A DNA stretch of 64,000 bases, from NCBI RefSeq assembly GCF_002214605.1, contig NZ_CP015193.1, positions 1,220,978 through 1,284,977 of the forward strand, in the 5' to 3' direction. Under the pieces are notes generated by a model. The model was given only the letters and a program-made list of their open reading frames with translations. It was not told where the DNA came from and did not search any database. Shown here one piece after another: positions 1 through 64,000 of the stretch; position 1 is the stretch's first letter; each line of letters starts with the position of its first letter. The position numbers were made by a program, and so were the translations under genes. This DNA comes from Thermococcus chitonophagus (GTDB lineage Archaea; Methanobacteriota_B; Thermococci; Thermococcales; Thermococcaceae).

Positions 1-30
1 AAATTTAAAAGCCCACGACCCAAGCAGGGT

Positions 31-282
31 GTGATGACGATGGAGCCAAAGCCGATGATATTCGAGGGAGATCCCGAAGTAATAGGTGGGGCGGAAGAGG
101 AAGTTGATGCGGGGGAAGAAACCGTTGAGCAATTCTTCGCTCACAGCAAGGGAAATACGATCTATGTATCTTTCGCGACAACCGATATGAAGATAACCAT
201 AGGAATTTCTCACGACAAGGCAACTTTAGAAGAACTCGTAAAGGCCGTGAAAGAATTACTCTTGGAGTTTAAGAGGAAGTGA
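31..282 (+). CDS. Small acidic hypothetical protein
   Basis: An 83-residue reading frame opening with GTG-ATG-ACG-ATG, so the true start may be 31, 34 or 40; no strong Shine-Dalgarno is visible, and the AT-rich AAATTTAAAA at 1-10 could be its TATA box, which would make the transcript nearly leaderless. The first 30 residues are Glu-rich and probably flexible. The rest alternates beta-like (NTIYVSFAT) and amphipathic helical stretches (LEELVKAVKELLLEFKRK). No catalytic motif, membrane segment or cysteine pair is seen. I do not recognise the family. It converges on the prolyl oligopeptidase gene. It is probably a real small protein because its codon use is normal and the frame fills the available space. 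Confidence 0.6.
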   Translation: MMTMEPKPMIFEGDPEVIGGAEEEVDAGEETVEQFFAHSKGNTIYVSFATTDMKITIGISHDKATLEELVKAVKELLLEFKRK

Positions 283-286
283 CATT

Positions 287-334
287 GTTCATGCATATGA
301 ACGAAATGCATGCATATTGTTCATGCATGTGAAC
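287..334. repeat. Pair of 16-bp palindromes around ATGCATGCAT
   Basis: GTTCATGCATATGAAC at 287-302 and GTTCATGCATGTGAAC at 319-334 are two near-identical imperfect palindromes with identical 6-bp arms, centred 32 bp apart. Between them lies the perfect palindrome ATGCATGCAT at 306-315. The block fills the gap between two convergent genes, so it is not in an obvious promoter position. It could be a protein-binding site, a paired RNA hairpin acting in 3' end formation, or a relic. What is certain is only the repeat structure. Confidence 0.75.
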
Positions 335-394
335 AAGAAAAGTTTGAGGTCTCGATTTTAAGTGGAATAAAAGCAAGAAAAATAGGAGATATAT

Positions 395-2257
395 TTATTG
401 GACAACTTTGTCCCATAGAACTCTTGTGACAAATGCAAGCAAATCGGTGAGCTCCCTTGCCCTCGTTTCAGGTGAAGCACCCATGTGACCACTCTTAGTT
501 TCGACCCTAAGGTACACTGGGGCATTAACTTCCTTGAGCTTCATGAAGAACTTCAATGCATGAGCAGGGTGAACCCTGTCATCGTGCAGGCCAGTGTAGA
601 TAAGGGTTGGGGGATATTTCTGAGGCTTAACGTTGTGGTAGGGCGAGTACTTCAGCAGAAACTCCCTGTCCTTTGGATCATCGGGATTTCCATATTCCGG
701 AATCCAGACGCTTCCTATGTACAGCTTGTGGAACCTGAGCATGTCAATCACTGGATAGCCAATTAGGGCGGCATCCATAACATCCGGCCTTTGAACGAGC
801 GTTGCTGAGACCAAAAGCCCTCCGTTACTCCTTCCCCAAGCTGCAACCTTGTAGCCTTCAGCTTTAAGTTTGCTCAGAACGGCGATAAAGTCGTCAAAGA
901 CGTTCTGCTTGTTCTCCCTCATTCCTGCACGATGCCACTCCTCCCCGTACTCGCTACCTCCCCTCAAGTTGGCCATCGCAAATACTCCACCGCGCTTTAT
1001 GAACGGAATTACCTGGGGGAAGAACCTTGGCGTTAGAGAGATGTTGAAGCCACCGTAGCCAAAGACCCAGGCTTTCTTTTCATCTTTCTCCCCCTTCACG
1101 ATGAAGTAGTGGATCCTCGTTCCGTCCTTAGATATTGCAAAGTCCTCCTCAACCTTGAAGTTGCCCTCGATTCTTTTTTCATCGATTAACCTTAGTTCAT
1201 CCTTCAGCTCGTATATTCTGTAGGGAACAGTAAAGCTCTCGTACCTTAAGATAACCCTTTCATCGTCTTTATCCAAGGGATAAACGCTCCCAGGGAAGTC
1301 AAAAGTGAAATCCCTCACCTTCTTGCCGTCCAAGGTGTAAACTTCAATCCTGTGACTCGCGTGAACGAGCCTTCCCGCTACCATCTTGTCCTTAACGATG
1401 ACCGCCCACTCAAGGGGGAACTGGCCTTCCGGAACTACTTCCTCCACCTGGCCATCCTTTAATGCGATGATCTTCCCGAGACCTTCCCCCTCCCTTGTCA
1501 GGATGAAGAGCTTCCCATCAACTACATCTATGGGCTCCGCCGGAACCTCCGCCGAATAAACTTTCTTCCACTCTTCAGGCTTGTCAATAGGTCCAAGGTA
1601 TATCTCGGCCTTGTTCCACCCGTACGTTACCGTGAGCATTGCGTACTTCTCATCCGAACTCTTTGAAAGCCCCATAAAGTAGCCCGAGCCAAGGCCCTCG
1701 CCGAATACCATCTTTTCCCCTTCTTCGTCCTTCCAGAAAAGCCTCTCAGCTGGGGGATTTACACCGTCAGGAGTCTTCTCCTTCCTATAAAAGCGAGCGA
1801 AGTAGTAGCCATTTCCCAGGAACACTATGTTCCAGACCGAGGGTGTTATCTCCTCTATTACATCTCCTGTTTCGAGGTCTATTATCTTCGTTGTTCCCTC
1901 ATCGGCACCTCCTATTGAGAAGCTGTACGCCAACCTCTTTCCCTCCCTGTCTGTAGTGAAGCCCTGCAAGAGAACCTCATCGCCAATTTCCTTTTCTAGC
2001 TCCTTGGAGTCAACTATAACCTCACCGTTAAGCCATCTTATGACCTGCCTGTCCTTCTCCCTCATCGAGACTATTATTCCCCTCTTAGTTATCCTCGCCG
2101 AACCTACAGTTGGTATAGAGAAGTACTCCCAAACTTCCGGGAACAGTTTATCGCTCAGTTCTCCCACGAACTCCTTGAACCTTCTGTTTTCCTCTTCGAC
2201 TAGCTTTAGAACCCTTTCATCCTGCAGGTTTTCCATCCAAATGTAGGGATCTTCCAT
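395..2257 (-). CDS. Prolyl oligopeptidase (S9A)
   Basis: Cytosolic serine peptidase that cuts short peptides after proline. With the start at 2257 (MEDPYIW, preceded by GGTGG five bases upstream) it has 620 residues, close to the 616-residue P. furiosus enzyme as remembered; a start at 2269 would add four residues without a ribosome site. The N-terminal two-thirds is the beta-propeller that gates the active site. The C-terminal alpha/beta-hydrolase domain carries the nucleophile Ser477 in GRSNGG, the acid in HDDRV (about 559-560) and His591 in SGHMG. All three triad residues are present, so the enzyme should be active. It has no signal peptide. A role in peptide catabolism is the usual inference for Thermococcales. 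Confidence 0.95.
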   Translation of the reverse strand: MEDPYIWMENLQDERVLKLVEEENRRFKEFVGELSDKLFPEVWEYFSIPTVGSARITKRGIIVSMREKDRQVIRWLNGEVIVDSKELEKEIGDEVLLQGFTTDREGKRLAYSFSIGGADEGTTKIIDLETGDVIEEITPSVWNIVFLGNGYYFARFYRKEKTPDGVNPPAERLFWKDEEGEKMVFGEGLGSGYFMGLSKSSDEKYAMLTVTYGWNKAEIYLGPIDKPEEWKKVYSAEVPAEPIDVVDGKLFILTREGEGLGKIIALKDGQVEEVVPEGQFPLEWAVIVKDKMVAGRLVHASHRIEVYTLDGKKVRDFTFDFPGSVYPLDKDDERVILRYESFTVPYRIYELKDELRLIDEKRIEGNFKVEEDFAISKDGTRIHYFIVKGEKDEKKAWVFGYGGFNISLTPRFFPQVIPFIKRGGVFAMANLRGGSEYGEEWHRAGMRENKQNVFDDFIAVLSKLKAEGYKVAAWGRSNGGLLVSATLVQRPDVMDAALIGYPVIDMLRFHKLYIGSVWIPEYGNPDDPKDREFLLKYSPYHNVKPQKYPPTLIYTGLHDDRVHPAHALKFFMKLKEVNAPVYLRVETKSGHMGASPETRARELTDLLAFVTRVLWDKVVQ

Positions 2258-2341
2258 GAAAACCACCATCTGAACGTTAAGCTTTGGGATTAATAAGCTT
2301 TGATGAGAAGGTTTAAATTTAATAACATAATATTTAATATT

Positions 2342-3724
2342 ATGGTATTAAAATTTATCGACAGAGAGTTTGAGCTGGAAGAGCTAGAAAAGAGGTACAA
2401 AGAAAGTAGGACTCACCTAATTCTGATCTACGGAAGGAGAAGAATAGGAAAGACGGAGCTAGTTAAACAGTTCATAAGGGATAAGAAAAGCTTCTACTTC
2501 CTTGCGCGGAAGGAGCCAATGGAACTTGAAATCAGCAGGCTAATAAAAAGCTTCAACAGGAAGTTCAACGTGTTCATAGAGGCTGAAAGTTTGGAGGAGT
2601 TCTTCGCGGAGCTTAAGAAGTTCGGGAAGATAGTTGTCGTGATTGACGAGTTTCCATATTGGATTGAGGAGGACAAATCAATCCCCTCACTCTTCCAGTA
2701 TATCTGGGACGAAATATTGAAAGATTCAGAGGTAATGCTAATACTCCTAGGGTCATCCATCTCCACAATGGAAAGCCTTCTCAGCTATAAAAATCCCCTG
2801 TACGGGAGAAGAACAGCCCAGATAAAGCTATCCCCTCTAAGCTTTTTTCACCTCAGAGAGGCGTTTCCTAAGTATTCGTGGGAGGATCTCGTAAAAGTTT
2901 ATGGTGTAATAGACGGTATTCCCGCGTATCTCCAGTACTTTGACGACTCACTAATGGTTGAGGAGAACATAGAGAGGAACTTCTATAACAAAGTCAGCGT
3001 TCTCTATGAGGACGCTGAGAGACTGCTCAAGGACGAGCTCAGAGAGCCGGTGACATATCTTAACATCCTGAAAGCAATAAACGATGGAAAAACTAAGCTA
3101 ACGGAGATTGCAAACGAGACGAAAGTCGCAGTAACGAACCTTCCAAAGTACCTGAAAGTTCTCGAAACGCTCGACCTAATATACAAGGAGTTTCCGGTGA
3201 CGGTAAGGGAGAGGAAGAGGTTTGGAATATACAGAGTTAAGGACTTTTACTACAAGTTCTGGCTTCGCTTCGTCTATCCATATAAGGACGATATTGAAAT
3301 AGGGGCAATAACATTCTCAGACCTCCAAGAGGACTTCAACAAGTACCTCGGCGAGGTCTTTGAGAGGGTGTGCAGGGAGTTTCTAATAAGGATAAATGGA
3401 AAGAAATTGCCCTTCAAGTTCACCAAGATAGGAAGATGGTGGGATAAGGAACAGGAGATTGATATAGTTGCAATTAACAGTTTAACTGGAAATTCAGCAT
3501 TTTTTGAGGTTAAATGGAGGACTCTTAACTATAGAGAGACAATAAAAATACTGAAGGAGTTAATTGAAAAGAGCGAAAGGGTGAACGTTAAAGGGAAAAA
3601 GTTTTATGGAATAATCGGAAAAGGGATCAAGGAAAAGGAAAAGCTTAAGGAGAGAGGTTTCTTGGTCTTTGACCTTTCAGACTTCGAATGGGTCCTCAGA
3701 GAGCCTGGGTCGAGGGAACGATGA
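2342..3724 (+). CDS. Archaeal AAA-type ATPase with C-terminal DUF234 domain
   Basis: Member of the archaeal ATPase family typical of Thermococcales. A Walker A motif (GRRRIGKTEL, about residues 31-40) and a Walker B strand (VVVIDEF, about 100) lie in the first half, followed by a winged-helix-like middle. The last 120 residues contain EIDIVA and FEVKW, a pattern like the PD-(D/E)XK nuclease fold of DUF234. I chose ATG 2342 (MVLKFIDRE) because GGTTTAAATTT at 2310-2320 is a TATA box at leaderless distance; the upstream ATG 2300 lies before that box. The function of the family is unknown. Similar ATPases occur at 14186, 49124, 52578 and, broken, 57215. The 3' end overlaps the convergent MFS gene by 48 bp. 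Confidence 0.85.
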   Translation: MVLKFIDREFELEELEKRYKESRTHLILIYGRRRIGKTELVKQFIRDKKSFYFLARKEPMELEISRLIKSFNRKFNVFIEAESLEEFFAELKKFGKIVVVIDEFPYWIEEDKSIPSLFQYIWDEILKDSEVMLILLGSSISTMESLLSYKNPLYGRRTAQIKLSPLSFFHLREAFPKYSWEDLVKVYGVIDGIPAYLQYFDDSLMVEENIERNFYNKVSVLYEDAERLLKDELREPVTYLNILKAINDGKTKLTEIANETKVAVTNLPKYLKVLETLDLIYKEFPVTVRERKRFGIYRVKDFYYKFWLRFVYPYKDDIEIGAITFSDLQEDFNKYLGEVFERVCREFLIRINGKKLPFKFTKIGRWWDKEQEIDIVAINSLTGNSAFFEVKWRTLNYRETIKILKELIEKSERVNVKGKKFYGIIGKGIKEKEKLKERGFLVFDLSDFEWVLREPGSRER

Positions 3725-4846
3725 CGGCCCGGTACCTCGATGACGAGGGCTCATATCCAAGAATATCAGAAGTGTCGAAACTAAGTACGCTAGAGGGACA
3801 AGCAATAACGCCCTTTTGTAGCCTGCGATATCTATGAGCTTTCCGACAACGTAGGGACCAATTGTAGCTCCAAAAAACCCGACCATGTTCACGAAACCCA
3901 TGACAACCCCCAAGTTTTCCTTTCCAGCCTTCTCTGATGTGTATGCAGTTATTATTCCACCAACCGAGTAAAGGAAGAAGCCAAGAGGTATTAAAAGGAT
4001 TGGATTCGGCCAAATAAGTATAAGGAATGTAAAGAGAGCATTCATAAGAAAGGCCAGAGAAACGCTGACCTTCCCTATCCTATCGTAAAGGAAGCCAGCC
4101 GAAATGGAGCCCAAAATCCCTATCATCGAGAGCAGAGAGAACATTGCAGAAGCTTTTTCAAGGCTAGCTCCCTGGGAGACTAAGTACGAAACCAAGAAAG
4201 TTAGAAGGGCGAAGAACGCTCCAAGGCCCAGGAAATTTGCTAGGCTTAAGAGGAAGACATTTCCTGGGATTGAAAACCTCACAACTTCAGGCTTAGAAAC
4301 CTCTCCTCTTACAGCAAAGGCAAGCAAAACCGCGACAAAGGAGCTCATAAGTGAGAGAACTAAGAATGAAAGCCTCCAGTTAAAGGTTAGAGCTATTGGA
4401 ACGACTATTAGTGGGGTTACCCCGGTCCCTATTGCGGGACCAACCATGAAGAATCCAAGGGCCGAGCCCTTCTTCTCCCTGAAGACCTCGCTTATTAGGG
4501 CAGTTGCTGGTGCATAATATAATCCGGCAAATAATCCGTAGATAAATCTAACGATGAGCATGTCCCAATAATCCTTTGTGAGTACTATAAACGCTGACGA
4601 TAGAGAATAACCAAGTATGCTGAGAACGAGCAACCTCTTCCTCCCGATTTTGTCTCCAATGTATCCCGCGGGAACCTGAATTAAGGCGTAAGGTAAGAGT
4701 AGGGACGTCATCAACAAGCCTATCTCAGCATTTGTAATATGAAGATCATCTCTTATTAGAGGTGCAAGGGAAGGAACTGCCATTCTGTGGGAGTAATTGA
4801 ATATCCAGCCTAAGCTGACCAGTACTAGAATTATTAGCTTTCGCAT
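3677..4846 (-). CDS. Major facilitator superfamily transporter
   Basis: A 389-residue polytopic protein with about 12 hydrophobic segments. The MFS loop 2-3 signature is visible as GDKIGRKR (about residues 63-70) and a weaker equivalent, YDRIGK, follows in the second half (about 257), as expected for the two-fold repeat. The N-terminus (FNYSHRMAVPSLAPLIRDDLHIT) resembles sugar-phosphate or organic-anion MFS carriers, but the substrate cannot be read from sequence. The C-terminal 25 residues after the last helix are polar and Arg/Pro-rich and are encoded in the stretch that overlaps the neighbouring ATPase gene; the original stop may have been lost and the tail acquired by read-through, although I cannot test this. 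Confidence 0.85.
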   Translation of the reverse strand: MRKLIILVLVSLGWIFNYSHRMAVPSLAPLIRDDLHITNAEIGLLMTSLLLPYALIQVPAGYIGDKIGRKRLLVLSILGYSLSSAFIVLTKDYWDMLIVRFIYGLFAGLYYAPATALISEVFREKKGSALGFFMVGPAIGTGVTPLIVVPIALTFNWRLSFLVLSLMSSFVAVLLAFAVRGEVSKPEVVRFSIPGNVFLLSLANFLGLGAFFALLTFLVSYLVSQGASLEKASAMFSLLSMIGILGSISAGFLYDRIGKVSVSLAFLMNALFTFLILIWPNPILLIPLGFFLYSVGGIITAYTSEKAGKENLGVVMGFVNMVGFFGATIGPYVVGKLIDIAGYKRALLLVPLAYLVSTLLIFLDMSPRHRGTGPSSFPRPRLSEDPFEV

Positions 4847-4884
4847 GTTTAAACCAATATCTTAACGCTTAAAAATTTAACTTA

Positions 4885-6903
4885 CTAAGAGCCTTTAATT
4901 TCTAGGTACACCCTATTTCCGCCAAAGACTCCAGGAGCGCTGAAGTTGTAGTACTGATTAAGCGTAACTTCACACGTAAACCCCGGAACTACATATGCTT
5001 CAAGTTTAATATAGCCTATGATCGTTGTTGAAGACGCAGATGTTTGAAGATATGTTGTTGTGTCATTGAGAGTAACTCCACCCTCTATTAATATTTCAGA
5101 TGTTCTCTCACTTGTATTTTCTATCCATGCTCTAAATTTGAACCATTCAAATCCACTACAGTTAGTTGATACTAGCTTTAGCCATAAGGATACGGATTGA
5201 GCGGGTTCGCTCCAAATGTCCAAGGATATTAGCTCACTTTTAAATGCATATACATCTCCTCCAATGACGGTGTTATCTGGGGGATTCCAAAGAGTTACCG
5301 TATTCCCGTATTGGTCTGCTATTTTTATATACACAGTGCCTCCGAGACTTGTACCGTTTACTATGAATGTACAATCCTTAGGATTGCCTGTAGGACAGGA
5401 TATTATCGCAGGAAGAGATATTGGAACTTTGGCAACTCCCGAAGAATCAACAGTGGCAGAAGACACATTATATTGAGTGGTCCCTACCTCTACCAAAATT
5501 GAGACGCTCCAATTTGGAGGAAGATTAGTAAAGTATACGTACTCAGGGCTTTTGTTTACAGTTATTATAAGGTTGTCAAAACTGACATTTAGTGTACCTG
5601 AAAGGTAGTAAGAGCCAATGGCGGCGTATGTAGGGGATATAACATTGTCATAAACTGGTCCGACTATCAATGTTCCATTAACCTTTAGGCTATGATCGCC
5701 TAAAGAATAGTTTCCCAGCATGCTATACCAATTTCCAGTAGAAATATTGTAGTAAGTCGAATTTAGTGTTGTCCATGTCCCATTATACCTTCTTATTTCC
5801 CCTCCAGAGACAACACTCGCAGAGCCCCCATAAAGGGTCCCATTTACTGACACTCCAGTTGCAAGAGCCGCATAATAAGCACTAGATCCTCCGCTCTGGG
5901 GGGCAAAATTAAGCTCTCTTGAAGGAGATGCCGAAGTATTGTATATGTATATCTCACTGTTATCAGTACCATATATAATGCTTGAGCCTGCCCAATCTAG
6001 CTGAGTCCATCCTGCAGGTGTTGAATTCACGTGAATTGTAAGATTTGAGACTATATTCGTGAGATCAACTGTAAAACTAGCATTTACATCCATATTAGTG
6101 GCTACGACATTACCATTGACCTTAACACTAATGACATAAATATCCGTGAATGATAATGTCCCGTCATAGTTATTTATCCATAAAGCAAAATATCCCGTCC
6201 CTGTAGAGCCGTCATGGTAATCTGATATATCAAATTCGACAACATCTCCGGGGGATACAGAATACAGAGTAACTCCATTGGACGTTATAGTACCAGCCCC
6301 CGTTGCCGTGACAATAATAGTTCCATAAACTTCAGAGTATCTACCATCAATGTTAAGAGTAAAATTATCATAAAGGGCACTACCGTTTATATTTCTATAA
6401 ATTCCATAGGCATAAAGACCATCGAAGGTACTATTTAACAGCACAACATCAGAATAGCCGTATCCATCTAAAATACTCGAAACCACCCCAATAAATATTG
6501 GACTCCCCAGAATCTGTTTTGGAACATAAGCTATGCATTCACCACTCCCCGTTGGTGAAGAAGTTTGGGTGATATATACAAACTTCCCTGTTGAGTTATA
6601 CTGCCACGCGCACGTAACATTTATGAGAGCTCCAGAAACGAAAGGATCACTATCAAAGGTATCCGCAAAAACAGCAGATCTTTCTACTCTTTGGAATGTA
6701 GAGTTTGCATAGATTATAGCTGTTGTATTGTAATCTCTTAAGTCCACTTCAGTTTGAGTAGTATTCTGACCAGAGAGCCACAGCACAGGAGTATCAACAG
6801 ATATCGTGACATATAAGATACGCTCAGTGAATACGGTTGCCATAACAAATGAAATTAAGAGGATTATCAGTATAAACCCCCTTATTTTATCCATTCTGTT
6901 CAC
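4885..6903 (-). CDS. Large secreted/surface-anchored Asn- and Thr-rich protein
   Basis: A 672-residue protein with one N-terminal hydrophobic segment (about residues 8-26) and no other membrane helix, so it is either secreted or anchored by its N-terminus outside the cell. The body is beta-rich with very many Asn-X-Ser/Thr sequons, as in glycosylated archaeal surface proteins. Two stretches (about residues 150-270 and 330-450) look like concanavalin/LamG-type jelly-roll domains. Six cysteines lie in the last third and N-terminal part, possibly in disulfides. Its start overlaps the upstream gene by 17 bp, so it is co-translated as the last gene of the 9178-to-4885 operon. I infer an adhesin or filament-associated component; no homologue is named with confidence. 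Confidence 0.75.
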   Translation of the reverse strand: MNRMDKIRGFILIILLISFVMATVFTERILYVTISVDTPVLWLSGQNTTQTEVDLRDYNTTAIIYANSTFQRVERSAVFADTFDSDPFVSGALINVTCAWQYNSTGKFVYITQTSSPTGSGECIAYVPKQILGSPIFIGVVSSILDGYGYSDVVLLNSTFDGLYAYGIYRNINGSALYDNFTLNIDGRYSEVYGTIIVTATGAGTITSNGVTLYSVSPGDVVEFDISDYHDGSTGTGYFALWINNYDGTLSFTDIYVISVKVNGNVVATNMDVNASFTVDLTNIVSNLTIHVNSTPAGWTQLDWAGSSIIYGTDNSEIYIYNTSASPSRELNFAPQSGGSSAYYAALATGVSVNGTLYGGSASVVSGGEIRRYNGTWTTLNSTYYNISTGNWYSMLGNYSLGDHSLKVNGTLIVGPVYDNVISPTYAAIGSYYLSGTLNVSFDNLIITVNKSPEYVYFTNLPPNWSVSILVEVGTTQYNVSSATVDSSGVAKVPISLPAIISCPTGNPKDCTFIVNGTSLGGTVYIKIADQYGNTVTLWNPPDNTVIGGDVYAFKSELISLDIWSEPAQSVSLWLKLVSTNCSGFEWFKFRAWIENTSERTSEILIEGGVTLNDTTTYLQTSASSTTIIGYIKLEAYVVPGFTCEVTLNQYYNFSAPGVFGGNRVYLEIKGS

Positions 6904-7480
6904 CCCATATCCTGTAATAATCCCCTAATAAATAGCCAAATAGAATCATCAGACTCAAGAAAAATATCCAGTATATAAACCTAAATTTTGAAAGGAGTGT
7001 ATACATAAAAGTGTATGTAATGACAGGTTCATTGAAATACAAGACTCCTCCACTTCCAGAAACTTTCAATTGAGGAAGTAAAACAGGCAATATATCATCA
7101 ACTGTCAGTCTTATGAGGGACATTAAAATCGAAAACATTAAAAGATTAGCAAGCAAAGCGAGGATTAAATATTTATCTAAGTTTCGGATCCAGTACAAAG
7201 TTAAAAAGACGAACGTTAGTATTATGTTGCCAAGCACAAGAACTGATAAAAAAGAGGTAGCGTCAAGTGCCTTAAACTCAACAGAAGTTCCAAAGTATGA
7301 GAGCTTGGATGATATCATTGAAACCATCCCGGAGACTGCATACCCTTCAAATCGGACTATGGGGAAGAACAGAGAAACTAGAGATAAACCTGATGTAATG
7401 CCAATATTAATAATTATCACACTCTTTAGATCTAATCTCCTCATTTTACCTTTACCCCCTTTCCCCTTTTCAAACCCCAT
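6887..7480 (-). CDS. Membrane protein of the surface operon
   Basis: A 197-residue protein with about five hydrophobic segments (roughly residues 17-37, 60-90, 98-120, 160-185) separated by an extracellular loop of about 35 residues. It has no recognised motif. The start overlaps the preceding gene by 40 bp and its end overlaps the following gene by 17 bp, so it is translated as part of one transcript with the candidate filament subunit at 8534 and the surface protein at 4885. I infer an assembly or anchoring role from position only. The alternative is an unrelated transporter-like membrane protein captured in the operon. Confidence 0.7.
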   Translation of the reverse strand: MGFEKGKGGKGKMRRLDLKSVIIINIGITSGLSLVSLFFPIVRFEGYAVSGMVSMISSKLSYFGTSVEFKALDATSFLSVLVLGNIILTFVFLTLYWIRNLDKYLILALLANLLMFSILMSLIRLTVDDILPVLLPQLKVSGSGGVLYFNEPVITYTFMYTLLSKFRFIYWIFFLSLMILFGYLLGDYYRIWGEQNG

Positions 7481-8526
7481 AGAACATAATTGATTCTTAT
7501 AAAATCAGCATTGTTACACTTTGTACCATTTGAAGGATATAGCTGTGTTGAAGAAAATGCTGGCAGAATAACACGTTTGCTACAGATAAGTTTTGTTGAG
7601 ATATCGTTAGTTTTTATGAATTCCACATAAACGGGTATCGGAATTGGATTTTGATTTGTCAAAATTATCGTTCCATTGATATTTCTAAGAGCTAAATCTT
7701 CAAGCACTACACTTACTGGGAACTTCAATTTTAAATTACCATGGTTCAATTTCATGTCACATCTAACGAGAAATGATAGAGTCCCTTTAGTAATCAAAGT
7801 GGAAGATGTTTTGTTAATGCGCTCTTCACTCTCCTTATACACTTCTAAAAATATGTCAGAAGGCAGCTTTATGAAGACCTTGCTTCCATTGACCCACGAA
7901 GTAACGTTCTTGTATTCCCAAACATCGCAACTTACACTTTCAATGTTCATTTTGAGCTTTGAGTTGGTAATATAGACGTCAAATACAAGGAGGCTTTGGT
8001 TGTATATTATCTTATACCCACCGAATTCAGGAGTGGGAGGTTCGTATTTGAGCTCCCATTGAGGCACATAAAAAGCACCAAGGATGCCAAGACTCAGAGT
8101 AGTGTACACTATAATCATAGACCCTACACTAGGAAACTCCCTTATAACGATGACAAATAAAAGGATTAGCAAGATACCCAATACCCACATCGGAAAATCA
8201 GCCACAAGAACGTATTTTATATTGCCCTTTCTAATATTTACCTCTTGGTTAGCTCCAAGCGAATGCAGTACTAAAGAATCTCCCAAATTCGTAATAACTT
8301 TGCCGGAAATACATGCAGTATGAAAGAGGTCCATACAAGCCAGGACGGTATTTCCAGCCGATACATTCCTCAAGTATGTGGCTTCGCCAATACCCAGCCT
8401 ATACTCAGGAGCATCAGAGACTATTATTAAGGCTATTGGGAAGCTTATAAGCTTGCCCATAAGGGTAAATACAAGAAAACCGAAAATAAGAAAAAGTAAC
8501 AGAGATCGCTTATTGGCTATAACCAC
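7441..8526 (-). CDS. Membrane protein with possible degenerate signal-peptidase-like region
   Basis: A 361-residue protein: an N-terminal hydrophobic helix (about 7-35), a 70-residue exposed segment, two adjacent helices (about 108-152), then a 210-residue extracellular beta-rich domain. The segment IIVSDAPEYRLGIGE after the first helix lines up by eye with the S-x-S-M-x-P-x-L-x-x-G-D box of archaeal signal peptidase I, but the catalytic serine position reads Ala and the Met-Glu-Pro core is lost; the later GD and N-I-K/G-K strands also fit loosely. That resemblance is weak and is an inference. It starts 7 bp after the filament-like gene and overlaps the next gene by 40 bp. If real, it would be a non-catalytic relative of the SipW-type peptidases that accompany TasA/camelysin genes. 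Confidence 0.65.
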   Translation of the reverse strand: MVIANKRSLLLFLIFGFLVFTLMGKLISFPIALIIVSDAPEYRLGIGEATYLRNVSAGNTVLACMDLFHTACISGKVITNLGDSLVLHSLGANQEVNIRKGNIKYVLVADFPMWVLGILLILLFVIVIREFPSVGSMIIVYTTLSLGILGAFYVPQWELKYEPPTPEFGGYKIIYNQSLLVFDVYITNSKLKMNIESVSCDVWEYKNVTSWVNGSKVFIKLPSDIFLEVYKESEERINKTSSTLITKGTLSFLVRCDMKLNHGNLKLKFPVSVVLEDLALRNINGTIILTNQNPIPIPVYVEFIKTNDISTKLICSKRVILPAFSSTQLYPSNGTKCNNADFIRINYVLWGLKRGKGVKVK

Positions 8527-8533
8527 TTATTCA

Positions 8534-9178
8534 TCACCTTGGTTGTTCAGTTGATTGCTGTGATACGTAGAATGCTAGTTTGAAGGAGTCAGTTGCAGTT
8601 GCAGAGTACTCTAGGTTGATATCAATTTGCCAAGCTGTCCCATTATTCATTGTTATGGGGGTTGTACCATAGATTATGCTCCCAGTCTTTACATCAATCT
8701 TCGCTATGAGTGTGCCATCAGAAGCATTGTAAATCATTACATATCCTGAGATCGCTGAAGTTGAACCCAGGGTAGATACCACTTTTGGCCAAACATAAAC
8801 AGTCTGCCCTCCAAGGTTTCCAAATCCAACAACATCCTTTATATACCAAGTTCCAACTGTTATCGGAACTGTTATCGTTACCGAATCATAAAGTGTATCT
8901 CCACCAGCAGTAGTACATACTGCACTACCTTTAGTAACTGAAATTGTGTTAGTCCCATAAGTCTGGGCATTTGCGTTTGTTCCTGCAGAGGGTAGATTGG
9001 GGGCATCACCAGCTGTGAAAAATCCCACACAAGATACCCCCGACGTTGAAGTTCCAACGTTTATCGTTGTGGTCATTCCTCTATAAACGAATACTGCTGC
9101 ACTGACAAGTGCTATTACTGAAACAAATGTAAATATAATGACAACATATACCTTTTTCTTTAACTCATGTTTGGACAT
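8534..9178 (-). CDS. Candidate TasA/AbpA-like filament subunit
   Basis: A 214-residue protein with Lys-rich start, one hydrophobic segment (residues 9-32) ending in a possible type I signal peptidase site, then about 180 residues of beta-strands rich in Thr, Ser, Gly and Ala with three cysteines (in VSCVG and AVCTTAGG). The architecture resembles the archaeal bundling-pilus subunits and bacterial TasA/camelysin proteins, whose mature N-terminal strand completes the neighbouring subunit. This is an architectural match, not a sequence-level proof. GGGGTGG lies 8 bases upstream of the ATG. It is the first gene of a four-gene operon, as expected for the most abundant product. Alternative: another short secreted protein. 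Confidence 0.65.
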   Translation of the reverse strand: MSKHELKKKVYVVIIFTFVSVIALVSAAVFVYRGMTTTINVGTSTSGVSCVGFFTAGDAPNLPSAGTNANAQTYGTNTISVTKGSAVCTTAGGDTLYDSVTITVPITVGTWYIKDVVGFGNLGGQTVYVWPKVVSTLGSTSAISGYVMIYNASDGTLIAKIDVKTGSIIYGTTPITMNNGTAWQIDINLEYSATATDSFKLAFYVSQQSTEQPR

Positions 9179-9501
9179 GTTAATACCACCCCATCAATGT
9201 GAGTATTATCCAAATATTTGCTATACCTGCTACATATCCTGCAATATCAATAATATTAAGGCTGAACATTATATAAGGATTATGAACGAAAGATTGAATT
9301 CTAATCAATATTTTATACAGGAGATTACATAGACATTTATAGACCACCTTGATCTAAAACACCATATCAAGGAATTGCTTTATATAACATAACATATAGT
9401 CACTACTTCATCTTAAAAAATTTGCAAAATGTAGGTATATGAAAACCCCTCATAAAATCTAAAAACTAGTCCGAGAGTAGAACAATTGGCAAATTCGAAA
9501 T
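9179..9501. promoter_or_regulatory. AT-rich intergenic region with promoter of the surface operon
   Basis: This 323-bp gap lies between the surface operon and the RNA methyltransferase gene, both on the minus strand. On the minus strand CTTATATAATG near 9262-9273 fits a TATA box for the gene starting at 9178 with a leader of about 60 bases. A second symmetric box, TTTATATAA, lies at 9379-9387. No open frame here looks coding, and no tRNA or guide RNA pattern was found. Confidence 0.5.
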
Positions 9502-10737
9502 TTAGCTTTTAAGAAGTTTTATTACGGCCTCAACGTGTGGTGTATGCGGGAACATGTCAACTAGCATAACCTCTCTAATTTTGTATGCTCTAGCAAGATA
9601 ATTTTGATAATCAAGAACGAACTTCTTAGGATTGCAAGATACATAAATTAGTATTTCAGGACCCTCTCTTACTATTTTCTCTGCAAAATATCCAAGACCT
9701 TTCCGAGGTGGATCAACTATTATGGTATCATAACCAGACAAATTTTCATTCTCTGCATTTTGAACCTTAAACTCCACTTCAAGTGAGTTAAATTCAGCGC
9801 TCTTTCTTGCCGCAGAAACTGAAAACTCATTAATCTCAACTCCCCTAACTTTAAAACCCTCACTCGCTAAGTACAGAGAGAAAGTTCCTATGCCGGAGTA
9901 CAAGTCTAGAACTTTCTCTCCCTCAACATAGTCCCTAACCACCTTTAGAAGGTGTGACAGGGCATAGCTATTAGTCTGGAAGAAGGAAGAGGGATGAATA
10001 AAATAGTATATCCCCTCAATAAGCTCCTTGATGAACTCCTCACCATGAATACGGATCGGAACTCCCCTGGGGTCATCTCTCTTGTCCCTTTTAACGCTCC
10101 AATATATTGAGTCTACGAAGTCAAATGCCTCTACAAGGATTTTCTTTACCCTTTCGGTTGGCTCAAGGTGAGCTACCACATTGACCATTACCTCTCCAGT
10201 GAACTTCATCTCTCTTATCTGAACGTAATGCACTTCCCCTTCTTTCCAGTTCCACGGCCTAAGCTTGGATTCTCTGAGGAACTCCTTTATCGCCTCCACA
10301 TAAATAGGAAAGTCCTTGGAGAAGACGGGGCACTCCCTTAGGGGAACGACGGTCTTCGGCCTCGCGAACTCCTTCATGCCAACCCCGTTAACGGTAACTA
10401 TAAGGTTCGTGATATTCCTGAAGCCGTATATCCTGGGGGAAGGCTTTATCTCCGCGTTGATTCCAGTTATTCTCTCGAAGAGCTCAGCTTTGAGCCTTAG
10501 TTGCTCCCTATATTTCAACCCCTGCCACAGGCAACCACCGCACCTTCCAAAGTGCATGCATTTGGGTCTTCCCCTAAGAGAAGAAGATTTAAGAAGTGTA
10601 AACTCTCCAATTTCTTTTCCGAACCTTCTTCTAGTTTTCACAACTTCCACTACGTCCCCAGGATACGCAAATGGCAACAGTATACCTTCAAGCATGCCAA
10701 GACCATCCTCACTAACATCCCTAACTTCGCCCCTCAT
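9502..10737 (-). CDS. TrmA/RumA-family RNA (uracil-5-)-methyltransferase
   Basis: SAM-dependent enzyme that makes 5-methyluridine in tRNA or rRNA; Pyrococcus has two such paralogues and I cannot say which this is. From the chosen start (MRGEVRDVSEDG, 10737) it has 411 residues: a TRAM RNA-binding domain (1-55), a [4Fe-4S] cluster site CMHFGRCGGC (about 60-69) with a fourth cysteine in RECPVF, and a Rossmann methyltransferase domain with LDLYSGIGTFS, DPPRKGL, the catalytic cysteine in YVSCNP and the base in PHVEAV. A start at 10803 would add a 22-residue extension without homology to the family as I remember it. It lies 14 or more bases after dph6 on the same strand. Confidence 0.9.
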   Translation of the reverse strand: MRGEVRDVSEDGLGMLEGILLPFAYPGDVVEVVKTRRRFGKEIGEFTLLKSSSLRGRPKCMHFGRCGGCLWQGLKYREQLRLKAELFERITGINAEIKPSPRIYGFRNITNLIVTVNGVGMKEFARPKTVVPLRECPVFSKDFPIYVEAIKEFLRESKLRPWNWKEGEVHYVQIREMKFTGEVMVNVVAHLEPTERVKKILVEAFDFVDSIYWSVKRDKRDDPRGVPIRIHGEEFIKELIEGIYYFIHPSSFFQTNSYALSHLLKVVRDYVEGEKVLDLYSGIGTFSLYLASEGFKVRGVEINEFSVSAARKSAEFNSLEVEFKVQNAENENLSGYDTIIVDPPRKGLGYFAEKIVREGPEILIYVSCNPKKFVLDYQNYLARAYKIREVMLVDMFPHTPHVEAVIKLLKS

Positions 10738-10817
10738 CGTTCCTTGGGATCTACTACTGGATAAATATTCATTATCCTTAACAAACATGAAACTCAAACC
10801 CAAGGGTAGTTCTTTGG

Positions 10818-11507
10818 CTACTTAGGCTCGAGGTGGGCTTTCTTTATCAGTAGTTTTCCAGAGAGACCTTCCCAAATTCTCTCGGCTTCATCAACTACTA
10901 TTCTGTACTTAAATAAGGGCATGTCAAGAACGAAGGTCTCAAACTCTCCACCCTCCCCCGCCACATGAATGTTGTACTTATCTCTTAATTTCGCGAGCTC
11001 ATCTATAATGGCATCATCCACTACTCTCCCAAGCCATTCCTGGGTTAGGCCGTAAGCAGAAACCCCAACGAATATGAACTTGAAGCCAATCCTAACAAGC
11101 TCCCTCATGTATTCCTCAGGATCTCTACCCCATGCTGGAGCGTAGACCTTAAGCCCGAGTTCCTTGGCTATCCTCTCTATCCTCTCCCTCTGGTACCTGC
11201 TTGCCAAAGCCCCAGCAACAATTCCTTCAATCTTGAGACCTTCAAGGACTCTCTTTAGATCCTCAACTTCCTTCTCCTTTTCTCCTGTGGTGAATCCCTT
11301 CACGAGGGGTATTCCAAGGGCCTTGGCTTGCAGGTCTGTGAGGTTTATGTTTGGGGTGTGGTACATGTAGCTTTCCTCGTTCTCGCTCACCATTGAAACC
11401 AAGAACCTGACGTTTAATCCATTTTTGACGGCCCAGTACAAAGCGTAGTTAGAATCCTTGCCGCCAGAATAGAGGACGGCAACAGGGACATCAGCTAAGC
11501 CCACCAT
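10818..11507 (-). CDS. dph6: Diphthine-ammonia ligase Dph6 (ATP-PPase fold)
   Basis: Last enzyme of diphthamide synthesis on elongation factor 2: ATP-dependent amidation of diphthine. The 229-residue length and sequence closely match the Pyrococcus proteins of known structure (P. furiosus PF0828, P. horikoshii PH1257, from memory). The PP-loop is YSGGKDS (residues 13-19); the conserved [13 protein letters not shown] block, characteristic of Dph6 (DUF71), lies near residues 182-194. The first codons overlap a predicted C/D box guide RNA on the same strand, and the ribosome site is weak. The gene follows the zinc-finger gene by 47 bp, so the three may share a transcript. Confidence 0.93.
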
Positions 11508-11545
11508 TCATCATCCCATCAGGGTCCTGGCTGTTTCATCATCAA
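11488..11545 (-). ncRNA. C/D box guide sRNA overlapping the dph6 start
   Basis: Read on the minus strand: box C ATGATGA (11542-11536), a 13-nt guide AACAGCCAGGACC, box D' CTGA, a 4-nt spacer TGGG, box C' ATGATGA, a 13-nt guide ATGGTGGGCTTAG, and box D CTGA (11494-11491). All four boxes are perfect and the spacings fit the archaeal norm (guides about 12, D'-C' spacer 3-5). Box C' abuts the dph6 ATG and the second guide and box D lie inside its first six codons. By the N+5 rule the second guide would direct methylation of the G in CTAAG-CCCACC and the first of the second C in GGTCC-TGG; targets were not searched. Confidence 0.8.
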
Positions 11546-11554
11546 AAATTAAAA

Positions 11555-11749
11555 TCACTGAGAGAGCTTGGCGTACTTCTTCTTGAGCCTCTTCCCCTTT
11601 GGCTTGCCCCTGCCGAAGAGCCAGCCGTGAGCCTTGTTAACGTGCTTTATGTAGTCCTTCCTCCTCTTGAACACCATCCCGCACCTTGGGCACCTGAGGA
11701 ACTCCTCGCCGTCCCTATCCTTAACAATGATCGCCTTGAGCCTCACCAT
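11555..11749 (-). CDS. Small C2H2-type zinc-finger protein
   Basis: A 64-residue basic protein starting at ATG 11749 (MVRLKAIIV); upstream in-frame codons run into the promoter and are not used. A single zinc finger is visible: CPRC at residues 20-23, then HVNKAH (37-42), giving a C-x2-C-x13-H-x4-H arrangement. The remainder is Lys/Arg-rich ([14 protein letters not shown]), consistent with nucleic-acid binding. The family is conserved in Thermococcales but its role is not known to me. A TATA element at 11783-11793 serves it and, in the opposite direction, the gene at 11835. The C/D guide RNA begins right after its stop codon. Confidence 0.85.
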
Positions 11750-11781
11750 TATTAACCCCCCGCATGCTTGAGTTGGTGAGT

Positions 11782-11793
11782 TGCTTATAAATT
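11782..11793. promoter_or_regulatory. Bidirectional TATA element
   Basis: CTTATAAATTTT sits 34 bases upstream of the zinc-finger ATG (minus strand, read as AAAATTTATAAG) and about 43 bases upstream of the metallo-hydrolase ATG on the plus strand. One symmetric AT box could therefore drive both divergent genes, or each strand uses a slightly shifted box. Confidence 0.5.
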
Positions 11794-11834
11794 TTCTCCT
11801 CAAGCTTAAAAGTTCAAAGGTCCTATATCGCTTC

Positions 11835-12488
11835 ATGAAGCTCGTAGTCCTCAACGACAACGTTCCCTCCAAGGGCTTGAAAAATGATTGGGGATGGAGC
11901 ATCTTAGCCGGGAAAATACTGTTCGATGCCGACACGAATCCTTTAGTTCTGGCGTACAATTCCAAAGTCCTCGGAGTTGAGCTTAAAGGGCTGAAGTTCG
12001 CCGTGCTGAGTCACTGGCACTACGATCACTATGGAGGTTTACCCTACGTTGCGGAGCTGAATCCCGGACTAAAGCTCTATGCTCCCCTTGAAGGGATGCC
12101 AATGGCAATGAGGTGGGGCTTCAATCCAGTTCCGGTTATGAGCCCAGGGGAAATTGATAAGAGGGTTTACACTTCTGGAGCCCTTGATAACTTTGAGCAC
12201 GCAATAGGAATCGAAACGAGTTCGGGCTTAGTAGTTATAGTGGGGTGCAGCCATCCTGGGGTTGATAGGCTGAGTAGAGCAGTCCTCGAAGCTAGCGGTT
12301 ACGAGAGGGCGTATCTAGTTATAGGAGGCTTCCACTCTCCTCCCCTATGGAGGATAGATAACCTAGCAGAGATGACGGAGTTAATTGCTCCAGCCCATTG
12401 CTCTGGGGATATGGCGAAGGAGTACGTAAAGAGGAAGTACAAGGAGAAGTTCGTTAGTGTCAGAACTGGAACAATCATTGAGGTTTAA
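11835..12488 (+). CDS. Metallo-beta-lactamase-fold hydrolase
   Basis: A 217-residue protein from ATG 11835 (MKLVVLND). The zinc-binding motif is HWHYDHYGG (about residues 57-65), with further ligands in IVGCSHPG (about 136), IGGFHSPP (about 167) and APAHCSGD (about 188). The GCSHPG / GGFH / HCSG set is that of COG1237, the family that includes 7,8-dihydropterin-6-methyl-4-(beta-D-ribofuranosyl)aminobenzene-5'-phosphate synthase; another, longer member lies at 20453. The substrate of this copy is not known. Codons upstream of 11835 overlap the promoter and are unlikely to be translated. Confidence 0.85.
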
Positions 12489-12496
12489 AAGATAAT

Positions 12497-12540
12497 AACG
12501 GTCAAGAACCGTTTCTGCTACCTGTTATAGTGCAACAGGT
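12497..12540. repeat. Two hairpins at the right end of an IS200/IS605-like relic
   Basis: AACGGT-CAAGA-ACCGTT (12497-12513) is a 6-bp stem with a 5-base loop, and ACCTGTT-ATAGTGC-AACAGGT (12520-12540) is a 7-bp stem with a 7-base loop. The second contains the stop codon of the TnpB-like fragment that reads leftward into it. Subterminal hairpins overlapping the end of tnpB are typical of IS200/IS605 right ends and of the guide (omega) RNA transcribed there. No complete element or intact left end was found. Confidence 0.5.
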
Positions 12541-12629
12541 GTGGTTGGCCTCGTACTCCCATCCACATTGGGGTTATTGGCCACCTCAGACGGGAAGTCA
12601 TTAGCTTTAAGGCCGAATGTAAACGGCCC
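12525..12629 (-). pseudogene. TnpB C-terminal relic (IS200/IS605-like)
   Basis: About 34 codons on the minus strand read GPFTFGLKANDF, then PSEVANNPNVDGSTRPTTPVAL and a stop; the wording resembles the variable C-terminal tails of archaeal TnpB/OrfB proteins as I remember them. Upstream in the same frame a stop appears within a few codons, and no RuvC or zinc-finger region is present, so nearly all of the gene is gone. The fragment sits between two genes of the metal cluster and ends inside the hairpin at 12520-12540. The assignment rests on memory and on the hairpins and needs a search. Confidence 0.45.
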
Positions 12630-12693
12630 ACAAAACAAAACCTACGACCACAAAAACAAATAAAAATACCAACCAGAATCAGAGAACAGCCTG

Positions 12694-13095
12694 CTACATG
12701 TTCCTTTGAATGCCCTTCTTTTCCTGAACCTGTTTCCACAGCTCATCAAAGTTCTCAATAACCCTCTGAAGTGCAACCTTTAGGTCCCTAGTCCTCGTAA
12801 AGAAAGCCACTTTATCGCTCTGATCCCTTATCCTCAGGAAGTTGGGACCCATTCTGAATGCTGCCAAAACATCTACATCTCTAAGCTGTTCAATTATAGC
12901 CCTAAACTTCCTGGGGTCTCCATGGCCCTCATCTTCTTCCTCCATCTCCTTCGCTTTGTTCGTCCTCTTTTCCAGCAACCTATAGCTACCGTCCTCACAG
13001 ATCTCGTAGATCGCAAAGAAGTTTGAGTCTCCATAGTGAGCGTCTATGAGCTTTTCATCGTCCTCCATTCCGAACGCAACTTTTAGGCATCTCAT
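12694..13095 (-). CDS. NifX/NifB-like dinitrogenase iron-molybdenum cofactor family protein
   Basis: A 133-residue protein with start ATG 13095 (MRCLKVAFG) preceded by GGTGGTGC. It belongs by eye to the small FeMo-cofactor-binding superfamily (RNase H-like fold): an N-terminal beta strand, a GDSNFFAIYEI strand replacing the usual HFG..F.I motif, a charged loop KAKEMEEEDEGHGD, and LRDVDVLAAFRMGPNF corresponding to the DVV...G.G.. segment. Unlike its relatives at 15558 and 19672 it has no Gly/Arg tail. Thermococcales lack nitrogenase here, so the role is more likely iron or molybdenum/tungsten handling. Its promoter carries the TTAGG box at 13111-13124 and is divergent from the permease genes. 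Confidence 0.75.
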   Translation of the reverse strand: MRCLKVAFGMEDDEKLIDAHYGDSNFFAIYEICEDGSYRLLEKRTNKAKEMEEEDEGHGDPRKFRAIIEQLRDVDVLAAFRMGPNFLRIRDQSDKVAFFTRTRDLKVALQRVIENFDELWKQVQEKKGIQRNM

Positions 13096-13110
13096 TTGCA
13101 CCACCGAAAA

Positions 13111-13124
13111 TTAGGTCAGCCTAA
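13111..13124. promoter_or_regulatory. DtxR-like palindromic operator between divergent genes
   Basis: TTAGGTCAGCCTAA (minus strand TTAGGCTGACCTAA) is an inverted repeat with TTAGG/CCTAA arms. On the minus strand it lies just downstream of the TATA box ATTTTTAAATG (13126-13137) and upstream of the NifX-like gene's ribosome site, a position suited to repression. Near-identical boxes occur at 15500-15513 and 19638-19651. The arms match the classical DtxR/IdeR consensus TTAGGTTAGSCTAACCTAA. Confidence 0.65.
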
Positions 13125-13195
13125 CATTTAAAAATCCTTCCTAGGCTTACAAGTGATTTTTTATACATACGATTTTCATGTTTCTGGGGGATCGC

Positions 13196-13678
13196 ATGAA
13201 TACAACGACACTCTTCATAAATGCCCTCGCCGTTATCTGCCTGATTCTCGGTCTTAGAAAGGACAGGGAAAAGACAAAGCATGCACTAAAAATCGCAGTT
13301 ATGTCGTTCATCAAGATTCTGCCGACGATGCTGGCAATAATCCTCATTATAGGCTTAATGTCCGGATTCGTGCCCCCAAAGACAATCTCCAAAATAGTGG
13401 GGCAAGAAGCAGGATTTAAGGGCATTTTGATAGTGGGAGCACTTGGTGCGGTACTCCACATCCCCTCGCTAATAGCCTTTCCACTCGCGGCCTCTCTGCT
13501 TGAGAAGGGAGCCTCAGTGACGTCAGTCGCGGTCTTCATAACCACACTGACGATGATAGGCTTCGTTACCCTGCCCCTCGAGATAAGGATTCTGGGGAAG
13601 AAGTTCGCAGTACTCAGGAACGTGCTGAGCTTCATCATGGCTTTGATAATAGGCATCTTGGTGGGGGTGATACTGTGA
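13196..13678 (+). CDS. Permease half-protein A (DUF318/UPF0718-like)
   Basis: A 160-residue protein from ATG 13196 (MNTTTLFINA; GGGGGAT seven bases upstream; TATA TTTTTTATAC near 13152). It has about five hydrophobic helices. The block FKGILIVGALGAVLHIPSLIAFPLAASLLEKGA (positions about 79-111) is the family signature and recurs in the next gene, so the two genes look like the two homologous halves of one predicted permease (COG0701-like). The last codons overlap the start of the partner by 4 bp, implying coupled translation and a heterodimer. The substrate is unknown; the shared promoter region with a metal-type operator suggests a metal or metalloid, by inference. Confidence 0.75.
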   Translation: MNTTTLFINALAVICLILGLRKDREKTKHALKIAVMSFIKILPTMLAIILIIGLMSGFVPPKTISKIVGQEAGFKGILIVGALGAVLHIPSLIAFPLAASLLEKGASVTSVAVFITTLTMIGFVTLPLEIRILGKKFAVLRNVLSFIMALIIGILVGVIL

Positions 13679-14223
13679 GGCCGAACGGTACCCCAGGAAA
13701 GGCAATGAAGAACCAGAAAAAGGCGTTCCTGCGTGATATAATTTTCCTTGGGGTTGTGGCGCTGATAACGGCCATTCTGCTAATGATGCACCCGGAAAAG
13801 AGAGCTCCTGTTTTCTCTGCATCAGAGAACTTCCTCGTAGAGATGCTCCTCATAATGCCAGCCGTAATGATACTTATGGGTCTCTTCTCGGTATTCGTTC
13901 CAGACGAGCTGATAGTCAAGTACCTCGGGAGGAGTTCAGGGTTTAAGGGCATGCTCTTGGCGATACTAATTGGAGCTTTCCCCACGGGCCCGCTCTACGT
14001 GGCGTTTCCGATAGCTGCCTCACTGCTGAAGAAAGGCGCCCGAGTTGCCAGTGTCGTTGCATTCCTCTCGGCCTGGGCCTGCATAAAGATTCCACAGGAA
14101 CTAGTGGAGCTCCAGTTTCTAGGTGCAAAGTTCATGTTGGCAAGGCTAAGCCTAACGGTGGTTTTCGTCATGGTTATGGGACTAATTATCGAGCAGATCC
14201 TGGGGAGGAGGTCTGGTAAGTAG
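13675..14223 (+). CDS. Permease half-protein B (DUF318/UPF0718-like)
   Basis: A 182-residue membrane protein, GTG start 13675 inside the stop of its partner (GTGA), with GGTGGGGGTGAT just upstream; ATG 13705 is the alternative. It has five to six hydrophobic segments. FKGMLLAILIGAFPTGPLYVAFPIAASLLKKGA mirrors the block in the preceding protein, with GPLY in place of HIPS, which supports an internal duplication split into two genes. A Cys in SAWACIKIP is conserved in the equivalent helix as a possible metal ligand, although I cannot confirm this. Its 3' end overlaps the convergent ATPase gene by 38 bp. Confidence 0.75.
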   Translation: MRPNGTPGKAMKNQKKAFLRDIIFLGVVALITAILLMMHPEKRAPVFSASENFLVEMLLIMPAVMILMGLFSVFVPDELIVKYLGRSSGFKGMLLAILIGAFPTGPLYVAFPIAASLLKKGARVASVVAFLSAWACIKIPQELVELQFLGAKFMLARLSLTVVFVMVMGLIIEQILGRRSGK

Positions 14224-15445
14224 TAAAACTCAACGCAGTCTTCCAGTCAATGACATCCAAACCCTCAGGCATCCTTGGAAGAGCCCTCCTGTCGGGGACT
14301 ATCAGTACCTTTTTCTTGGCCTCAATTTTTTCAAGTTTGTCTTCGGCCTTCCTAATGTCCCTTTCCCTTATCTTCTCTTTCCACTTAACCTCAGCTACAA
14401 GGTACAGTTTTCTGTTCCTAACCAAAGACACATCAATTTCCAGTTCAGGTTTCTCTATCCTAACGGGCTGGAGGGAATACTCCCTAGCCAGCAACCTCTC
14501 AAAGAACACCTCAACGTACTGAGGCATTCTCTCCTCGAGCAACCTTTTGACGGTCTCTTCAGGAATTTCAGTCTCAAAGAAGCCGTATTTAGCATTGAGG
14601 TAGTACGCGAAATCCACTACTGGTGAAATATGCCTATACTTAAAAGTAGCTCTTCTCTTTCCAAAGATCTTAATCCTCTCTAAGAGGCCCATTTCAATCA
14701 AAGTCTCCAAGTACGGAGTCACTGCACTGTTCGTTTCCTTATTTATGAGGCCTCGTGAATACAGCTCTCTAGCAATTTCCCCAACTCCCGATTTTCCATC
14801 GGCAACTGCCTCTAATATTGCCCAGTACCTCTTAGTTAGCTCCCGTTCCTCCTCTCTAAAGATTTCTCCAACCAAGCTTGGAACGGTCTGTCGAAGAGAA
14901 TCTCCAAATGTAGAGAAAACGTTCTCCCCAAGAGCCTCAATCGCAGGGGCCAGCCATGGTTCCTGGGCTAGAACCGCTAATTCTACAGCTAACTTTCTCT
15001 CAAAGCCTAATCTGTCAATGAAGCTAAGGGCATCCCTAGGATCTATAAGTCCTACCTCTTTAATATAAAAGAGGCCCAAGAGGGGACTGCTGCTCCCTAC
15101 AATCCTCTTGAAGTAGTGTCTAGTGGACGTTATCAAGATTATCCTCCCTTTACCTGAGAGGCCCTGGAGGAGTGAGAAAAATGGTTCCCTCAGCCTATGA
15201 AATTCATCAACTACTATCCTACCCTGGGAAAGAAAATGAGGCAATAGGCGTATAAATTCACTAAAAGAGTATATCTCGTTGCTCTTAAGCTCAATTATTG
15301 AGCCTCCCGTAGTTACGAGGAAGTATTTGAAATAATCCGCCTTTTCCCTCACATAGAATGTTTTTCCCGTTTTCCTCCTCCCATAAAGGAGTAACCACTT
15401 GGCATTCAAAACATTATCAAGATCGCGACGCTCGATAATTACCAT
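14186..15445 (-). CDS. Archaeal AAA-type ATPase with DUF234-like C-terminus
   Basis: A 419-residue ATPase when started at ATG 15445 (MVIIERRDLDN), which has GGTGG eight bases upstream; earlier ATGs at 15481 and 15472 lie in the operator cluster. The Walker A motif is YGRRKTGKT (about 21-29) and Walker B is RIVVDEFHRL (about 77-86). A winged-helix segment follows (VGEIARELYSRGLI), and the C-terminal 110 residues contain EIDVSLV and LVAEVKWKEK, the D/E-x-K strands of the PD-(D/E)XK-like DUF234 domain. Its role is unknown. Its promoter region (15446-15513) is shared with the NifX-like gene at 15558 and is full of TTAGG/GGTTAG elements. Confidence 0.85.
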   Translation of the reverse strand: MVIIERRDLDNVLNAKWLLLYGRRKTGKTFYVREKADYFKYFLVTTGGSIIELKSNEIYSFSEFIRLLPHFLSQGRIVVDEFHRLREPFFSLLQGLSGKGRIILITSTRHYFKRIVGSSSPLLGLFYIKEVGLIDPRDALSFIDRLGFERKLAVELAVLAQEPWLAPAIEALGENVFSTFGDSLRQTVPSLVGEIFREEERELTKRYWAILEAVADGKSGVGEIARELYSRGLINKETNSAVTPYLETLIEMGLLERIKIFGKRRATFKYRHISPVVDFAYYLNAKYGFFETEIPEETVKRLLEERMPQYVEVFFERLLAREYSLQPVRIEKPELEIDVSLVRNRKLYLVAEVKWKEKIRERDIRKAEDKLEKIEAKKKVLIVPDRRALPRMPEGLDVIDWKTALSFTTYQTSSPGSAR

Positions 15446-15448
15446 TAT

Positions 15449-15513
15449 GCTAACCACCATTAGGCTAATCATGGTTAGCATGATATAACCTTTATGGAAT
15501 TAGGCTAACCGAA
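15449..15513. promoter_or_regulatory. Cluster of TTAGGCTAA/GGTTAG elements between divergent genes
   Basis: In 65 bp there are GCTAACC (15449-15455), TTAGGCTAAT (15460-15469), GGTTAGCAT (15473-15481) and TTAGGCTAACCGAA (15500-15513). The last matches 12 of 14 positions of the palindrome TTAGGYTNACCTAA seen at 13111 and 19638. GGTTATATCA (minus strand, 15481-15490) and CTTTATATT (plus strand, 15516-15524) are the likely TATA boxes for the ATPase and the NifX-like gene. Several repressor dimers could bind here. Confidence 0.6.
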
Positions 15514-15557
15514 AACTTTATATTTGTGAGCATATGCACAAAATATTGGTGGTGACC

Positions 15558-16151
15558 ATGGTAAGGGTTGCGGTTCCAACGAATGGTGGGGGTTTGGAGG
15601 ACACTGTCGCTCCTGTATTTGCGAGAGCTCCAGCCTTCCTGATTGCTGACGTTGACGAGAACGGAAACATTACGAATACTAAGGTAATCCAGAACCCAGC
15701 TGCTACAGCTGCAGGTGGCGCAGGCCCACTAGCTGTGCAAACGCTCATAAATGAAGGGGTAGAGGCAATAGTCGCTCCTCAAGTTGGGCCAAACGCAATG
15801 AGCGCAATTCAGGCAGCTGGAATAAGGCTCTACACGGTAGCCCCAGGAACGAAGGTTGAGGATGCAGTTAAGATGGTCACCCAGGGAGCTCCAGCCCAGC
15901 CCAGGGTATTCGCTCCAGCACCTGCAGTTGCTCCAGCTCCAGCTACCCCAACAGCCCCTGCAACCCCAGTAGCTCCAGCCTACTACTGGTGGGGCCCAGG
16001 ATGGGGCTGGGGCCGCGGCTGGGGTAGAGGAAGAGGATGGGGAAGAGGCTGGGGCAGAGGAGGCAGAGGCTGGGGAGCAAGACTGGGCTACTGTCCATGG
16101 ACAGGAATGCCAAGCAGAAGAACCCTGAGATGGCTGTACGGCTGGTGGTGA
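15558..16151 (+). CDS. NifX/NifB-like protein with Trp-Gly-Arg-rich tail
   Basis: A 197-residue protein from ATG 15558 (GGTGGTGACC immediately upstream). Residues 1-105 form a dinitrogenase FeMo-cofactor-type domain: VAVPTNGGGLEDTVAPVFARAPAFLIADVDENG, then the conserved GGAGPLAVQTLINEGVEAIVAPQVGPNA. Residues 115-145 are an Ala-Pro linker; about residues 147-175 are a striking tail of WGxGWGRGRGWGRG units ending in LGYCPWTGMPSRR. The tail has a single cysteine and resembles RG-rich RNA- or membrane-interacting segments. The next gene begins 5 bp later and also starts with an RG-rich motif. I infer a metal or Fe-S cluster carrier linked to the nearby SufBC; the tail's role is unknown. Confidence 0.8.
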   Translation: MVRVAVPTNGGGLEDTVAPVFARAPAFLIADVDENGNITNTKVIQNPAATAAGGAGPLAVQTLINEGVEAIVAPQVGPNAMSAIQAAGIRLYTVAPGTKVEDAVKMVTQGAPAQPRVFAPAPAVAPAPATPTAPATPVAPAYYWWGPGWGWGRGWGRGRGWGRGWGRGGRGWGARLGYCPWTGMPSRRTLRWLYGWW

Positions 16152-16156
16152 GGTAG

Positions 16157-16381
16157 TTGCCAAGAGGCATGGGTAGAGGTTACGGAAGGGGCTTTTTCCC
16201 TTATTCCCCATTTGGCGGCTTGTACTGGCTGATTGACGTAATACTACTAGTCGCAATGCTGTGCATACTCTTCAAGCTCTTCCTAGTTGCTGCCCCGTAC
16301 GTAATAGCCCTAGTCGTGATCATGCTAATTAGGAGCTTCCTGAGGCCAAGGCCCTTTTTCGGTCCACGCTCTTGGTTCTAG
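16157..16381 (+). CDS. Small membrane protein with RG-rich N-terminus
   Basis: A 74-residue protein. It starts either with TTG 16157, right after GGTGGTGAGG, or with ATG 16169. The first residues, PRGMGRGYGRGFFP, echo the Gly/Arg tail of the protein encoded 5 bp upstream; two hydrophobic helices follow (about 22-45 and 47-62) and the end is RPRPFFGPRSWF. The match of RG motifs and the tight spacing suggest that the two proteins interact, the pair putting the NifX-like domain at the membrane. That is inference. The 3' end overlaps the convergent methyltransferase by 4 bp. Confidence 0.65.
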   Translation: MPRGMGRGYGRGFFPYSPFGGLYWLIDVILLVAMLCILFKLFLVAAPYVIALVVIMLIRSFLRPRPFFGPRSWF

Positions 16382-16974
16382 CCTTTCCTTCCCACTACAA
16401 GCCTCACAATGCCCCTGTAGTATTTTTCTTCGAGCTCAACATCGAAGAACTCTTTAATTAGATCGTAAGTTCTCCTTAGCGTGCTGTCATCTATCAGATA
16501 GCCAAGAATCCGATCAAGAGGTTTAAGGAAGATGAAATTCAAGAGATCGCTATCGCTTATTGTGTGCTCCAGGAAAACTGCCCTCCCGCCGGGCTTCAGA
16601 ACTCTCCTTATTTCCTCCATCCCCTTCCTGGGGTTTGGGACGGTACAGAAGACGAAGGAGGAAATTACCGTATCGAAGAAGTTATCCGGGAATGGCAACT
16701 TTTCGACATCTCCAACGAAGAATTTCACGGTAAGTCCAAGCTCTTTGGCTCTCCTCTTGGCAATCTTTATCATTTCCTCGCTACCATCTATTGCATAAAG
16801 CTCAACGTTCCTAGGATAATACTTAAGTGTTTTCCCGGTTCCCACTCCTACCTCCAGCGTTCTTCCCTGAGCTAGGCTCACCGCCTTCTTCCTCAAGGGA
16901 TTGAAGTACCTATCGAGTGGAATCTCGAGAACCTCGTATCTCTCTCCGAGCCTGTTGTACTTCTCTCTGTACAT
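16378..16974 (-). CDS. SAM-dependent methyltransferase, UbiE/COQ5-like
   Basis: A 198-residue class I methyltransferase. Motif I is LEVGVGTGKTL (about 40-50), the acidic motif II is AIDGSEEM (about 60-67), and motif III is DVEKLPFPDNFFDTVISSFVFC (about 88-109), followed by EIRRVLKPGGRAVFLEH, a sequence characteristic of the UbiE/Gcd14-like group. The substrate cannot be deduced; in archaea such proteins often act on quinone-like, lipid or small thiol substrates. The TATA-like ACTTATTTAAG about 28 bases before the ATG and the absence of a ribosome site suggest a leaderless transcript. Confidence 0.85.
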   Translation of the reverse strand: MYREKYNRLGERYEVLEIPLDRYFNPLRKKAVSLAQGRTLEVGVGTGKTLKYYPRNVELYAIDGSEEMIKIAKRRAKELGLTVKFFVGDVEKLPFPDNFFDTVISSFVFCTVPNPRKGMEEIRRVLKPGGRAVFLEHTISDSDLLNFIFLKPLDRILGYLIDDSTLRRTYDLIKEFFDVELEEKYYRGIVRLVVGRKG

Positions 16975-17022
16975 GAAAAAGGAATTTCGGTGTAGGCTTA
17001 AATAAGTTTTTTGAAGGAATTT

Positions 17023-17316
17023 TCAGGAGAACAAAAGCTTGGCTTCGAGCTTTAGTATCTCCCTGTTCATGAGGATGTGCAGGAATATCAGAACCATCAT
17101 GAACAATCCGTATCTAGCCCTGAGCTGGAGGAAATCCAGCCTTGTCATCCCCATGAAGCTCCCCGTTTTCGTCGCAATGATCGTCCCAACGGTGATGAAC
17201 ACAACTCCCAGGAAACCTACAACGAGGATCAAAGAGAGCACTGCTTTGACCTTCAGCTTCCTCCTCATTTTGGGATTGCCCATTGCTTCTTCAAAGGCCT
17301 TCTTCATCAGGTTCAT
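17023..17316 (-). CDS. Small two-helix membrane protein, DUF4405-like
   Basis: A 97-residue protein with a charged N-terminus (residues 1-24), a first hydrophobic helix (about 27-49) and a second (about 69-88) containing YGLFMMVLIFLHILMNRE. The histidine in the second helix and the following N-R-E resemble the haem-binding helices of small cytochrome-b-like DUF4405 proteins, but a second haem ligand is not evident, so haem binding is speculative. The ATG is preceded by CGGTGATC. The promoter carries a 14-bp perfect palindrome at 17335-17348. Confidence 0.6.
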   Translation of the reverse strand: MNLMKKAFEEAMGNPKMRRKLKVKAVLSLILVVGFLGVVFITVGTIIATKTGSFMGMTRLDFLQLRARYGLFMMVLIFLHILMNREILKLEAKLLFS

Positions 17317-17334
17317 CCGATCACCGAAAGTTTA

Positions 17335-17348
17335 ATGACACGTGTCAT
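17335..17348. promoter_or_regulatory. Perfect 14-bp palindrome ATGACACGTGTCAT
   Basis: The palindrome is centred 26 bases upstream of the ATG at 17316, immediately downstream of the probable TATA box CTTTTAGA (minus strand, about 17349-17356). A dimeric repressor bound here would cover the transcription start. I do not know a Thermococcales regulator with this site. Confidence 0.6.
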
Positions 17349-17387
17349 CTAAAAGCGTTTCCAAAACTAAAGGTGAAAAACGAAAGG

Positions 17388-18728
17388 TCACATGCCGCCG
17401 CTGACTGCTAGCTCGATTATTTTCCTTATCTCGACTAAGAACTCTATTGGGATGTCCTTGAGCATCGGCTCTAGGAAGCCCTTAACGATGAGCTGAGTCG
17501 CCTTTTCCTCGCTTAGTCCCCTTGACATGAGGTAGAAGAGTTCCTCCTCCCTTATCTTACCTATCGCGGCCTCGTGGCTAAGCTCGGCATCATCCACTAG
17601 ACTAACTAACCCTGGATAGGTCTCCATCCTGGCCTTATCGCTCATAAGCAGGGCATCACAGCTTATGTGTCCCTTGGTCTTTGGAGCTTCGGCAACGATC
17701 TTACCCCTCGTTATAACTGTCGATTCGTCCATGATCACCGCTTTGCTGGCGTTTATCCCCCTTGCACCCTCGCCCTGAAGGTACATCTCTCCTCCCAAGT
17801 CAATGTACCAGTCCTTTTGTCCCAGTATTATACCGTTAAGCTCCACGTAACCGTTTTCACTAACCCAATACTTTGGATTCGCTATGTTGCTCTTTCCGGC
17901 CCCAAGGCCAACTGTCGTATTCAAGAACTGAGCATTCTTTCCTATCTTAGCCCTGGTCATCGGTCTTGTATGAACGTACTCGGGCCAGTTTTGCAAAACC
18001 GTTAACCTGACCTTGGCGTTATCGTGCAGGTAAGCTTCGGTCATGTCCAAGTGAAGGGAGTGTCTAACAAGTATAGGCGCAGTACAGCCTTCTATCAGGT
18101 GAACCTCACTGTTTTTCTCCGCTATTATAATTATGTGGGGCGCCTGGGCTAGGGAGCTCTCTTGGATAAGGAAGAATAAGTGCAAGGGGAAGGGAACCTT
18201 GAGGTTCTCTTTGAGGTATAGGAATATCCCACCGTTCCAGACCGCGGTGTGGTACGCGGTAAGCTTGCTTTCTCCAGCCTTAAACAGCTTGAGGAAGTGT
18301 TCCCTCACGACATCTGGGTATTTTCTTACTGCTTCCTCCGTTGGCAGGACAATTAACCCTTTCTTAGCCCACTCTTGGAGGAATTGGTTATAGATTACCC
18401 CAGTATCAGTTTGGACTGCCAAACCAGCTATATACTTTTGCTCAACTTCATTAATGCCGAGCCTGTCGAGCAGGGCCTTCATCTCAGGGGGCAGGTCATC
18501 TAGACTCTCAATCTTCTCGGGCAGGCCCTCAATTTCTGGCTTCGCTATGAAGTGGAGGAGAGTTTGCTCGTCGATGACTGGATCATTAAGAGGAGCACGC
18601 ATGAACTCCTCAAGAGCCTTGTACCTTATCCTCGTCATCCACTCTGGCTCCCTATTCCTCCTCGCGAGCTCCTCAATCTGGTTCTCAATTATTGATTTAG
18701 CGTCAGAGAGTGTTAGGGTTTCACTCAC
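17388..18728 (-). CDS. sufB: Fe-S cluster scaffold SufB
   Basis: A 446-residue SufB/SufD-family protein that assembles Fe-S clusters with the ATPase SufC. The start is taken as GTG 18728 (VSETLTLSD), which overlaps the sufC stop and has GGGGGTGA five bases upstream. The C-terminal beta-helix region contains the SufB landmarks: HLIEGCTAP (about residue 213), KGHISCDALLMSDKARMETYPGL with the conserved Cys (about 353) and the core-domain segment DDAELSHEAAIGKI with the conserved His. The presence of SufC and SufB only, without SufD, SufS or SufU, is the minimal two-component arrangement common in archaea. It is likely essential here. Confidence 0.93.
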   Translation of the reverse strand: MSETLTLSDAKSIIENQIEELARRNREPEWMTRIRYKALEEFMRAPLNDPVIDEQTLLHFIAKPEIEGLPEKIESLDDLPPEMKALLDRLGINEVEQKYIAGLAVQTDTGVIYNQFLQEWAKKGLIVLPTEEAVRKYPDVVREHFLKLFKAGESKLTAYHTAVWNGGIFLYLKENLKVPFPLHLFFLIQESSLAQAPHIIIIAEKNSEVHLIEGCTAPILVRHSLHLDMTEAYLHDNAKVRLTVLQNWPEYVHTRPMTRAKIGKNAQFLNTTVGLGAGKSNIANPKYWVSENGYVELNGIILGQKDWYIDLGGEMYLQGEGARGINASKAVIMDESTVITRGKIVAEAPKTKGHISCDALLMSDKARMETYPGLVSLVDDAELSHEAAIGKIREEELFYLMSRGLSEEKATQLIVKGFLEPMLKDIPIEFLVEIRKIIELAVSGGM

Positions 18729-19464
18729 CGTTCTCACCCCCAAAGACAGCCTTGAATCCTTCCCTCTCGATTAGGTCAACAAGCTCAGCCCCTCCGCTCT
18801 TCACTATCTTACCGTTCCTCATGACATGAACCTTAAGGTTCTCCTTATCGATGTGTTTGAGTATCCTGCCGTAGTGCGTGATCAGGATTATTGAAACCCC
18901 CTTCTTGTGTAACTCCTCAATTTTTCTGCTTATGACGCTTAGAGAATCGACGTCAACCCCGCTGTCGGGCTCATCCAGAAGGAGAAGCTTTGGCTCCAAT
19001 AGTAAGGCTTGAAGTAGCTCAAGCCTTTTCCTTTCACCTCCAGAAAAGCCAACATTGACGAACCTTCTTAGGTCCTCTTCCTTGAACCAGAGCTCTTCGG
19101 CTTTCTTCTTTATGAGCTCATAGGCCTCCCCTATGTCAATCCCCTTAACCTCACCAAGAACCTGGGTAAGGAAGTCAATTATCCTCACACCCTCAACCTC
19201 GGGAGGCACTTGGAATGCCAGCAAAATCCCTTTCTTGGCCCTCTCATCAGGGGGTAGATCAGTTATGTCCTCACCTTCAAAGGTTATCTTTCCATGGGTT
19301 ACCCTGTACTTTGGATGGCCGGCAATTGTAAGGGCGAGTGTTGATTTTCCGGAACCATTCGGCCCCATTATAACGTGAAACTCGCCCCTACCAACCTCAA
19401 GGCTCACGCCTTTCAGTATCTCCTTACTCTTCACGGCAACATGAAGATCATCAACTTTGAGCAT
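18721..19464 (-). CDS. sufC: Fe-S assembly ATPase SufC
   Basis: A 247-residue soluble ABC-type ATPase that powers SufB. ATG 19464 (MLKVDDLH) is chosen because GGAGGTGAT precedes it by five bases; a start at 19497 would add 11 residues lacking homology. Walker A is GPNGSGKST (34-42), the ABC signature FSGGERKR (about 147), Walker B LLLLDEPDSGVD (about 167-178), and the switch His is in LITHYG. The SufC-specific DSGVD sequence after Walker B distinguishes it from transporter ATPases. It is transcribed first, and sufB overlaps its end by 8 bp. Confidence 0.95.
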   Translation of the reverse strand: MLKVDDLHVAVKSKEILKGVSLEVGRGEFHVIMGPNGSGKSTLALTIAGHPKYRVTHGKITFEGEDITDLPPDERAKKGILLAFQVPPEVEGVRIIDFLTQVLGEVKGIDIGEAYELIKKKAEELWFKEEDLRRFVNVGFSGGERKRLELLQALLLEPKLLLLDEPDSGVDVDSLSVISRKIEELHKKGVSIILITHYGRILKHIDKENLKVHVMRNGKIVKSGGAELVDLIEREGFKAVFGGENGE

Positions 19465-19627
19465 TAAATCACCTCCGTGTGTAACTGGAAGGGGCATTTT
19501 TTAAGCATTTTGGGACAATTTTGTGTATCAACTTCTGAGCTCCATAAAGACCTTAACGTGCTCATAGGAGCGTTGTCCTATTTTTGTGGATCACCTAATC
19601 CTTTGCACCAGGATATGTGCATAAGCA

Positions 19628-19668
19628 AAAATTTAAATTAGGTTCACCTAACTCTTCTCGGAGGTGAT
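19628..19668 (+). promoter_or_regulatory. Promoter with TATA box, DtxR-like operator and Shine-Dalgarno
   Basis: AAATTTAAAT (19628-19637) is a good TATA box. TTAGGTTCACCTAA (19638-19651), a 14-bp inverted repeat, follows directly, and GAGGTGAT (19661-19668) is the ribosome site for the ATG at 19672. The operator has the same position relative to TATA as the box at 13111-13124. A bound repressor would block polymerase loading. Confidence 0.7.
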
Positions 19669-19671
19669 GAG

Positions 19672-20106
19672 ATGAGATTCATAGTAGCGACCGTAACCGG
19701 AGGGTTAAACGATAGGGTGAACCAAGCATTTGGAAGAACACCAACGTTCACGATAGTCGATGTGGATGAAAACGGGAACATAGTCAACGTTCAGGTAGTG
19801 GAAAATCCGGGCTACTCACAGCCAAGGGGAGCAGGAGTTACAGCAGCACAGTTCTGCATTGATCAGGGAGCTGACGTTGTAATAGCAGGCCAGTTTGGGC
19901 CAAACTCGTATGGAGTTCTTCAGGCAGCGGGCATGAAGTTCGTCTCAGCGCCGCCAACGATGACCGTGAAGGAAGCCATTGAAGCCTACCTTAGGGGAGA
20001 ACTGACTCAGGCGATAATGGGCCAGGGGGGCGGAGGAAGAGGCATGGGCCGTGGCATGGGTAGAGGGATGGGAAGAGGAAGAGGTTGGGGTCGAGAAGGC
20101 TGGTGA
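19672..20106 (+). CDS. NifX/NifB-like protein with Gly-Arg-Met tail
   Basis: A 144-residue protein. Residues 1-112 are a FeMo-cofactor-type domain very similar to that at 15558: ATVTGGLNDRVNQAFGRTPTFTIVDVDENGNIVN, then GAGVTAAQFCIDQGADVVIAGQFGPNSYGVLQAAG. Residues 115-144 form a low-complexity tail GGGGRGMGRGMGRGMGRGRGWGREGW. Compared with its paralogue the tail lacks the Ala-Pro linker and uses Met in place of Trp. It has a single cysteine in FCIDQGAD. It probably arose by duplication from the 15558 gene. I infer a role in carrying iron or metal-sulfur clusters, from the neighbouring SufBC and the shared operator. Confidence 0.8.
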   Translation: MRFIVATVTGGLNDRVNQAFGRTPTFTIVDVDENGNIVNVQVVENPGYSQPRGAGVTAAQFCIDQGADVVIAGQFGPNSYGVLQAAGMKFVSAPPTMTVKEAIEAYLRGELTQAIMGQGGGGRGMGRGMGRGMGRGRGWGREGW

Positions 20107-20137
20107 CCTTTTTATACTTCTTTGGTGAGTTAAATCT

Positions 20138-20446
20138 ATGACGATCGGTAGGATATGGCACGGAAAGGTTCCAAGAGAAAAGGCCGATGAATATGAGAAA
20201 TTCCTAATCGAAAGGGCCGCCCCAGATTACTCCTCCGTTGAAGGGCTAAAAAAGATGTACTTCACAAGGAGGGACGAGAGGGATGTTACCCACTTTCTCC
20301 TAATCACGGTGTGGGAATCGATGGAAGCAATAAAGAAGTTCGCTGGAGATAATCCCGAGTTAGCTAAATACTATCCCGAAGATGATTATTTCCTCCTTGA
20401 GAAGGAGAAGTTCGTGAAGCACTACAAGGTTTTCTTTGAGAGGTGA
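20138..20446 (+). CDS. Antibiotic-biosynthesis-monooxygenase-like (dimeric alpha/beta barrel) protein
   Basis: A 102-residue protein of the ABM/ferredoxin-like dimeric barrel fold: beta strand MTIGRIWHGKVP, helix EKADEYEKFLIERAA, strand GLKKMYFTRRDERDVTHFLLITVWESMEAIKKFAGD, and a Tyr/Phe-rich end. The ITVWES-x2-A-x2-FAG sequence is typical of the family. Members include quinol monooxygenases and haem-degrading enzymes; no haem-binding His is evident in this copy. It starts 31 bp after the NifX-like gene and ends 6 bp before the metallo-hydrolase gene, so the three are probably one operon. Confidence 0.7.
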   Translation: MTIGRIWHGKVPREKADEYEKFLIERAAPDYSSVEGLKKMYFTRRDERDVTHFLLITVWESMEAIKKFAGDNPELAKYYPEDDYFLLEKEKFVKHYKVFFER

Positions 20447-20452
20447 CTGGCT

Positions 20453-21256
20453 ATGAAGGTAACGATAGTTTTTGAGAACCATGCCGGCTACAGGAAGGGT
20501 TTAATTGGCTATCACGGCTTTTCCGCGCTAGTTGAGCACAATGGATATAAGGTTCTAGTTGACACCGGAACCGATGGAGATGTTTTGCTCAACAACATGA
20601 GGGAACTCGGCATCGATCCAAAAGATATAGATGCCCTATTCATAACCCACGGCCACTATGACCACACGGGTGGCCTGAAGGCCCTTCTGGAAGCTAGAGG
20701 AAAACCACTCGATATCTATGCACATCCTGGGATATTTGAGAAGAGAATAGCCCTAAAACCAAGGAGGAGGGAGATAGGCATTCCCTTTGCAAGGGAGGAG
20801 CTTGAGGAGCTGGGAGCAAGGTTTCACCTTAGTAATAGGCCCCAGGAATTCCTTCCTGGGTTCATGAGCTCTGGGGAGATTGAGAGGACTACCTGGGACA
20901 GGGCTGTCGGCTACTTCCCTAACGGGAGGAAGGATCCGGTTAGAGATGACATTGCCCTAATAGTCAAGGCAGACAGGGGAATTGTAGTGATAAGCGGTTG
21001 TGGGCATAGTGGAATAATAAACATCGTGAGGCATGCAATTAATTTGACAGGAGAGAGAATACTCACCCTTATAGGGGGGTTCCATCTGAAAGGGGCCAAC
21101 AAGGAGATCCTAGAGGATACCGTGAGGGAACTTAAGAAGCTTGATATGGAGAGGCTCTATCCTGGGCACTGTACAGGCTTAGAAGAGTTCGCATACCTTT
21201 ACTCGAGGCTTGAAAACGTTGAAGGAATATATGTAGGAAAAGAAATAAAGATTTGA
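20453..21256 (+). CDS. Metallo-beta-lactamase-fold protein, COG1237 (RFA-P synthase-like)
   Basis: A 267-residue member of the family that contains the archaeal 7,8-dihydropterin-6-methyl-4-(beta-D-ribofuranosyl)aminobenzene-5'-phosphate synthase. The metal motif is THGHYDHTGG (about 64-73), with GCGHSGIIN (about 182), GGFHLKGA (about 207) and PGHCTG (about 237) completing the site. Length and motif order fit the family. Thermococcales are not methanogens, so a tetrahydromethanopterin precursor role is uncertain. It is the third gene of the transcript starting at 19672. Confidence 0.85.
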   Translation: MKVTIVFENHAGYRKGLIGYHGFSALVEHNGYKVLVDTGTDGDVLLNNMRELGIDPKDIDALFITHGHYDHTGGLKALLEARGKPLDIYAHPGIFEKRIALKPRRREIGIPFAREELEELGARFHLSNRPQEFLPGFMSSGEIERTTWDRAVGYFPNGRKDPVRDDIALIVKADRGIVVISGCGHSGIINIVRHAINLTGERILTLIGGFHLKGANKEILEDTVRELKKLDMERLYPGHCTGLEEFAYLYSRLENVEGIYVGKEIKI

Positions 21257-21673
21257 TCACTCGCCTTCTCCCTTTATCCTCATTATCTTGATCCTTCCGA
21301 GAGTTTCCCAGTACTCAACGTTTATTCCTTCCTTAAGTTGATCCCTTATTTCCTCAGCGACACCCGTGTCAAGGGGCACCTCGAACATCTCGTAGGTTTC
21401 CATATCCATTATCTGAACTGTATCTGGAGTGATCGCTATTACCTGAGCAGTCTTCTTGTCGATGATTGGAACGTCAACTTCAGCGCTTGTCGGCTTCACG
21501 ATACTCCTAACCTTGCCATCAAAGATACCTACAGCCTCAATTCTAGCCTTTGCTGAACCGTGCTTTCCTGGAGAGGAGACTGTTATGTTCACTATCCTGC
21601 AGGGCTCGTCATCGATGATTATGTACCTTCCAGGCTTGAGCTTGCTTACCTGAACCTTCGTCTTGTCGCCCAT
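21257..21673 (-). CDS. eif5A: Translation factor aIF5A
   Basis: A 138-residue archaeal IF5A, which relieves ribosome stalling on polyproline. ATG 21673 ([15 protein letters not shown]) matches the Pyrococcus protein of known structure and has GAGGTGGTG upstream. The hypusination site is Lys37 in SSPGKHGSA; an SH3-like N-domain (1-70) is followed by an OB fold (71-138) ending [10 protein letters not shown]. The sequence is nearly identical to the P. horikoshii protein as I remember it. It converges with the metallo-hydrolase gene with no gap, and lies 59 bp downstream of the membrane protein gene at 21733. Confidence 0.96.
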
Positions 21674-21732
21674 TTTCACCACCTCTTCCTTTTTCGTGGG
21701 GTTTTGAGGAGTTCAATTTATTAGTTTTTTCA

Positions 21733-23082
21733 TTACCTAGCCGTTTTAATCAGCATCTTGTTGAACACCAGCGGTACCAATAGCATTAGTCCTACTATTA
21801 TGCCGAGTATACCAACGTCTCCATTAACACCTATCGTTAATCCAACGGTAACTAAGCCCAAACCTATGAGGAGTGCCATTAATACGTAAATCTTCCCTGG
21901 GCTCTCCTCAGCTCTTGAAGCAGGAAACAGCTCAATCGCTGTGTATATTGGTATTAAGCCAGCAATAGTGCTCAGTAAAACGCCCCTAATTGAATCAGAG
22001 TACGTAAAGCCTGCAAGCACGGCTGAGATTAACGCAACTACTATGAGCGCATTTCTTCTAGTTGTCTGGAAGGTATCCATTGCTATTTGTGCTCCCGTCT
22101 CAAAGAGAACCAAGAGTGTTGTGAATCCAGCAAGAAATAGTGCCAAGGAGAGCGCAACTGCATAAGTTGTCAAGCCACCTATTCTTAAGATTGAGGGGAT
22201 TCCATAGGTTGCATCAACGGCTGTTGTCACTCTGGTGATGTTAAACTCCCAGAGAGGCATGAAGTACTCTGTATATAGTCTGATAGATTCCTCGGCTTCT
22301 CCAAACTGAAACGCTGTTGAATATGCTTGATGAGCAATAGAAAGAGAGTATGTCATGGTCAGTGCTGTTGTGAAAGATAGCAAAACTTGAATGGCTAGTA
22401 TTATCAGTATCAGCTTTTTGGCGCTGACTTTAACGGAGGACATCGAAAATCCTATCACGTAGTAGAACCCGATTCCAAGCCCAAAGACAAGAATTGCTAC
22501 AAGGAATGACATCACTATTAGATCTGAGGTCAGATGAAAGCTACTTAAACTGAACATTCTGCTTAGAGCAATCTCCGTAAACTGTCGGGAAGTATCACTC
22601 GTAACTACCTCATCGAACTTTGACTTCAAAAACATCGGAACAGACACAGTTATTATTAACAATATCACCGAAAATATCACAATAAGGTCAAGAGATCTAG
22701 ACCTTGCTATTAGCAATAACCCCAAAGCCAATAATGCCGCTATTATTCCTGCACCCACGATTTTAATTCCCAAAATACCACTCAATGCAACTCCTGTATA
22801 GTGAGCAACTATAGCTGCAACTATGAAAAGGAAGCTTAGAAGTATCATTGAAATAGCAGGTGTCCTTCCAACTTTCGTCATGAACTCGTGAATTCTGTAC
22901 CCCTTTTTCATTACGGCATTAATTTCAGTAACAACGATTGCACTTGCTACTGAGAAGAACACTAGCAACACCAAGAGACTTGCTATCCCTGTTTCCATTA
23001 TAATTCCTGGTATCATTGAGAATGTCCATAGGCTGATTGTATAGGCTATAAATATAAAGATGAAATACAACAACTTCTTCAT
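21733..23082 (-). CDS. Multi-pass membrane protein of unknown function
   Basis: A 449-residue protein with about 11-12 hydrophobic helices and short loops; the only long polar stretch is an extracellular loop (about residues 255-295) with TYSLSIAHQAYSTAFQFGEAEESIRLY. The overall architecture is that of a secondary transporter, but no family motif such as an MFS, APC or NSS signature is visible. No signal peptide is needed. The ATG is preceded by a weak AGGGATG ribosome site. It is the upstream neighbour of aIF5A on the same strand; a functional link is not implied. Confidence 0.75.
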   Translation of the reverse strand: MKKLLYFIFIFIAYTISLWTFSMIPGIIMETGIASLLVLLVFFSVASAIVVTEINAVMKKGYRIHEFMTKVGRTPAISMILLSFLFIVAAIVAHYTGVALSGILGIKIVGAGIIAALLALGLLLIARSRSLDLIVIFSVILLIITVSVPMFLKSKFDEVVTSDTSRQFTEIALSRMFSLSSFHLTSDLIVMSFLVAILVFGLGIGFYYVIGFSMSSVKVSAKKLILIILAIQVLLSFTTALTMTYSLSIAHQAYSTAFQFGEAEESIRLYTEYFMPLWEFNITRVTTAVDATYGIPSILRIGGLTTYAVALSLALFLAGFTTLLVLFETGAQIAMDTFQTTRRNALIVVALISAVLAGFTYSDSIRGVLLSTIAGLIPIYTAIELFPASRAEESPGKIYVLMALLIGLGLVTVGLTIGVNGDVGILGIIVGLMLLVPLVFNKMLIKTAR

Positions 23083-23141
23083 CTTTCATCCCTCTGTGGT
23101 TTTTACCTTACTTTAACTTCACATTGGGGAGGTTTATAAAG

Positions 23142-23843
<702 letters not shown>

Positions 23844-23873
23844 TTAAGGATGATAAAAACCTAGCTAAAAGCC

Positions 23874-24443
23874 GTGTGGATATTGACAAAAAAGATCAAG
23901 ATACCAGAGGACGTTAGACTTTCCCAAAAGAAGATACTACATATTAGCGATACCCCCGAATCCATATATAAATTTCTTGAGAAGCTCCTGAAAGAAGTCC
24001 AACCTGACATAGTGATACACACAGGAGACCTAGTTGATAATATAAAGCTAGAGAGAAAACCATGGTTAGAGAAAACATATCGGAGGAAACTTGCCGTGCT
24101 GAAGCAGGTTCTCTCTAAGAGTAGTCAACTGTACATAATACCAGGAAATGAGGACAAAGAAGATATCATAAGGGAAACTTTTCAAAATTCTGCAATAATT
24201 GTAAAACCAGGCACGGTACTCAATATCTGGGGAAAAAGCATAGGAGTAGGGCATAAACCAGAAGACGTTTTTGGTCTAAAGGCAGATTTTTTATTATATG
24301 GGCATGATCCCAAAGAAAAATTTGGTCTAAATGGGGTACGTTCTGTAAATATAATAACATATCCAAACTGGAAAGTTTTTATGCTTCCTTATCCCCCAGG
24401 GACAAATTTTGACAGGGGATATAGATTGCCGAGGGGATTGTAA
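23874..24443 (+). CDS. Calcineurin-like metallophosphoesterase
   Basis: A 189-residue protein of the metallophosphoesterase fold. The order HISD (about 24-27), HTGDLVDN (about 46-53), PGNED (about 89-93), GVGHKP (about 123) and LYGHDPK (about 136-142) gives nearly all metal ligands; the first motif reads HISDTP in place of the usual D-x-H, so one metal position is altered. GTG 23874 is the only plausible start; there is no ribosome site and GGTTTAAGG lies about 30 bases upstream, so the mRNA is probably leaderless. Its stop overlaps the start of the next gene. The substrate is unknown. Confidence 0.75.
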   Translation: MWILTKKIKIPEDVRLSQKKILHISDTPESIYKFLEKLLKEVQPDIVIHTGDLVDNIKLERKPWLEKTYRRKLAVLKQVLSKSSQLYIIPGNEDKEDIIRETFQNSAIIVKPGTVLNIWGKSIGVGHKPEDVFGLKADFLLYGHDPKEKFGLNGVRSVNIITYPNWKVFMLPYPPGTNFDRGYRLPRGL

Positions 24444-25402
24444 TGAGGTTCATACGATTAGGTCCAGCAATTTTCTTCGTCGAGGGAGAATTGGAAACTA
24501 CTGGAGAAATTATGGCACCAGAGGATGCATTTAGATTATCAAATGAACTTGAAACAATCCTGGTACTTAAAGAGAAGGGGACTGCTATATTAATCAGAGA
24601 TCATCCTTGGAAAGTTCTCACAGATATAATTAACTCGAAAGCCCAGACCAAAATAAAAATAACTCCCGCAGCTCCAATGATTATAGTCAGAGTTCCAGAT
24701 GCAAAAAAAGGAGCAGAACTTCTAAAAGAAAAACTTGAAGGACAAATTCTTGATCCCTATGATGCTATCCTTACGTCTTCTCCTTCAACTACTCTTGTTA
24801 TGGTGACTGAAAAACCTCTCACAAGAGCTCTTTCATTTGAAGATATTGCAAAAGCCCTAGTGGTAGCAAAGAACTTTCATGAAGTTTACAAAACAATAGT
24901 ACTCGAAGCGCCAGTAATTATGCTGGAAACAAAGCCAGAATGGAATGAAATTACGATAAAGCTATATGACGCCCTTGGCCATTATAAGGAGAATATAGAG
25001 CGGCTTGTGATAACGATAGAAGATTTAGACCTGGGGTTTATAGTAGCGGAGGGTTGGGACTGGGATTACCCCAGACCGCTTCTCAAGGTTCCAGTTTATA
25101 AGTTAAGGCTAATAACTTGGGAAAAGCCTGAAAGGATAAAATTCCTGCTCAAAGGCTTAGAGTATAAAGGATATAAACGACTCTGTGACATCGATGTGAT
25201 AGTAAAAGGTGAAAAGCTCAGCTGGATTAAAATTGGGAAGTTCTCTTCAAAGTTCGAACTTGCAACTAAAGCGAGAAATGAGCTCGAAAGTATGTTGAGT
25301 GAAGATGCTCTGAAAAGAATTTTAGAGCTTGAGGAAAAACTATTTAAAATGGAGCCTGAAAACCAAAGCGAGCTGGGTGAGAGCGGTGAATCCGGAAAAT
25401 AA
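24443..25402 (+). CDS. Conserved hypothetical protein
   Basis: A 319-residue soluble protein that I do not recognise. It alternates strands and helices with no cysteine cluster, Walker motif or membrane segment. The first 110 residues (MRFIRLGPAIFFVEGELETTGEIMAPED) look like one alpha/beta unit, and residues 150-270 contain repeated strand-helix pairs (IMLETKPEWNEITIKLYDALG). The C-terminus is a helical, acidic tail ending GESGESGK. Its start overlaps the phosphoesterase stop by 1 base and its end overlaps the membrane protein start by 17 bp, so the three genes form a translationally coupled unit. Confidence 0.7.
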   Translation: MRFIRLGPAIFFVEGELETTGEIMAPEDAFRLSNELETILVLKEKGTAILIRDHPWKVLTDIINSKAQTKIKITPAAPMIIVRVPDAKKGAELLKEKLEGQILDPYDAILTSSPSTTLVMVTEKPLTRALSFEDIAKALVVAKNFHEVYKTIVLEAPVIMLETKPEWNEITIKLYDALGHYKENIERLVITIEDLDLGFIVAEGWDWDYPRPLLKVPVYKLRLITWEKPERIKFLLKGLEYKGYKRLCDIDVIVKGEKLSWIKIGKFSSKFELATKARNELESMLSEDALKRILELEEKLFKMEPENQSELGESGESGK

Positions 25403-25709
25403 AATGATGCTCATAGCATATGCAATATTCACGATAGCAGGAATTATAAGTGGAGTCGCATCAGCCTATGCTCCACTGGGGTGGATAATTGGGTGGGCGA
25501 TCTATGTAATTTCTCCAAAGATCATCATGGGATTAGTAAAGGATATCCCAGAAGAGTTAAAGAATGAAAGAGTGCTACTCAAGAAAACATTCTGGAGCTT
25601 TTTCTTCTTCTGGCTGTACTTTACTGGGATGACGTACACGATAATGATAAACTACCAACCAGTAGCCTATTATAACCAGACTATATACTACAATATAACG
25701 AAGGGATGA
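25386..25709 (+). CDS. Small membrane protein, possibly EMC6-like
   Basis: A 107-residue protein with two N-terminal hydrophobic helices (about 7-45) and a third (about 68-92). GTG 25386 with GGGTGAGA upstream is chosen; ATG 25404 (MMLIAYAIF) is the alternative. The length, helix pattern and the PISP-like turn are reminiscent of the archaeal EMC6-like insertase-associated proteins, but this is only a suggestion. A C-terminal NQTIYYN sequon would face outside. It ends 3 bp before rpiA, so it is probably in the same operon as the pentose-phosphate gene. Confidence 0.6.
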   Translation: MNPENKMMLIAYAIFTIAGIISGVASAYAPLGWIIGWAIYVISPKIIMGLVKDIPEELKNERVLLKKTFWSFFFFWLYFTGMTYTIMINYQPVAYYNQTIYYNITKG

Positions 25710-25712
25710 AAA

Positions 25713-26402
25713 ATGAACATCGAGGACATGAAGAGAGCGGTGGCCAAAGAGGCATTAAAGTATGTAGAAGATGAAATGGTAATCGGCCTAGGCACGGGTT
25801 CAACAACGGCTTACTTTATTCAATTTCTAGGGGAGAAGATCCAGAAAGGGGAGCTTGAGGAAGTTTATGGGGTGCCAACATCATATCAAGCAAAGATACT
25901 TGCAATGGAATATGGAGTTCCCGTTGTTAGCCTTGACCAAGTTGACGCAATAGACATCGCAGTTGATGGAGCAGATGAAGTTGATCCAAACTTAAATTTA
26001 ATTAAAGGCAGAGGAGCAGCCCTAACGATGGAAAAGATCATAGAGTATAGGGCAGGGACATTCGTAGTCCTTGTTGATGAAACAAAACTGGTAGAGTACC
26101 TCTGCCAGAAGATGCCGGTTCCAATTGAAGTAATTCCTGCAGCGTGGAAGGCAATTCTCGAAGAGCTCAACATATTCAACGCCGAGGCAGAGCTGAGAAT
26201 GGGAAAGAAGAAAGATGGACCCATAGTAACTGAAAACGGTAACTTCATAATAGATGCAAAGTTTCCAAAAATAGAAGACCCGCTAGATATGGAGATAGAG
26301 CTAAATACTATCCCTGGAGTCGTTGAAAATGGCATATTTGCTGATATAGCTGATATAGTTCTTGTAGGAACCAAAGAAGGAGTTAAGAAGATGGAGAGAT
26401 GA
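25713..26402 (+). CDS. rpiA: Ribose-5-phosphate isomerase A
   Basis: A 229-residue enzyme interconverting ribose 5-phosphate and ribulose 5-phosphate, needed for pentose supply from the ribulose-monophosphate route in Thermococcales. Motifs seen: GLGTGSTTAYFI (about 25-36), the catalytic Asp in DGADEVDPNLNLIKGRGAALTMEK (about 81-104, with D81/D84, K94 and the base E103) and NGIFADIADIVLVGT near the end. It closely resembles the P. horikoshii enzyme of known structure. It overlaps the next start by 4 bp (ATGA). Confidence 0.95.
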   Translation: MNIEDMKRAVAKEALKYVEDEMVIGLGTGSTTAYFIQFLGEKIQKGELEEVYGVPTSYQAKILAMEYGVPVVSLDQVDAIDIAVDGADEVDPNLNLIKGRGAALTMEKIIEYRAGTFVVLVDETKLVEYLCQKMPVPIEVIPAAWKAILEELNIFNAEAELRMGKKKDGPIVTENGNFIIDAKFPKIEDPLDMEIELNTIPGVVENGIFADIADIVLVGTKEGVKKMER

Positions 26403-27328
26403 TAGACAAGCTCATTTCCCTTGGCTATTCTAAAACTTTTGCAGAGAGATATTATCAACTCTGGGGAGAAAGGGCTTACAGGATAGCCCAAGCCATGGAA
26501 AAACCCCTGCCGAGATGCTTTAGAGTTAACACACTTAAGACGACAATAGCCGAGCTAACAAAAAGGCTCACAAAAAAAGGATTCCAGTTCAGGAGAGTAC
26601 CATGGGCTAGAGAAGGCTTCTGCTTAACGAGAGAGCCGTTTTCAATAACTTCAACTCCTGAATACCTAACCGGTTTAATCTACATTCAAGAGGCTAGCTC
26701 TATGTATCCCCCAATAGCCTTAGATCCGAAACCTGGGGAAGTGGTGGCTGATATGGCAGCCGCCCCTGGAGGAAAAACTTCCCACATGGCACAGCTGATG
26801 GAGAATAAAGGTGTAATATACGCCTTCGACGTTGGTGAAGACAGATTGAAGGAAACAAGACTAAACCTATCAAGGCTTGGAGTTACTAATACGATTCTCT
26901 TCCACAAATCATCCCTATATATAGACGAGCTTGGGGTCGAGTTTGACAAAATCCTTCTAGATGCTCCCTGCACTGGGAGCGGGACGATCCACAAGAATCC
27001 CGAAAGGAAGCACAATAGAACCATGGAAGACGTAAAGTACTGCCAAGGACTGCAGATGAGAATGATCGAAAAGGCATTAGGTGTTCTAAAGTCAGATGGG
27101 ATACTCATCTATTCAACATGCTCACTGGAGCCTGAAGAAAATGAATTCGTCATTCAGTGGGTTTTAGACAACTTCGATGTTGAGCTAGTTCCTCTCAGAT
27201 ATGGGGAGCCGGCCTTAAATGCACCATTTGGAATCGAGCTTGATGAAGAGATAAGAAAGGCAAGGAGATTTTATCCAGATACCCACAAAACGAGCGGATT
27301 TTTCATTGCAAAAATTAAGAAGCTCTAG
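26399..27328 (+). CDS. RNA cytosine-C5 methyltransferase (NOL1/NOP2/Sun family)
   Basis: A 309-residue enzyme that makes 5-methylcytidine, probably in tRNA as for the P. abyssi Trm4 homologue. SAM site: DMAAAPGGKTSHMAQLM (about 115-131), FDVGEDRLKETRLNLSRLG, and the two cysteines in DAPCTGSGT (about 189-197) and IYSTCSLEPEENE (about 237-249), the second being the nucleophile and the first the release residue. The N-terminus lacks a PUA domain. It is translationally coupled to rpiA (ATGA). Its last bases overlap the convergent membrane protein gene. Confidence 0.9.
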   Translation: MIDKLISLGYSKTFAERYYQLWGERAYRIAQAMEKPLPRCFRVNTLKTTIAELTKRLTKKGFQFRRVPWAREGFCLTREPFSITSTPEYLTGLIYIQEASSMYPPIALDPKPGEVVADMAAAPGGKTSHMAQLMENKGVIYAFDVGEDRLKETRLNLSRLGVTNTILFHKSSLYIDELGVEFDKILLDAPCTGSGTIHKNPERKHNRTMEDVKYCQGLQMRMIEKALGVLKSDGILIYSTCSLEPEENEFVIQWVLDNFDVELVPLRYGEPALNAPFGIELDEEIRKARRFYPDTHKTSGFFIAKIKKL

Positions 27329-28059
27329 AGGAATGCATGCCTATGCTTTGTCAGAGAGTAAATTCCGTAAGTCAGCAGGGCAAAATCCACAATTGAAAGC
27401 AAGATCACTATCCAGCTGTACGCTATGATAAAGCTCTCACTTTTCCCAAGAACTTCGGCAGCTTTTTTTATTGCCTCGGGATTACTTAAAACCGCATGAA
27501 ACATCCGTACAAGCATTACGCTCTGTATTATTGGAATGGGAGCAACAGCATACGCAAGCATAAGGCCAGTATATCCTCTCCTCTGAAGGCTCAACATCGA
27601 AAGTATCGCTGGTATTGCCAGTATTAGAGCAGTAACTGCAAGTTCAGATCTGGTCGATAGCCCTGCAAGAACGAAGTATAAGGCCATCCCATATATAAAT
27701 GTCCTGTAAGCCCTTCTAAGTTCTTTGAGTTTTGTCGGCTTGAAGTCATAAAAGGCAGTCTTTGAGTACAGATTCATTTTTTCAATGCTCTTTATGTACT
27801 CATTTTCTCCGATCCTCTCTATTGCTCTATCTGAGGTGTTGTTCTTTATTTCAACTGATCTTTTCCTTAAAAACTCAGCCATTTCAGTGTTGTCTTTTTC
27901 AACTTCTCCACTTAGTTTCAAAAAATTTTCAACAGCTTCGTTCAGCAACTTTATTGCTTTCTCTTTCTTTTTCTGTTCGAGAATTTTAACTCTTTGTAAT
28001 CGCTCTATGGTAAGCTTTAAGTTCTCTGCAACTTCTCTGAGAATATCAGGGCTTTTCAC
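27325..28059 (-). CDS. Coiled-coil/membrane protein of unknown function
   Basis: A 244-residue protein. The N-terminal 75 residues are charged and helical with heptad-like leucine spacing (NLKLTIERLQRVKILEQKKKEKAIKLLNEAVENFLKL), predicting a coiled coil. After residue 120 come about four hydrophobic helices. No known motif. It is the most distal gene before the MetS-like microprotein on the same strand; the 44-bp gap may hold its own promoter. A sensor or scaffold role is possible, but nothing in the sequence decides it. Confidence 0.65.
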   Translation of the reverse strand: MKSPDILREVAENLKLTIERLQRVKILEQKKKEKAIKLLNEAVENFLKLSGEVEKDNTEMAEFLRKRSVEIKNNTSDRAIERIGENEYIKSIEKMNLYSKTAFYDFKPTKLKELRRAYRTFIYGMALYFVLAGLSTRSELAVTALILAIPAILSMLSLQRRGYTGLMLAYAVAPIPIIQSVMLVRMFHAVLSNPEAIKKAAEVLGKSESFIIAYSWIVILLSIVDFALLTYGIYSLTKHRHAFL

Positions 28060-28103
28060 ACCTACACCCCCAAACTAAAAAGAAGAAAAGAAAATTTAAA
28101 GGT

Positions 28104-28196
28104 TCAGCCCTGCTGGGCCTTCATAAGTTTCGCTATGCTCCATCCCATCATTATGAATATTACAAGCCAAGCTATTGCCATGTACACTGCCCACAT
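28104..28196 (-). CDS. MetS-like small subunit of a sodium:neurotransmitter-type symporter
   Basis: A 30-residue frame read by hand: MWAVYMAIAWLVIFIMMGWSIAKLMKAQQG-stop, with the ribosome site GAGGTGGCAAAG just before the ATG. It is one hydrophobic helix (residues 4-24) followed by a basic end, matching the methionine/alanine importer small-subunit (MetS) type that accompanies NSS transporters. It lies 10 bp after the stop of the NSS-family gene at 28207, the usual arrangement. The transporter gene itself is truncated at its 5' end, so this microprotein may now be without a partner. Confidence 0.75.
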   Translation of the reverse strand: MWAVYMAIAWLVIFIMMGWSIAKLMKAQQG

Positions 28197-28206
28197 CTTT
28201 GCCACC

Positions 28207-29412
28207 TCAGACCTTTATAATTACCTCGTTCTTTTCTAACTCTTCACCGTACTTCTTCTTGATGGAGTAGTATGCTTCAATTGCACCGATTGCCAACATT
28301 GAAATTATTGCAATCTTGGCTGGCCATCCTAGCGTCTTGCTGACTAAATCGCTGAACGTTCCAAAGAGCGGTAATGCGATGAATATTGGTGCTACTATAA
28401 CTGTAATCCACTTGTATATCTCTGGAACATTAATGAGGGCACCTTCGTGTAACTCCCTCCAGAAGTTATCAGGCTTGAATAGCCACACGCCAACTATTAT
28501 GTCGAAGAGTGCGAGCAGTGCAAGCTGGAAGCTTATCCAAGCATCCACTTGGTCAAGGTAGCCGTTGATGTACACTACAGGTATTCCGAGGAGGAAGTAT
28601 ATCACGAAGACGATCCATGTTCCTGTCTTCCTGGGTATTCCTAGATCCTCCTCAAGGAGTGCAGTTAGGTAGTTGTACATTGCTATTGCTGAAGTGAATC
28701 CTGCAAACCACAAGAGGAGGAACCACAGTGCTCCAAAGAACCTTCCGGCTGATCCCATCTGGACAAATATGTTTGGTAGGCTAGTGTAGGAGAATCCGAG
28801 ACCGAAGTTCTCTGAAATCCACTGTAACGCGGCATCGCTACCCTTGGCGAGTACATCTGGAGGCACTATCTTTGGAGCGTAAGCTACTGCTAGTGGAACG
28901 GCAATTGAACCTCCTAAGACTACCTCTGCAAACTCGTTTAGTGACACCGTTGCTAGACCTGAGAGTGCAACATCATCCTTTGGCCCTAAGTATGAGGCAT
29001 AGTTCTGGATGATACCCATACCTAATGACAGCGTGAAGAATATCTGACCACTTGCAGCTAACATTACGCTCCACAGGTGCTCCTTGAGGTAAGCCCAGTT
29101 TGGTGACCAGATGAACTCAAATCCTTTGAGCGTTGACCACCTGGGATCACCGAGTGGAGAGCCTAGTGTGAAGACGTAGATAACTAGGATGATTGCAAAC
29201 ACGTACAGGAGGGGCATCATTACCTTAACCCATCTCTCGATACCCTTGCTTACACCTTGACCAACTGCAATGCCTAAGAGAACTACCGTTATGCCCCAGA
29301 ATAGAAATACCTGAGCGTGGTTGCTCAGATATTGGCTGAAGAACTCTGCAGTATTCTTCCCATAGTATGCCCCAGTAATGCTGAACCATGAGTAGGCGGC
29401 AGACCATCCAAT
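28207..29412 (-). pseudogene. 5'-truncated sodium:neurotransmitter symporter (NSS) gene
   Basis: The frame runs open from the stop at 28207 to at least 29412 and encodes about 400 residues of an NSS (SNF) transporter: residues from IGWSAAYSWFSITGAYYGK (TM3 region) onward, then the FF(T/S)LSLGMG sodium-site helix, LPNIFVQMG and the C-terminal helices. The first internal ATG is at 29220, but homology continues upstream to 29410, so the N-terminal helices (TM1-TM2 with the unwound GLGN/GNVWRFP sodium site, about 90-100 residues) are missing and no promoter or ribosome site is present. On the far side the sequence switches directly to an aminotransferase gene on the other strand. Loss of TM1, which holds ion ligands, should abolish transport. 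Confidence 0.8.
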
Positions 29413-29425
29413 TAGATGGAGATAA
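29405..29425. other. Deletion/rearrangement junction
   Basis: At about 29410-29423 the minus-strand NSS transporter coding sequence meets the plus-strand aminotransferase coding sequence with no intergenic DNA. Both genes should have started well inside the missing interval, on opposite strands. A single deletion of roughly 0.7-1 kb of a divergent promoter region explains both truncations. A misassembly could give the same picture. Confidence 0.7.
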
Positions 29426-30243
29426 CCCCCATGTTTGTCAGTTATGCTCCTGCTGTAATCCTTGCTGGAGGGAAACCTGTCGAAGTGCCAACATATGAAG
29501 AGAACGAATTCAGATTAAGCGTTGACGATCTTGAGAAGTACGTCACTAACAAAACAAGAGCGTTAATAATAAACTCCCCAAACAATCCAACAGGTTCAGT
29601 ACTAACCAAAAGAGATCTTGAAGAGATAGCTGATTTCGCAGTAGAGCACGATCTAATGATTATAAGCGATGAAGTCTACGAACACTTCATATATGAGGAC
29701 GCAAAGCACTACAGTATAGCTGCTCTTGATGGAATGTTTGAAAGAACTATCACCGTTAATGGGTTCTCCAAGACATTTGCAATGACGGGATGGAGGTTAG
29801 GTTTTGTTGCAGCTCCTTCTTGGGTCATCGAGAAAATGGTTAGGTTCCAGATGTACAATGCAACCTGTCCTGTAACATTCATCCAATACGCAGCTGCAAA
29901 AGCACTAAGGGATGAGAGGAGCTGGAAAGCCGTCGAAGAAATGAGAAAGGAGTACGACAGGAGAAGAAAGCTTGTATGGAAGAGGCTTAACGAGATGGGT
30001 CTACCAACAGTGAAGCCCAAGGGAGCGTTCTATATATTCCCCCGGATTAAAGACACGGGCCTAACAAGCAAGGAGTTTAGCGAGTTAATGCTCAAAGAGG
30101 CAAGAGTTGCAGTAGTTCCTGGGAACGCATTTGGAAAGGCGGGAGAAGGCTATGTGAGGATAAGTTACGCAACGGCCTACGAAAAGCTCGAGGAAGCCAT
30201 GGATAGAATGGAGAAAGTACTAAAAGATAAAAAGCTAACGTAA
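29416..30243 (+). pseudogene. 5'-truncated aromatic aminotransferase (class I/II)
   Basis: A 275-residue frame that matches the C-terminal 70 percent of the Pyrococcus aromatic aminotransferase (P. horikoshii PH1371, about 389 residues). Homology starts at (T)PMFVSYAPAVILAGG; the preceding 110-115 residues, with the SLGIGEPDFDTP substrate loop and GANQA phosphate-cup motif, are absent. The PLP lysine is present in NGFSKTFAMTGWRLGF, as are the ISDEVYEHF aspartate and the C-terminal arginine in GYVRISYATA. There is no ribosome site before the first ATG. Without its N-terminal third the fold cannot close, so I call it a pseudogene. Its 3' end overlaps the ABC permease gene by 9 bp. Confidence 0.8.
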
Positions 30244-31233
30244 ATCTCTCGTGAGAAACCTGACATAAGCTATTGAGAACGGAAATAACAGCTCTATAAG
30301 TAGAGCAGCCAAGTTGTTAATTGCATAACCAAGGCTATCCGAGAGTGGCAGGTAGTCATTATAGCCCTCCTCCCCAGCAAAGGTGTAGATCATCAATTGG
30401 GCAAAGTGCATTGCCGGATTTAGTATATTTATCCTTCTCTCCCATACTGACACTTCTTCTTTCCATTCCCTGTATATTTCAGCACAGTTATCATGGGAAG
30501 GCCCAACAGACTCTATTACTTGTCCATTTGTCTCAACCTGCCTGACAACTGTTATGGTATGGCATTCAGGAGGTTCACCTACTATCGAAGTAGCTAGTGA
30601 GCCGGCAAGTATTGGGTAGACTATGATGAAGAAGATAACTAGACCTATGCTAACTAATATTGAGGTCTCCGGACTTCTAATGAGCGTTGATATCATAGTT
30701 CCCAAGCTCAGGAATACAAGGGTATATATGAATATGAAAATTGACAATATGAAGAGCCTAACTAAAGAGAGTCCCTCCATGGGAATTCCAAATATTAGGG
30801 CAGTTGCTATAGTGAATATGAAGCCAATGAAAACTACAATTAAGAGAGCAAGTGCATTCCCCAGGAATTTGCCATTTATAACTTCATCCCTATAAACAGG
30901 ATGTCCAAGTAAAACCTTTATCGTTCCCTCTTGAATCTCTCTATTTATTGAATCAGCCCCAAGCAAGATGCCCAGCAAAGCCCCAAAGAACATCCACAAC
31001 ATTGAGTTGTTCATAAAGATTGAGGATATTGGAGTTTCATACACAACTCCACTAGCTCCCATTATACTTCTATGTACGATGTAACCATAGCTACCTTCTG
31101 CAGTCACGTCGAACCTCGTAAAGTATACTGAGAGAGCTAAAAAGATTAAATAAACGGAAAGTAGGATTATGAACCTCTTGGTCTTCACAGCCAAGTACAG
31201 CTCTTTGTTTGCTATATTCTGAATGGCATTCAT
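30235..31233 (-). CDS. ABC-2 type permease (second of two)
   Basis: A 332-residue membrane protein with six predicted helices and a large extracellular loop (about residues 215-275) holding Cys pairs PPECHTIT and SHDNCAEIY, which could form a disulfide. The cytosolic sequence SINREIQEGTIKVLLGHPVYRDEVINGKFLGN is typical of ABC-2 (NatB/YhaP-like) permeases and recurs in the permease at 34343. It is the last gene of a four-gene export operon and starts 4 bp before the stop of the NEW3-domain protein (ATGA). Confidence 0.85.
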   Translation of the reverse strand: MNAIQNIANKELYLAVKTKRFIILLSVYLIFLALSVYFTRFDVTAEGSYGYIVHRSIMGASGVVYETPISSIFMNNSMLWMFFGALLGILLGADSINREIQEGTIKVLLGHPVYRDEVINGKFLGNALALLIVVFIGFIFTIATALIFGIPMEGLSLVRLFILSIFIFIYTLVFLSLGTMISTLIRSPETSILVSIGLVIFFIIVYPILAGSLATSIVGEPPECHTITVVRQVETNGQVIESVGPSHDNCAEIYREWKEEVSVWERRINILNPAMHFAQLMIYTFAGEEGYNDYLPLSDSLGYAINNLAALLIELLFPFSIAYVRFLTRDLR

Positions 31234-33416
31234 CTTCTCCCTACCCTCCTTATCATCAGTATTACACTAAGGAAGGCAAGGATCAATAGTAGGAGGCCAA
31301 TGTAAGCGAAAGTCGATTTTTGCCTAACTACTACTCTAATCGAGTCACTCCATTCTTGTTGATCAGACTTAATGGTTATCCTTACCCTATAGTCCCCAGC
31401 AGGAGTTCCCTTAGGCACCTTTATTTTTATCACGGCGCTTGTAGACTTCTTTGGATCAAGTATCGGGATTGATTGAGGCTCAACGTAGACCTCCCATCCC
31501 TTTGGTGCAGAAGCTGATATCCTAATATTGGTTATTGGTGCCGTTCCAAAGTTGTATATGCTTATGGTAGTCTCCCTTTCTTCACCTGCGGTTATGGTTA
31601 ACCTGTAGTTCATTAGATTAACATCCATCTGGTAAATCCCCGTTAAGTCTATTTTTATTGGCACTTTTTTGACTAAACCGCTAGAACTGCGAACTACTAA
31701 CGTGATGTTATACTTCCCAGGCTTGGCGTTTAGAGAGGGATATACTTTAAGGTAAACAGTTTCCGATTTTCCAGCCTCAACTTTTATTTTAGTTATTTGA
31801 AGTGCACTTTCGGGCGACTGTGTGAACATTGCATTCCAATTACTCGGGAGACCTAATATGCTTAGCTTATACTCGTCATCGTTTCTACCCAAATTCTCTA
31901 TCGTAATCGCAAAGGGAGATGAAGCACTTCCAAGTGTTATTGGATACACATCTGACTCCGTATCGACAACAAAGTAATAGGCCTCCTTTCTTATCATTAT
32001 TTTTAACTCCTTAACCTCACCATCCTCCAGCTTGACGTTCTCTTCAGCTTTTTCAAAGCCATCCTTGGTGACTACTACCTTGTACTCCCCAGGATTCAGC
32101 TCAACTTCTAATATCCCATTGATGTCCGTCCCGTATGTTTCATTTCCTATCTTAACGGTGGCCTTTGGAACGGGCATCCCGCTGTCGTCCACTACCATCA
32201 ATTTGAGAGTCGCTTTTTGTCCCTTGTAGGTCTTGTACACGTTAATAACAAACACTAAATCTTTTGTAATGATTTCCTGAGAACTCTCAACCGTTACTCT
32301 AACTTTCACCTCATGAGTTCCCAAATCTGCATTTCTTGGGACTTCTACAACTACATCAAAAGCAGCACTCTCCCCCTTCCTAAGGGAAACCTCGGATACT
32401 CTCATATTCTGATACGTTGAGTAAGCTTTCCAGTCAACCGGAGGCTGAATAGACAGGGAAATATTGACATCATAAGGTGTTGATATGACCAATGGAAACC
32501 TCGCAGACTCCCCAGCTTCAACCTCTTGGACGAGTATTGGGGTATACACTTTCACTTCTTCTACCTCACTCAGCCCTTTTACTGTAACTTTAAGTGTGAG
32601 TGTTTTGTCATTTAGTGAAAACTTAATGTAGTGTACTCCTGAGGCATTCTGCGGTATCGAGAGCCGCAATTCTAAGGAAAGGGTTGATTTGGCCTCAAGA
32701 TCCATTGAGCCTATTTCAACTCCCTGATAGTAGAGGCCAACGTCCCAATCAGCGGGAGCGCTTAAGATGGCTGCTTTTACCGTGGTTTTTTCAGATCCAT
32801 TATTAGTTACGAGGACTGGTAACTGGACTGTCTCCCCAGGAGAAACTGTGATTTCCCTATAGGGGAATGAGACTACTAGCTCAGCCCCACTGGTACTTAC
32901 CACAATTTTGGGCAATTCGTATAGAACTATGGTGCTTCCAGTGAACTCTAAAAGGTACGAGCCGATTCTAGCTGAAGAGTTTACAGGCAAGGTTAGGATC
33001 TCCCTACTGTACTTTATCTTGACTGTGTTATTCGTTACATTCAATATTTCAAAACCCTTAAAATATAACCCAGGCTCTGCTTTATGTTCCTCACCAGCGA
33101 CTTTATAGTTAACTACAATGAATAAACCTTTTTCGCTATCATAGCTACCTGGGGTAACCTTTATGTTTTCATATTCCAAACTTGCACCAAAATCCGCTTT
33201 AAAGAACGTTCCCCACTCGGTACCCTTCTTAATAAAGATATAAGGAGAGCCGTCGATACTCTGCTTCACCGTAATTGTGTAATCTCCAACGCTTAAGATA
33301 TCTCCCGGCTTTAAATAGCCCGTATAAACAACGACCCACTTGTCGGAGCTTGATAAGACCGGGAAGTTCACCAGCAAAAGGGAAACAAGGATAATAGAAA
33401 GGAAGATTTTTTTCAT
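31230..33416 (-). CDS. Secreted NEW3/CARDB-type multidomain protein, membrane-anchored at its C-terminus
   Basis: A 728-residue protein with a signal peptide (residues 1-22), a beta-rich body and a C-terminal hydrophobic helix (about 700-722) followed by RRVGRR, so it faces the outside and is anchored. The body has several NEW3/CARDB-like units marked by VELPRNADLGTHEVKVRV- and VPKGTPAGDYRVRITI-type strands (about residues 190-280, 285-395, 485-575, 590-690) and a carboxypeptidase-regulatory/PEGA-like unit (GTDINGILEVELNPGEYKVVV, about 430-450). It lies between the ABC ATPase and the second permease, and is probably part of that transporter, perhaps in binding or exporting a surface component. 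The substrate is unknown. Confidence 0.8.
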   Translation of the reverse strand: MKKIFLSIILVSLLLVNFPVLSSSDKWVVVYTGYLKPGDILSVGDYTITVKQSIDGSPYIFIKKGTEWGTFFKADFGASLEYENIKVTPGSYDSEKGLFIVVNYKVAGEEHKAEPGLYFKGFEILNVTNNTVKIKYSREILTLPVNSSARIGSYLLEFTGSTIVLYELPKIVVSTSGAELVVSFPYREITVSPGETVQLPVLVTNNGSEKTTVKAAILSAPADWDVGLYYQGVEIGSMDLEAKSTLSLELRLSIPQNASGVHYIKFSLNDKTLTLKVTVKGLSEVEEVKVYTPILVQEVEAGESARFPLVISTPYDVNISLSIQPPVDWKAYSTYQNMRVSEVSLRKGESAAFDVVVEVPRNADLGTHEVKVRVTVESSQEIITKDLVFVINVYKTYKGQKATLKLMVVDDSGMPVPKATVKIGNETYGTDINGILEVELNPGEYKVVVTKDGFEKAEENVKLEDGEVKELKIMIRKEAYYFVVDTESDVYPITLGSASSPFAITIENLGRNDDEYKLSILGLPSNWNAMFTQSPESALQITKIKVEAGKSETVYLKVYPSLNAKPGKYNITLVVRSSSGLVKKVPIKIDLTGIYQMDVNLMNYRLTITAGEERETTISIYNFGTAPITNIRISASAPKGWEVYVEPQSIPILDPKKSTSAVIKIKVPKGTPAGDYRVRITIKSDQQEWSDSIRVVVRQKSTFAYIGLLLLILAFLSVILMIRRVGRR

Positions 33417-33418
33417 GA

Positions 33419-34336
33419 TTATTCCCTCCTATAAATCGTCCTAAGGAACACATCCTCTAAGCTGGGCTCTTCAATTTCTAAGCTAAGTATCGTGATCCCC
33501 TTGGAAGACAGCATTTCACTTATCTCCTCCCTTATATCGCTCTTTGCAAATATTATCGCCCTATTGTCGGCGAGTTTCTCGATTCTTATTATCTCAGGAT
33601 GTTCAATTTCAGGGAGTGCCTGTTTAGTTTCTATCTTTATTTCGTAACCTTCAAGTTCCATGAACTGCTTCTTTATTTCATCAAGTGTTCCAACGGTTCT
33701 CAACTTTCCTTTTACTATAATGCCCACTTTATCTGCTAATTCTTCGACCTCGCTTAGTATGTGGGACGAGAAGAATATTGTCTTGCCAGCCTTCCTTTGC
33801 TCCCTAATTATGGTTTTAACAAGATGAGCCCCTTCTGGGTCAAGCCCACTTGTTGGTTCATCAAGTATTAGGAGCTCGGGATCATTTATTAACGCTTGAG
33901 CCAACAAAAGTCTCTGCTTCATACCCTTGGAGAACGTCTTTACCTTCCTATACCTTGCGTCCCAAAGACCAACGAGCTTGAGTAACTCTTCAATTCTCCT
34001 CTCTTTTTCTGCCTTCGACATATTGTAGAAGCTTGCAAAGAAGTCAAGGTTCCTCCACGCCGTCAGCTCTTCGTATATTGTGGCGTTTTCTGGTAGGAAT
34101 CCGAGCCTTTCCTTGGCTTTTATTGGCTCCCTAAATATGTCATATCCCATGATCCTTATCTCCCCACTGTCTGGGATTATTAAGCCGAGCATGCTTAATA
34201 TGGTCGTGGTTTTCCCAGCACCATTTGGCCCCAAAAACCCAAAGACTATCCCCTTTTCGACCATTAGATTTAGATTGTCCACAGCTTTAAACTTCCCATA
34301 GCTTTTTGTTAGGTTTTTAATCTCAATGGCATTCAT
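33419..34336 (-). CDS. ABC transporter ATP-binding protein (ABC-2 export type)
   Basis: A 305-residue ATPase. Walker A GPNGAGKTTT (about 37-46), Q-loop region GFLPENATIYEELTAWRNL, signature FSKGMKQRL (about 133; SKGM replaces SGGQ as in many ABC-2 exporters), Walker B LLILDEPTSGLDP (about 153-165) and H-loop SSHILSEVE. A 90-residue C-terminal extension (IKKQFMELEGYEIKIETK) follows, as in NatA/CcmA-type ATPases. It is 7 bp downstream of the first permease and 3 bp upstream of the NEW3-domain protein. Confidence 0.92.
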   Translation of the reverse strand: MNAIEIKNLTKSYGKFKAVDNLNLMVEKGIVFGFLGPNGAGKTTTILSMLGLIIPDSGEIRIMGYDIFREPIKAKERLGFLPENATIYEELTAWRNLDFFASFYNMSKAEKERRIEELLKLVGLWDARYRKVKTFSKGMKQRLLLAQALINDPELLILDEPTSGLDPEGAHLVKTIIREQRKAGKTIFFSSHILSEVEELADKVGIIVKGKLRTVGTLDEIKKQFMELEGYEIKIETKQALPEIEHPEIIRIEKLADNRAIIFAKSDIREEISEMLSSKGITILSLEIEEPSLEDVFLRTIYRRE

Positions 34337-34342
34337 AATTCA

Positions 34343-35356
34343 TCACCTCAAATCAATCTTGGCAAATTTTAGATAAGCTGGGATAAGGAACACAAAAAGG
34401 GAGATAATAAGGGCAACGATATTCCCAACGACTAAGCTTAGCGCTTCTCCTATTGATCTATCCTCCACGAGCTTGTAGCCTCTTTCCTCCATACTTGCCA
34501 ACTGACCTATCGCACCGAGGATATCCTCTGTTGTCTTTCTTCCGAATATTATTCCCGAGATTTCATCAAAGTGATAAGTCAGGGAAACATACATGACTTT
34601 CCTATAAGCGTTCATATATTTCTCCATCCACTGCATAAACTCCCTATCCTCAAAGGGGTTATAAGTAATCTCGACTGAAGATCCATTCGACGAATTTATT
34701 GTTTGAAACTCTGAGGATGAAAATTGCGGGGTCCCTGCAATGACAAAAGCTATAAGGGGAGCTAAGATCATTGGAATTATTATTGCCACAAAGAGGAAAG
34801 CCAAGATGCCAGCAACTATGCTGTTGAGTGGGGTTTTAATCAATACCGATAATAGCAGTCCAAGTGAGTAGAAAGCCGCGCCGTAAAGGATAGTGAAAGG
34901 ATATATAACAAGTAACCTTAAGATGTCGTATTCTGTTACTGGCTTTCCGAATATGAGAGCTATTCCGATCATGAAGATATAGAACAGACCAACAGTCACT
35001 GCTATCGTTAAAATTCCTCCTACCAATTTGCCCCAAATAATTGTATCCCTGTATATTGGTTTTGAGTACAAAACCTTTATCGTTCCATCCCTAATCTCTT
35101 GGTTTATTGAGGTAGCCCCCAATAGGACCGCAAGGAGTGCAACGGCATAATTAAATGCCGATGAAAGGGATGAGAAGAAGAGTGCCTGGAAGGGGGTGTT
35201 GTATAGGTCTTCTAGATTGAGGGAAAAATTACCCGCCATACTTGTTACTTTTATGAAGACTAGAGCCAACACAAAGAACACAGCGATTGTCGCATAAAAC
35301 CTTCTCGTTCTAATCCCCACCTCAAACTCTTTTATTGCGATATTTAGTACTCCCAT
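34343..35356 (-). CDS. ABC-2 type permease (first of two)
   Basis: A 337-residue six-helix permease, the first gene of the operon. The cytosolic block TSINQEIRDGTIKVLYSKPIYRDTIIWGKLVGG is clearly homologous to that of the permease at 30235, so the two permeases are paralogues that probably pair in one complex. The extracellular loop (about 215-290) differs between the two and here lacks cysteines. Upstream, 35357-35472 is an AT-rich gap with AAGTTAAAAG and TTAAAC elements that must hold the operon promoter. Confidence 0.85.
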   Translation of the reverse strand: MGVLNIAIKEFEVGIRTRRFYATIAVFFVLALVFIKVTSMAGNFSLNLEDLYNTPFQALFFSSLSSAFNYAVALLAVLLGATSINQEIRDGTIKVLYSKPIYRDTIIWGKLVGGILTIAVTVGLFYIFMIGIALIFGKPVTEYDILRLLVIYPFTILYGAAFYSLGLLLSVLIKTPLNSIVAGILAFLFVAIIIPMILAPLIAFVIAGTPQFSSSEFQTINSSNGSSVEITYNPFEDREFMQWMEKYMNAYRKVMYVSLTYHFDEISGIIFGRKTTEDILGAIGQLASMEERGYKLVEDRSIGEALSLVVGNIVALIISLFVFLIPAYLKFAKIDLR

Positions 35357-35472
35357 TTTACCACCCTATCTTGGAAGTGTTATTATTAAGTTAAAAGTTT
35401 TCCTATACACATCATTGTTAAACCAAATGTTAAGTATACTTTACATTGAGAAAATAAAAATAGGGAAATAAA

Positions 35473-36621
35473 TCAGCCCATCTGAAGGGCTGTACTTCTC
35501 AGTTCTCCCCTCTCAAACCTATAGGGATCGTACCACTCAACGGGCAAAACTGATTTGCCTTTAGTTATCAGGTCAGCGACCATTTCAGCAACCGCTGGAG
35601 CCATCATGAAACCATGTCCACTGAATCCCGCTACTATGTAGTAGTCACTAAGCTCCTTAATCTTTCCTATCGCCGGATTGCTGTCTGGTGTCTTCGCGTA
35701 GTAACCAGCCCACGTTCTCAAGATTAGGAGATCCTTTAAGGCTGGGATTATCTTCGTGAAGTAATAGCTGACCTCCCTGAGGAACTCATATGTTGGCGTT
35801 AGATCGTATGTTGGGCCTATCTCGTACCCGACACCACCGATAACCCCACCGTGTGACGTTTGGGTTAAGTAAGCATGGCCGTACTTGAAGGATATGACCA
35901 TCGGCTTTATTGTACCCCTCTTTATTGGTTGCGTAATTACGGCCTGATGTTTGTACGGCTCAATTGGAATATGCACCTTAATTCCGGCCATTGCATTGAT
36001 GAGCTTGGCCCAAGCATTCGTTGCATTAACAACGATCCCTGTCTTAATAACACCCCTGCTAGTCTTAACTCCTTTTATCTCGTCATTCTCGATTATGAAT
36101 CCCTTTACCTCGGTATACTCCAGCAACTTAGCACCGTACTCTTTCGCCTTTAGGGCAAAGGCAGCTGTCGAGGCAAAGGGGTCGGCTTTTCCATCGGTGG
36201 GATTCCATGAAGCAGCGATTACTTCACTTATATCTAGCAGAGGCACTATATCTTTAGCTTCCTCGGGCGTTATGAGCCTCGTCGGCACGCCAAACTTATT
36301 CTGGATTTTTATGTTCCTCTTGAACTCTTCAACTTCCTCGTCATCGTACAGGAGGAAAAGATAACCCGTCTGCTCGAATGAAAAGTTGTATTCTTCGCTG
36401 TACTTCTTCCAAAGCTCAACGGATCTTTTCATGACTTTAACGTTCGCCTCATCGTTAAATTGCTGCCTAATTCCAGTTCCGCAACGAAAAGTTGAGCCGG
36501 AACCTATGAACCTCTTCTCCAAAACTACTACATCCTCCCCTCTCCTCGCAAGCTCATGGGCTATTGTGACTCCCACTATTCCCCCACCAATAACAACGAT
36601 CTCAGCTTTGTCGGGTAGCAT
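35473..36621 (-). CDS. L-proline dehydrogenase 1, beta subunit
   Basis: A 382-residue FAD-dependent catalytic subunit of the dye-linked proline dehydrogenase PDH1, which oxidises proline to pyrroline-5-carboxylate. ATG 36621 (MLPDKAEIVVIGGGIVG) has GGAGGTGAT six bases upstream. The dinucleotide motif GGGIVGVTIAHELARRGEDVVVLEK is at residues 10-34; a DAO-type fold follows, with GSTFRCGTGIRQQF near 45-58 and AGFSGHGFMMAPAVAEMVADL at the end. It matches the P. horikoshii PDH1 beta subunit closely but with many substitutions. It begins 4 bp after the alpha gene. Confidence 0.93.
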   Translation of the reverse strand: MLPDKAEIVVIGGGIVGVTIAHELARRGEDVVVLEKRFIGSGSTFRCGTGIRQQFNDEANVKVMKRSVELWKKYSEEYNFSFEQTGYLFLLYDDEEVEEFKRNIKIQNKFGVPTRLITPEEAKDIVPLLDISEVIAASWNPTDGKADPFASTAAFALKAKEYGAKLLEYTEVKGFIIENDEIKGVKTSRGVIKTGIVVNATNAWAKLINAMAGIKVHIPIEPYKHQAVITQPIKRGTIKPMVISFKYGHAYLTQTSHGGVIGGVGYEIGPTYDLTPTYEFLREVSYYFTKIIPALKDLLILRTWAGYYAKTPDSNPAIGKIKELSDYYIVAGFSGHGFMMAPAVAEMVADLITKGKSVLPVEWYDPYRFERGELRSTALQMG

Positions 36622-36625
36622 AGAA

Positions 36626-38110
36626 TCACCTCCTAGCGAGAACGCCCATTCTAACATTCTTTATAGGTGACCTAGCAACGGGAAGGTCTATCTCGCTCAA
36701 CTTTTTCCCAGTTCTTTGGGCAACGACGACGGCCCCATTAAATAGGCAGTACCTGCCCTGGCAGAAACCCATAGCCAGATGAGTGAGCCTCTTTATTATC
36801 TGGAGATCCGTTATTCCCCTCCTAACGACGTCATCAACCTTCTTTAGGGAAACATCACAACCGCATATCTGAACGTCCTCAAGATTGAACTTATCAAAGG
36901 GTATCCGCGGAATTTGAAGTGCTTCAGGCTCGTACTCTTTGAGCTTTTCTTCGTAAACACAGGGTTCACCGTCAAATCCAAATTCCCTCAAGATGTAGGC
37001 TCCAACGAGTCTGCCCTCTATGTAGTTAGCATAGTGGGACTTGATGGAAACAGCGCTTCCAGCAACGTAAATTCCATGCTTTATCCTGTGTTGCTGATCT
37101 ATCACCGGCCTAAAATAGCCTCTCCTAAAGAACAGCCTCCCTCCCGCTTGAGTTATCGGGTTTATGTCCGGCCTCCTTCCATCGGCGAAGACTAAGGCAT
37201 CAACCCTATATTCATTATCGTTCATATCTATAACTTTCTCAACTTTCTCTCTCCCCTCTACCCTCTTCACGTTTGGAATATGAAGGTAGTCAATTCCCCA
37301 TCTTTCAAACTCTTCGATGACCTCCTCTGCTCTGCTTCCAGTTACAGCCACGTTCCATCCTGGGGCAACCTCCCAAACGTTCATTACTTCCAATGCAAAG
37401 TCTCTCCTAAAGACTCCAGGCATGTCATTGTTTTCGAAGAGCATTATGCTCTCAACGGCTCCTGTTGCGAGAACTACCCTCTTGGCCAATACCTCGATTA
37501 ACTCGTTGCCTTTAACAACCGGAATTAAGAAGTACTCCCCCTTCTCGAAAATGCCAAGGGCAGAGCTACCCAAGAATACCTTCACGTTTTCATTCAGCTT
37601 ATTCACCATGTCCTCGACAGCCTTTTTAGGATCTCCAAACCCTTCAACTTTTACGCCTCTTATCCATAAATCCCCTCCAAGCCATCCTTTTTCCTCAATT
37701 AAGGCTACCATCAAGCTATCTTGAAGCTCAAGTGTTGCTCCTAGACCCGAAGGTCCGCCCCCAATAACCGCAACGTCAACAACAACTTCTTTAACGCTCC
37801 CAGAGTAGTCTCCAACTGGCTCCTCCTGAAACTCACCGTAAACCTGCCTCTCAACTCTCATGCCATCTTGAACCTTTGTTTTTCTGGCATCAACGTTCCT
37901 AACGCCGTTAACTATCATGGGAACAGGGCCAAATGTAAAAGCTCCTCTCTTTCTACCTTCAGTACTAGTTGTTAGCCAGTAAATTCCATTAGCAAGTAGG
38001 GAAACCGTGATTTTCTCACCTTCGTAAGCCTCAAGCTCCTTTCCCTCGAAGAATATTTTGAGTTTTCTACCTCTCTTTTCTGTGAGATCTAATGGTCTCA
38101 ATCTTATCAC
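36626..38110 (-). CDS. L-proline dehydrogenase 1, alpha subunit
   Basis: A 494-residue partner of the beta subunit, from the HcnA/SoxA-like family. Residues 20-90 form a ferredoxin-like domain that has lost its cluster cysteines. The FAD/NAD-type Rossmann motif VAVIGGGPSGLGATLEL is at about 112-128; a second dinucleotide segment is NVAVTGSRAEEVI. The C-terminal BFD-like domain keeps cysteines in ICGCDVS and CQGRYC, which could bind an Fe-S cluster. By analogy to P. horikoshii PDH1 this chain passes electrons from the beta subunit. An inverted repeat lies between its TATA box and its start. Confidence 0.92.
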   Translation of the reverse strand: MIRLRPLDLTEKRGRKLKIFFEGKELEAYEGEKITVSLLANGIYWLTTSTEGRKRGAFTFGPVPMIVNGVRNVDARKTKVQDGMRVERQVYGEFQEEPVGDYSGSVKEVVVDVAVIGGGPSGLGATLELQDSLMVALIEEKGWLGGDLWIRGVKVEGFGDPKKAVEDMVNKLNENVKVFLGSSALGIFEKGEYFLIPVVKGNELIEVLAKRVVLATGAVESIMLFENNDMPGVFRRDFALEVMNVWEVAPGWNVAVTGSRAEEVIEEFERWGIDYLHIPNVKRVEGREKVEKVIDMNDNEYRVDALVFADGRRPDINPITQAGGRLFFRRGYFRPVIDQQHRIKHGIYVAGSAVSIKSHYANYIEGRLVGAYILREFGFDGEPCVYEEKLKEYEPEALQIPRIPFDKFNLEDVQICGCDVSLKKVDDVVRRGITDLQIIKRLTHLAMGFCQGRYCLFNGAVVVAQRTGKKLSEIDLPVARSPIKNVRMGVLARR

Positions 38111-38121
38111 CTCGAAAATAG

Positions 38122-38160
38122 TTTACACATGTAAAATATTGAAACCGCATTTATAAAACA
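38122..38160 (-). promoter_or_regulatory. Promoter and candidate operator of the proline dehydrogenase genes
   Basis: On the minus strand GTTTTATAAATG (about 38149-38160) is the TATA box, followed 14-25 bases downstream by the inverted repeat TTTACA-TG-TGTAAA (38122-38135). The repeat would cover the transcription start. A TGTAAAC half-site also occurs in the putP promoter (39994-40000), so both proline genes may answer to one regulator. Confidence 0.5.
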
Positions 38161-38198
38161 TTAGGTTTGCCAAAAAAGGTTTGAAACAAAAAGTAAAA

Positions 38199-39812
38199 TC
38201 AAATGAGACCAGAGGAAGTTGCAAAGGCAAACACGTTTTCTACTTGGCTCATTGTCCTTGCGATAGCTCTCTTTTCCGTCTTCTCAACTGGTACTTTTGT
38301 GAAGAGTTGCTCATGTAGCCTGACTACATCCTCGGGGGGCTTCGTGAGGAGGCTGACTATTATGATTATGAAGAAGGTAACGAAGAAGTTTATAAAGAAC
38401 ACTGGGACACCATCGAATATCCTTCCAAGGGTTCCAAAGAACCCTGGAGCGTTTGGATTGAATGCCCATCCGTAGATCTTTGCTTCCAAGATTACCTCAC
38501 TTACTAGACCATAGGCCATTCCGACTATCCCTGCCTCCTTCGTTACTCTTTTCCACCATAGGCTGAGAGTTAGTATCGGGCCGAAGCCTACTGCAAGGCC
38601 TCCCCATGCGGTTGCAACCATCTCATATATGACTCCTGGACCCTTTATCGCAAATATCAGAGCAACTAAAGCAACGGTGGCAACAACAATTCTAGATATA
38701 TTCACCATCTGCTTCTTCCCTAGTTCCTGACCTAGAACCTTGTGGTAGATATCCCTCGCTATTGCAGACGAAGCAACTAACAACTGTGAATCTGCAGTAC
38801 TCATCACCGCAGATATTATTCCAGCGATAACAAAACCTGCAAGCCAACTTGGTAAGAAGTGAACTGCCAAGGCTGGAACTATCTTTTCAGGATCATCAAC
38901 TTTGATCAAACCCTTAACAACCATTGCATATCCAAGGAAGCCCGCAAAGAAAGCACCCCAAAGAACTATTGTGGTCCAGATTCCACTAATGAATATCCCG
39001 GGCCTTCTGAGCTTCCTAGGATCCTCAACACTCATGTACCTTGTAACTATGTGTGGCTGTCCGAGATAACCAACTATCCATGAAGCATAGCCTATTGCAA
39101 ATATCAACGCTGCAAAACCAGTTTTACCTCCAAACGGATGGAGTTTTGCTGGATCAACTGAAGCTATTGCAGCAGTGGCAGAATCAAGGCCACCAACTTC
39201 AACTAGCGCCAAAATTGGGACTATTATTAGGGTCATCAGCATAAACATTGCTTGAACTACATCGGTCCAAACTACGGCAAAGAAACCTCCAGTAATAACA
39301 TAAGCAGTTAAGATTATCACCGTAATCAATATACCAGTTGTGACGCTTACTCCAAAACCCTCAGCGAAGGTCTTTCCTCCCGCAGTGAACTGAGCAGCAA
39401 CGTAAGCTGTCATGAATACTAGAATTATAGCTGCACTTAGAACTCGGATGAGCTTTGTGTTATCCCTTAGCCTTGCCTCTAGATAGTCAGGTAGTGTTAT
39501 TGCTCTAAACTTTCCTGCATATATCCTTAACCTTGGACCTATCAGCAGATAGTCAGCCAAGGTTCCGTAGAGACAGCCTATTGCAGCCCAGAAAGCACCA
39601 AGGCCTGCTTTAAATGCACTCCCAGGATAACCAAGCATTAACCATCCTGAAAAATCACTTGCCTTATCTGAGAGAGTTGCTGCGAGAACGTGAACTTTCC
39701 TGCCGCCAACGAAGTACTGATCTTCAGTCCTCGTATACCTATTGGCCCACCATCCTATATATGCAAGTATTACTAAATATACCAAGAACCCAAAGAGCAC
39801 ACCGAAGTTCAT
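38199..39812 (-). CDS. putP: Sodium/proline symporter PutP (SSS family)
   Basis: A 537-residue sodium:solute symporter with about 13 helices. The PutP-type landmarks are SDKASDFSGWLMLGYPGSAF (TM2, about 47-66), YVAAQFTAGGKTFAEGFG, TGGFFAVVWTDVVQAMFM and GAISAVMSTADSQLLVASSAI (TM9, sodium site). SDFSGWL is the family signature. Position next to the proline dehydrogenase genes supports proline as the substrate. Its ATG overlaps the stop of the 55-residue accessory protein, implying coupled translation. Confidence 0.92.
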   Translation of the reverse strand: MNFGVLFGFLVYLVILAYIGWWANRYTRTEDQYFVGGRKVHVLAATLSDKASDFSGWLMLGYPGSAFKAGLGAFWAAIGCLYGTLADYLLIGPRLRIYAGKFRAITLPDYLEARLRDNTKLIRVLSAAIILVFMTAYVAAQFTAGGKTFAEGFGVSVTTGILITVIILTAYVITGGFFAVVWTDVVQAMFMLMTLIIVPILALVEVGGLDSATAAIASVDPAKLHPFGGKTGFAALIFAIGYASWIVGYLGQPHIVTRYMSVEDPRKLRRPGIFISGIWTTIVLWGAFFAGFLGYAMVVKGLIKVDDPEKIVPALAVHFLPSWLAGFVIAGIISAVMSTADSQLLVASSAIARDIYHKVLGQELGKKQMVNISRIVVATVALVALIFAIKGPGVIYEMVATAWGGLAVGFGPILTLSLWWKRVTKEAGIVGMAYGLVSEVILEAKIYGWAFNPNAPGFFGTLGRIFDGVPVFFINFFVTFFIIIIVSLLTKPPEDVVRLHEQLFTKVPVEKTEKRAIARTMSQVENVFAFATSSGLI

Positions 39813-39976
39813 TTGCCCCCCTCCTTGAGGAGGTCTTCGTCGTATGCAAGAATCTCCTCATCTACGTAGTACTCCTTTCCAGTAATTTTGTCCCAGAAGC
39901 CATAGAGGACCATTACAACAAATGCCAAAGCAGTAGGCACTAGCAAGGTTGCCCAAGCGGCATTACTGAGACCCAT
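39809..39976 (-). CDS. Symporter small accessory protein
   Basis: A 55-residue frame read by hand, with GGAGGTG eight bases before ATG 39976. Residues 5-27 are one hydrophobic helix (SNAAWATLLVPTALAFVVMVLYGFWD); the remainder is acidic (ITGKEYYVDEEILAYDEDLLKEGGK). The stop overlaps the putP start (ATGA). The helix with a YGFWD end resembles the small accessory proteins found upstream of many prokaryotic SSS symporters. It is probably required for stability or activity of PutP; that is inferred from position. Confidence 0.75.
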   Translation of the reverse strand: MGLSNAAWATLLVPTALAFVVMVLYGFWDKITGKEYYVDEEILAYDEDLLKEGGK

Positions 39977-40078
39977 GCAAACACCTCCATTAAGTTTACA
40001 AAATTAATTAGGAGGAATTCTATCTTATAAATGTTAAGTGAATTTGTAAAACGTGAAGTATTATAAGGGGGTGAAAAC

Positions 40079-40543
40079 TTGATAAAAGTAAAGGTTATGA
40101 GACCTATATTCAGACCAGAAAGTGATGACAATTTCATACTTTATCCATATTGGATATTTCACCTGCGTTTATTTTACAAACGTCTAAAGATGAAGGACAA
40201 AATATTTGATTATTTCGCTTATATTGATGCTTACAGGTTCGGGGCGGAGAGAGGGACATTATTCATTGAAACTGAAGAATGGGAAGTTCCGGAAAACACT
40301 ATTATGGAGTACTTAGTTGATTTCGAGGAAGCAAAACAAAAGGCTATTGAAACAGCAATAATATGGGGAAATTCGAGAATAATCTCTTGGTGGTATCCTA
40401 GAGTTGAGGTCATAAGATGGGAAAAAGCTTACAAAGTCTTCTGGATTACTAAGAGTTCAATAATCGATAGTTTAACGGGCGAGGAATACCCCATAGAAAA
40501 CATTCGAAAAGCATTTAAGCATTCGAATAATAAATCAATATGA
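40079..40543 (+). CDS. Hypothetical protein upstream of molybdopterin oxidoreductase
   Basis: A 154-residue protein with TTG start 40079 preceded by GGGGGTGAAAAC, which fixes the start. It is aromatic-rich (YPYWIFHLRLFYKR, IISWWYPRVEVIRWEKAYKVFWI) with no cysteine and no clear membrane span, so it looks like a compact soluble alpha/beta protein. The central AKQKAIETAIIWGNSR is helical. I do not recognise the family. The next gene starts 29 bp after its stop, so it is probably the first gene of the four-gene operon ending with the oxidoreductase. Confidence 0.6.
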   Translation: MIKVKVMRPIFRPESDDNFILYPYWIFHLRLFYKRLKMKDKIFDYFAYIDAYRFGAERGTLFIETEEWEVPENTIMEYLVDFEEAKQKAIETAIIWGNSRIISWWYPRVEVIRWEKAYKVFWITKSSIIDSLTGEEYPIENIRKAFKHSNNKSI

Positions 40544-40571
40544 TTGAAAATTCGAACCAAAGGTGAATGAA

Positions 40572-40850
40572 ATGCCAACAATAGGATTTGCGAAAATAAA
40601 TGGTGGGCCCGAGGAGGCCGTAGAATTCGTGTTGAAGAAGTTAAAGGAGAAAGGACATGAAATCACCTTTCATAGGCACCATTGGGCAGGGGACATGCCT
40701 TTTGGGCTTGTTATAGTTGAAACTAATAAGGGAAAGGTTGCGGTTAGATGGTACCTTGGAGATGAATTTACCTTTAGGCTAGAGGAAGTGAGTGATGAAG
40801 CATTTGAAGACTTCATCGATGAAACCTTGGACTACATTGGAGGTGACTAA
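40572..40850 (+). CDS. Small hypothetical protein
   Basis: A 92-residue protein from ATG 40572 (MPTIGFAKINGGPEEA) with AAAGGTGA five bases upstream; GTG 40563 lies inside the ribosome site. It contains HRHHWAGDMPFGLVIVETNKGKVAVRWYLGDEFTF, a His-rich turn followed by two beta strands, and an acidic helical C-terminus. The HRHH cluster could bind metal, which is speculative. The next gene begins after 2 bp, so translation is coupled. The family is not recognised. Confidence 0.6.
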   Translation: MPTIGFAKINGGPEEAVEFVLKKLKEKGHEITFHRHHWAGDMPFGLVIVETNKGKVAVRWYLGDEFTFRLEEVSDEAFEDFIDETLDYIGGD

Positions 40851-40852
40851 TT

Positions 40853-41122
40853 ATGGAAAAACTTGATTATGTAATTAAAGAATTCAATAAGTGGCATGGA
40901 AGCGAGGCCCAAGCTAAAATACTCAAAGTGAAAGAAGATGAAGTTATAATAGAGTTCAAGGGCACATTCTGCAAAACATGTGGATTGTATGATTACTTTG
41001 ATGATATAGCCTGGGAGGCTATTGATTTCGGATTAAAAATTAAGCCAGTTGAAATAATTGAGAGCGAGGAAGACTTTGAAGAGGGAAGGTATGTAGTTAG
41101 ATATAAAGTTGAGAGGGAGTGA
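40853..41122 (+). CDS. Small CxxC protein
   Basis: An 89-residue acidic protein with one FCKTCGLYDYFDD motif (CxxC at about residues 40-43) in the middle of an alpha/beta domain. A CxxC pair without other cysteines suggests a redox disulfide, a metal site shared between two subunits, or an Fe-S-associated chaperone. It overlaps the start of the molybdopterin oxidoreductase by 4 bp (GTGA), so the two are co-translated and probably interact. I infer an electron-transfer or maturation partner. Confidence 0.65.
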   Translation: MEKLDYVIKEFNKWHGSEAQAKILKVKEDEVIIEFKGTFCKTCGLYDYFDDIAWEAIDFGLKIKPVEIIESEEDFEEGRYVVRYKVERE

Positions 41123-43050
41123 AGTTGTTTTCAGCTTGCATGAGAGATTGCTATGATACATGTTCGATAATCTCAGAATTTAAGAACGGCAGACTCACTG
41201 TTAGGGGAAATCCAGAACATCCAATAACGCGAGGATTTCTCTGTCCAAAGGGGGCATTACTACCCAAGTGGTTCCATTCTAAGGACAGGCTAAAGAAACC
41301 ATTAATCCTCGAAGGGAAGAAGGGAAGTGGAGAGTTTAGGGAGGCAAGCTGGAAAGAGGCACTAAATATCATTGCAGAGAACATTAATAGCATTATAAGG
41401 GAGCATGGAAGTTATTCTGTACTCGTTTACAAATATGCGGGAGATAGAGGAGTTGTGAGCTATTACTTTCCCATGAGATTATTCCACTACCTAAATGCTT
41501 CAACAATAGATGGGGCAATCTGCGACAGGGCTGGACAAGAAGCCCTAAAAGATATTTATGGAACGGCAGTAGGAATTGATCCAGAAAAGTTAAGGGAGAA
41601 TAGGTTAATAGTTTACTGGGGAATTAACGCCTTCTGGACGAACTTGCACGGTTTCATGTTAGCGAAAAAGTATGGGCTCGAAATCTGGACGGTTGATGTC
41701 GTAAGAACAGAAACAGCTAAGAGGAGTGATAAATTCTTCCAGATAAGGCCCGATACAGATGTTCTTTTTGCCCTTGGAGTGGCAAAGGTGATTATCGAGG
41801 ATGGGTTGTACGATAAGAAGTTCGTTAGGAACAAAGTCTATAGATTTAAAGAATTCATGAATTATGTAAAAACATTATCATTGGATTACGTGGCCCAGGA
41901 AACAGGGCTTAGCGTTGAGAAAATTGAAGAGTTTGCGAGGGAATTCGCTGAGAAGAAAGGGATAATTCATATAGGTTATGGCTTCCAACGCTCATTAGCA
42001 GGAGGGGAAGCGGTAAGGGCAATTGCAATCCTTCCAGCTTTGGTTGGCCATAAATTTGGATTTATCTATGATATGAAGACAATAGACAAGAGCTACGCCC
42101 AGGCGAAATTCCTGAGAACTAAGCCTGAAAATCGAATACCTCAAATGGAGCTCGCTGAGGCTATCGAAGATGGCAAGGTTAAATTCCTCTATATCTACAA
42201 CACTAACCCCTTAGCGAGTTATCCAAACCAGAACAGGCTGAGAAGGGCGATCAAGAAAAGCGACGTATTCATAGTTACCCATGATATATTTCTGACCGAT
42301 ACAGCTCTATACTCGGACGTAGTCTTACCGGCCAACACTTTCTTTGAAAGGCTTGATATAGTGGACTCCTACTATCACAGGTACGTTCTACTAAATGAGC
42401 CGGTCGCAAAGGGACCAGGGAAGAGCAACAGCGAGGTAACTAGGTTAATAGCTAAGGCACTAGTCATAAAGAACAGGTATTTATATGAGAGCGATGAAGC
42501 CGTGATAAAGAGAGTTCTCGCGGACAATGGGATCAGCTGGGAAGAACTAAAAAAGAGAGGATTCGTTAAAATCCCTGAAAGGCCTAGGAAGTGGAATACA
42601 CCAAGCGGAAAGATAGAATTCTATTCTCAAAGAGCCGTTAGAAGGGGGCTAACCCCATTCCCCCAGTACAAGAAATACTCAGGGAATTACCCATTAAGGC
42701 TCCTAAGTCCCACCCACAGGATGACCATAACAAGTCAATATCACAACACTCACGGAATGATAGACCCATATCTCTACATGAACCCCAAGGATGCCTATGA
42801 AAGGGGACTTAAAGATGGGGATAAGGTAAAAGTCTTCAATGAGGTAGGAGATATAGTAACAACGGTAAAGCTCACAGAGGATGTTCCCCAGGGGGTGGTT
42901 TTGCTGTACAAAGCCTTTTGGCCTTCAATACTTGGATGGAACGTCAACTTCCTAACAACTGATAAGAAGGTAGAAAAGTACGGGAAGGGCTCAGCATTTC
43001 ACTCAACATGGGTTGAGGTCACTCGATATAGTGAACCTGGGGAAGGGTAG
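41119..43050 (+). CDS. Molybdopterin (tungsten) oxidoreductase catalytic subunit
   Basis: A 643-residue member of the DMSO-reductase superfamily. The N-terminal [4Fe-4S] site is C-x3-C-x3-C (CMRDCYDTC, about residues 7-15) with the fourth Cys in GFLCPKG (about 42). The metal ligand region reads DGAICDRAG, where the Cys (about 134) could coordinate Mo/[16 protein letters not shown] and [18 protein letters not shown] are pterin-binding segments, and the C-terminal domain starts near [13 protein letters not shown]. The length is short, as in archaeal formate-dehydrogenase-like or unassigned MopB_1 proteins. The substrate is unknown. The 3' end overlaps upp by 32 bp. Confidence 0.85.
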
Positions 43051-43717
43051 TTAGCTTCAGGGGCTCACCGAATGCTCTGTCACCTGCATCTCCAAGACCT
43101 GGCAGGATGTAGCCCTTGTCATCTAATTCTCTATCTATCTTTGCTACAAATATCTCAACGTCAGGGAACTTGCTCTTTATCTTTGTAATTCCCTCCGGTG
43201 CTGCGAGAACACCAACGATTATAGTCCTCTTTGGCTCACCGTACTTTTTGACTTCTTCGAGGACTTTCGTTAAAGTTGAACCCGTAGCTATCATGGGATC
43301 GGCGACTATTACAGTATCTTCAGGCTTTATCTGAGGTACCTTCACGTAATCCATCTCAATTTCAAACTTCGGAGCCTTGCCCCTTACGGCTGACACAATT
43401 CCAACCCTTGCGTGCTCGAATACCTTAATTAATCCTTCCATTAACGGAATTGCGGCTCTGAGAACTGTGACTATCACTACATTTCTCCTGTCTTTAACTA
43501 TTATTCCCTCAGTCTCCTCGAGTGGAGTTTCGATCTTCACGGTCTCAGTCTCCATTGTTTTCGTAATTTCATAGGCCATGTACCTTCCAAGCTTGACTAG
43601 ACCCTTCCTAAAGGCTATGCTGTCCGTGTTCTTATCCCTAAGCTGAGTCAGTATCTCCATAATAAATGGGGAATCCTCAAAGGAGTAAACCTTCTCCCAC
43701 CTCTTATCCTCAATCAT
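43019..43717 (-). CDS. upp: Uracil phosphoribosyltransferase
   Basis: A 232-residue enzyme converting uracil and PRPP to UMP. The PRPP loop is [21 protein letters not shown] (about 137-157), the uracil-binding end is [15 protein letters not shown] (about 204-218), and [20 protein letters not shown] (about 87-106) is typical of UPRT. The length matches the archaeal enzyme. It lies 4 bp downstream of the uracil permease gene, forming a salvage operon. Confidence 0.95.
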
Positions 43718-43721
43718 ATTA

Positions 43722-45005
43722 TCACCTCAGCAGTTGATCTAAAACTATCGCCGTAATAGCACCAACCGCCATTCCAGATTCTAGTATACTTGCGATTATC
43801 CTAGGGAAGTGCTCGAGGAACTCTGGAGGTAGCTGGGGTGCACCAAGTCCGGCTATTAAGGCCGCGGCAAGTATCAATGTATTCCTGTCATCGAGTTCAA
43901 CCTTTTCCTTAATTAGCCTTAGGCCAGTCACGCTGATCATTCCATACAAGGCCAGCGTTAATCCACCCAATACCGGAGCGGGCATCGATGCTAAAATCCC
44001 GGCAAACTTAGGAAACATCGCAATGACGATTAGAATCAAACCACCGATCTGAACTACATACCTACTAGCTACCTTAGTCAAGGCAACTAATCCAATGTTC
44101 TCGGAGTAGCTCGTTGTACCACAGGCTCCAAGAATACCAGCTATCGAACAGGCAATTCCCTCACTCATTATCCCCCTGTTTATGTGCCTATTAGTGATTG
44201 GGGCCTCTGCTATAGCGGAGATAGCATGGTAATCACCAACGCTCTCTATTATGCTCACCATGAACGCGAAGAGCAGTGTTATTATTGCTGTTGCATCGAA
44301 CACAGGAGTTCCCCATGGAAACAGCTTTGGAACACTTATAGCGGGAAGCTCGTGAACTAGCTGGAAGTTCGTAAGCCCCAGTGGGATGCTTACGATATAA
44401 CCAACAAATGCCCCAACTATAACAGGCATTGCCCTTAAAGCTCCCCTAGCCTTTAAGGCTATGTAGATCGTTGTCGCGAAGGTTATTAGGGCAACTAAGG
44501 TAGCCTTAGGGATGCTTGCCCCTGAAGGATCTGCGTAGTAGTTGAAGAAGTACTTGACTGCAACGTCTGCCAGGGAGAATCCTATCAGCATTATCGTAAC
44601 TCCCGTGACGAGCGGTGTGAAGAGCTTCTTCACCTTCCCCACTATGCCGAGGCCACCAACTAAGGCCTCAATAATTCCTCCGACTATCAGGGCCCCTTGA
44701 GTTGCCGCCATGCCAAGGCTGTTTCCTATGCTTATGAGCCCAGGGATGAAGGCGAAGCTCGATCCCTGAACTATCGGATACCTCGAGCCTATCGTGGTCT
44801 GGAGCAGGGTTGCAATGCCCATGGCCAAGAGAACCGCCTGAATCATCAAAGCTATCTCGTGCTTTGAAAGACCGACTGCAGTTCCGACAACTAAAGGCAC
44901 CGTCACTGTAGCTCCGAACATTGCAAGGACATGCTGAAGGCCAAAGAGAACAGCTTTTTTAGGTTCAACCTTTTCATCTATTTTAACCCTAACACCTGGA
45001 ACCAT
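43722..45005 (-). CDS. uraA: Uracil/xanthine permease (NCS2 family)
   Basis: A 427-residue nucleobase permease with about 13-14 helices. ATG 45005 ([18 protein letters not shown]) is chosen; the alternative start at 45032 adds nine residues without a better ribosome site. Family motifs visible are [18 protein letters not shown] (TM1, about 24-41), the conserved [13 protein letters not shown] (about 252-264) with the substrate-contacting Glu, and [20 protein letters not shown] (about 292-311). The NxGxxxxTxVxSR form is NCS2-specific. Adjacency to upp indicates uracil. Confidence 0.93.
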
Positions 45006-45085
45006 GAAAACCCGCCAAAAGTGTGTTCGCAATGCCTTAAAAATTTTTAGAAAGGTTTTTAACTTAACCTTGGAGGGCTTGAAAG

Positions 45086-45866
45086 TTGATCAAGATAATC
45101 AGGAAAAAGGTAAAGACACTGTATACTAGGTCAAAAATTTAGGTCAAAAATTCCTGGGATAGAGTGGAGCGTTAATCAGTACGGTGGCTGCCAATTTGCC
45201 TGTAAGTACTGCTATGCCAAGGAAATAGTTAAAAGGGAAGAACCCTGGGGAACATGGGCTGAAGTTAAGGTTAATGCACCTGATCTGGCGAGGAAGAGGG
45301 TTAAAGGTACTGTTCTAATGTCCTCTGTAAGCGATCCATACCAGCCGATAGAGGCCAAGCTCAAACTTACGAGGAACGTTCTTAGGTTCATGGACAAGAG
45401 AAACGAGCTCATGATCCTGACTAAATCACCATTGGTTGTCAGGGATGTAGATGTACTAAGGCTATTTCCCAGGGTAGAGGTTGGACTTACAGTGAATTCC
45501 TTCGAGGGGAGAGAGAAGAGACTTTTTGAGCCCCTAACACCCATCCAAAAGGCAAGAATCAACGCGCTGAAGGTTCTGCATGAGGAGGGGATAAAGAACT
45601 ACGCTTTTATTAGCCCGATAATTCCTGGGATAACGGACGTTGAGGCAATTATAAGGGAAACTAGGGACTTCGTTGATTGGTACTTCCTAGAATTCCTGAA
45701 CTTAAGGAAAGCCGGAGAGGAGTTCAGGAGAATTTTGGAGGAAGAGTTCCCAGAGAGCTACACCCTGCTAACCGATAACGAGAAATTTAGGGAATATCTA
45801 AAGAACCTTACAGGGATCTTAAAAAGGTTGAACGCTAAAGTGGAAGGAATCGAAACTCACAAATAG
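45086..45866 (+). pseudogene. Radical SAM (SplB-like) gene frameshifted by a 13-bp duplication
   Basis: TTG 45086, preceded by GGAGG, opens LIKIIRKKVKTLYTRSKI and meets a TAG at 45140-45142. Skipping 13 bp restores the frame, giving about 255 residues: PGIEWSVNQYGGCQFACKYCYAKEI holds the C-x3-C-x2-C radical SAM motif (about residues 31-38), SSVSDPYQPIE follows, and LTKSPLVVRDVDVL and SPIIPGITDVEAI continue the TIM barrel (COG1533, spore photolyase-like). The frameshift lies within the exact duplication at 45128-45153. Everything else is intact, so it is either a recent mutation, a sequencing error or a reversible switch. Translation from ATG 45318 would lack the cluster cysteines. Confidence 0.8.
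45128..45153 (+). repeat. 13-bp tandem duplication
   Basis: AGGTCAAAAATTT (45128-45140) is followed directly by AGGTCAAAAATTC (45141-45153); 12 of 13 bases are identical. One copy would keep the radical SAM frame open, two copies close it. The extra 13 bp is not a multiple of three. Confidence 0.9.
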
Positions 45867-45887
45867 GAGTTTTATGAAGGAGATTTC

Positions 45888-46322
45888 ATGCTGTACGAGG
45901 AAACCGTGCAGAGCAGTAAGTATAACTTATTCTTGGCAATACTATTTGCCCCAATCCTGATAGTCCTCTTTGCCGTTAGAAACAACCCGCCAGCTGTCAA
46001 GATAGTTAGCATAGAAGCGATAATAGTGTTCGCAATAATATGGGACATTTCAGCCCTCAACATCAGAATAACCCATGAAGAAATAAAGATAAGGGGAAGG
46101 CTTGGTCTTCTGGTTAGGAAGACTATTAAAATAGGTGAAATAAAAAGTTACTCCGTAAAGGAAGGCTGGATGAGCTGTTCCGGCTTACTCCACCTCACGC
46201 TTCCAGCCAAGGCGTGCGTACTCATAACGAGAAAGAAAGGAATATCTGTCTCTTTTTCGACTAACAGGCCCGAGGAGATAGCTTACGTCCTCTCGACCCT
46301 CAATATACCCAGGGCACCATAA
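45888..46322 (+). CDS. Two-helix membrane protein with PH-like domain
   Basis: A 144-residue protein with two N-terminal hydrophobic segments (about 12-30 and 36-56) and a C-terminal beta-rich cytosolic domain beginning [37 protein letters not shown], the pattern of bacterial PH-like (bPH) domains. Two cysteines are in SCSG and AKACVLI. The start ATG follows GGAG weakly. It is 21 bp after the radical SAM gene. Function unknown. Confidence 0.7.
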
Positions 46323-46326
46323 TACC

Positions 46327-46348
46327 TTGTTATAACAATGTTTTTATA
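46327..46348 (+). promoter_or_regulatory. Palindrome and TATA box upstream of thi4
   Basis: TTGTTATAACAA (46327-46338) is a 12-bp perfect palindrome directly upstream of TTTTTATAT (46340-46348), the TATA box, 30 bases before the ribosome site. A site just upstream of TATA could bind an activator, or a repressor that hinders TBP. Thiamine synthesis genes are regulated in many archaea, but I cannot name the factor. Confidence 0.5.
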
Positions 46349-46378
46349 TTGCAAAACCAAGTTTTTGCGGGGATGTCC

Positions 46379-47131
46379 ATGCTGAGGGACGTGATAATTA
46401 GCAGGGCTATAATCGAGAGCTACTTCAAGGATCTACTCAACAATCTCGAGCTCGACGTTGCCATAGTTGGGGCCGGCCCCTCGGGAATGGTTGCCGCATA
46501 TTACTTGGCGAAGGGAGGAGCCAAGGTAGCGATCTTCGAGAAGAAGCTCTCAATAGGTGGAGGGATCTGGGGAGGTGCAATGGGCTTCAACAAGATCGTG
46601 GTTCAGGAAGAAGCTAAAGAGATTCTCGACGAATTTGGAATAAGGTACGAGAAGTTTGAAGAAGGCTACTACGTGGCTGACGCTATTGAAGTGGCAACAA
46701 CCATAGCCAGCAAGGTCGTGAAAGCGGGGGTTAAGATATTCAACATGATCGAGGTTGAAGATCTGGTTGTGAAGAACAACAGGGTTTCTGGTATAGTGAT
46801 TAACTGGACTCCAATTCACATGACGGGACTTCACGTTGATCCTCTGACAGTAGAGGCAAAGTATGTAATAGATTCAACGGGACACGGAGCCCAGATAACT
46901 CAGTTCCTCCTCAAGAGGGGGTTGATAGAGAGAATTCCTGGGGAAGGCCCAATGTGGGCAGATCAGGGTGAGAAGCTAACGGTAGAGAATACCAGAGAAG
47001 TGTACCCAGGACTGTACGTTACCGGAATGGCAGCCAATGCCGTGAGTGGAGCCCCCAGAATGGGTCCAATCTTCGGTGGAATGTTCTTAAGCGGCAGAAA
47101 AGCTGCCCAAGAGATTCTTTCCAAGCTCTGA
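46379..47131 (+). CDS. thi4: Thiazole synthase Thi4 (catalytic, sulfide-using type)
   Basis: A 250-residue enzyme making the thiazole of thiamine from NAD and glycine with iron and sulfide. ATG 46379 follows GGGG by six bases; ATG 46373 is two codons earlier. The dinucleotide motif is [18 protein letters not shown] (27-44), with the [12 protein letters not shown] region (60-71) and [21 protein letters not shown] at the C-terminus. At the place of the yeast suicide Cys205, in LHVDP, this protein has His152, so it should use external sulfide catalytically like archaeal homologues and not sacrifice its own cysteine. Confidence 0.93.
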
Positions 47132-47170
47132 CCCTTCTCCTTTTTGTAGTCACCTTCAGTTAACGGCAAT

Positions 47171-47193
47171 CTTTATATGCAAGTTTTAACTTG
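47171..47193 (+). promoter_or_regulatory. TATA box and CAAGTT/AACTTG repeat before pdxS
   Basis: CTTTATATG (47171-47179) is the TATA box. The inverted repeat CAAGTT-TT-AACTTG (47180-47193) follows directly. It is in the same relation to TATA as the operators in the Fe-S cluster but has a different sequence, so a separate regulator of vitamin B6 synthesis is possible. Confidence 0.5.
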
Positions 47194-47228
47194 ATATGCA
47201 TTGAAAGCTTAGACTTGAGGTGATTTGT

Positions 47229-48236
47229 ATGGACAAGCTGAAGGTGATAATGGAGAAAGGGACTGAGAGGCTGAAGAGGGGCTTTGCAAAGATGGTGAAA
47301 GGCGGAGTCATCATGGACGTTACAAATGCCGAGCAGGCAAGGATTGCTGAGGAGGCCGGAGCGGTTTCAGTTATGGCCCTCCACAAGGTTCCTGCAGACA
47401 TAAGGAAGGCCGGCGGAGTTGCGAGGATGGCTCCCGTGGAGAAGATTCAGGAGATAATGGATGCAGTAACGATCCCCGTTATGGCCAAGGTAAGAATTGG
47501 ACATGAAGCTGAAGCAAGGATTCTCGAGGCATTGGGAGTTGACATGATTGATGAGAGCGAAGTTCTAACCCCAGCAGACCCGTTCTTCCACATCTACAAG
47601 AAGAAGTTCACAGTCCCATTCGTTTGCGGTGCGAGGAACCTTGGTGAGGCAGTTAGGAGGATCTGGGAAGGAGCTGCGATGATAAGAACCAAGGGAGAGG
47701 CGGGAACTGGAAACATAATAGAGGCGGTAAGGCACGTAAGGCTGGTGAACGAGAACATAAAGCTCATTCAGAGGATGACGGATGAAGAAATTTACGGAGT
47801 CGCCGAAAAGTTTGCCGAGCCCTACCTGAGGCTTGCATTCAGTGTCAAAGAGATAAGTGGCCTTCCAAAGAGGGTTCTAGAGAACGAGCCAATTTACGAA
47901 GGCTTCACGTACAGGGAGATAGTAGAGGGACTCTATAAGATCCTACTCGAGATCAAGAAGCTCGGCAGGCTACCAGTCGTTAACTTCGCCGCTGGTGGAG
48001 TAGCTACTCCGGCTGACGCAGCCTTGATGATGGCAATGGGAATGGACGGAGTGTTCGTAGGTTCAGGAATCTTCAAGAGCTCAAATCCACCAGCGATGGC
48101 GAGGGCAATAGTTGAAGCCGTTAACCACTGGGACGAGCCAGATGTCCTTGCGGAGATAAGCAGGGAGATAGGAGAGCCAATGAGAGGCCAGGATATAGCG
48201 GAACTCGAGGTAAGGATGGAGGAGAGGGGTGTTTAG
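47229..48236 (+). CDS. pdxS: Pyridoxal 5'-phosphate synthase subunit PdxS
   Basis: A 335-residue synthase subunit that combines ribose 5-phosphate, glyceraldehyde 3-phosphate and ammonia into PLP. ATG 47229 ([11 protein letters not shown]) follows GAGGTGAT. The (beta/alpha)8 catalytic residues are Asp30 in GGVIMDV, Lys87 in VMAKVRIGH (first Schiff base) and Lys155 in [10 protein letters not shown], 68 residues apart as in the B. subtilis enzyme (K81/K149). It is almost identical to the P. furiosus protein. PdxT follows after 34 bp. Confidence 0.97.
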
Positions 48237-48270
48237 TCCTTAATTCTCCTTTCTTTTTGGAGGTTTTAGG

Positions 48271-48861
48271 ATGAAGGTAGGAGTTATAGGATTGCAGGGA
48301 GATGTCAGTGAGCATATAGAGGCAACGAAGAGGGCTATGGAAAGCCTTGGCGTTTCCGGTGACGTCATTTGGCTCAGGAAGCCTGAACAGCTCGAAGGCA
48401 TTAGTGCGATAATAATCCCGGGAGGGGAGAGCACTACGATCTCAAGGCTCATGCAGAAAACCGGCCTCTTCGAGCCCGTAAAGAAGCTGATTGAAAATGG
48501 ACTGCCAGTGATGGGAACCTGTGCAGGGTTAATAATGCTGTCCAAGGAGGTAGTTGGGGCAACTCCCGAGCAGAAATTCTTAGAGGTTCTCGACGTGAAG
48601 GTAAACAGAAACGCCTACGGAAGGCAGGTGGACAGCTTTGAGGCACCTGTGAAGCTTGCCTTTGACGATGAGCCTTTCATAGGAGTCTTCATAAGGGCTC
48701 CCAGGATACTTGAGTTGCTTAGCGACAAAGTGAAGCCCTTAGCGTGGCTTGAGGACAGGGTTGTTGGCGTTGAGCAGGACAATATCATAGGCTTGGAGTT
48801 CCACCCAGAGCTAACAGATGACACAAGGGTTCATGAGTACTTCCTGAAGAAGGCTCTCTGA
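48271..48861 (+). CDS. pdxT: Pyridoxal 5'-phosphate synthase glutaminase PdxT
   Basis: A 196-residue class I glutaminase that supplies ammonia to PdxS. GGAGG precedes ATG 48271. Catalytic residues are Cys84 in GTCAG, His178 and Glu180 in GLEFHPEL; the oxyanion motif PGGESTT is at residues 50-56. The length is normal for archaeal PdxT. Confidence 0.96.
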   Translation: MKVGVIGLQGDVSEHIEATKRAMESLGVSGDVIWLRKPEQLEGISAIIIPGGESTTISRLMQKTGLFEPVKKLIENGLPVMGTCAGLIMLSKEVVGATPEQKFLEVLDVKVNRNAYGRQVDSFEAPVKLAFDDEPFIGVFIRAPRILELLSDKVKPLAWLEDRVVGVEQDNIIGLEFHPELTDDTRVHEYFLKKAL

Positions 48862-48920
48862 CTCTTCTTTTATTCAGAAAAACGTGATATACCCCTAGCA
48901 AATTATTTTTGGGAGTAATC

Positions 48921-49109
48921 ATGATAAGGGAGCTTGAGATTGAGAATTTTAAGTCGATTAAGAAGCTTGACCTTGATTGCAAAATTATTAGCATCTTCAT
49001 AGGAGAGCCCAAAGTTGGGAAGTCAAATACACTTGAGGCAATTTGGGCTTCTCAAGAGTGGGAGAGAGCTGCACGCAATAATAAGCCACAACCTCACAGC
49101 ATTTTCTGA
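48921..49109 (+). pseudogene. 5' fragment of a RecF/SMC-like AAA ATPase gene
   Basis: The frame begins MIRELEIENFKSIKKLDLDCKIISIFIGEPKVGKSNTLEAI, the characteristic start of chromosome-segregation-type AAA ATPases with a Walker A (GEPKVGKS, about 29-36). After residue 42 the sequence loses family similarity (WASQEWERAARNN) and stops at 49109. Downstream another frame reads ELHAIISHNLTAFSEVLGTL, a different fragment. The gene has lost more than 85 percent of its length. It is likely a remnant of an island or a rearrangement. Confidence 0.7.
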
Positions 49110-49123
49110 AGTGCTGGGAACCC

Positions 49124-50431
49124 TTATGAAATCAAAGGAGCTTTTCTTTCTGAAAGATAATATTCAAGCAGGAACTTCCAGAGGGGGATAAGCTCGATCT
49201 CAACGCCTCCTTTCTCTATCCTCCCATCCCTATCCCAAGTTATGAGCTTTGCATTTCTGAATCCGAGCTCCGCAGATGCCTTCTTTAATGCCCTCACCTC
49301 CCGTTCAAAAGTTTCTGGACTGGTTACATCGTAGCTGACCTGAATGAGAGTTTCCTTTTCCGGTAGCACGAAGTCAACCTCCCAGTTATCTCCCGAGGCG
49401 TAGTTTATTTCCTCCCCTCTCCTCCTGAGCTCAATGAAAACAGCATTCTCCATCAACCTACCAAAGTTCCCGCTGAACCTTACGCTTAGGAAGGTCAAGA
49501 AGGATGTATCTACAAAATAGACCTTTTTAGGATACTTCATCCTGTTTGGAGAGTACACTTCGAGTGGAAACACGAAATATACTTCTTCAAGGTATCTGAG
49601 GTAATTGGAGAGTGTCGACTTTGAAATCGAGTATCCACTGCTCTTTAAAGCCTTAACAGCTTTGCCAAGGCTTGTATATTCGGAATTCAGGAGGAGCCTA
49701 ATGAACGCTCTAAGGTCCTCTGGGTTCCTTATGGAGTACCTTTCCACAACGTCCAAGGCTATTATCGTGTTGAAATAATCCCGAACGATTAATCGCTTGA
49801 TCCTAACATTCTCAGCCAAGACAACTTCGGGAAAGCCTCCGTAGAGGACGTACTCCCTTAGTAAGTTCAAAAGTATTGGCTTCTTTGAGCTGAATTCGAT
49901 TTTCTCAGGAATATCGAACCCTTTAAATCTTAGGAACTCCCCAAAGTTCAGAGGGAACACCTCAAACGTTAAAGCCCTTCCACGTAGGGAGGTCGGAATC
50001 TCCCTACTCGACAATTTTGATGAGGATCCGCTCAAAAAGAGCCTTATATCCTTTCGCGAGTCATAAACCCTCCTAACCCAGGAATCCCAGTTGGGGATGT
50101 TCTGGATTTCATCTAGAAAAAGATACAGCTCCTCCTCCTTGCCATAGAGCTCCTCAATTGTGGGGATTAAGTCTGTTAGAGTCCCAATATTTTTCTCCAG
50201 CCTTTCATCTTCAAAATTTATGTAGAATATCCTCTCCCTAGGAACTACCCTTGAAAGTTCATTAATAAGCTGGAACATCAGGTACGTCTTTCCGACCCTC
50301 CTACAACCAGCGAAAGTTATTACCTTTCTGGGCCTCTTGGGGATGAGAGAGAAGTCAAAGTCCCTCTCGATTAACTCTGGTGTCCAGCTCTCTTGCCACT
50401 CCACCAAGATCTTTGCGAGTTCTTCCCTCAT
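49124..50431 (-). CDS. AAA ATPase with DUF4143 C-terminus
   Basis: A 435-residue ATPase from ATG 50431 (MREELAKILVEW); the start at 50488 adds 19 residues. Walker A AGCRRVGKTYLM (about 41-52), Walker B LYLFLDEIQNIPNWDSWVR (about 97-115) with the sensor SGSSSKLSSREIPTSLRGR, and a C-terminal nuclease-like domain with EVDFVL and LIQVSYDVT (DUF4143). The family is common in Thermococcales and of unknown function. The broken gene at 57215 belongs to the same group. Confidence 0.85.
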   Translation of the reverse strand: MREELAKILVEWQESWTPELIERDFDFSLIPKRPRKVITFAGCRRVGKTYLMFQLINELSRVVPRERIFYINFEDERLEKNIGTLTDLIPTIEELYGKEEELYLFLDEIQNIPNWDSWVRRVYDSRKDIRLFLSGSSSKLSSREIPTSLRGRALTFEVFPLNFGEFLRFKGFDIPEKIEFSSKKPILLNLLREYVLYGGFPEVVLAENVRIKRLIVRDYFNTIIALDVVERYSIRNPEDLRAFIRLLLNSEYTSLGKAVKALKSSGYSISKSTLSNYLRYLEEVYFVFPLEVYSPNRMKYPKKVYFVDTSFLTFLSVRFSGNFGRLMENAVFIELRRRGEEINYASGDNWEVDFVLPEKETLIQVSYDVTSPETFEREVRALKKASAELGFRNAKLITWDRDGRIEKGGVEIELIPLWKFLLEYYLSERKAPLIS

Positions 50432-50504
50432 AGTTGTCCAGTATATCGAACACCTTTTTATAAATTGCTGTCCAGTTAACTTGCCCAATTAGTTTAACAT
50501 AAAC

Positions 50505-50536
50505 TGGTCAATTTTGACCAAAAATCTTTATATTTT
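50505..50536 (+). promoter_or_regulatory. TGGTCAA-TT-TTGACCA repeat and TATA box upstream of the formate dehydrogenase-like gene
   Basis: A 16-bp inverted repeat (50505-50520) with perfect 7-bp arms is followed by the TATA box CTTTATATTT (about 50526-50535). The GTG start is at 50565. Position immediately upstream of TATA suggests activation or a roadblock on the shared intergenic region with the divergent ATPase. Confidence 0.6.
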
Positions 50537-50564
50537 TAACTTATTCATGTTTATTGGTGGTAGC

Positions 50565-52544
50565 GTGATAAAGGTGGTTTGTCCTTACTGTGGCTTTGGC
50601 TGTAACCTCCTCATCAATCCTAAAACCCTAAAGGTAACTCCCTACAAGGGAGAGCCCAATAGAGGGAAGCTCTGCCCGAAGGGACTGCATGCTCTGGAGT
50701 TCGTACTCTCCAAGGACAGGCTCAAGTATCCCTTAAAGAGAGTGGGTGATGACTTCGTTAGAATAGGCTGGAATGAGGCCATAAGGGAGATTTCATCGAA
50801 GCTCCTCGAGATAAGGGAGAATTACGGCCCGGATGCCATTGCATTTATCGCTTCTTCGAAGGTGTCAAATGAGGAAAACTACCTCCTCCAAAAGATCGCT
50901 AGGCTTTTTGGAACGAACAACATCGATAACTGTGCCCGTTTGTGCCATGAAGCCAGTGTTCACGCTTTGAAAATGACGCTTGGAACCGGAGCCCAAACCA
51001 ATCCCTACTCCGACCTGGAGAACGTTAGGGCCATACTCATTTGGGGCTACAATCCGGCCGAAACCCACCCCGTCGTCATGGACTACATCCTGAAGGCGAA
51101 GAAGAAGGGGGCGAAGATAATAGTTGTCGACGTGAGGGGAACCACGACCATGAGGCTCGCGGACTACAAGATTATCATCAAGCCCGGAACGGACATAACA
51201 CTTGCAAATGCAATAATGAACGTCATAATATCTGAGGACCTGTACGACAAGGACTTCGTTAAGACGAGAACTACCGGGTTCTCGGAGGTCAAGATGGGTG
51301 TTAAGAAGTATACCCCTGAGTACGCGGAGAAGGTTACTGGTGTTGATTCCAGGCTAATAAGGGAGGTGGCAAGGATCTTTGCAAAGGCTGGAAGTGGGGC
51401 AATAATGTGGGGCATGGGCCTAACGCAGCACGTTTCTGGGGTGGAGAACGTTCTCGCAGTAATAGACATAGCCCTCCTCCTGGGATATATAGGGGACAAA
51501 GGCGGCCTTTACCCAATGAGGGGCCAGAACAACGTTCAGGGAGCCGCTTATATGGGGGCCCTGAGTGAATTCCTCCCGGGGTACATACCCTTAAACGATG
51601 AGAATTTCAGGAAGAGGGTTGCTAGGCTTTGGGGGGTTGAAGACCTCCCAACGGAGAGGGGGCTCTACCTGACAGAGCTCTGGGATGCCATACTTGAAGG
51701 CGAAGTTAAGGCCCTCTACATAGTTGGAGAGAATCCGGCCGTGAGCGAGGCCAACGTCTTAAAGGTCAGGAAAGCCCTAACGAAGCTTGACCTACTTGTA
51801 GTTCAGGACATATTCCTCACGAGAACAGCTAGATTTGCCCACTACGTTCTTCCAGCAGCAGCTTTCTGCGAGAAGGAAGGGAGCTACATGAACAGTGAAA
51901 GGAGGATTCAGTGGAGCTCTAAGGTTTGCGATCCCCCAGGGGAAGTAAAGCCTGACTGGGTAATCCTGAGCGAGCTTGGCAAAGCCCTAGGATTGCCGGG
52001 CTTCAACTACTCAAGAGTCGAGGAGATAACGGAGGAGTACTTCAAGATGTTTCCAGAGCTTGAGGGAAGAAGTGCTGAAGAGTTAAAGAACTCAGAGGGG
52101 ATAATAATTCCTTACAGGAGGTTACACACAATCCAGTTCTCAACGCCAGATGGCAAAGCGAGGATGTACGCTGTGGAACAGATAATGCCCTGGGAAACTC
52201 CCAACGGAGAGTATCCGCTGATATTGACTACGGTCAGGGTGATAAGCCACTACAACACTGGAGAGATGACACTGAGAAGTCCATCCCTCGTGAGACTGAT
52301 GAGCGAGCCCGTGGTTTACATAAGCAGAGAAGATGCCAAGAAATACGGAATAAGGGATGGAGATCTAGTTAAGGTTGAAACCAGGAGGGGTAGCTTAATC
52401 CTGAAGGCGAAGATAGCCAACGTGAAGGAAGGTGTAATAGTGGTTCCCTTTCACTTCGATGCAAATGTTCTGACTAACGATGCATTAAATAAGGCCGGAA
52501 CTCCGGAATTGAAGTTTTCGGCTGCAAGGATAGTTAAGCTTTAA
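50565..52544 (+). CDS. Formate dehydrogenase-like molybdopterin oxidoreductase alpha subunit
   Basis: A 659-residue catalytic subunit. GTG 50565 is chosen since GGTGGTAGC precedes it directly; earlier frame codons lie in the promoter. The [4Fe-4S] motif is VCPYCGFGCNLL (C-x2-C-x3-C, about 5-13) with CPKGLHA (about 41). The metal ligand is the Cys in NCARLCHEASV (about 123-133), replacing selenocysteine of some Fdh enzymes. DVRGTTTMRLADYKIIIKPGTD, RGQNNVQGAAYMG and NSERRIQW are Fdh-family segments. No beta subunit or hydrogenase lies next to it, so it is a stand-alone Fdh-type enzyme here. Confidence 0.9.
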   Translation: MIKVVCPYCGFGCNLLINPKTLKVTPYKGEPNRGKLCPKGLHALEFVLSKDRLKYPLKRVGDDFVRIGWNEAIREISSKLLEIRENYGPDAIAFIASSKVSNEENYLLQKIARLFGTNNIDNCARLCHEASVHALKMTLGTGAQTNPYSDLENVRAILIWGYNPAETHPVVMDYILKAKKKGAKIIVVDVRGTTTMRLADYKIIIKPGTDITLANAIMNVIISEDLYDKDFVKTRTTGFSEVKMGVKKYTPEYAEKVTGVDSRLIREVARIFAKAGSGAIMWGMGLTQHVSGVENVLAVIDIALLLGYIGDKGGLYPMRGQNNVQGAAYMGALSEFLPGYIPLNDENFRKRVARLWGVEDLPTERGLYLTELWDAILEGEVKALYIVGENPAVSEANVLKVRKALTKLDLLVVQDIFLTRTARFAHYVLPAAAFCEKEGSYMNSERRIQWSSKVCDPPGEVKPDWVILSELGKALGLPGFNYSRVEEITEEYFKMFPELEGRSAEELKNSEGIIIPYRRLHTIQFSTPDGKARMYAVEQIMPWETPNGEYPLILTTVRVISHYNTGEMTLRSPSLVRLMSEPVVYISREDAKKYGIRDGDLVKVETRRGSLILKAKIANVKEGVIVVPFHFDANVLTNDALNKAGTPELKFSAARIVKL

Positions 52545-52577
52545 TTTTCCCGTGCATCTTAAATATGGGGGAGAAAG

Positions 52578-53576
52578 ATGTTCTTCGACAGGGAGAGGGA
52601 GCTTAAGGAGCTTATGAATTTGATCACATATGAGCCAAACATGATAATTTTTGTCTATGGACCAATAAATTCCGGAAAAACTACACTGATGGATGAATTT
52701 ATTGGCAGACTTTCTGATAAGTATGTAGCCTTTTCTATAAACCTAAGGGGGAGGTTCATCCCAACATATGAAGAGTTTATAAATGTCATGTTTAGCATTA
52801 AAAAGGAATCCATGGCCGAGATAATATCCGAGATCATAAAAAGTGGTTTGGCTTATAGAGGCATTCCTGTACCGGAGAGCATCCTGAGAAAGCTTCTCAA
52901 ATACGAGGAAGATCCCTTTGTGTTCCTCGAAGGTTACTTCAATAGCCTAAAAGAAAAAGGTAAAATTCCAATTTTAATTCTCGATGAATTACAAGTTATT
53001 GGAGATTTGAAAGTTGATGGGCCCTTTATCTACAGCCTCTTTAACTTCTTCATAAGGCTAACGAAGGAGTTGCATTTGGCCCACGTATTCGTAATAACAT
53101 CCGACAGCCTGTTCCTTGAGAAGATATATGGAGAGGCAATGCTCTACGGAAGAGCTGACTACTTCCTAGTCGATGATCTAGATAAAACCACTACACTCAA
53201 GTTTCTGAAAGAATTGGGACTTGAAGATGAGGAAGCAGAGTTCGTTTGGAGCTATTTTGGAGGCAAGCCAGTTTACCTCATTGAAGCAGTTAAACACAGA
53301 GAGAGATTGAAGGAATGGTGCGAGAAGCAACTTAGGATTAGAACCCAGATGATAAACAGTATTATAGATATGCCAGGCATTGCTGATGTCCTGAGGGAGT
53401 TCTTAAGTAAAGAATCCATCCCATTTGACGGCAAAATATCAGAGCCGGTAAGAGAGCTTGTGAGGAAGAACGTTCTGTTTGTTGATCCGCCAAACGGAGT
53501 AATAAGACCCCAGGGGAGGTTGGAGTTGTTAGCCATTAGAAACGCTTTAAAAAGGAACACTGACCTTGAATCATGA
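52578..53576 (+). CDS. Archaeal ATPase (AAA, no nuclease domain)
   Basis: A 332-residue protein with Walker A YGPINSGKTTLM (about 27-38) and Walker B ILILDELQVIG (about 136-146), followed by a winged-helix-like C-terminus (DMPGIADVLREFLSKE). No PD-(D/E)XK-type strands are visible at the end, unlike the DUF234 members of this window. GGGGGAGAAAG precedes ATG 52578. It is separated from the oxidoreductase by 33 bp, and its stop overlaps the next permease start (ATGA), an odd coupling for such an ATPase. Confidence 0.8.
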   Translation: MFFDRERELKELMNLITYEPNMIIFVYGPINSGKTTLMDEFIGRLSDKYVAFSINLRGRFIPTYEEFINVMFSIKKESMAEIISEIIKSGLAYRGIPVPESILRKLLKYEEDPFVFLEGYFNSLKEKGKIPILILDELQVIGDLKVDGPFIYSLFNFFIRLTKELHLAHVFVITSDSLFLEKIYGEAMLYGRADYFLVDDLDKTTTLKFLKELGLEDEEAEFVWSYFGGKPVYLIEAVKHRERLKEWCEKQLRIRTQMINSIIDMPGIADVLREFLSKESIPFDGKISEPVRELVRKNVLFVDPPNGVIRPQGRLELLAIRNALKRNTDLES

Positions 53577-55144
53577 GAAGGATTATCCTAGCACTTCCGG
53601 CCTTTGCGTTCCTGCTTACCTTCTTCTACCTCCCTCTGCTCTCGATCATAGGTTTGGGCTTTGATCCCAAGGCTATATTTCAAATTCTCTCAGATTCTTA
53701 CCATAAGAGGGTGATATCCTTCACATTCGCCCAAGCCCTAGCATCAACTCTTCTGACCCTCGCCATAGGTCTTCCTGGGGCCTACATCTTTGGGAAGTAC
53801 GACTTTCCTGGGAAGAGAGTCCTGAAAGCGGTAATGACGATTCCTTTCGTGATGCCCAGCGTAATGGTGGCCCTGGGTTTTATACTCCTATTTGGGAAGG
53901 GTGGGCCTTTTGGGGAATTAAACATCCTGTACTCCTGGAAGGCCATAGTTCTCGCCCACGCGTTCTACAACTTTCCAGTGGTAGTTAGGATGGTTTCAGC
54001 TCTAATAGAGAGAGTGAACCCAAGTTATGAAGAGGTCGCAATGACTCTCGGAGCTAGAGGCTTCACGCTATTCAGGAAGGTAACTCTGCCCCTTATCATG
54101 CCCGGGATACTTGCCTCAGCCCTTCTAACCTTCACATTCTCCTTTATGAGCTTCTCAATTCCCCTGATCCTCGGAGGCTACAGGTACGCTACGCTAGAAG
54201 TCGACATATTCACATCTGCAATAATAATGCTCGACTTCAAGACGGCTTCTTCCTTAGCTTTACTTCAAATACTGCTGAGCTTAGTGTTCATGTACCTCTA
54301 CCTCAAGGCCCTACAGCTCTACGCTAAGAGGGAGGAGCAGAAGGTCATGAGAAAGCCGGAGAGAATAACCTTAAGAACGGCCCTGTGGGTTGTTCCCTAC
54401 TTCTTGCTGGTGTCTATTCTCATCCTCGGACCACTTATTGCAGTGGTTTATGATTCCCTCTTCTATACCGGAAGCTTCAGCCTGGAGATGTATAGGAGAG
54501 CCTTCTCCCAAGAGTACAACCCAATGTTCGGGACTACTGTGCTCAGAACTATAGCGAATTCAATCTTCTTCGGAGTTTTAACTGTAGTGATATCAACTTT
54601 GATTGCATTACCTTTGAGCTACTCCCTCGTTAAATGGAGATTCAAAGGCAAAGTCATCGCGGATGCACTTGCTACCCTGCCTCTAGCCAGCTCTCCGGTG
54701 ATACTTGGTCTGGGATACCTCCTAATCTTCAGGAGAACCCCGCTTTACGGAAGCTGGGTGATAGTGGCCTTGGCTCACTCAATAGTTGCTTATCCCTTCG
54801 TCCTGAGGGCCGTGAGCTCAGCCCTCGTCAAGATAAAGCAGAACCTGTACGAAGCTGCTCTAACCCTGGGGGCTAATGAGGAGAGGGCATTCCTTAAGGT
54901 AGAGTTGCCCTTAGCATCAAAAGGAATAATAGTCGGAGCCATCTTCGCCTTTGCAATGAGCATAGCCGAGCTCGCAACGACGTACATGCTCGCTAGACCA
55001 GAATACACGACCCTCACGTTGGCAATATACAAGTTCATTTCCTCAAGGCAGTTCGGCCCTGCATTAGCCCTAGCCGTTGTTCTCATGGCAATTTCCGGCG
55101 TTAGCTTCGCCCTCATAGAGAGGATGGGGGAGGAGGTATGGTGA
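53573..55144 (+). CDS. ABC transporter permease (ThiP/FbpB-like, fused)
   Basis: A 523-residue permease with two ABC-transporter membrane domains fused in one chain, about 12 helices. The EAA loops read EEVAMTLGARGFTLFRKVTLPLIMPGI (about 160-186) and EAALTLGANEERAFLKVELPLASKGI (about 423-448); both carry the conserved E-A-A-x3-G form. Fused permeases are typical of iron and thiamine importers. It overlaps the ATPase gene by 7 bp and shares the substrate-binding protein downstream. The likely cargo, from the binding protein, is thiamine. Confidence 0.9.
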   Translation: MRRIILALPAFAFLLTFFYLPLLSIIGLGFDPKAIFQILSDSYHKRVISFTFAQALASTLLTLAIGLPGAYIFGKYDFPGKRVLKAVMTIPFVMPSVMVALGFILLFGKGGPFGELNILYSWKAIVLAHAFYNFPVVVRMVSALIERVNPSYEEVAMTLGARGFTLFRKVTLPLIMPGILASALLTFTFSFMSFSIPLILGGYRYATLEVDIFTSAIIMLDFKTASSLALLQILLSLVFMYLYLKALQLYAKREEQKVMRKPERITLRTALWVVPYFLLVSILILGPLIAVVYDSLFYTGSFSLEMYRRAFSQEYNPMFGTTVLRTIANSIFFGVLTVVISTLIALPLSYSLVKWRFKGKVIADALATLPLASSPVILGLGYLLIFRRTPLYGSWVIVALAHSIVAYPFVLRAVSSALVKIKQNLYEAALTLGANEERAFLKVELPLASKGIIVGAIFAFAMSIAELATTYMLARPEYTTLTLAIYKFISSRQFGPALALAVVLMAISGVSFALIERMGEEVW

Positions 55145-56127
55145 GCATTGAGTTAAGGGATGTAATTAAGAGGTACGATGAATTCACGCTAAGCGTTAAC
55201 TTAAAGGTTAGGGACGGGGAGCTGATGACCCTTCTAGGGCCAAGCGGGTGCGGAAAGACCACAACCCTCAGAATCATCGCTGGGCTTGAAAGGCCAGATT
55301 CTGGAAGAGTTCTCTTCGATGAAAATGATGTAACCGAGAAGAAACCGTACGAGAGGAACATAGGGATGGTGTTTCAGGACTACGCCCTCTTTCCTCACCT
55401 AACAGTGTTCAAGAACGTAGCATTTGGACTGGAGATGAGGAAGCTCCCCAGGAACGAGATAGAGAAGAGGGTGAGGTGGGCCCTCAAGCTCGTCGGCCTC
55501 GAAGGGTTCGAGAACAGGTATCCAGAGCAGCTCTCTGGGGGACAGCAGCAGAGGGTGGCCTTGGCCAGGGCCTTGGTTATAGAGCCGGACGTTTTATTGC
55601 TTGACGAGCCGTTGAGCAACCTAGATGCCAAGGTGAGGGAGAGGCTTAGGGGGGAGATAAGGAGGATTCAGAGGAATCTAGGGATAACAACCGTGTACGT
55701 CACCCACGACCAAGAGGAGGCCATGGCAATAAGCGACAGAATAGCAGTGATGAACCTTGGGAGGATAGAGCAGGTGAATGAACCTTTAGAGCTCTACATG
55801 AGGCCAAAGACGGAGTTTGTAGCCAAGTTCCTGGGGACTGGGAACATTCTGGAGCTGTACGCGGAGAACGGAAAGGCCTGTTTAGGCGAGCTCTGCTTCA
55901 AAACTCCAAAAGATGGAAAGGTAAAGGTATTCTTCAGGCCAGAAAGCGTTGAAATGGGTGATGGTGTTGAAGCTGAAGTTGTTGACTACGAGCTACTCCC
56001 CGGGAGGGTGAGAATTAAACTTAGGATTCATGGGGTCGAGATTATAGCCGAAGAGAAGCTCTCTAGGTTCGATCCCAAGAAAAAGAAGGTTAGGATAAGG
56101 GTAGAAAACTACGTCATCCTTCCTTAA
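55138..56127 (+). CDS. ABC transporter ATP-binding protein (ThiQ/FbpC-like)
   Basis: A 329-residue import ATPase. Walker A GPSGCGKTTT (about 35-44), Q-loop VFQDYALFPHLTV (about 80-92), signature LSGGQQQRVALARAL (about 132), Walker B VLLLDEPLSNLDAKVRERL (about 155-173), H-loop YVTHDQEEAM. A C-terminal TOBE-like domain begins near residue 240 (FRPESVEMGDGVEAEVV). The length fits the thiamine/iron/molybdate import class. ATG 55138 has GAGGAGGT upstream. Its end overlaps the convergent binding-protein gene by 14 bp. Confidence 0.92.
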   Translation: MVSIELRDVIKRYDEFTLSVNLKVRDGELMTLLGPSGCGKTTTLRIIAGLERPDSGRVLFDENDVTEKKPYERNIGMVFQDYALFPHLTVFKNVAFGLEMRKLPRNEIEKRVRWALKLVGLEGFENRYPEQLSGGQQQRVALARALVIEPDVLLLDEPLSNLDAKVRERLRGEIRRIQRNLGITTVYVTHDQEEAMAISDRIAVMNLGRIEQVNEPLELYMRPKTEFVAKFLGTGNILELYAENGKACLGELCFKTPKDGKVKVFFRPESVEMGDGVEAEVVDYELLPGRVRIKLRIHGVEIIAEEKLSRFDPKKKKVRIRVENYVILP

Positions 56128-57160
56128 TTGCCTCTTGGGGAGTTTTGCCCTCAACGACGACGGCAGTCCACTGCTTCAGCCACTTGTCAAGGTTCTCCAT
56201 GACGAGCCCAGGATCGAGGGAGATCGGCTTGGTAACATTGAGAGCGTACTTATAAACCTCTGGGAGCTTGACGTTCTTGTTTACCGGGTACATCCACTGG
56301 GTCGTTGGTAGCTTTTCCTGGGCCTTCTCACTTATGAGGAACTCTATGAACTTCTCGGCGAGATCCCTGTTTTTCGTTCCCTTAACTATTCCAGCACCCT
56401 CCACCTGGATGAAGTTGCCCCTCCTGAACTGAACTGCCTTAACGTTCGTCTTGTTGTCGTAGTACACAACGGCTGCCGGGGAAGTGGCATAGCTGAGTAC
56501 CACCGGATACTCACCCTTGCTGAAGGCCTCCCAAGCGGCACTCCAGCCCTTAACTATCTGAACGTTGTCCCTGAGCCTTGCCCAATACTCAAGCCAGGAA
56601 TTCCCGTAAACTGCGATTGTCCACAGCATAAATGCTAAGCCGGGAGAGCTAGTCCTGGGGTCTTCAATTATTATCTTGCCCTTCCACTCAGGCTTTATCA
56701 GGTCATCTAGGCTCTTCGGTGGCTCATCTATCATGTCAGTCCTGTAGTTGAAGGCAAGAAAACCGTAGTCGAACGGAGTTAAATAGTCATCCGCGGGGAA
56801 GTACTCCAATATATCTTTCCTTATTACGTCGAAGTTCTTTGGCCTAAACTTCTCAAGGACCCCAGCTTTTATTGCCTTTGCCATGAAGGTGTTGTCAATT
56901 CCAACCACAACGTCAGCCTGAGGATTGTCCTTCTCAAGGATGAGCCTGTTAACTAACTCTCCAGTACTTCCCACCAAGACAAGGTTAACTTTGACGTTGT
57001 ACTCCTTCTCAAACTCGGGAATTACTTCCTTGAGCCAGTATTCAAGGCTATCATAGGCGTAAACCGTTAGAGTTCTTGGGGTTTGTTGTTCCTGGGAGCT
57101 TATGCATCCAAGTCCCAGGAACATTAGCAGGATCAAAGCTATTGCACCCACTTTCTTCAT
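56114..57160 (-). CDS. Thiamine-binding-type substrate-binding lipoprotein
   Basis: A 348-residue extracellular binding protein. ATG 57160 (MKKVGAIALILLMFLGLGC) is preceded by GGTGAT; a signal peptide with a lipobox-like LGLGC (Cys19) anchors it. The mature part fits the TbpA family: VYAYDSLEYWLKE, FEKEYNVKVNLVLVGSTGELVNRLILEK and VVVGIDNTFMAKA, then the FDYGFLAFNYRTDMI and LLP-type segments. Aromatic residues that stack on thiamine (W, Y) are present. The gene is convergent to, not in the operon of, its permease and ATPase. An alternative cargo is Fe(III). Confidence 0.85.
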   Translation of the reverse strand: MKKVGAIALILLMFLGLGCISSQEQQTPRTLTVYAYDSLEYWLKEVIPEFEKEYNVKVNLVLVGSTGELVNRLILEKDNPQADVVVGIDNTFMAKAIKAGVLEKFRPKNFDVIRKDILEYFPADDYLTPFDYGFLAFNYRTDMIDEPPKSLDDLIKPEWKGKIIIEDPRTSSPGLAFMLWTIAVYGNSWLEYWARLRDNVQIVKGWSAAWEAFSKGEYPVVLSYATSPAAVVYYDNKTNVKAVQFRRGNFIQVEGAGIVKGTKNRDLAEKFIEFLISEKAQEKLPTTQWMYPVNKNVKLPEVYKYALNVTKPISLDPGLVMENLDKWLKQWTAVVVEGKTPQEAIKEG

Positions 57161-57214
57161 TCCCATCACCGAATTTCCCTAAGCACCGAGTTTTTAAATT
57201 TGATAGGTCGGTTA

Positions 57215-58240
57215 TCAAACTAAGAGCCATTTCCTCAAGCTTATTACAACTACTTCCCTTCCCCTTACATTCAAAATCTCATCCTGCTCCAAAGTTACCA
57301 CTATCAACTTTTTGATTCCTAGCTCCTTGCTCGCTTCAATTAGCCCCTTGATTTCTCTTTCATAGTTTTTCTCATGAAGCTCTGCCGTAACTTGAATGAG
57401 CTCTTTCCCTTTAATGAGAAAATCAACTTCCTTCCCATTTCTAGTTACATAGTAGAAAAGATCTTCATTCGGTTCGTGTCCCCTCTTTATTAGCTCAGTA
57501 AAGATCAAGTTTTCGAGAAGCCTGCCATCATCTTCAACCCCCATAACCTTAAGTAGCCCATTATCTACGAGGTAGGGCTTAAAACCCATCTTTTCCTGCA
57601 ACTTGTACGACTTTACGTAGGGTCTCAGGGGATAGAAAATCATTGAATCCGAGAGATACTCGAGGTAATTGGCAACGGTCGCCTTGCCTATCCCAATACC
57701 AAGGCTTTTGATATTACGGTGGGCTTTACGCCTTAAGGATTTCCCTGAAGGAGAACGGATAAACTCTCACACTTAGACTTCTTCCCCTTAAGGAGGTCGC
57801 TATTTCCTTTGAGAGAAGCTTTGAGGAAGAACCAGAAACTATAACACGCTGATTCCTCTCGAGAAGAAACCTAACGAATCTTTCCCAGCCAGGAACATTT
57901 TGAACTTCGTCAAGAAAGAAGTAACATTCTTCCCTGGTGTTCTCCGGGAACATTTCATAGTAAACATCAAGAAACGTTAAGAGGTCTTTGACCTCCACGC
58001 CGAGCAACCTAGGATCTTCAAAGTCCACGTAAACAGTTCTCTCTTTTGGTAGCCCACTGGAAATTAGGTGCTCCATAATTTGGAACATGAGATATACGTT
58101 TTACCGACTCTTCTTGGCCCGATTAATGAGATAGCCCGTGGCGTTCTTGGGAATTTAACTTCTACATCCCTCTCAATAAGCTCAACGTGACGCTCAAGGT
58201 TATCCTTAATTATCCTCCCCCAAACTTCCTTTTTAATCAT
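57215..58240 (-). pseudogene. Decayed AAA/DUF4143 ATPase gene
   Basis: Fragments of one gene in order: MIKKEVWGRIIKDNLERH with Walker A GPRRVGKTY (58240-58095), a frameshift caused by an extra AT dinucleotide in TATAT at 58092-58096, then MFQIMEHL through VYPFSFREILKA with Walker B CYFFLDEVQNVPGW (58088-57726), a stop, and after an internal deletion of about 110-120 codons the C-terminus from RRKAHRNIKSLGIG through the EVDFLI nuclease-type strand to 57215. The intact relative at 49124 shows what is missing. Three independent lesions mean that it cannot be expressed as a whole. Confidence 0.85.
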
Positions 58241-58361
58241 GTTCTGTCAATAGTCCATATTATTTATAAATGTTTGGACCGTCTACAGAACACTGCCTGC
58301 TGATAAGAGCGTGTAAAAATAACATTTAAAAATGGGGTTAATTTTACATGATTTTGACTAA

Positions 58362-59378
<1,017 letters not shown>

Positions 59379-59822
59379 ATTTCCCTCACAGCTTCAAGGT
59401 AAGCGAGGCCTTTGAATATATGCTTTCTCTTTTCTCAATCTTGAGTGCCTTGTAATGTTTTCTTTAGCGTTAGTTTTTGAGTTTATAACAAAAATATCTG
59501 CAATACCCCTTAAATTTGACCAAAGATAACCAAAATTTATTGAAAGAAAGCTAGATTGATTTAGCAAGTTTCGTCAGGTCTCAAAAAATTTACTTAATTA
59601 AGTGTTAAATACTCTCGTCTATTACTTCAACTAGTTGTTGGTCTTAATTTTACATAGTCCCTTTAAAACCCTGCTTTTCAGGACCCGAAGAGGACCCCTA
59701 AGGAAATCTTAAAATATTTTAAGTAGAAGAGCCCGATACAGAGGCAATAAGTTGCCAAATATATGTCAAAATAAACTTTAAATGTAGCATATTTTAGACA
59801 AGATCTTGATAAGGTGAGAGGG
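59379..59822. other. Long AT-rich intergenic region
   Basis: A 444-bp gap between purP and the GMP synthase gene. AACTTTAAATG near 59767-59777 is a likely TATA box for guaA and GGTGAGAGGG its ribosome site. The rest is AT-rich with no convincing frame, no C/D boxes and no tRNA. A 25-codon lysine-rich frame on the minus strand (about 59389-59465) looks like a coding remnant but cannot be assigned. Confidence 0.5.
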
Positions 59823-60746
59823 ATGTGGGAGAAGTTCATAGAGGAGAAGGTTAGGGAGATCAGGGAAACCGTTGGGGATGCTAAGGCGATAATAGCCCTC
59901 TCGGGTGGGGTTGATAGCTCAACTGCCGCAGTTCTAGCTCACAAGGCCATTGGAGATAGACTGCATGCGGTCTTCGTCAACACGGGCTTCCTGAGAAAGG
60001 GGGAGCCGGAGTTCGTCGTCAAAACTTTCAGGGACGAGTTCGGTATGAACCTCCACTACATTGACGCCCAGGACAGGTTCTTTGAGGCACTGAAGGGAGT
60101 TACAGACCCAGAGGAGAAGAGAAAGATAATCGGTCGCGTCTTCATAGAGGTATTCGAGGAAGTCGCCAAGGAGATAGGGGCCGAGTACCTAATTCAGGGA
60201 ACGATCGCCCCGGACTGGATAGAGAGCCAAGGGAAGATAAAGAGCCACCACAACGTTGGAGGCTTGCCGGAGAGGCTCAACCTCAAGCTAATCGAGCCCT
60301 TAAGGGATCTCTACAAGGACGAGGTTAGGCAACTTGCCAAAGAATTGGGCCTTCCTGAAAAGATCTACAACAGGATGCCCTTCCCTGGGCCCGGCCTTGC
60401 TGTGAGGGTCATAGGGGAGGTGACTCCAGAGAAGATAGCGATCGTCAGGGAGGCGAATGCCATAGTAGAGGAGGAAGTTGAGAAAGCTGGATTGAGACCA
60501 TGGCAGGCCTTTGCAGTTCTGTTGGGAGTTAAGACCGTAGGAGTTCAAGGTGATATAAGGGCGTACAAGGAGACGATTGCCGTTAGAATAGTTGAAAGCT
60601 TGGACGGAATGACGGCCAATGCAATGAACGTCCCCTGGGAAGTCCTGCAGAGGATAGCCTTCAGGATAACCAGCGAGATTCCTCAAGTTGGAAGGGTTCT
60701 GTATGATATAACCAACAAGCCACCTGCAACGATAGAGTTCGAGTGA
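59823..60746 (+). CDS. guaAb: GMP synthase ATP-pyrophosphatase subunit
   Basis: A 307-residue subunit that adenylates XMP and aminates it with ammonia from the glutaminase partner. ATG 59823 ([18 protein letters not shown]) is chosen for its ribosome site. The P-loop is SGGVDSS (27-33); [23 protein letters not shown] and [17 protein letters not shown] are GMP-synthase signatures, and the dimerisation domain ends [10 protein letters not shown]. In archaea the two halves are separate genes; here they lie 763 bp apart because a toxin-antitoxin pair intervenes. Confidence 0.95.
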
Positions 60747-60748
60747 AA

Positions 60749-60865
60749 ATGGGAGGGCTCACAGTCCTGGAGTGTGAAAAACCAACCGATAAGGAATTCT
60801 TTTTTCTTTCCACCATAAAATTTAGAAGGAAGATTGGAGATATTCTGAAGATGGTGAGATCATGA
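60749..60865 (+). CDS. Possible 38-residue protein before the antitoxin
   Basis: ATG 60749 opens MGGLTVLECEKPTDKEFFFLSTIKFRRKIGDILKMVRS and stops at 60865, overlapping the next ATG by 4 bp (ATGA). The overlap form is typical of operon genes, but there is no good ribosome site and no recognised motif. It may be a leader peptide, a remnant or chance. Confidence 0.25.
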   Translation: MGGLTVLECEKPTDKEFFFLSTIKFRRKIGDILKMVRS

Positions 60866-61071
60866 GCAAAGTCATTGAAGTTGTTTATGAAAAAGGCGTG
60901 TTAAAGCCTACCAAGCCCCTTAACTTAAAGGAGGGTCAAAAACTGCTCATTAAAATTTACGATGAGGATATTCTTGAATTTGCGAGAGAAATAAGGAAAA
61001 AAATAACTCCAGAAAAGGTTAAGGAAGACCCAACGGATTACCTATTACGCCTCAGGGAGGAAGAGACATGA
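60862..61071 (+). CDS. AF2212-like antitoxin (DUF104)
   Basis: A 69-residue protein with the DUF104 beginning MSKVIEVVYEKGVLKPTKPLNLKEGQKLLIKI, a small beta domain, followed by a helical tail (EFAREIRKKITPEKVKEDP) that would bind the toxin. GGTGAGATC precedes the ATG. Its stop overlaps the PIN toxin start (ATGA). This is the standard archaeal antitoxin-toxin order; it should neutralise the toxin and repress the pair. Confidence 0.85.
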   Translation: MSKVIEVVYEKGVLKPTKPLNLKEGQKLLIKIYDEDILEFAREIRKKITPEKVKEDPTDYLLRLREEET

Positions 61072-61529
61072 GCTTAAAGGTTGTTATCGATACATCACTG
61101 ATTTTTCACTTGTTCTCGAGCTTTTACCCGGAAAGAACAAAAACTACTGAAGAAGTAATAAAGCTCGCTAAACTTGGCATCATCGAGCTCTATGCTCCCC
61201 AGTTGGGCGAGATAGAGTTTATAGCGGTACTTTCAAGGTACCTCGACCATGATCAAGTGGAGCAAGCACTAAGGTTTTACAGTGCACTAGTGACATGGAT
61301 TCCAGAAGAACTGCTAATAGAGGATCTCAAGGAAGTTGCATTCAAAACCTATCATAAAGCTTCGGATATATATTTCATAGCTACCGCAAGCTATCTAAAC
61401 GGTATTCTCATAACGAACGACAATAAAATGGCAGAGCTAGCTAAATCAAGTGGCATTCAATCATTTTGTCTAGTCAAAGAATCTGAAAAGTTTTCAGGGA
61501 GGTGGTGGGATGATAGTTATCATGGATAA
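61068..61529 (+). CDS. PIN-domain toxin (VapC-like RNase)
   Basis: A 153-residue PIN protein. The acidic residues are Asp8 in VVIDTS, a Glu in LGEIEFIA (about 47), and the aspartates in ASDIYFIA (about 103) and TNDNKM (about 124). It presumably cleaves RNA and is checked by the antitoxin next door. Its last 20 bp contain the ribosome site and start of the GMP synthase amidotransferase gene, so its C-terminus ([11 protein letters not shown]) may have been extended after insertion upstream of that gene. Confidence 0.85.
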
Positions 61530-62079
61530 CGGAGGCCAATATGTGCACAGGATTTGGAGGACACTCCGCTACCTCGGGGTTGAGGCCAAGATAATCCCCA
61601 ACACTACACCCTTGGAAGAGATAAAGAAGATGAAGCCCAGAGGAATAATATTCTCGGGCGGCCCAAGCTTGGAGAACACGGGCAACTGTGAAAAAATCCT
61701 TGAGAACTATGAGGAGTTCAACGTCCCGATCCTGGGAATCTGCCTGGGGCATCAGCTAATCGCTAAGTTCTTTGGTGGTAGGGTTGGTAGGGGAGAGAAG
61801 GCCGAGTACAGTCTAGTTGAGATTGAAATCGTCGATGAGGACGATATATTCCAAGGCCTGCCGAAGAAGCTCAAGGTCTGGGAGAGCCACATGGATGAAG
61901 TTAAGGAGCTTCCCCCAGGGTTCAAGCTATTGGCCAAGAGCGAGACCTGCCCAGTGGAGGCCATGAAGCATGAGAAGTTACCAATCTATGGGGTCCAGTT
62001 CCATCCAGAGGTTGCGCACACGGAGCATGGGGCAGATATCCTTAGGAATTTTGCCAAGATTTGCGGGGAGATCAGCTAG
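61510..62079 (+). CDS. guaAa: GMP synthase glutamine amidotransferase subunit
   Basis: A 189-residue class I glutaminase. GGAGGTGGG precedes ATG 61510, which lies inside the toxin gene. Catalytic residues are Cys78 in GICLGHQ, His165 and Glu167 in [14 protein letters not shown]. It gives ammonia to the ATPase subunit encoded at 59823, the order being reversed relative to many archaea (ATPase first). The stop TAG overlaps the end of a predicted guide RNA on the other strand. Confidence 0.95.
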
Positions 62080-62130
62080 TCGATCCTGTCATCATCTTTT
62101 TCTTCAGCAACGGGTTTAGTCATCATCACA
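62069..62130 (-). ncRNA. C/D box guide sRNA antisense to the guaAa 3' end
   Basis: On the minus strand: box C ATGATGA (62126-62120), a 12-nt guide CTAAACCCGTTG, box D' CTGA, an 8-nt spacer, box C' ATGATGA (62095-62089), a 13-nt guide CAGGATCGACTAG and box D CTGA (62075-62072). All four boxes are exact; the D'-C' spacer is longer than the usual 3-5. CCTTAAAAAG (minus, about 62144-62153) is a TATA-like element at the right distance for its own promoter. The target RNAs were not searched. Confidence 0.75.
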
Positions 62131-62185
62131 AAATCCTGAGGAGTAAACTTTTTAAGGTTTAGCTCTTACTATCGAAGGTGATATT

Positions 62186-62455
62186 TTGGGATATACGATA
62201 TATTACAGGGTTGAGATAACTAGATGGAGTGAGTTTGTTAAGTTCATCAAGAGAATCTGCCGAGGGCTTGGAATTGGGTTTGAACTTTCTGGGAGTTACG
62301 TTGTAGTAACTGGGGAGGAAGCTGAAAGCCTAGTTATTCCGCCAAGTGGAGAAGGGTTCGTAAAAACGTATGGAAGAGAACCCATAACATCGATATACCT
62401 ACTCATACTCTACTCAATCTCGGCCTTTGGCTCGGTTCTGGTTTGGGAGGATTGA
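62186..62455 (+). CDS. Small hypothetical protein
   Basis: An 89-residue protein with TTG start 62186 (GGATATACG) and AAGGTGAT three bases upstream, which fixes the start. Beta-alpha-beta character: IYYRVEITRWSEFVKFIKRICRGLGIG and GSYVVVTGEEAESLVIPP, then a more hydrophobic SIYLLILYSISAFGSVLVW that may be a membrane-facing strand or short helix. Not recognised. Its 3' end overlaps the convergent DUF2101-like gene by 46 bp. Confidence 0.6.
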   Translation: MGYTIYYRVEITRWSEFVKFIKRICRGLGIGFELSGSYVVVTGEEAESLVIPPSGEGFVKTYGREPITSIYLLILYSISAFGSVLVWED

Positions 62456-63138
62456 AGTACCTCAATTATTCCTTTAGGAATTGCACCTCTCAATGGTCTA
62501 TTCTCTACTGCAATCTTAACTAGATCTCCTGGTTTAACCTCAATATTACATGTCACCCAATAGTAGCCAGGCTTGACATTGGCACTAATATCATCGTGTA
62601 CAAATACTTTCGCTAGATCCCCTTTTACCTCTTCTACAACGCCATATGTGTAGTCTCTTCCAAATTTTGCTTTAAAATAGCCCCTAAACGCAAGAACAAC
62701 GACTGTAATCCCCCCTATAAATCCGTATAAGTAAATTAGGCTACTCTTGATATCTCTTATGAGTGAATATCCGATAAACGCTACAGAGGATATTCCCATA
62801 AGGCCATAGTAGAAGAATCTATATGCAGGAACATTGATAACGAAATTTGTCCCACTAATCAATATGAACCTAATGATAAGGTATGATACAATACATAGGC
62901 TAAGAAGAGTATAGATCTGTGTTTTTAATATTATCATCAGAACTCCTGTGATAAGATACAAGATGAAAACTAACTGAAGGCATAAACTGAATGTTTCATG
63001 AGCTGTATACTTTTTAAGTCCAATTTTCGGGGGCCTTTCTAATGGTTTAGGAAATAAAAAGAACTTAAATGCCTTTATTATCTTTTGAGTCCAATATCCT
63101 ATTCTATCAAGTACCTCAATTATATCCAAATAGCCCAC
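62410..63138 (-). CDS. Membrane protein resembling DUF2101
   Basis: A 242-residue protein with about five hydrophobic helices in residues 50-160 and a C-terminal 80-residue cytosolic beta domain (YGVVEEVKGDLAKVFVHDDISANVKPGYYWVTCNIEVKPGDLVKIAVE), an OB-like layout. The N-terminus is amphipathic (RIGYWTQKIIKAFKFFLFPKPLERPP). This combination matches what I recall of the DUF2101 family of Thermococcales. Function unknown. It starts 11 bp after the upstream gene and is probably co-transcribed with it. Confidence 0.65.
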   Translation of the reverse strand: MGYLDIIEVLDRIGYWTQKIIKAFKFFLFPKPLERPPKIGLKKYTAHETFSLCLQLVFILYLITGVLMIILKTQIYTLLSLCIVSYLIIRFILISGTNFVINVPAYRFFYYGLMGISSVAFIGYSLIRDIKSSLIYLYGFIGGITVVVLAFRGYFKAKFGRDYTYGVVEEVKGDLAKVFVHDDISANVKPGYYWVTCNIEVKPGDLVKIAVENRPLRGAIPKGIIEVLQSSQTRTEPKAEIE

Positions 63139-63149
63139 CTCCTAGTTCT

Positions 63150-64000
63150 CTACTTCTGTAGTAATTCGGATGCACCTGTTGGTCCAAATATAGATGTGGC
63201 AGTCGTTTCGTCGATAAAGAAGTAAACACCCTCCCTATCAGGAGAGTCAGAAATTCCATATACTCTGTATGTCTGTTGATTACAAACTGGATTGTTGATA
63301 TAAAGTTTCCCTGGGAAATAATGATCAAGGAAACAAAAGTCAACACTATTAACATATTCTTCTGGCGATTTTTGAAGGACTGTTAGGAATAACCTATTGA
63401 GTTTTTCATCAAAGTAGTATGTTAGGCTATCCGTTGGCACCATAAAGCTTACTAGACCTATTGGATAGTAAAATCCATTTTTAGCTAGACCAAGCTCTTC
63501 CTGCATTTCTTTTGCAAGAGCAAGATATTTCTCATGATTCTCTGTACTTCCCTCAAGCCTTTCAAAGAATGACATTCCCCATGAAACTCCAAAGTACCCT
63601 ATCTCGCCTTCCTTATTACCGACTCTTTCTTGTTCGTTTATACATAGAAGGAAGGGCTCTATATCATAAGCCCTAGCAAGATTCTCGGGAGGACGAACTT
63701 CTTCCCCAGAGAGTATGGGCGAGTATTTAACGTAGGAATCACCCCAAACTACCCAAGAGAAATATCCAGCATTGTTAACTGTGTTATTTACTACTAAATA
63801 AATTGAGATTGGTGGGCTTAGAGATCCAGAGATAAAGGTTTGGGAGGACTCAGATGACGTCTCGGGATCGTGGATATAAGTCAAGTTTAGGCCTAGGCCT
63901 AGTGTAGAATTAAATATTACCTCATACCTATTAGGGTTCGATATAAACCACGTTCCTAGGGAATATTTTGCTAAGATATCTGTCCAGTTCTCTAGTATGA
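63150..64000 (-). CDS. Large secreted or membrane-bound hypothetical protein, 5' end outside window
   Basis: The frame is open from its stop at 63150 beyond the right edge; the ATG at 63884 is internal, because coding continues upstream as ILENWTDILAKYSLGTWFISNPNRYEVIFNSTLGLGLNLTYIHD. The seen part has many N-glycosylation sequons, Cys residues in LLCINEQE and NPVCNQQT, and beta-rich character, fitting an extracellular domain. STFT-like and STT3-like features were looked for and not found with confidence. The N-terminus must be read from the adjacent sequence. Confidence 0.65.
   Translation of the reverse strand, partial: ILENWTDILAKYSLGTWFISNPNRYEVIFNSTLGLGLNLTYIHDPETSSESSQTFISGSLSPPISIYLVVNNTVNNAGYFSWVVWGDSYVKYSPILSGEEVRPPENLARAYDIEPFLLCINEQERVGNKEGEIGYFGVSWGMSFFERLEGSTENHEKYLALAKEMQEELGLAKNGFYYPIGLVSFMVPTDSLTYYFDEKLNRLFLTVLQKSPEEYVNSVDFCFLDHYFPGKLYINNPVCNQQTYRVYGISDSPDREGVYFFIDETTATSIFGPTGASELLQK

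Follow-up and report, generated by a model that had tools for sequence, protein, structure and literature searches.

A horizontally acquired locus of Thermococcus chitonophagus that probably encodes a thread-type donor-strand filament

Described systems closest to the locus

The threads of Sulfolobus acidocaldarius are donor-strand filaments built from Saci_0406 (PDB 7pnb, 8rzl; PMC9715654), a protein with a signal peptide, an N-terminal tail and a β-sandwich head. Thread subunits carry two marks, an isopeptide Asp residue after the cleavage site and a YYY motif, and neither a chaperone nor an usher was assigned to thread assembly (PMC9715654). A second donor-strand filament, the bundling pilus of Pyrobaculum calidifontis, is formed by AbpA (7ueg). 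In the TasA-SipW-TapA system of Bacillus subtilis, a secreted β-rich subunit is encoded beside a signal-peptidase homologue.

A locus to be compared with these systems lies in a 64-kb window of the T. chitonophagus genome (the whole stretch of DNA that was analysed). Its four genes, termed SUB, SIP, MEM and SURF, are best read as one operon, acquired by horizontal transfer, for a surface filament of the thread type, and it is probable that this filament is built by donor-strand complementation. The first-pass annotation had likened the locus to TasA/AbpA loci; the donor-strand type is retained here, but among solved structures the thread subunit Saci_0406 is the nearest relative, not TasA or AbpA. 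The proposal of a donor-strand filament operon finds its support in the fold of SUB, which matches threads, AbpA and FimA, and from this fold we infer filament formation.

Gene layout and composition

All four genes are located on the complementary strand. SUB (8534..9178, 214 aa), a putative thread-type donor-strand pilin, is followed by SIP (7441..8526, 361 aa), a homologue of S26 signal peptidases that has lost the catalytic Ser/His/Asp residues, by MEM (6887..7480, 197 aa), a polytopic membrane protein with four TM helices, and by SURF (4885..6903, 672 aa), a large surface protein rich in glycosylation sites. SUB and SIP are separated by 7 bp, while SIP and MEM overlap by 40 bp and MEM and SURF by 17 bp; coordinates and lengths agree with the initial description of the four reading frames. 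The non-coding stretch upstream of SUB (9179..9501), with a G+C content of 0.294, is part of the insertion described below and presumably holds the SUB operon promoter, as judged by eye. Inspection by eye also revealed a Shine-Dalgarno-like GGGGTGG immediately 5' of the SUB start.

The locus had been noted as more AT-rich and Asn-rich than its flanks. The first part is confirmed by a G+C content of 0.387 for the four-gene stretch versus 0.447 for the remainder of the window, and by GC3 values of 0.30-0.37 versus 0.45-0.59 in neighbouring genes; the lowest G+C in the whole 64 kb is found in the 4.3-kb windows that cover the four genes. Asn enrichment applies to SURF (7.3%) and SIP (6.6%), but not to SUB and MEM.

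Searches of Pfam and NCBIfam returned no meaningful family match for any of the four proteins. A type IV pilus or archaellum is not indicated, as no family match to an assembly ATPase, a platform protein or a class III signal peptide was obtained with the four proteins, and the cassette is flanked by genes for an MFS transporter and a methyltransferase.

Insertion into the T. chitonophagus genome

The inserted segment of approximately 4.63 kb (4876..9508) separates the MFS transporter gene from the gene for an RNA-methyltransferase-like protein. In five congeners the two flanking genes are adjacent, constituting an empty site. Homology to three such sites (L181/L182/L183) stops at position 4875 and restarts at 9509; in the empty site the two homologous stretches overlap by 7 bp. 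The methyltransferase-like gene was not destroyed by the insertion, which replaced only its last codons, changing the terminal VIKLFKR of the relatives to VIKLLKS. Neither a tRNA nor a telling direct or long repeat was found at the insertion, none of the insert's ORFs encodes an integrase, and the viral, phage and plasmid collections searched contained no relatives.

Relatives of both SUB and SIP are present in only one of the 93 other genomes of the host's family (G019). Together with the empty site in five congeners, this distribution directly supports horizontal acquisition of the cassette, as the first-pass annotation had suggested from composition. The closest SUB, sharing 44% sequence identity, is encoded in a metagenome-assembled genome (MAG) of the Desulfurococcales, although the tree does not single out a donor. 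In a tree test, a common origin of the window's copy and the G019 copy was neither shown nor rejected (p 0.22). The copy in the window, transferred recently and into a site known in its empty state, brings the system into the host's family. This family includes genetically tractable species.

A conserved cassette in Thermoproteota

SUB, SIP, MEM and SURF are orthologous to the members of a conserved and apparently unnamed cassette of Thermoproteota, which consists of a subunit, a signal peptidase extended by an ectodomain, a 4-TM protein and a large surface protein. A SUB profile of 24 sequences, applied to 115 genomes of the host's phylum, recovered the same two genomes, i.e., the window's and G019. 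A scan of approximately 85,000 species, which is sensitive to close relatives only, added a single SUB, that of the Desulfurococcales MAG. Within the order of this MAG, the SUB profile matches in 19 of 197 genomes and the wider-family profile in 68 of 197. The long peptidase form is present in about 35 copies in a phylum sample of 398 genomes; the 164 genomes counted in that sample include those with ordinary signal peptidases.

The genes of the cassette occur in two orders: SUB, SIP, MEM, SURF, as in the window and, for example, in L039, L040, L042, L046, L047, L048, L050 and L052, or SUB, SURF, SIP, MEM, as in G019. The first-pass annotation knew of no exactly matching filament gene order in Thermococcales; the window's own order does occur in Thermoproteota, and G019, of the host's family, has the cassette in the other order. 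Neither the cassette nor its group of inactive peptidases was found described in the searchable open literature, although the work on AbpA may describe related neighbourhoods.

Several cassettes show additional features. Upstream in some of them (L008:631-1158, L039:3752-4318 and L041:2163-2693) there is another SUB-like gene, shorter than SUB (176-189 aa), whose product may be a minor subunit or a cap; no such gene is present in the window. Between the closely related cassettes L039, L013 and L042, dS is 0.55-1.04 for SUB versus 0.14-0.15 for SIP, as if the SUB gene had been swapped or had diversified on its own. In L047, a cassette with an intact fused peptidase is directly preceded by a short, independent S26-type ORF (L047:4081-4566) whose HSMEPT motif is intact.

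SUB is a relative of thread subunits

An AlphaFold2 model of SUB, built on the 24-sequence alignment (pLDDT 85.9), comprises a signal/TM helix (residues ~3-25), a tail (~27-46) and a β-sandwich head (~50-214). The tail, with pLDDT values mostly below 50, is the sole low-confidence stretch past the helix in the monomer model, as expected of an unfilled donor strand. Structure prediction, which the first-pass annotation had proposed as a check, returned a β-sandwich head behind a floppy N-terminal tail.

When the model was compared with the PDB using Foldseek, the top match was the S. acidocaldarius thread 7pnb (E 6.6e-6), the second was Pyrobaculum AbpA (7ueg, E 4.5e-4), and several FimA entries followed. 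All of these best matches are subunits of donor-strand filaments. With TM-scores of 0.53/0.61 for the thread and 0.43/0.50 for AbpA, the structural agreement is moderate. At the sequence level, the profile of the wider SUB family (A7) matches the thread chain 7pnb over its length (E 1.4e-6). Profile comparison connects A7 to the profile of the window's SUB family (A3) at 99.4% and the thread relatives (A11) to A3 at 95.7%; the sequence kinship between Saci_0406 and SUB is thus indirect. Sequence searches of the PDB with SUB alone or with the narrow profile A3 produced chance matches only and did not find the thread. The comparison with AbpA and TasA that had also been advised gave a divided answer: AbpA is matched by fold but not by sequence, from either A3 or A7, and SUB matches neither PF12389 nor the TasA model, with TasA also absent from the top fold matches.

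Models and profiles together make the reading of SUB as a putative donor-strand filament protein well supported, and place threads nearer to SUB than TasA. By these comparisons SUB would be related to the published thread family without strictly belonging to it, and it stands outside the TasA family. Both thread marks are absent, as the window reads SAAVFVYRGM. In their place, SUB probably has a disulphide between Cys50 and Cys88, as suggested by the paired occurrence of these residues, which are both present in 21 of the 24 family members and both absent in the other three.

The locus differs from thread loci in containing a signal-peptidase homologue. Thread loci also encode two membrane proteins close to the subunit, one 1-TM and one 4-TM, for which kinship to SIP and MEM is not demonstrable. 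One thread-like locus (L139:2954-6545) has the window's order of SUB, 1-TM, 4-TM and large tailed protein, its second gene being devoid of a peptidase domain. That thread loci might represent this cassette after deletion of the peptidase domain is set aside as speculation, since the 1-TM protein is unrelated to SIP (hhalign 0.7%; E 5 or worse) and the 4-TM protein is only weakly similar to MEM (28%; E 0.54).

SIP is a signal-peptidase homologue that lost its active site

The locus had initially been described as containing no recognisable signal peptidase. This does not hold, as SIP is a degenerate S26 homologue: a profile from 22 catalytically intact members finds it with E 3.6e-28 over its full length, and with E 1.5e-8 when only the first 160 residues are used. 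Its N-terminal half is homologous to archaeal signal peptidase I and SEC11. The homologue in G019 has matches to archaeal signal peptidase I (1.2e-9) and to SipW (8e-4), and within the family TIGR02228 is matched by 6 of 11 members and Pfam S26 by 20 of 29; the family profile also finds SEC11A. SIP differs from these enzymes by about 200 extra C-terminal residues with predicted Ig-like domains, and by the loss of the active site, the columns of which contain Ser/His/Asp in intact members and gap/Gly/Gly in SIP. In the AlphaFold2 model (pLDDT 86.9), the S26 part is followed by two TM helices and a β-rich, Ig-like extracellular region (~166-359).

Among 29 homologues, 22 are intact and seven inactive, the latter from the window, G019 and five Thermoproteota. 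The G019 protein has lost His and retained Ser and Asp. In the full-alignment tree the seven inactive proteins form one group (support 88/71) that needs one change, while the C-terminal tree needs two and does not reject a single inactive clade (p 0.26); a single loss of peptidase activity is therefore not settled. As the inactive form is common to the loci of six other genomes, the loss is older than the insertion in T. chitonophagus. Close inactive copies show dN/dS values of 0.26-0.40, indicating that SIP is still under purifying selection, and this makes a non-catalytic role likely.

Such a role could be linked to the ectodomain, which matches the pilus chaperones PapD, FimC and CupB2 in the PDB at about 1e-4, but also matches generic Ig/FN3 proteins, with TM-scores all below 0.3 (0.13-0.18 by query length, 0.22-0.27 by target length). 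The pilus-chaperone-like reading of the modelled ectodomain is accordingly a lead and no identification. More specifically, SIP may be a non-catalytic, membrane-held assembly factor, its Ig-like ectodomain the missing chaperone or platform of archaeal donor-strand pili and the cassette the version of the assembly system that has been sought for threads. This extension is tentative, and we hold it to be rather less probable than its opposite. If it were true, a processing enzyme would have become a pilus chaperone.

SURF and MEM

SURF contains 27 N-X-S/T sequons versus 9.9 expected, a number reached by 0 of 1000 shuffled sequences, which bears out its earlier description as rich in glycosylation sites. 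Within its N-terminal 80 residues, the helix and tail are matched by the wider SUB profile (E 4.1e-7). The same N-terminal match is present in 18 of 24 SURF proteins and in 0 of 1200 shuffles; among 293 other ORFs used as a control, the matches are restricted to a SUB that is truncated and to one ORF, matched by the other profile, that is itself among the SURF candidates. Several SURF proteins also contain a C-terminal SUB-like head, and DUF2341 is found in three relatives.

Orthologues of MEM occupy the same cassette (alignment A5, n=11). A MEM-like multi-TM stretch is fused into the SURF tail in L100:3499-5778, L101:7425-9599 and L102:4804-5823; in L102 the fused frame is limited to MEM and the tail, and the remainder of SURF lies in the next ORF. 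These fusions tie SURF to the membrane side and make an anchor or basal cap more plausible than a distal tip, and SURF is most likely a membrane-side anchor or cap subunit.

A possible assembly pathway and its alternatives

Steps of export and assembly can be proposed on this basis. After export through Sec, SUB would lose its signal peptide to the general signal peptidase I of the cell; the same genome encodes a canonical enzyme of this type elsewhere (E 3.5e-44), which could process SUB. The freed tail (~27-46) would then serve as the strand that fills the groove in the β-sandwich of the next subunit, resulting in an outward-growing chain, so that the system would function in the manner of a thread or an AbpA pilus. 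SURF, which has the same tail, would act as a special subunit near the membrane, most likely as anchor or cap. SIP would be a former dedicated signal peptidase that no longer cuts, and SIP and MEM could form a membrane platform on which the Ig-like ectodomain of SIP holds subunits before they are joined.

The cassette offers specific candidates for archaeal donor-strand assembly, namely the fused signal peptidase, its 4-TM partner and the tailed, anchor-like protein. In the group with dead peptidases, cleavage is separated from assembly, which makes the role of the SIP remainder directly testable.

Alternatively, SUB and SURF could form a surface coat, a patch or an S-layer-associated complex, in which the shared N-terminal segment would be an uncleaved membrane anchor or stalk, as allowed by the loss of the dedicated peptidase. 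The inactive SIP of this locus, the glycosylation-site richness that SURF shares with S-layer proteins and the MEM-SURF fusions, which hold SURF at the membrane, are consistent with such a coat. However, cassettes with an intact peptidase carry the same N-terminal segment, a general signal peptidase I is available in the genome, the fold matches of SUB are subunits of donor-strand filaments, and the wider SUB family takes in a proven thread. A coat is therefore considered unlikely, and a donor-strand filament remains the preferred reading.

It is very improbable that the locus is a decaying acquired operon, in which the peptidase was lost first and which is on its way out without making a product. 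The lost active site and the patchy occurrence of the insertion, which is single and confined to one genome of the genus, would fit, but the four ORFs are tightly coupled and none is disrupted, the C-terminal part of SIP still matches its family (2.9e-19), and the inactive form is shared with the loci of six other genomes at the dN/dS values given above.

A TasA/SipW/TapA-type biofilm fibre proper, suggested by the secreted β-rich subunit adjoining a signal-peptidase homologue and by the weak match of intact SIP relatives to the SipW model, is just as improbable, since SUB lies outside the TasA family by sequence and fold, SIP has an ectodomain and no active site, a TapA homologue was not recognised, and genuine TasA/DUF1102-type genes are present elsewhere in the same genome.

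Other filament-like genes in the same genome

A second, separate filament-like locus is found at L164:5432-8889 (G000 ~1,911,400-1,914,900). It encodes two DUF1102 proteins, which weakly match the NCBIfam family 'fimbrial protein TafA'. Its other products are a DUF5305 protein and a signal peptidase in which the SESMYPT motif is intact; a similar locus is present in G019 (L166). The genome's one PF12389 (TasA/M73) gene is located at L001:1393-2082 (G000:1759351-1759629), with no obvious peptidase partner beside it.
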